Assembly: GCA_016212295.1 (NCBI GenBank)
Contig: JACRGO010000099.1
Coordinates: forward strand, 1 to 12,884
Origin: Nitrospinota bacterium
GTDB taxonomy: Bacteria; Nitrospinota; Nitrospinia; JACRGO01
DNA length: 12,884 bases
Direction: 5' to 3'
This document shows, piece after piece, positions 1 through 12,884 of the stretch. Made by a program: the position numbers and the translations under genes. The first letter of the stretch is position 1; each line of letters begins with the position of its first letter. The notes below the pieces were generated by a model. The model did not search any database and was not told the DNA's origin. It saw only the letters and a program-made list of their open reading frames with translations.

Positions 1-133
1 GGGACTGCTTCAAAATTGACAAGTTTATATTTACTGGTTTTCAATTTACCCATAGACCCTAAAATCCTAACTCATTGATTTTGTTGGGTTTTTTAAAATT
101 GATTTGTTGTTTTTTAATTTATGCGTAGGCTCT

Positions 134-166
134 ATAGTAAACGCAAAAAATAGGTAGACAAAAGCC
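134..166 (+). repeat. Dispersed repeat family A, copy 1
   Basis: This copy contains the core TAGTAAACGCAAAAAATAGG and continues with TAGACA. It matches the copy at 6333-6365 with about three differences over 33 nt, and further copies lie at 6447-6472 (inverted) and 7784-7809. It sits about 46 nt beyond the dxs stop codon. The flanking stretch 1-133 is very AT-rich and I see no gene in it. No convincing terminator hairpin was found downstream of dxs. Confidence 0.75.
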
Positions 167-211
167 CGGTGCGGCCTGGGTGAATTGGGGCGGGGTGTAA
201 ATTGTATTGCA

Positions 212-2140
212 TCAAACAGCTTTTTGCAGGATCTTTGCATCAAGGGCAAGGGTCTTTCGGACCGTTTCAGCGATTCCTTCCGCGTCCAAGCCGTATTTTT
301 TTCTAAGGATATTCGGGGCGCCGTGTTCGATAAAGGCGTCCGGCAGGCCTATTCTCTTAACAGGAACGTTCCATATCCCCTTCTCCTCCAGGAATTCCAT
401 GACAGCGCTTCCAAACCCGCCTTGAAGCATGTTTTCCTCCACGGTGACGAGGAGCCTGGCCTTGCGGGCAAACCTTTCTATGGCCTTTCCGTCAAGGGGC
501 TTCACGAACCGGACGTTGACCACTCCGATGTCCATGCCCTCTTTTTTTAAAATCTCCGACGCCTGCATGGAGGGTCCCACAGTGCATCCCAAGGCGAAAA
601 TCACCGCGTTTTTTCCTTCCCTCAATATTTCCGCCTTGCCGATTTCCAGCGGCTTGATTTTTTCGTCCAATGCCGCGCCGCTCCCGGACCCGCGAGGATA
701 CCGGACCAGGGCAGGGCCCTTGTGGTCTATGGCGGTTTTCAGCATGTGCCTGAATTCATTTTCGTCCTTGGGCGACATCACAACCATGTTCGGAAAGCTG
801 CGGAACAGGGAGAGGTCAAAAACCCCTTGATGGGTCGGCCCGTCTTCTCCAACTATTCCCGCGCGGTCCGCGACGAAGGTGACAGGCAGGTTCATGAGGC
901 AGACGTCGAGAAGGACCTGGTCCAAGGCCCTCTGTAGAAAGGTTGAATAGATGGCCGCCACGGGCTTGAATCCTTCCAGTGCAAGCCCTGCGGCGAAGGT
1001 CACAGCGTGCTGTTCCGCGATACCAACGTCATAAAAACGGTCGGGAAACGCGGCCGCGAAATCGGCAAGCCCGGCGCCGTCCGCCATTGCCGCGGTGATG
1101 CCGATGATTTTTTCATCTTCCCTTGCCAATTTGATAATGGTCTCGCTGAATATGGCGGTGTAGGACGGGGGAGAGGGGTGCTTTTTCAGGACGTCTCCGG
1201 TCTCCACGTTGAATGGAGAAACTCCGTGAAAGGACGGGGAACGGTCCTCGGCCGGCTTGTATCCCTTTCCCTTCTTGGTGACCGCATGAACAAGGAGTGG
1301 GCCTTTCAGGTTTTTCACGTTTTCAAAGGCGTCGATAAGATGGTCCAGATTATGGCCGTCTATTGGCCCGATATAGTCGAAGCCAAGGTCCTCGAAAATC
1401 CTGCCGGGAACGAAGATGCCCTTGACCTGCTCCTCCAGCCTGTGCGCGAACTGGGCAAGCTGCTTGCCGATGCCGGGTATGACCCCCAGCAGGGTGTCAA
1501 TTTCCCCTTTCATCTTGTTGAACAGTTTTCCGGTAAGGATCTGGTTGAGATAGGAGGAAAGGGCCCCGACGTTGGGGGATATGGACATCTCGTTGTCGTT
1601 CAGTATGACCAGCAGATTTTTCTTCATGCCGCCCGCGTGGTTCAGTCCCTCGAAGGAGATGCCGGAGGTCATGGAGCCATCGCCGATCACAGCGATGACC
1701 TTATTGTTCTCCCCCTTGGCGTCGCGGCCGCAGGCATAGCCGACAGCGGCTGAAATGGACGTGCCGCTGTGTCCGGTGGAAAAGGCGTCGTGCGGACTTT
1801 CCGCTATGGCTGGAAAACCGCAGACCCCGCCGAACTGCCTCAATGTATGAAAATTCTTTCTCCTCCCGGTCAACAATTTGTGGGTGTAAGCCTGGTGCCC
1901 GACGTCCCATATGATCTTGTCCTGGGGCGAATCGAAGCAATAATGAATGGCTATGCTGAGCTCAACCACCCCCAAATTGGGGGAAAGGTGGCCGCCTGTT
2001 TTTGAGACGGTTTGAATAATAAACTCACGGATTTCCTCGGCAAGCCTTGGAAGGTCCTTTCTTGGGACTTTTTTCAGGTCCGCCGGGGAATCAATGGCGC
2101 TTAATATGGAATCCATGTGATGCGGGTTTTTTTGTAACAT
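212..2140 (-). CDS. dxs: 1-deoxy-D-xylulose-5-phosphate synthase
   Basis: This enzyme condenses pyruvate and glyceraldehyde 3-phosphate to 1-deoxy-D-xylulose 5-phosphate, the first step of the cytoplasmic MEP isoprenoid pathway, using thiamine diphosphate and Mg2+. The 642-residue length is normal for the family. Visible motifs are GGHLSPNLG (about 49-57), the ThDP/Mg site GDGSMTSG (153-160) with NDN (181-183), the [17 protein letters not shown] block with the presumed catalytic Glu376, and GEDGPTHQG (431-439) leading into the transketolase C-terminal domain. The start at 2140 lies 3 nt after the ispA stop; Met9 is an alternative. Neither has a clear Shine-Dalgarno sequence, so translational coupling to ispA is likely. 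It is the last gene of the ispA-dxs unit. The reading frame is intact and identification is secure. Confidence 0.97.
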
Positions 2141-2143
2141 TAA

Positions 2144-3031
2144 TTAATAAGTCCGTGAAAGAAAATATCGCGCGATTTCCCTCAAGGGCTCGGCCCTTTC
2201 GCCAAGCAAGGAGAGTTTCGCGATTGAGGATTCGACTAGTCCTGAAGCTATCTCGCGGGATTTTTCTATTCCGAAAATAGAGGGATAGGTGGCTTTGCCT
2301 TTTTCCAGGTCGCTTCCGGCGTCCTTTCCAAGCGCTTCATCGGTTCCTTCAATATCAAGGATATCATCAATGATTTGAAACGCCAAGCCGATGCCTTCCC
2401 CGAAAGCGGCCATTGCCTCCAGTTCTTCTCCTCCGCTGCCCCCAAGGAGGGCGCCGCCGCGGATTGACGCCTTGATCAACTTCCCGGTTTTTCTGGCGTG
2501 GATATATTCCATTGTCTCCGCGTCTATGGATTTTCCCTCGGACTCCAGATCAACCACCTGCCCGGCAACGGTCCCCTCCGCCCCTATTGCAACGGCCAAT
2601 TCATGGCTCGCCTGGAGGATAATTTCCGCAGGAACATCAACCTTGGACCGGTCCGTCATAAGCTGGAAGGCGTAAGTCTGCAAGGCGTCTCCGGCCAGAA
2701 TGGCCATTGCCTCCCCGAATACCTTGTGGTTTGTTTTTTTACCGCGCCTCAAATCGTCATCGTCCAGGGAAGGAAGATCGTCATGGATAAGGGTATAGGT
2801 ATGGATCATCTCCAGGGCCGCCGCGAAGGGGAGCGCGTTTTCCCGTCTGCCTCCCGCCGCATCGGAAGCGGCGATGGCCAAGGCGGGCCGCAGGCGTTTG
2901 CCCCCCGCGAACAGGGAATACCGCATGGAGCTTTTCAGGGGTTCCGGGATTTCCGCGTCTTCCGGGAGATATTCCTCAAGGGCCTTGTCAACAAGCCCTT
3001 TCATTTCATTCATGTAGCTTTTTATGTCCAT
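2144..3031 (-). CDS. ispA: Polyprenyl (farnesyl/geranylgeranyl) diphosphate synthase
   Basis: This is a trans-prenyltransferase that elongates allylic diphosphates with isopentenyl diphosphate, in the cytoplasm. The 295-residue length fits bacterial IspA. Visible are GGKRLRPAL (43-51), the first Asp-rich motif DDLPSLDDDDLRRGK (84-98), GQVVDLE (157-163), and the second Asp-rich motif IIDDILD (220-226) that together bind Mg2+ and diphosphate. The spacing of the first motif, DDxxxxDDDD, is that of short-chain bacterial enzymes, so C15 is likely and C20 possible. The start at 3031 lies 5 nt from the arm of the inverted repeat 3036-3183, so any promoter must lie in or beyond that element. Met7 is an alternative start. 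No xseB is seen upstream, although it often precedes ispA in other bacteria. Confidence 0.94.
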   Translation of the reverse strand: MDIKSYMNEMKGLVDKALEEYLPEDAEIPEPLKSSMRYSLFAGGKRLRPALAIAASDAAGGRRENALPFAAALEMIHTYTLIHDDLPSLDDDDLRRGKKTNHKVFGEAMAILAGDALQTYAFQLMTDRSKVDVPAEIILQASHELAVAIGAEGTVAGQVVDLESEGKSIDAETMEYIHARKTGKLIKASIRGGALLGGSGGEELEAMAAFGEGIGLAFQIIDDILDIEGTDEALGKDAGSDLEKGKATYPSIFGIEKSREIASGLVESSIAKLSLLGERAEPLREIARYFLSRTY

Positions 3032-3035
3032 TTAT

Positions 3036-3183
3036 ATACTTACTCGTTTATTCCGGAAATTTATCTCGCGCATTTCATTTCCGGCAATGAGCCAAGGATA
3101 TTTGAAATTTCAAAAAGGCGGCAAAAAATAAACCGTTTCATGGCGAAAAAAGAGATAAATTCCCGGAATAAGCGAGTAAGTAT
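3036..3183. repeat. 148-nt inverted-repeat element upstream of ispA
   Basis: The arms 3036-3067 and 3152-3183 are reverse complements at about 30 of 32 positions (arm starts ATACTTACTCG, ends GAATTTATCTC-like). They are separated by 84 nt that contain a perfect 14-nt palindrome, TTTGAAATTTCAAA, at 3101-3114. There is no ORF inside. The layout resembles a miniature inverted-repeat element or a long cruciform/hairpin. I could not identify a flanking target duplication. One end lies 5 nt upstream of the ispA start codon, so it probably affects transcription or translation of ispA-dxs. Confidence 0.7.
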
Positions 3184-3393
3184 CTCCGCGGGTAAAAAAT
3201 TATTGCGCCTTTTTTAAAAATCTCAAATGTCCTTGGATAGTCTTTAATAATAACAAAATCGGCCATAAAGTCCAATTATTCCGGCAAAATATCATGGAAC
3301 TCCATTTGGTATCCTGTTGCCATGAAACGCGCAAACAAGTAAAATGAAAGCAATAGTTTATGGCGCGGCTTCTCCGCAACCAAAAGGAAAACA
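3184..3393. other. Gene-free stretch between divergent genes
   Basis: I see no credible gene here. The longest frame (minus strand, 3200-3460) gives a Cys/Trp-rich composition without any recognisable motif and runs into a repeat array. The region is AT-rich and separates ispA from the divergent TPR gene, so promoters for both directions may lie in the wider 3032-3587 interval, but no -35/-10 pair is convincing enough to call. Confidence 0.4.
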
Positions 3394-3509
3394 AAATCCC
3401 AAAGGACAAATAACAAATAAATTCCAAACTACAATTACTTAATGTCCAAAACAATTGCATTTCCTTGTTTAATTCCTTGCAATTTTGGTTCTCGGGATTT
3501 GGAAATTAT
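3394..3509. repeat. Pair of degenerate 7-nt-period arrays
   Basis: The left array, 3394-3435, parses into heptads AAATCCC, AAAGGAC, AAATAAC, AAATAAA, TTCCAAA, CTACAAT. The right array, 3482-3509, parses into heptads of the opposite sense: ATTTTGG, TTCTCGG, GATTTGG, AAATTAT. About 46 nt lie between them. The units are degenerate, but the 7-nt register and the AAATnnC / GATTTGG flavour match the clearer arrays at 4334-4375 and 11872-11906. Confidence 0.5.
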
Positions 3510-3516
3510 TTATAGC

Positions 3517-3547
3517 CAACGCTTTTTAAAAAATGCCATAATTTTTC
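3517..3547. repeat. Short dispersed repeat, copy 1 (partner 6389-6420)
   Basis: This stretch begins CAACGCTTTTTAAAAAATGCC and continues into a T-rich run. A similar stretch at 6389-6420 begins CAACGTTTTTTAAAAAAGTG. The two differ at only a few positions plus a 1-nt indel. Low-complexity A/T runs make up much of the match, so it is tentative. Confidence 0.35.
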
Positions 3548-3574
3548 GGGCAAAGAAACGGATATTAAACACAA

Positions 3575-3579
3575 AGGAG
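3575..3579 (+). promoter_or_regulatory. Ribosome binding site fixing a GTG start
   Basis: AGGAG lies 8 nt before GTG at 3588. The first ATG in frame, at 3597, would be 17 nt away, so the GTG start is preferred. Confidence 0.7.
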
Positions 3580-3587
3580 CGCTAATC

Positions 3588-4334
3588 GTGGAATCAATGT
3601 CATCCCTTTTTATTGTAGGTATTGCCTTCCAGATATGGATGGTGGTTGATTGTATCAAGAGAAAAGAGAGTTTTTTTTGGATAGCGGTGATCCTGCTTTT
3701 CGGGCCCATCGGCGCCATTGTATATCTGGTCGGCGTCAAGCTGGCGGGCGTGAAGGTGCGGGCCAAATTGAACTTCAAGCCTAATGGGTCGGCCAGAAAC
3801 GCGGAGATAGACAGGCTGGAGGAACTGGTCAAGCTGCACGGAAAGGCATTTCACCATAAGGAGCTGGGCTTGAAATACCTTTACGCCGGCGACCTAAGCA
3901 ACGCGGAACTGCACCTTTCCCAAGCCGTTGAAAAAGACGAGGAACTGCTGGACGCGCATTACGCTTTGTCCAAATCCCTTTACGGGCAGGGGAAGTATCT
4001 TGAGTCCGCCCACGCCCTGGAGGTGCTGACCGCCAAGGACAAGAAATATGATTACGGCAACGCGCTTCTCGGCCTGGCTGAAAGCTACCGGATGGCTGGA
4101 ATGGAGGACAAGGCCATGGAGGCTTACAAGGCGGTGGTGGCGTCTTATTCCTTCTTCAAGGCATATCATGAATACGCCATGCTGCTTAAAAAGGCCGGAC
4201 GCCTGGAAGAGGCCCTGAAAATGATGGAAAACATAAACACGAACGCGGAAGCCTTGCCGGAATATAAATACCAAAAGGAAAAGATTTGGATCGACAGCGC
4301 CCAGAAATTCATTAAGAGGTATGGGACACGGTAA
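3588..4334 (+). CDS. Membrane-anchored TPR protein with PLDc_N-like N-terminus
   Basis: The product is 248 residues and starts at a GTG with a well-placed AGGAG. Residues 1-50 form two hydrophobic segments (about 5-20 and 29-49) separated by DCIKRKES; the W-x-x-x-D-C ... FGPIGAIVYL pattern resembles the phospholipase D-nuclease N-terminal membrane domain (PLDc_N), without any PLD catalytic domain following. Residues about 75-225 are helical tetratricopeptide-like repeats, for example 91-117 (LGLKYLYAGDLSNAELHL), 123-147, 158-185 and 192-214. It probably acts as a membrane-tethered scaffold; no enzymatic motif is seen. It heads a plus-strand run with a second TPR gene and a glycosyltransferase, suggesting a shared envelope role by inference only. 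Its stop codon directly abuts a heptad array. Confidence 0.8.
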   Translation: MESMSSLFIVGIAFQIWMVVDCIKRKESFFWIAVILLFGPIGAIVYLVGVKLAGVKVRAKLNFKPNGSARNAEIDRLEELVKLHGKAFHHKELGLKYLYAGDLSNAELHLSQAVEKDEELLDAHYALSKSLYGQGKYLESAHALEVLTAKDKKYDYGNALLGLAESYRMAGMEDKAMEAYKAVVASYSFFKAYHEYAMLLKKAGRLEEALKMMENINTNAEALPEYKYQKEKIWIDSAQKFIKRYGTR

Positions 4335-4375
4335 AATAAGAAATTACAAATTACAAATAAACTCAAAATCCCAAT
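4334..4375. repeat. 7-nt-period array between the two TPR genes
   Basis: Six consecutive heptads can be read: AAATAAG, AAATTAC, AAATTAC, AAATAAA, CTCAAAA, TCCCAAT. The array begins on the last base of the upstream stop codon TAA (4332-4334) and ends 13 nt before the next start codon, filling nearly the whole gap. It leaves no visible Shine-Dalgarno sequence for the next gene. Confidence 0.7.
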
Positions 4376-4388
4376 TTAATTTTATTCG

Positions 4389-5015
4389 ATGTTCAATTCT
4401 TCAAAGTCCGCCCGAAGGCCGATAAGTCCTTTTTTCTTTTTGGTGGTTCTCGCGTTCACCCCTTCGATCTCTTTTTCTCAGCCTGCCGCCAAGGAAAGCG
4501 CCCTCCGCGCCGGACTCATCCACCTTTACAAAAAGGAGACCCCGATGGCCATTCAAAGCTTTGAATCCCTGGCGGAGGGAGATGGGCCGTCAAAGGCGGC
4601 CGCGTTATACTATCTTGGCTATTCCCATTATCAAGGCCGCGATTTCATAAAGGCAAGGGAGGCGTTCCAGCGGTCCTATGAAGCGTCACCGGCGCCAGGC
4701 ATTCCCGCCAAGGAAGAACCGCTGGCCAGGCAAGACACCTCTGCTGCCCAGGATTTACCAGGGCCGGAGATGAAGACAGAGGCCCCGTCCCCGAATCCGC
4801 ATTTTCAAAAGGGCATGTATTTTTTAGGGGCGAGGAATTACGCTTCAGCGTCGGAGGAATTCCGTGCAGCGGCTGAAGAGGACCCTTCCCAGGCCGGATT
4901 TCTTTACTACAAAGGATACGCCCTCTATAAGCTGAAAAATTTTTCACAGGCAGGCGAGGCGTTCCAGGAAGCCTTCCGCCTCCAGCCCGATTACGCCCCT
5001 TCATCCTTGAGATAG
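4389..5015 (+). CDS. Secreted TPR-repeat protein
   Basis: The product is 208 residues. The N-terminus is a typical Sec signal peptide: basic KSARR at 6-10, hydrophobic core about 13-27 (FFFLVVLAFTPSIS) and likely cleavage near SFS-QP at about 30. Two TPR-like blocks follow, residues 39-100 (containing AALYYLGYSHYQGRDFIKAR) and 138-203 (FQKGMYFLGARNYASASEEF, then YYKGYALYKLKNFSQAGEAF), joined by a Pro/Glu/Ser-rich linker at about 104-137. A periplasmic scaffold or adaptor is likely; no catalytic motif is visible. It starts 54 nt after the first TPR gene, without a clear ribosome binding site, and ends 7 nt before the glycosyltransferase frame, so the three genes are probably co-transcribed. 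The specific partner is unknown. Confidence 0.8.
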   Translation: MFNSSKSARRPISPFFFLVVLAFTPSISFSQPAAKESALRAGLIHLYKKETPMAIQSFESLAEGDGPSKAAALYYLGYSHYQGRDFIKAREAFQRSYEASPAPGIPAKEEPLARQDTSAAQDLPGPEMKTEAPSPNPHFQKGMYFLGARNYASASEEFRAAAEEDPSQAGFLYYKGYALYKLKNFSQAGEAFQEAFRLQPDYAPSSLR

Positions 5016-5022
5016 GCATAAA

Positions 5023-5559
5023 TTGAATATCGCGATTCCCAGGCCCCTTATCTTCTCCGCTATTGCCATTGAGATTTCCTGCCTTGCCTTTTCCATGCTT
5101 GGGAACCTCCGGCAAAATATCCCTATTTTCCTGGCCTTTTATTTTTTTGCCTTCGCCGCCTATGCCTTGTCCATACCGGTCTGGACGGGTAAGCTGGGAA
5201 GAGAAAACCCGTCGCGCTTTCCCGCCGTTTTCTGCACGGCCTGCGCCCTGGCCTTCAGGCTCACACTGCTGTTCGCTGAGCCCTCGCTTTCCGACGACAT
5301 CTACCGCTATATGTGGGACGGAAGGGTCCAGTCGCATGGACTTAACCCCTATTCCCATCCTCCAGAGGCCAAGGAATTGGAATTACTGAGAGACAAATAT
5401 TACGAAGGCGTCAACCATAAAGAGGTGAGGACCATATACCCGCCCTTCGCGCAGGTTTTTTTTTGTTCCTGGACAGCCTTTCCCGTTCCACTCTTTTTTT
5501 CAAGATTGCCTTTACCGCGTTTGATCTCTGCACAGGGCTCTTCCTTTTCCTTTTCTTAA
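5023..5559 (+). CDS. GT-C glycosyltransferase, N-terminal part (frameshifted)
   Basis: The frame opens at TTG 5023, 7 nt after the second TPR gene, and encodes authentic protein to about residue 147. Hydrophobic segments lie at about 9-26, 33-53 and 66-85. They are followed by the first extracytoplasmic loop motif SLSDDIYRYMWDGRVQSHG (88-106), then LNPY and TIYPPFAQ (138-144), which is the pattern of polyprenol-phosphate-dependent GT-C mannosyltransferases of the GT87/DUF2029/MptB-like type; the DD pair is the likely catalytic acid site. After the nine-T run at 5456-5464 the frame changes composition and stops at 5559, while the true continuation is in the next frame (5463-6356). Adding one T would give a 444-residue protein. 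Sequencing error, slippage, phase variation or a real pseudogene are all possible. Confidence 0.72.
   Translation: MNIAIPRPLIFSAIAIEISCLAFSMLGNLRQNIPIFLAFYFFAFAAYALSIPVWTGKLGRENPSRFPAVFCTACALAFRLTLLFAEPSLSDDIYRYMWDGRVQSHGLNPYSHPPEAKELELLRDKYYEGVNHKEVRTIYPPFAQVFFCSWTAFPVPLFFSRLPLPRLISAQGSSFSFS
5456..5464 (+). other. T9 homopolymer at the glycosyltransferase frame break
   Basis: Nine consecutive T follow CAGG and precede GTTCC. With nine T the frame reads GTT TTT TTT TGT; with ten it reads GTT TTT TTT TTG and joins the downstream frame exactly. Runs of this length are known substrates for polymerase slippage and for consensus indel errors. Confidence 0.8.
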
Positions 5560-6356
5560 GAAAAACCAACGAATCCACCCATAGGGTTTTCATTTACCTT
5601 TGGAACCCGCTGGCCCTGGTTTCCTTTTCCCTGGACGGCCACCTGGACTCCCTGGCGATTTGCCTGGTTTGCGCGTCCCTTTATCTTTTTGCCCTGGAAA
5701 GAAAGCCGGCATCTATCGCCTTATTGAGCTTGTCCTTTATAAGCAAGCTGTTTTCCATTGTTCTCCTCCCGTTTTTTATTCAACGCTCTGAAAAAAAATA
5801 CGCGCTTACTCTGCTCTTCCTTATTGTGGCGGCCATTTTCTTCCCCTGGTATTTCAGGGGCGGATGGAATTCGCTTGAAGGGCTTTGGCTTTATTCGGCC
5901 CATTGGAGGTTCAATGACAGCCTGTTCATGATAGTGGATGCGTGGTGTGATTTTTTAGGACTGAGATACCTTTCGGACATGCCTTTTTTCTCCTCGGCCC
6001 TTCCCAGGGCCATGATCGCGGTTTTCTATTCAGCGGCAATGGCCTATTTCGCATGGAAAAAAAAGGAGGTTTCCTTGCTTCGGATTTCCTACTGGTCCAT
6101 GGGCCTGCTCCTCCTTTTGTCCCCGACCCTTCACTTTTGGTATCTCACGTGGATGCTTCCGTTTTTGGTTTTTTTCCCTAACAGGGCATGGATTCTACTC
6201 ACCGGCGCTATAATGCTCAGCCAGGAGGTCTTGACCGGATATTCACTGCGCGGGGTATGGGTGGAAAAGGGATGGATAAAGCTCATGGAGTTCCTTCCCT
6301 TCTACCTGCTACTTTTTTTTGATTATATTATTATAGTAAACGCAAAAAATAAGTAG
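5463..6356 (+). CDS. GT-C glycosyltransferase, C-terminal part (frameshifted)
   Basis: This frame continues the glycosyltransferase beyond the T9 run. It is highly hydrophobic with about eight predicted membrane segments (examples: FFKIAFTAFDLCTGLFLFLF, LLSLSFISKLFSIVLLPFF, ALTLLFLIVAAIFFPWYF, MGLLLLLSPTLHFWYLTWML). The motif VFIYLWNPLALVSFSLDGHLDSLAI near the start and SPTLHFWYLTWMLP near the end match GT-C mannosyltransferase architecture, where the enzyme uses a lipid-linked sugar at the periplasmic face. Translation from the TTG at 5463 alone is unlikely to be meaningful, since the catalytic first loop is in the upstream part. The last six codons, VNAKNK plus TAG, are encoded by a copy of repeat family A. 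Sugar and acceptor are unknown. Confidence 0.72.
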   Translation: MFLDSLSRSTLFFKIAFTAFDLCTGLFLFLFLRKTNESTHRVFIYLWNPLALVSFSLDGHLDSLAICLVCASLYLFALERKPASIALLSLSFISKLFSIVLLPFFIQRSEKKYALTLLFLIVAAIFFPWYFRGGWNSLEGLWLYSAHWRFNDSLFMIVDAWCDFLGLRYLSDMPFFSSALPRAMIAVFYSAAMAYFAWKKKEVSLLRISYWSMGLLLLLSPTLHFWYLTWMLPFLVFFPNRAWILLTGAIMLSQEVLTGYSLRGVWVEKGWIKLMEFLPFYLLLFFDYIIIVNAKNK

Positions 6357-6365
6357 ACATGAGCC
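6333..6365 (+). repeat. Dispersed repeat family A, copy 2
   Basis: This copy contains TAGTAAACGCAAAAAATAAG followed by TAGACA. It is one mismatch from copy 1 over the 27-nt core and remains similar up to AGCC. It encodes the final VNAKNK and the TAG stop (6354-6356) of the glycosyltransferase. With the inverted copy at 6447-6472 it forms the arms of a potential long stem across the convergent gene junction. Confidence 0.8.
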
Positions 6366-6446
6366 GTTCTCTCATCCGGCCGGATAGTCAACGTTTTTTA
6401 AAAAAGTGCCTTTAATTTTCTCAATGAAATTGGGGCGTTTCACCAT
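6366..6446. other. Convergent intergenic region
   Basis: This short interval separates the convergent glycosyltransferase and rseC. It holds the second copy of the CAACG-T6-A6 repeat (6389-6420) and is enclosed by inverted family A repeats. No classic GC-rich stem followed by a T run is seen. If termination occurs here, the enclosing inverted repeat is the best structural candidate. Confidence 0.4.
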
Positions 6447-6472
6447 GTATGCTTATTTTTTGCGCTTACTAT
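6447..6472 (-). repeat. Dispersed repeat family A, copy 3 (inverted)
   Basis: The minus strand reads ATAGTAAGCGCAAAAAATAA followed by GC, matching the family core with a few changes. It supplies the rseC stop codon TAG (6469-6471) and an immediately following in-frame TAA. Confidence 0.75.
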
Positions 6473-6918
6473 CCGTTTCTTTGTTTAAAGGACAGTATCT
6501 CTTTTATCACCGGCTTTAATTTTACATTTTTTGAAAGCCGTTTGTTAAGGAGGGCGAGCGCCAGGATGCTGATCAAAAAGAACATGCCGCCGGACAGGAT
6601 GGAAAGGGTCTCCTTATTTCCCCAATGGGGGTATGTCCTTGCCGCTTCTTCCCCGATGACGGCGCCCGCCACGAGGAATATAACCGGCATCATATACAAA
6701 AGAAAGGTGGACTTTAGAAGCGCGCCCGGGGCCAGCTCGAAACTTACCCTGTCCCCTACCTTGGCGCGTATTGGGTTGAGGGCCTCGATTATCATGGAGT
6801 CTCCGCCGCCGGGCCTGCATGCGCCCTTGGCCGCGCAGCCTTCGCAGGACGCGCCCCGTCTGGCCTCGACCCTTGCGAACTCTCCATGTGTTTCAACTAC
6901 AACCCCCTCTTCCTTCAT
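6469..6918 (-). CDS. rseC: RseC/MucC-family protein (Rnf/Rsx-associated)
   Basis: This is a 149-residue inner-membrane protein. The N-terminal soluble part carries the family cysteine cluster SCEGCAAKGAC (Cys25, Cys28, Cys34), and two membrane helices lie at about 69-89 and 105-125, as in E. coli RseC (about 160 residues). In E. coli, RseC modulates the sigmaE response and is part of the SoxR-reducing system with RsxABCDGE. In other bacteria the gene commonly follows rnf genes and is thought to help assemble or serve Rnf. The start ATG overlaps the rnfB stop as TGATG, a 1-nt overlap indicating translational coupling. The stop lies in a family A repeat. Confidence in the family is high; the precise role here is inferred from context. 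Confidence 0.9.
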   Translation of the reverse strand: MKEEGVVVETHGEFARVEARRGASCEGCAAKGACRPGGGDSMIIEALNPIRAKVGDRVSFELAPGALLKSTFLLYMMPVIFLVAGAVIGEEAARTYPHWGNKETLSILSGGMFFLISILALALLNKRLSKNVKLKPVIKEILSFKQRNG

Positions 6919-7772
6919 CAGGCGGCGGCGTTTGATTGGGATTCATCGAGCTGTTTTTCAATCAGGCTGGCGAACCGCGGCTCGCCTGAATAATAATTTT
7001 CTATGGTGTCGGTGGGGCACGAGGCAACGCACTTGCGGCAGTTGTCGCATTTGAATGGATCTATCACAGCCAGGTTGTCGCGGATGGTTATGGCCCCCAC
7101 AGGGCATGCCTTTTCGCATTTCTTGCAGACTATGCAGCCCACGGAGCAGTTCTTCCTGGTGACCGCCCCCTTGTCGAGGGAATTACAGCGGATATGAATT
7201 TGGTTCGGCTCCCGGATCATCTTGATCAGGAATTTCGGGCAGTTGGCCGCGCAGATGCCGCAGCCGGTGCATTTTTTTTCATCAACCACGGGCAGGGCGT
7301 TGCCGTCCATTTTGATTGCGTCATAGGGGCAGACCGTTTCGCAGGTCGCGAGTCCCAGGCATCCATAGCCGCAGGACTTTGCCCCTCCCGCTATCATTGA
7401 CGCGGCCTTGCAGTCATGAATCCCGGCGTACCGGAACCTGTCCTTGGCCTCTTTCCTGCCGCCCTTGCACATGATGACCGCGATTTCCTTTTCCTTTATG
7501 ACCGCCTCCACTCCCATGATCGCGCTGACCCTTTGCGTGACTTCCGCCCCCCCGGCGGTGCAGGAATTTGTTGGCGCTTCTCCCTTGAGGACAGCCTTTG
7601 CCATTCCCTGGCATCCGGGAAACCCGCATGCCCCGCAATTCGTCCCAGGCAGGGCGCCGATAAGGGCCTCCTCGCGCGGGTCCAGTTGAACGTGAAATTT
7701 TTTAGAGGCCAGGGACAGCATTGCCCCGAAAATGCACCCCAAAGCCCCAAGCCCTATAATCGCGGATAGCAT
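6918..7772 (-). CDS. rnfB: Rnf complex subunit RnfB (multi-cluster iron-sulfur protein)
   Basis: RnfB receives electrons from ferredoxin at the cytoplasmic side of the Rnf complex. Residues 1-22 form a single membrane anchor. A Fe-S domain follows with TNCGACGFPGC and Cys71 (Cys46, 49, 54, 71). After that come ferredoxin-like motifs: Cys134/138/144/148-Pro, Cys168/171/174/178-Pro, Cys213/216/219/223-Pro and Cys242/245/248/252-Pro, with extra cysteines at 102, 121, 196 and 209. This suggests at least five [4Fe-4S] clusters. At 284 residues it is much longer than E. coli RsxB (about 190) and resembles the long RnfB of anaerobes such as acetogens. The start at 7772 is preceded by a modest GTGAGA. 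It lies downstream of rnfA and is coupled to rseC. Confidence 0.96.
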   Translation of the reverse strand: MLSAIIGLGALGCIFGAMLSLASKKFHVQLDPREEALIGALPGTNCGACGFPGCQGMAKAVLKGEAPTNSCTAGGAEVTQRVSAIMGVEAVIKEKEIAVIMCKGGRKEAKDRFRYAGIHDCKAASMIAGGAKSCGYGCLGLATCETVCPYDAIKMDGNALPVVDEKKCTGCGICAANCPKFLIKMIREPNQIHIRCNSLDKGAVTRKNCSVGCIVCKKCEKACPVGAITIRDNLAVIDPFKCDNCRKCVASCPTDTIENYYSGEPRFASLIEKQLDESQSNAAA

Positions 7773-7783
7773 AATAATCTCAC

Positions 7784-7809
7784 ATAGTAAACAAAAAAAT
7801 TAAGCTGAC
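7784..7809 (+). repeat. Dispersed repeat family A, copy 4 (divergent)
   Basis: This copy reads ATAGTAAACAAAAAAATTAA then GCTGAC, a diverged version of the family core. It fills most of the 39-nt rnfA-rnfB gap, lying 12 nt upstream of the rnfB start codon. Confidence 0.55.
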
Positions 7810-7811
7810 TG

Positions 7812-8405
7812 CTATAACCCAAACAAATGAGTAAAGCCGAGGAACGCCAGGGACATTATCCCGGCTGTTATGAATATAATCGGGGTCCCCTTGAGAATCT
7901 CAGGGATCGGCGCCATGTCTATCCTCTCCCTTATCCCCGCGAAGAGGACAATGGACAGGGTGTAGCCCGCGGCCACGCCGATGGTGTAAATAATGGATGT
8001 TAAAAAGCCGAGCTTATAGTCTATGATGAGGATCGCCACGCCGAGGACCGCGCAGTTGGTGGTGATCAAGGGAAGATATATGCCAAGGGCGTTATAGAGC
8101 GCGGGCGAGGTCTTTTTTATATACATCTCCACCAATTGGACAAGGGTCGCGATAACGAGGATAAAAGACGCGGTCCGCAGGAATTCTATCTTCAAGGGAA
8201 ACAGGAAGAAATACCATATAGCCCAGGACACGGCGGACGCCAGGGTCATGACGAAAATAACCGCCATGCCCATGCTCAAGGAGACCTCTATTTTGTTGGA
8301 CACCCCGAAGAACGAGCAAAGGGCGAGGAACCGTATCAATACGATATTGTTCACAAGGATAGCGCTCAGCGCTATCATGTACCATGTCATTTCGTTGTCT
8401 ATCAT
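7812..8405 (-). CDS. rnfA: Rnf complex subunit RnfA
   Basis: RnfA is an integral membrane subunit with six helices that pairs with RnfE. The product is 197 residues from the ATG at 8405. The second ATG (8390, protein starting MTWYMIALSAILVNN) aligns better with the family start and puts the conserved cysteine at 25, so 8390 may be the true start. Conserved blocks are LVNNIVLIRFLALCSFFGVSNK (18-39), containing Cys30, and LPLITTNCAVLGVAIL (111-126), containing Cys118. Together with the RnfE pair, these cysteines are known to bind an Fe-S cluster within the membrane. AGIRERIDMAPIP is also family-typical. No Shine-Dalgarno is visible before either start, because a heptad array ends 5 nt from 8405. 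Confidence 0.95.
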   Translation of the reverse strand: MIDNEMTWYMIALSAILVNNIVLIRFLALCSFFGVSNKIEVSLSMGMAVIFVMTLASAVSWAIWYFFLFPLKIEFLRTASFILVIATLVQLVEMYIKKTSPALYNALGIYLPLITTNCAVLGVAILIIDYKLGFLTSIIYTIGVAAGYTLSIVLFAGIRERIDMAPIPEILKGTPIIFITAGIMSLAFLGFTHLFGL

Positions 8406-8409
8406 AGCA

Positions 8410-8512
8410 GCGTATAGGGTTCAGGGGTTAGCGATTAGCGTATAGCGGTTAGCGGTTAGGGATTAGCGGTTCCTCTCCCCCTAATCGCTATCCGCCAATC
8501 GCTATACGCTAA
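8410..8512. repeat. Inverted heptad arrays downstream of the four-helix-bundle gene
   Basis: The first block, 8410-8469, reads as continuous heptads GCGTATA, GGGTTCA, GGGGTTA, GCGATTA, GCGTATA, GCGGTTA, GCGGTTA, GGGATTA, then GCGG. The second block, 8481-8512, reads CTAATCG, CTATCCG, CCAATCG, CTATACG, CTAA, the opposite sense of the same unit. A linker TTCCTCTCCCC-like stretch separates them. The arms can pair over about 30 nt to give a long hairpin in the rnf transcript between the inserted gene and rnfA. The array ends 5 nt before the rnfA ATG on one side and touches the four-helix-bundle stop codon on the other. Confidence 0.85.
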
Positions 8513-8872
8513 TTACGTTTTAGTGAGTTTGGAAATGTAAGTTGACAATAATTTCATCACTTCCTGGTCAAGATTGTAAGCGGTTTTAAATATTTCACTT
8601 TTACAATAACCTAAATCAAAACTCAATTGGAGCTGGGTTTCAAGTTCAGCGGCGGAACCCATGGCTATTTTCAAGAACTGAATATATTCTTTTGTGCCTC
8701 GCATATAACCTTCCGCAATGTTGGAAGGAATTGAAACCGCGCATCTCCTGATTTGAGAAGTAAGGGAATACAATTCTTCTTTTGGAAATAAAGAGGTCAA
8801 CTCATATATCAGCTTAGTTAATTCATAACTTTTTTTATAAGCAATAAGTTCCTTATAAGACTTTATCTTCAC
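8513..8872 (-). CDS. Four-helix-bundle protein (23S rRNA intervening-sequence-protein family)
   Basis: The product is 119 residues, starting at GTG (8870-8872). It matches the S23/IVP four-helix-bundle family: SYKELIAYKKSYELTKLIYE (5-24), FPKEELYSLTSQIRRCAVSI (29-48), PSNIAEGYMRGTKEYIQFL (49-67) and ELETQLQLSFDLGY (76-89). Members are encoded in some 23S rRNA intervening sequences and elsewhere in genomes, and the Avd accessory proteins of diversity-generating retroelements share this fold; a molecular function for the stand-alone members is not established. The gene is markedly more AT-rich than its rnf neighbours and is bounded exactly by heptad arrays that supply the purine-rich GGGAGAGG ribosome binding site and abut the stop. 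It splits rnfE from rnfA, which are normally adjacent, so it is probably an insertion. Confidence 0.9.
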   Translation of the reverse strand: MKIKSYKELIAYKKSYELTKLIYELTSLFPKEELYSLTSQIRRCAVSIPSNIAEGYMRGTKEYIQFLKIAMGSAAELETQLQLSFDLGYCKSEIFKTAYNLDQEVMKLLSTYISKLTKT

Positions 8873-8875
8873 TTC

Positions 8876-8938
8876 CTCTCCCCTATTCGCTATCCGCTAT
8901 CCCCTCTCCCCTAATCGCTATTCGCTGATCGCTAACCC
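8876..8938. repeat. Nine-unit heptad array upstream of the four-helix-bundle gene
   Basis: The plus strand reads nine uninterrupted heptads: CTCTCCC, CTATTCG, CTATCCG, CTATCCC, CTCTCCC, CTAATCG, CTATTCG, CTGATCG, CTAACCC. It is in direct orientation with the block at 8481-8512 on the other side of the gene. The last unit contains the rnfE stop codon (8932-8934), and the first unit lies 3 nt from the GTG start of the four-helix-bundle gene. Confidence 0.85.
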
Positions 8939-9540
8939 CTTTTCAGCGCCCACCTCACCCCGGCTATCATGAACCCGATCACTATAAACGCGCCAGGGGG
9001 CATTATAAAGACAAGGGCGGGCTGAAAATTCATGGAGGTGGATATATTGAACAATTCCCTGTTGAAGAATGACAGGGTCCCGTTTCCTATCAGTTCCCTG
9101 ATAGCGCCAAGCGTGGTTATGGTGAGGGTGAACCCCAGCCCCATGCCAAGGCCGTCAAGAGTTGAAGCGAAAACGGAATTCTTGTACGCGAATGCCTCGG
9201 CCCTGGCCAGGATTATGCAATTAACCACTATAAGAGGTATGAATATCCCGAGAGAGGCGTATAATTCCACCACATACGCGTGCATCACGTAGTCGACAAT
9301 CGTCACAAAGGTCGAGATGATCACTATGAAGATGGGGAGCCTTATGGAATCCGGGGTATATTTCCTCATCATGGACACCAGGATATTGGAGGCGACAAGA
9401 ACAAAGGTCGTGGCCACGCCCATACCGAACCCGTCGTTCATCGAGCTCCCTGTCGCCAGCGCCGGACACAGCCCTATGATGAGTACGAGGACCGGATTTT
9501 CCTTAAGGATGCCGTTTGTGAAGGTTTTAGTGTAATCCAT
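8932..9540 (-). CDS. rnfE: Rnf complex subunit RnfE
   Basis: RnfE is an integral membrane subunit of 202 residues that pairs with RnfA. The N-terminus NGILKENPVLVLIIGLCPALATG (9-31) carries conserved Cys25, and IPLIVVNCIILARAEAFAYKN (101-121) carries Cys108; with RnfA these bind the intramembrane Fe-S cluster. GLGMGLGFTLTITTLGAIRELIGNGTL is also family-typical. Six hydrophobic segments can be traced. The start at 9540 has TAGGA about 3 nt upstream on the minus strand. The last codons and the stop (TAG, 8932-8934) fall in a heptad array, so the C-terminal ALKRG end may have been trimmed or capped by it. The length is near the lower end of the family. Confidence 0.96.
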   Translation of the reverse strand: MDYTKTFTNGILKENPVLVLIIGLCPALATGSSMNDGFGMGVATTFVLVASNILVSMMRKYTPDSIRLPIFIVIISTFVTIVDYVMHAYVVELYASLGIFIPLIVVNCIILARAEAFAYKNSVFASTLDGLGMGLGFTLTITTLGAIRELIGNGTLSFFNRELFNISTSMNFQPALVFIMPPGAFIVIGFMIAGVRWALKRG

Positions 9541-9554
9541 ATTCCTACTATTTG

Positions 9555-9645
9555 GTCATTAGTCAATAGTCATTGGTCATTAGTCATTGGTCATTGGGGT
9601 GGAACGGTTTCCTGTTTACCATTGACCAATGACAAATGACTACTT
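9555..9645. repeat. Inverted heptad arrays between rnfG and rnfE
   Basis: The block 9555-9596 reads GTCATTA, GTCAATA, GTCATTG, GTCATTA, GTCATTG, GTCATTG. The block 9618-9645 reads ACCATTG, ACCAATG, ACAAATG, ACTACTT, the opposite sense of the same unit. A 21-nt spacer separates them. The arms can pair over roughly 20-25 nt, so the rnf transcript should carry a hairpin here. The rnfG stop codon (9640-9642) lies in the last unit. There is no gene in the gap. Confidence 0.85.
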
Positions 9646-10191
9646 AACATTCTGCCCTTCCCCTACATACCACTCCCATCCCTCCTTGACTCCGTTCGCC
9701 ACTGCCCTTGAGGAAATGGTGGCCGCGGTTATGGCGTCTATAGAGCCGCCGTCCTTCTTGAGCTTGAGTTCCTCGCCTTTTTTCCCCTTGAATTGGCCCC
9801 TGAAGGATTCCATTGTTATCTTGACTCCAAGCCCCGGCGTCTCCGTCTGGTCAAGTTTTGTAATGGCTATGGATGAGATGGTTTTATCCGGATTGATTCC
9901 TATGGTTGTTTTTATGGGTCCGCCATAGCCCCTGGGCGCCGCCTTGATCACTGCGCCGGCCTCCTTGCCGTCCTTGTCCATTCCAATCCACAGCGGCCTG
10001 CCCTTGATCTCCTTCTCCACGAAATTCGCGGCTGAAGGAAGCACCTCTCTCAACTTCTTCGCATCGGATATCCGGGCGTTCTCGTCTATGACCACCTTTG
10101 TCACGCTGTAGACCAGGGACAGGGCGCCTGCTGACACGGCGCATACCGTCATAAGGATCAAGCCCATTTTTATGATATCACGAAATCCCAT
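9640..10191 (-). CDS. rnfG: Rnf complex subunit RnfG (covalent FMN protein)
   Basis: RnfG is a 183-residue subunit with one N-terminal membrane anchor (about 8-30) and a periplasmic FMN-binding domain. The flavin attachment motif is DAITAATISSRAV (152-164), with Thr158 as the expected FMN-phosphoester site added by ApbE. Family-typical features are GYGGPIKTTIGI (88-99) and ITKLDQTETPGLG (110-122). The canonical motif is usually S/T-G-A-T; here it is T-A-A-T, a conservative change that probably still works. The gene begins directly at the rnfD stop without a gap, so it is translationally coupled. The stop lies in a heptad array. No apbE is present in the window. Confidence 0.95.
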   Translation of the reverse strand: MGFRDIIKMGLILMTVCAVSAGALSLVYSVTKVVIDENARISDAKKLREVLPSAANFVEKEIKGRPLWIGMDKDGKEAGAVIKAAPRGYGGPIKTTIGINPDKTISSIAITKLDQTETPGLGVKITMESFRGQFKGKKGEELKLKKDGGSIDAITAATISSRAVANGVKEGWEWYVGEGQNVK

Positions 10192-11208
10192 TCAGCCTCC
10201 AAACCTTCTCGGACTTAAATATTTATCGATCAACGGCATGGCCATGTTCATCAAGAGTATCGCGAAGGATACCCCCTCAGGATAAGAACCGTACTGCCTG
10301 ATAATGGCCGTCAGAAACCCGCAACCCGCCCCGAATATGAGCATCCCCCTTTTATTTATGGGGGAAGTCACGTAATCAGTTGCCATGAAAAAGGCCCCGA
10401 GGAAAAGTCCTCCGTTCAACAAATGAAATACGGGGCTTGCGGCCTTGGCGGGGTCCAATAGATAAAAGATGGAGCTGAAGGCGCCGACCGTGCAAATAAA
10501 GGACAACGGGATATGCCAGGAGATGGTCCGCCTGTAAATCAAATAAGCCCCGCCGAGGAGGAGCATCAGGGCAGACACCTCGCCTATGGACCCCCCGCGG
10601 TTTCCAATCAGCAGGTCAAACAAATTTAAATTCGACGTCACTGAGTCGACCGGCTTGACTGATCCATGCGACAGCAGAAGCATCTTGACCGCGGTAAGCG
10701 GCGTGGCCTCGGTGACGGCGTCAACATTGCCGAACATCGGTGACGGCTTCGGAAACGCGGTCATCTGTACCGGCCAGGATATGAGCAGGAACACCCTGGC
10801 GGCAAGGGCGGGATTGAATATATTGTACCCAAGCCCCCCGAAGAGGTGCTTCACTAAAATTATCGCAACGAAGGACCCTATAACCGTCCCCCACCAGGGA
10901 AAACCAGGAGGGAGATTCAAGCCGAGGAGGAGTCCGGTGACCGCCGCGCTGCCGTCTCCCAGGGATTGAGGACCCCGGCCTGCGGAACCGGCTGTGAGTC
11001 TGAAATAGAGAGACTCAAAAAGCATGGAAGACGCGGTGGCCACCGCTATGGTCGATATCGCCTGGACGCCGAAAAAATACATTCCCGCCAATGCGGTAGG
11101 CACAAGGGCGAAAATGACGGAAAACATAAGCCCGCGCACGGACTCCTCGGCCCTGATATGCGGCGATGGGGTCAACAGAAACAGCATTGGTTCTTTATCT
11201 TTTTCCAT
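10192..11208 (-). CDS. rnfD: Rnf complex subunit RnfD (membrane FMN protein)
   Basis: RnfD is an integral membrane subunit of 338 residues with about ten helices, homologous to NqrB. Family marks are LLTPSPHIRAEESVRGLMF (11-29), DGSAAVTGLLLGLNLPP (85-101), HLFGGLGYNIFNPALAARVFLL (121-142), the flavin-attachment motif DAVTEATPL (163-171) with Thr169 as the likely FMN site, FFMATDYVTSPIN (273-285) and YGSYPEGVSFAILLMN (306-321). The T-E-A-T-P variant differs from the more usual G at the second position of the attachment motif. The start at 11208 lies 3 nt after the rnfC stop and the stop abuts rnfG, so C, D and G form a tight block. RnfD together with RnfG, A and E forms the electron and ion route through the membrane. 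Confidence 0.96.
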   Translation of the reverse strand: MEKDKEPMLFLLTPSPHIRAEESVRGLMFSVIFALVPTALAGMYFFGVQAISTIAVATASSMLFESLYFRLTAGSAGRGPQSLGDGSAAVTGLLLGLNLPPGFPWWGTVIGSFVAIILVKHLFGGLGYNIFNPALAARVFLLISWPVQMTAFPKPSPMFGNVDAVTEATPLTAVKMLLLSHGSVKPVDSVTSNLNLFDLLIGNRGGSIGEVSALMLLLGGAYLIYRRTISWHIPLSFICTVGAFSSIFYLLDPAKAASPVFHLLNGGLFLGAFFMATDYVTSPINKRGMLIFGAGCGFLTAIIRQYGSYPEGVSFAILLMNMAMPLIDKYLSPRRFGG

Positions 11209-11211
11209 TAG

Positions 11212-12558
11212 TCAAGCCTTTTTCTTTTTTTTGTGTATCTCCGACTTCAGGCCCCGTATGAACTGGACCAGGGGACGGTGCGCCGGGCACGTATATGAGC
11301 ATATACCGCATTCTATGCAGTCCATTAGGTTCCACGAATGCGCAGCATCAACCATTCCCCGCTCGTAGTATATGCCGTACAGGTTCGGGGTTATGCCCAT
11401 TGGACAGCTATCAATGCACCTCCCGCAGCGGATGCAGGCTAGATAATCGCTGTCCGCCCTTGCCGAACCCTTTGAAAACACCAGTATAGCGGAGGTCCCT
11501 TTTATCACCGGGACCTTCAAGGTATGCTGGGCGGTTCCCATCATGGGGCCGCCGACTATGACCTTTTCCGGCTCTCCGGCGAACCCTCCGCAGTTTTGAA
11601 TCATGAAATCGAGGCTCGTCCCTATCCGCGCCAGGAGATTTTTTGGCTCCTTCACGCCGCTCCCGGTCACGGTAACGACCCTCTCGATCAGTGGCCTGCC
11701 GTGCCTGGCCGCGTTATAAATGGCGTGGGCTGTCCCGACATTGTTCACCACCACGCCCACATCCATTGGCAGGCCGCCTGACGGGATTTCCCTGTTCACG
11801 ATGGATTTTATGAGCTGTTTTTCAGCGCCTTGAGGATATTTAATGTCAAGAGGCGCAACCTCGATATCCATATTTTGGGATTTAAGATTTGAGATTTGAG
11901 ATTTGAGGATGGATATTGCGTCCGGCTTGTTTTTCTCTATGCCGATAAATGCCTTCCTGACCGAAAGGGCCTTCATGATGATTTTCAGCCCCTCGATTAT
12001 CTCCGAGGGCTTCTCAACCATCAGCCTGTGGTCGGACGTAATAAAGGGCTCGCATTCCGCGCCGTTCAGTATAACGTATTCGATCTTCTTGTCCTTGGGC
12101 GGCGACAGCTTTACATGGGTCGGGAACTGCGCGCCTCCCAGGCCGACTATGCCTGCGTTAAGCACAATCGCCCGCAATTTTTCAGGATCAATGTACAAGT
12201 AATCCCCGGTCCCGGCTATACCGTCAGCCCATTCGTCCTTGCCGTCGGATTCAATGGTTATCGCCGGAACATTATTTCCTGACGGGTGCGGCTGGGGCGA
12301 GATATCCACCACCTTGCCGGATATGGAGGCATGGACCGTCGAGGTGATAAAGGATTTTCCCTCTCCGATCTTTTGCCCCTTTTTCACCAGGTCGCCTGAC
12401 TTTACCAAGGGCTCGCAGATCGCCCCTGTATGCTGGCTCAGTGGTATAACCACCTTGCCCGGCAGGGGGCAGGTCTGGGTCGGGAGACCGTTTGTTCCAT
12501 CTTTTTCCTCAGGCAGATGGACCCCTCCCCTGAAGGCTATTTTCTGGAATAAGGACAT
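11212..12558 (-). CDS. rnfC: Rnf complex subunit RnfC (NADH/FMN and Fe-S subunit)
   Basis: RnfC is the cytoplasmic peripheral subunit that reacts with NAD(H). It has 448 residues. It opens with FRGGVHLPEEKDGT (9-22), followed by a lipoyl-like region about 33-103 (VVIPLSQHTGA; VHASISGKVVDI). The FMN/NAD-binding Rossmann-like region includes IVGLGGAQFPTHVKL (137-151) and VILNGAECEPFITSDHRLM (162-180), then YPQGAEKQLI (241-250). Two [4Fe-4S] motifs follow: Cys375/378/381/385-Pro and Cys414/417/420/424-Pro. The C-terminus is Lys-rich and lacks the long Ala/Lys tail of E. coli RsxC. Residues 218-229 are encoded by an in-frame heptad repeat in a loop between conserved blocks. It is the first gene of the operon, with a candidate promoter about 100 nt upstream. 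Confidence 0.96.
   Translation of the reverse strand: MSLFQKIAFRGGVHLPEEKDGTNGLPTQTCPLPGKVVIPLSQHTGAICEPLVKSGDLVKKGQKIGEGKSFITSTVHASISGKVVDISPQPHPSGNNVPAITIESDGKDEWADGIAGTGDYLYIDPEKLRAIVLNAGIVGLGGAQFPTHVKLSPPKDKKIEYVILNGAECEPFITSDHRLMVEKPSEIIEGLKIIMKALSVRKAFIGIEKNKPDAISILKSQISNLKSQNMDIEVAPLDIKYPQGAEKQLIKSIVNREIPSGGLPMDVGVVVNNVGTAHAIYNAARHGRPLIERVVTVTGSGVKEPKNLLARIGTSLDFMIQNCGGFAGEPEKVIVGGPMMGTAQHTLKVPVIKGTSAILVFSKGSARADSDYLACIRCGRCIDSCPMGITPNLYGIYYERGMVDAAHSWNLMDCIECGICSYTCPAHRPLVQFIRGLKSEIHKKKKKA
11872..11906. repeat. In-frame heptad array inside rnfC
   Basis: The plus strand reads ATTTTGG, GATTTAA, GATTTGA, GATTTGA, GATTTGA (35 nt). On the coding strand it supplies residues 218-229, read as LKSQISNLKSQN, so a 7-nt DNA period produces a 7-residue protein period. 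The frame stays open across it and the flanking conserved blocks are intact. Confidence 0.85.
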
Positions 12559-12605
12559 TATATTACGTTTTCAGAAATTCGCGTTTTCCGCGCAAGTTTT
12601 TCAAC

Positions 12606-12634
12606 TGGCCGCAGCCATGCCGTATTGCTGGCCA
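12606..12634 (-). promoter_or_regulatory. Possible hairpin in the rnf 5' leader
   Basis: TGGCC plus AGC at 12606-12615 can pair with GCTGGCCA at 12627-12634, with a 2-nt bulge and an 11-nt loop. It lies between the candidate promoter and the rnfC start. The rnfC start has no strong Shine-Dalgarno sequence. No known riboswitch pattern is recognised. Confidence 0.3.
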
Positions 12635-12657
12635 AACTTTAAATTTTAGAACCGTCT

Positions 12658-12685
12658 ATTATACGTGGAAATCAGCAAATATCAA
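12658..12685 (-). promoter_or_regulatory. Candidate sigma70-type promoter of the rnf operon
   Basis: On the minus strand, TTGATA (12685-12680) is followed after 16 nt by TATAAT (12663-12658). This is five of six at -35 and a perfect -10. It would give a leader of about 90 nt before the rnfC ATG at 12558. It is the best promoter-like pair I find in the window. Confidence 0.6.
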
Positions 12686-12826
12686 ATAATGACCGGGGCA
12701 GGATCAGGGTGAATTTGTTCTTTTCCCTATCTCACTGATATATTAAGAGAGAACCATCGACTCCTGAACATTGAACCGCGAATGGGGTATAGTGTTCTTC
12801 ATTAGCGTCTAATCCTGGAGGACAGT
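12686..12826. other. Gene-free interval between rnf promoter and partial gene
   Basis: I see no ORF or repeat array here. It must contain the promoter of the divergent partial gene, but no -35/-10 pair with normal spacing was convincing. Confidence 0.35.
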
Positions 12827-12884
12827 ATGGACATTAAACAAATCTTTGTTCGTCCTGCTCAACGATGCGAAGAGAGCCGTTACC
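12827..12884 (+). CDS. Partial CDS, 5' end only (possibly DUF4338/DruA-like)
   Basis: An ATG at 12827 follows GGAGG (12817-12821) with 5-nt spacing, and the frame is open for 19 codons to the window edge: MDIKQIFVRPAQRCEESRY. The start and ribosome binding site look real. The pattern IFVRP...E.RY resembles, from memory, N-termini of DUF4338 proteins (the DruA family, often near transposases), but 19 residues are too few to decide. Confidence 0.5.
   Translation, partial: MDIKQIFVRPAQRCEESRY

What the first reader, a model, noticed from the sequence alone, without database searches (positions are those of the whole stretch)
8410..8938. AT-rich four-helix-bundle gene precisely bracketed by heptad arrays inside the rnf operon
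The gene 8513-8872 has arrays touching both ends: its stop abuts one, its start is 3 nt from the other. The arrays supply its ribosome binding site and are in direct orientation across the gene. The unit separates rnfE from rnfA, which are adjacent in typical C-D-G-E-A-B operons, and it is compositionally distinct. This looks like a mobile cassette of about 530 nt: array, S23/IVP-family ORF, array, hairpin. The family fold is shared with Avd, an accessory of diversity-generating retroelements, so involvement in RNA-templated or repeat-mediated mobility is a testable guess. A link between this protein family and the heptad arrays would, as far as I know, be new.
Basis: partly seen in the sequence, partly recalled or inferred. 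Interest (0 to 1): 0.78.

Follow-up and report, generated by a model that had tools for sequence, protein, structure and literature searches.

The report
Tiny mobile gene framed by heptads
A 0.5-kb DNA cassette in an energy-metabolism operon carries one small helical protein gene between mirror-image arrays of 7-letter repeats; the same kind of cassette turns up across many bacterial phyla, one copy has been caught inserted in an otherwise empty site, and it offers an origin for unexplained 7-letter repeats scattered through bacterial genomes.

Summary
A PF05635 (23S rRNA intervening-sequence protein, IVP/S23p) gene at 8513-8872(-) sits between heptad arrays and splits rnfE from rnfA, which are adjacent in relatives. 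Besides the direct array copy at the stop codon there is an inverted one, so the gene lies between inverted arrays. This generalises: of 99 IVP genes from several phyla, 80 have inverted-repeat flanks, against 6% of 389 ordinary genes of the same genome. Units differ between loci, but IVPs at least 60% identical share a unit in 16 of 18 independent pairs with unrelated neighbours, some across phyla. On cyanobacterial plasmids one filled/empty comparison (97% identity) shows a 428-bp insertion, arrays included, with a 5-bp target duplication at the upstream stop codon. dN/dS between copies is near 0.1. Gene-less arrays in the same genome mostly carry resident IVP units. The closest known thing is the rRNA IVS: Coxiella's is 428 nt, with an S23p ORF, inverted repeats and heptamers. 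I read this as a widespread IVS-type minimal mobile element. How IVP works is unknown; a reverse transcriptase in trans is unlikely to be generally required (none found in 12 of 26 IVP-bearing genomes).

The parts
8873..8940 (-). 5' array (U) in gene sense: TAGCGAT CAGCGAA TAGCGAT TAGGGGAGAGG GGATAGCGGATAGCGAATAGGGGAGAGG; begins on the rnfE stop codon and supplies a purine-rich, SD-like stretch
8513..8872 (-). IVP / S23p four-helix-bundle gene, 119 aa, GTG start, 34% GC
   Evidence: Pfam PF05635 E 2.7e-36; TIGR02436; AF2 model pLDDT 96.4; best PDB match 2GSC XCC0516, 46% id
8472..8512 (-). D1: array in direct orientation to U, directly after the stop codon, ending TAGCGATTAGGGGGAGAGG
   Evidence: direct alignment to U, score 24
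8406..8471 (+). D2: array inverted relative to U and to D1; pairs with U over about 45 nt, enclosing the gene
   Evidence: inverted alignment score 29; D1/D2 hairpin score 20
8932..9540 (-). rnfE, upstream neighbour
   Evidence: relatives
7812..8405 (-). rnfA, downstream neighbour
   Evidence: relatives
9552..9640 (.). gene-less inverted heptad pair (TTGGTCA/TTAGTCA type) between rnfG and rnfE: a candidate IVP-less derivative; another IVP copy of this genome (L006) has arrays of the same unit

Best explanation
The cassette is one copy of a widespread minimal mobile element of about 430-530 bp, related to the rRNA intervening sequence (IVS). It consists of an inverted pair of short tandem arrays (mostly 7-mers, sometimes 8-mers) enclosing one gene, IVP, that seems to lack a promoter of its own. 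It inserts at or near the stop codon of an upstream gene, usually in the same orientation, so that host read-through transcribes IVP while the upstream array supplies its ribosome-binding stretch. Arrays and gene move together as one unit. Gene-less arrays scattered in the same genome are mostly deletion or non-autonomous derivatives. Most likely IVP, a pentameric helical-bundle protein by homology to the solved relatives, is the element's own factor that recognises its array. Shown: the anatomy, the family-wide association, the linkage of unit to IVP lineage, one clean insertion with a 5-bp duplication, and purifying selection on IVP. Inferred: that the window copy moved in the same way, that IVP recognises the array, and that IVP is needed for mobility. 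Unknown: which enzyme cuts and joins DNA.
For: Inverted-repeat flanks in 80/99 IVP genes against 24/389 ordinary genes of the same genome (Fisher p 4e-51) and 5.6% of cross-locus pairings. IVP pairs at least 60% identical with unrelated neighbours share the array in 85% of 59 pairs (16 of 18 independent pairs), against 15% at 50-60% identity and 4-7% below. Empty/filled site: Aulosira and Tolypothrix plasmids against Trichormus and Scytonema plasmids, 428-bp insertion with arrays, exact 5-bp duplication GTAAT containing the upstream stop. An 83% identical element lies at a different locus in Aulosira plasmid2; another element recurs at an unrelated locus in Dolichospermum. No gene lies between rnfE and rnfA in relatives. 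dN/dS about 0.1 between copies at different loci. Element start relative to the upstream stop codon: median +1 nt, 51 of 72 within -15..+30. Upstream gene co-directional 73/80 against 157/222 background (p 1e-4). 67% of gene-less arrays match resident IVP arrays against 7-22% for foreign sets. Heptad arrays absent in 337 kb of IVP-free Nitrospinota relatives. Coxiella rRNA IVS: 428 nt, S23p ORF in the loop, inverted-repeat stem, heptamers before the ORF.
Against: Only one insertion event has a clean target duplication. A second (L208/L225) has 3 exact bases or 4 of 5; a third is one base short; others (L204, L205, L203, L234, L356) have altered or deleted junctions. The window copy has no close empty site and no visible duplication; its nearest relatives are about 84% identical in RnfE. 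IVP has no known nuclease or recombinase fold. 12 of 99 copies show neither inverted nor direct flanks. Linkage alone could keep array and gene together without recognition. The loci examined are mostly the best-scoring hits per genome. In Coxiella the S23p ORF appears untranslated and decaying (PMC4990558).
Confidence: 0.72

Rival explanations
1. The element is mobile but IVP is cargo: an unrelated transposase acting in trans moves anything between suitable inverted repeats, as with MITEs.
For: IVP has no recognisable catalytic fold. Gene-less inverted arrays are common (28 of 67 gene-less arrays have an inverted partner, 5 at random places). A 5-bp duplication is typical of transposase insertion.
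Against: The unit changes with the IVP lineage across phyla, which a shared host transposase would not predict. IVP is under purifying selection. Units are very diverse, unlike the fixed ends of known transposases.
Confidence: 0.25
2. Arrays plus IVP are a regulatory module: IVP binds array RNA and controls translation or stability in operons, and spread is incidental.
For: Arrays overlap SD stretches and stop codons and are intergenic in operons. Heptamer arrays were earlier read as regulator binding sites (PMC4679880; PMC2700814). Purifying selection on IVP.
Against: Presence varies between close relatives. Insertion neighbours are arbitrary (rnf, cas, conjugation genes). One genome carries several IVPs with different units.
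Confidence: 0.15
3. Heptad arrays are independent simple repeats and hot spots into which a passenger IVP gene drops.
For: Arrays outnumber IVP genes in this genome (79 lag-7 arrays in 561 kb). G011 has an array but no IVP at rnfE-rnfA.
Against: Arrays are absent from the clean empty site and arrive with the gene. Arrays are absent in the sampled IVP-free relatives. The unit follows the IVP lineage.
Confidence: 0.08
4. An Avd-like protein working with a reverse transcriptase in trans gives RNA-templated insertion.
For: The fold matches Avd (4DWL, 8UB7; TM about 0.8). Elements are co-oriented with transcription.
Against: 12 of 26 IVP-bearing genomes, including G103 with 11 IVPs, have no RVT_1 match (some are drafts). 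Sequence match to Avd models is far below cut-off.
Confidence: 0.08

Closest known systems
rRNA intervening sequence (IVS) with S23p ORF, e.g. Coxiella burnetii helix 45 (PMC4990558)
   Same: S23p/IVP ORF in the loop of an inverted repeat; about 430 nt; tandem heptamers directly before the ORF with variable copy number; proposed earlier to be a mobile element or its remnant
   Different: Here the element sits between protein genes, has arrays on both sides, recurs at many sites in one genome, and has an intact ORF under purifying selection; none of 20 loci checked lay in rRNA
Heptameric intergenic repeats: cyanobacterial STRR (from memory), Xanthomonas GGGAATC (PMC4692102), Beggiatoaceae TAACTGA (PMC4679880), Geobacter GGGACCG and MTYCTGA (PMC2700814)
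   Same: 7-nt units, intergenic, near stop or start codons, often inverted pairs; Geobacter MTYCTGA matches the unit of the Trichormus element (CTCCTGA/ATTCTGA)
   Different: In the passages read, those reports do not link the repeats to an S23p/IVP gene; the Xanthomonas study found no general association with mobile elements
Avd of diversity-generating retroelements (4DWL, 8UB7)
   Same: Same helical-bundle fold (TM about 0.8)
   Different: No linked reverse transcriptase was seen; sequence below the Avd model cut-off
MITEs and REP/RAYT systems
   Same: Short inverted repeats, many gene-less copies, few gene-bearing copies
   Different: Ends are variable tandem arrays, and the only protein is not a known transposase

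Membership tests
PF05635 / TIGR02436 (IVP, S23p) | Profile match over curated cut-off | tested here: met
   124 bits against 33.8; 118.6 against 24
PF05635 / TIGR02436 (IVP, S23p) | Four-helix bundle like 2GSC and 2RLD | tested here: met
   TM 0.88-0.93 to 2GSC, 0.77-0.80 to 2RLD
rRNA IVS | Inserted in an rRNA gene | tested here: not met
   Between rnfE and rnfA; no Rfam hit in the window
rRNA IVS | S23p ORF enclosed by inverted repeats, about 430 nt | tested here: met
   U/D2 arms, 529 nt here; family median 476 nt
rRNA IVS | RNase III excision | not testable with these tools
   Needs RNA work
DGR accessory protein Avd | Avd model over cut-off | tested here: not met
   23.4 bits against 80; bAvd 20.9 against 40
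DGR accessory protein Avd | Works with a reverse transcriptase | tested here: inconclusive
   No RT among the proteins of this operon; the genome has one RVT_1 match on another contig, and 12 of 26 IVP-bearing genomes have none
Transposable element | Precise insertion with target-site duplication | tested here: inconclusive
   Met for a related element (GTAAT, 5 bp); not resolvable for the window copy
Transposable element | Encodes a recognised transposase or recombinase | tested here: not met
   Only IVP is encoded; nearest folds are IVP and Avd

The most novel reading that the evidence does not exclude
A bacteria-wide class of minimal autonomous transposable elements whose only protein is a 120-residue four-helix bundle that acts on its own heptad arrays; rRNA IVSs are the copies that landed in rRNA, and the scattered heptameric repeats known in cyanobacteria, Xanthomonas, Geobacter and others are their gene-less remains.
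Probability: 0.45. Interest if true: 0.92.

Novelty: new variant of a known kind. Interest (0 to 1): 0.8.

Why it matters
It would join two old puzzles, the origin of heptameric intergenic repeats and the function of S23p/IVP, into one testable system. It would also describe a DNA-moving system of about 450 bp with a single small helical protein, smaller than common insertion sequences and with no known catalytic fold. It makes direct predictions, for example that the gene of the solved IVP structure XCC0516 lies in or near GGGAATC arrays in Xanthomonas campestris.

Tried and rejected
Unit templated by the target site (suggested by GTTAGCGTATA at the G015 junction): rejected because units follow the IVP lineage at unrelated loci. 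Heptads as three-frame stop signals: not supported for the upstream arm (27% against 20% expected by shuffling). Reverse transcriptase in trans: weakened. Copies inside rRNA among loci with weak or atypical arrays: none. Phage carriage: no match to the window's IVP in the phage collection. Clean duplications at L204, L205, L203, L234 and L356: junctions altered. Background arrays as the whole explanation: rejected by the gene controls. The first literature searches gave nothing on an IVP-repeat link.

Full report
What is in the window. The window is a contig of a 3.74-Mb genome; the closest named relatives are Nitrospinota MAGs. It holds an rnf operon on the minus strand, rnfC-D-G-E-A-B, confirmed by Pfam. 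Between rnfE and rnfA lies a 119-aa gene of family PF05635 (E 2.7e-36), 34% GC against 50-57% for the rnf genes. The 5' flank (8873-8940) is an array of TAGCGNN units starting on the rnfE stop codon. The 3' flank has a direct copy touching the gene's stop (8472-8512), then an inverted array (8406-8471). The 5' array pairs with the distal inverted array over about 45 nt, so the gene lies in the loop of an inverted repeat. The direct copies on either side of the gene would also allow deletion of the gene by recombination, leaving a gene-less hairpin of the kind seen at 9552-9640 (inference).

Chance and background. A strict detector finds 62 arrays at period 7 in 331 kb of this genome, at most 8 at any other period from 4 to 13, and none at periods 6-9 in the shuffled control. 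In 561 kb there are 79, of which 12 lie near IVP genes. In IVP-bearing Nitrospinota relatives the samples held 15 arrays in about 158 kb; in IVP-free relatives none in 337 kb. This compares clades as well as IVP content, so it is correlational. The three non-Nitrospinota IVP genomes sampled had none in 83 kb, so there the arrays are not a general background.

Family-wide anatomy. The genome has 18 PF05635 matches. Reading their flanks, those of relatives, of other phyla and of cyanobacterial plasmids shows the same plan: array U, gene, reverse complement of U, with different units at different loci. In 99 non-redundant genes 80 have an inverted-flank score of 14 or more, and 87 inverted or direct. 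The same score is reached by 6.2% of 389 other genes of this genome, 7.9% of 38 control genes in IVP loci and 5.6% of cross-locus pairings. Flank periodicity is mostly 7, then 8. The inverted element has median length 476 nt. Its start lies a median of 1 nt from the upstream stop codon, 51 of 72 within -15 to +30, and in 34 of 91 the inverted arm reaches into the IVP stop or last codons. Upstream genes are co-directional in 73 of 80, against 157 of 222 adjacent pairs in this genome (p 1e-4). Short operon gaps and selection against disrupting genes could account for part of this placement.

Arrays travel with the gene. For IVP pairs whose neighbours are not homologous, those at least 60% identical share arrays in 85% of 59 pairs, and in 16 of 18 pairs chosen so that no gene is used twice. 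At 50-60% the share is 15%, lower down 4-7%. Some pairs cross phyla, for example L063 (Nitrospinota) with L172 (Nitrospirota by its record title). This shows linkage. It does not by itself show that IVP recognises the array.

Empty sites. Trichormus variabilis plasmid C (L207) and Scytonema NIES-4073 (L233) carry the element where the 97% identical plasmids of Aulosira laxa NIES-50 (L228) and Tolypothrix PCC 7601 (L229) do not. The insertion is 428 bp including both arrays, with GTAAT duplicated and the upstream stop codon inside the duplication. L207 and L233 share one insertion event, so this is one event seen in two comparisons. Nostoc C052 plasmid E (L230) has an array and a truncated IVP at the same site. 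L208 against L225 shows a second insertion with ATG exactly duplicated (TAATG against TTATG). L227 against L208 is one base short of a TTCTA duplication. At L204, L205, L203, L234 and L356 the gene is absent from relatives but the junctions are altered. An 83% identical copy of the Trichormus element lies at an unrelated place in Aulosira plasmid2. In the rnf operon itself, G015 and G019 have rnfE and rnfA directly adjacent, and G011 has a different gene-less heptad hairpin there.

Protein. AlphaFold gives a confident four-helix bundle (pLDDT 96.4) matching 2GSC, 2RLD and, more weakly, Avd. Residues S47, N51, E54, G55, S73 and E76 are invariant in the 41- and 53-member alignments. dN/dS between copies at different loci is about 0.1, so the protein matters to the lineages that move. 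No nuclease or recombinase fold was found, and 12 of the 26 IVP-bearing genomes tested have no detectable reverse transcriptase; this genome has one.

Gene-less arrays. Of 67 arrays away from IVP genes, 28 have an inverted partner within 150 nt, against 5 at random places. 67% match arrays of resident IVP elements, against 7-22% for equal-sized sets from other genomes. The genome also has three gene-less TAGCG arrays like the window's.

Comparison with what is known. The nearest known entity is the rRNA IVS. In Coxiella it is 428 nt, has an S23p ORF in the loop of an inverted repeat, and has tandem heptamers before the ORF that vary in number among strains; earlier authors suggested a mobile element with the ORF needed for mobility (PMC4990558). 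IVP ORFs also occur in rRNA insertions of CPR bacteria (PMC11270868). Heptameric repeats have been described in Xanthomonas and Nostoc (PMC4692102), Beggiatoaceae (PMC4679880) and Geobacter (PMC2700814) without this link. The passages read do not mention S23p next to them, and the library lacks most subscription journals, so earlier reports may exist.

Limits. IVP loci are mostly the best hits per genome. Gene calls are simple ORF calls and start codons are heuristic. The score cut-off of 14 was chosen by eye but judged against controls. Some genomes are incomplete drafts, which weakens the reverse-transcriptase test. One clean target duplication is thin evidence for its length.

Noticed in passing
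window 9552-9640: Gene-less inverted heptad pair (TTGGTCA type) between rnfG and rnfE; same unit as another IVP copy of the genome (L006).
   Followed up: partly
window 11872-11914: Heptad array inside the rnfC coding sequence, read as SILKSQISNLKSQ; may be an in-frame array insertion.
   Followed up: no
window 4332-4361: AAATTAC heptad array at the end of the TPR-like ORF 3588-4334.
   Followed up: no
L199, L203, L205: IVP elements inside CRISPR operons on cyanobacterial plasmids: twice between cas6 and cas4, once between cas10/cmr2 and cmr3.
   Followed up: partly
L297:915-1149: A 235-bp stretch upstream of an IVP gene recurs without the gene on several Nostoc plasmids.
   Followed up: no
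L018:1501-1713: IVP-like domain in a 242-aa open frame without arrays; possibly a domesticated or fused relative.
   Followed up: no
L040 (G011 rnfE-rnfA): Different gene-less heptad hairpin (GTTTAGA type) at the same junction in a relative.
   Followed up: partly
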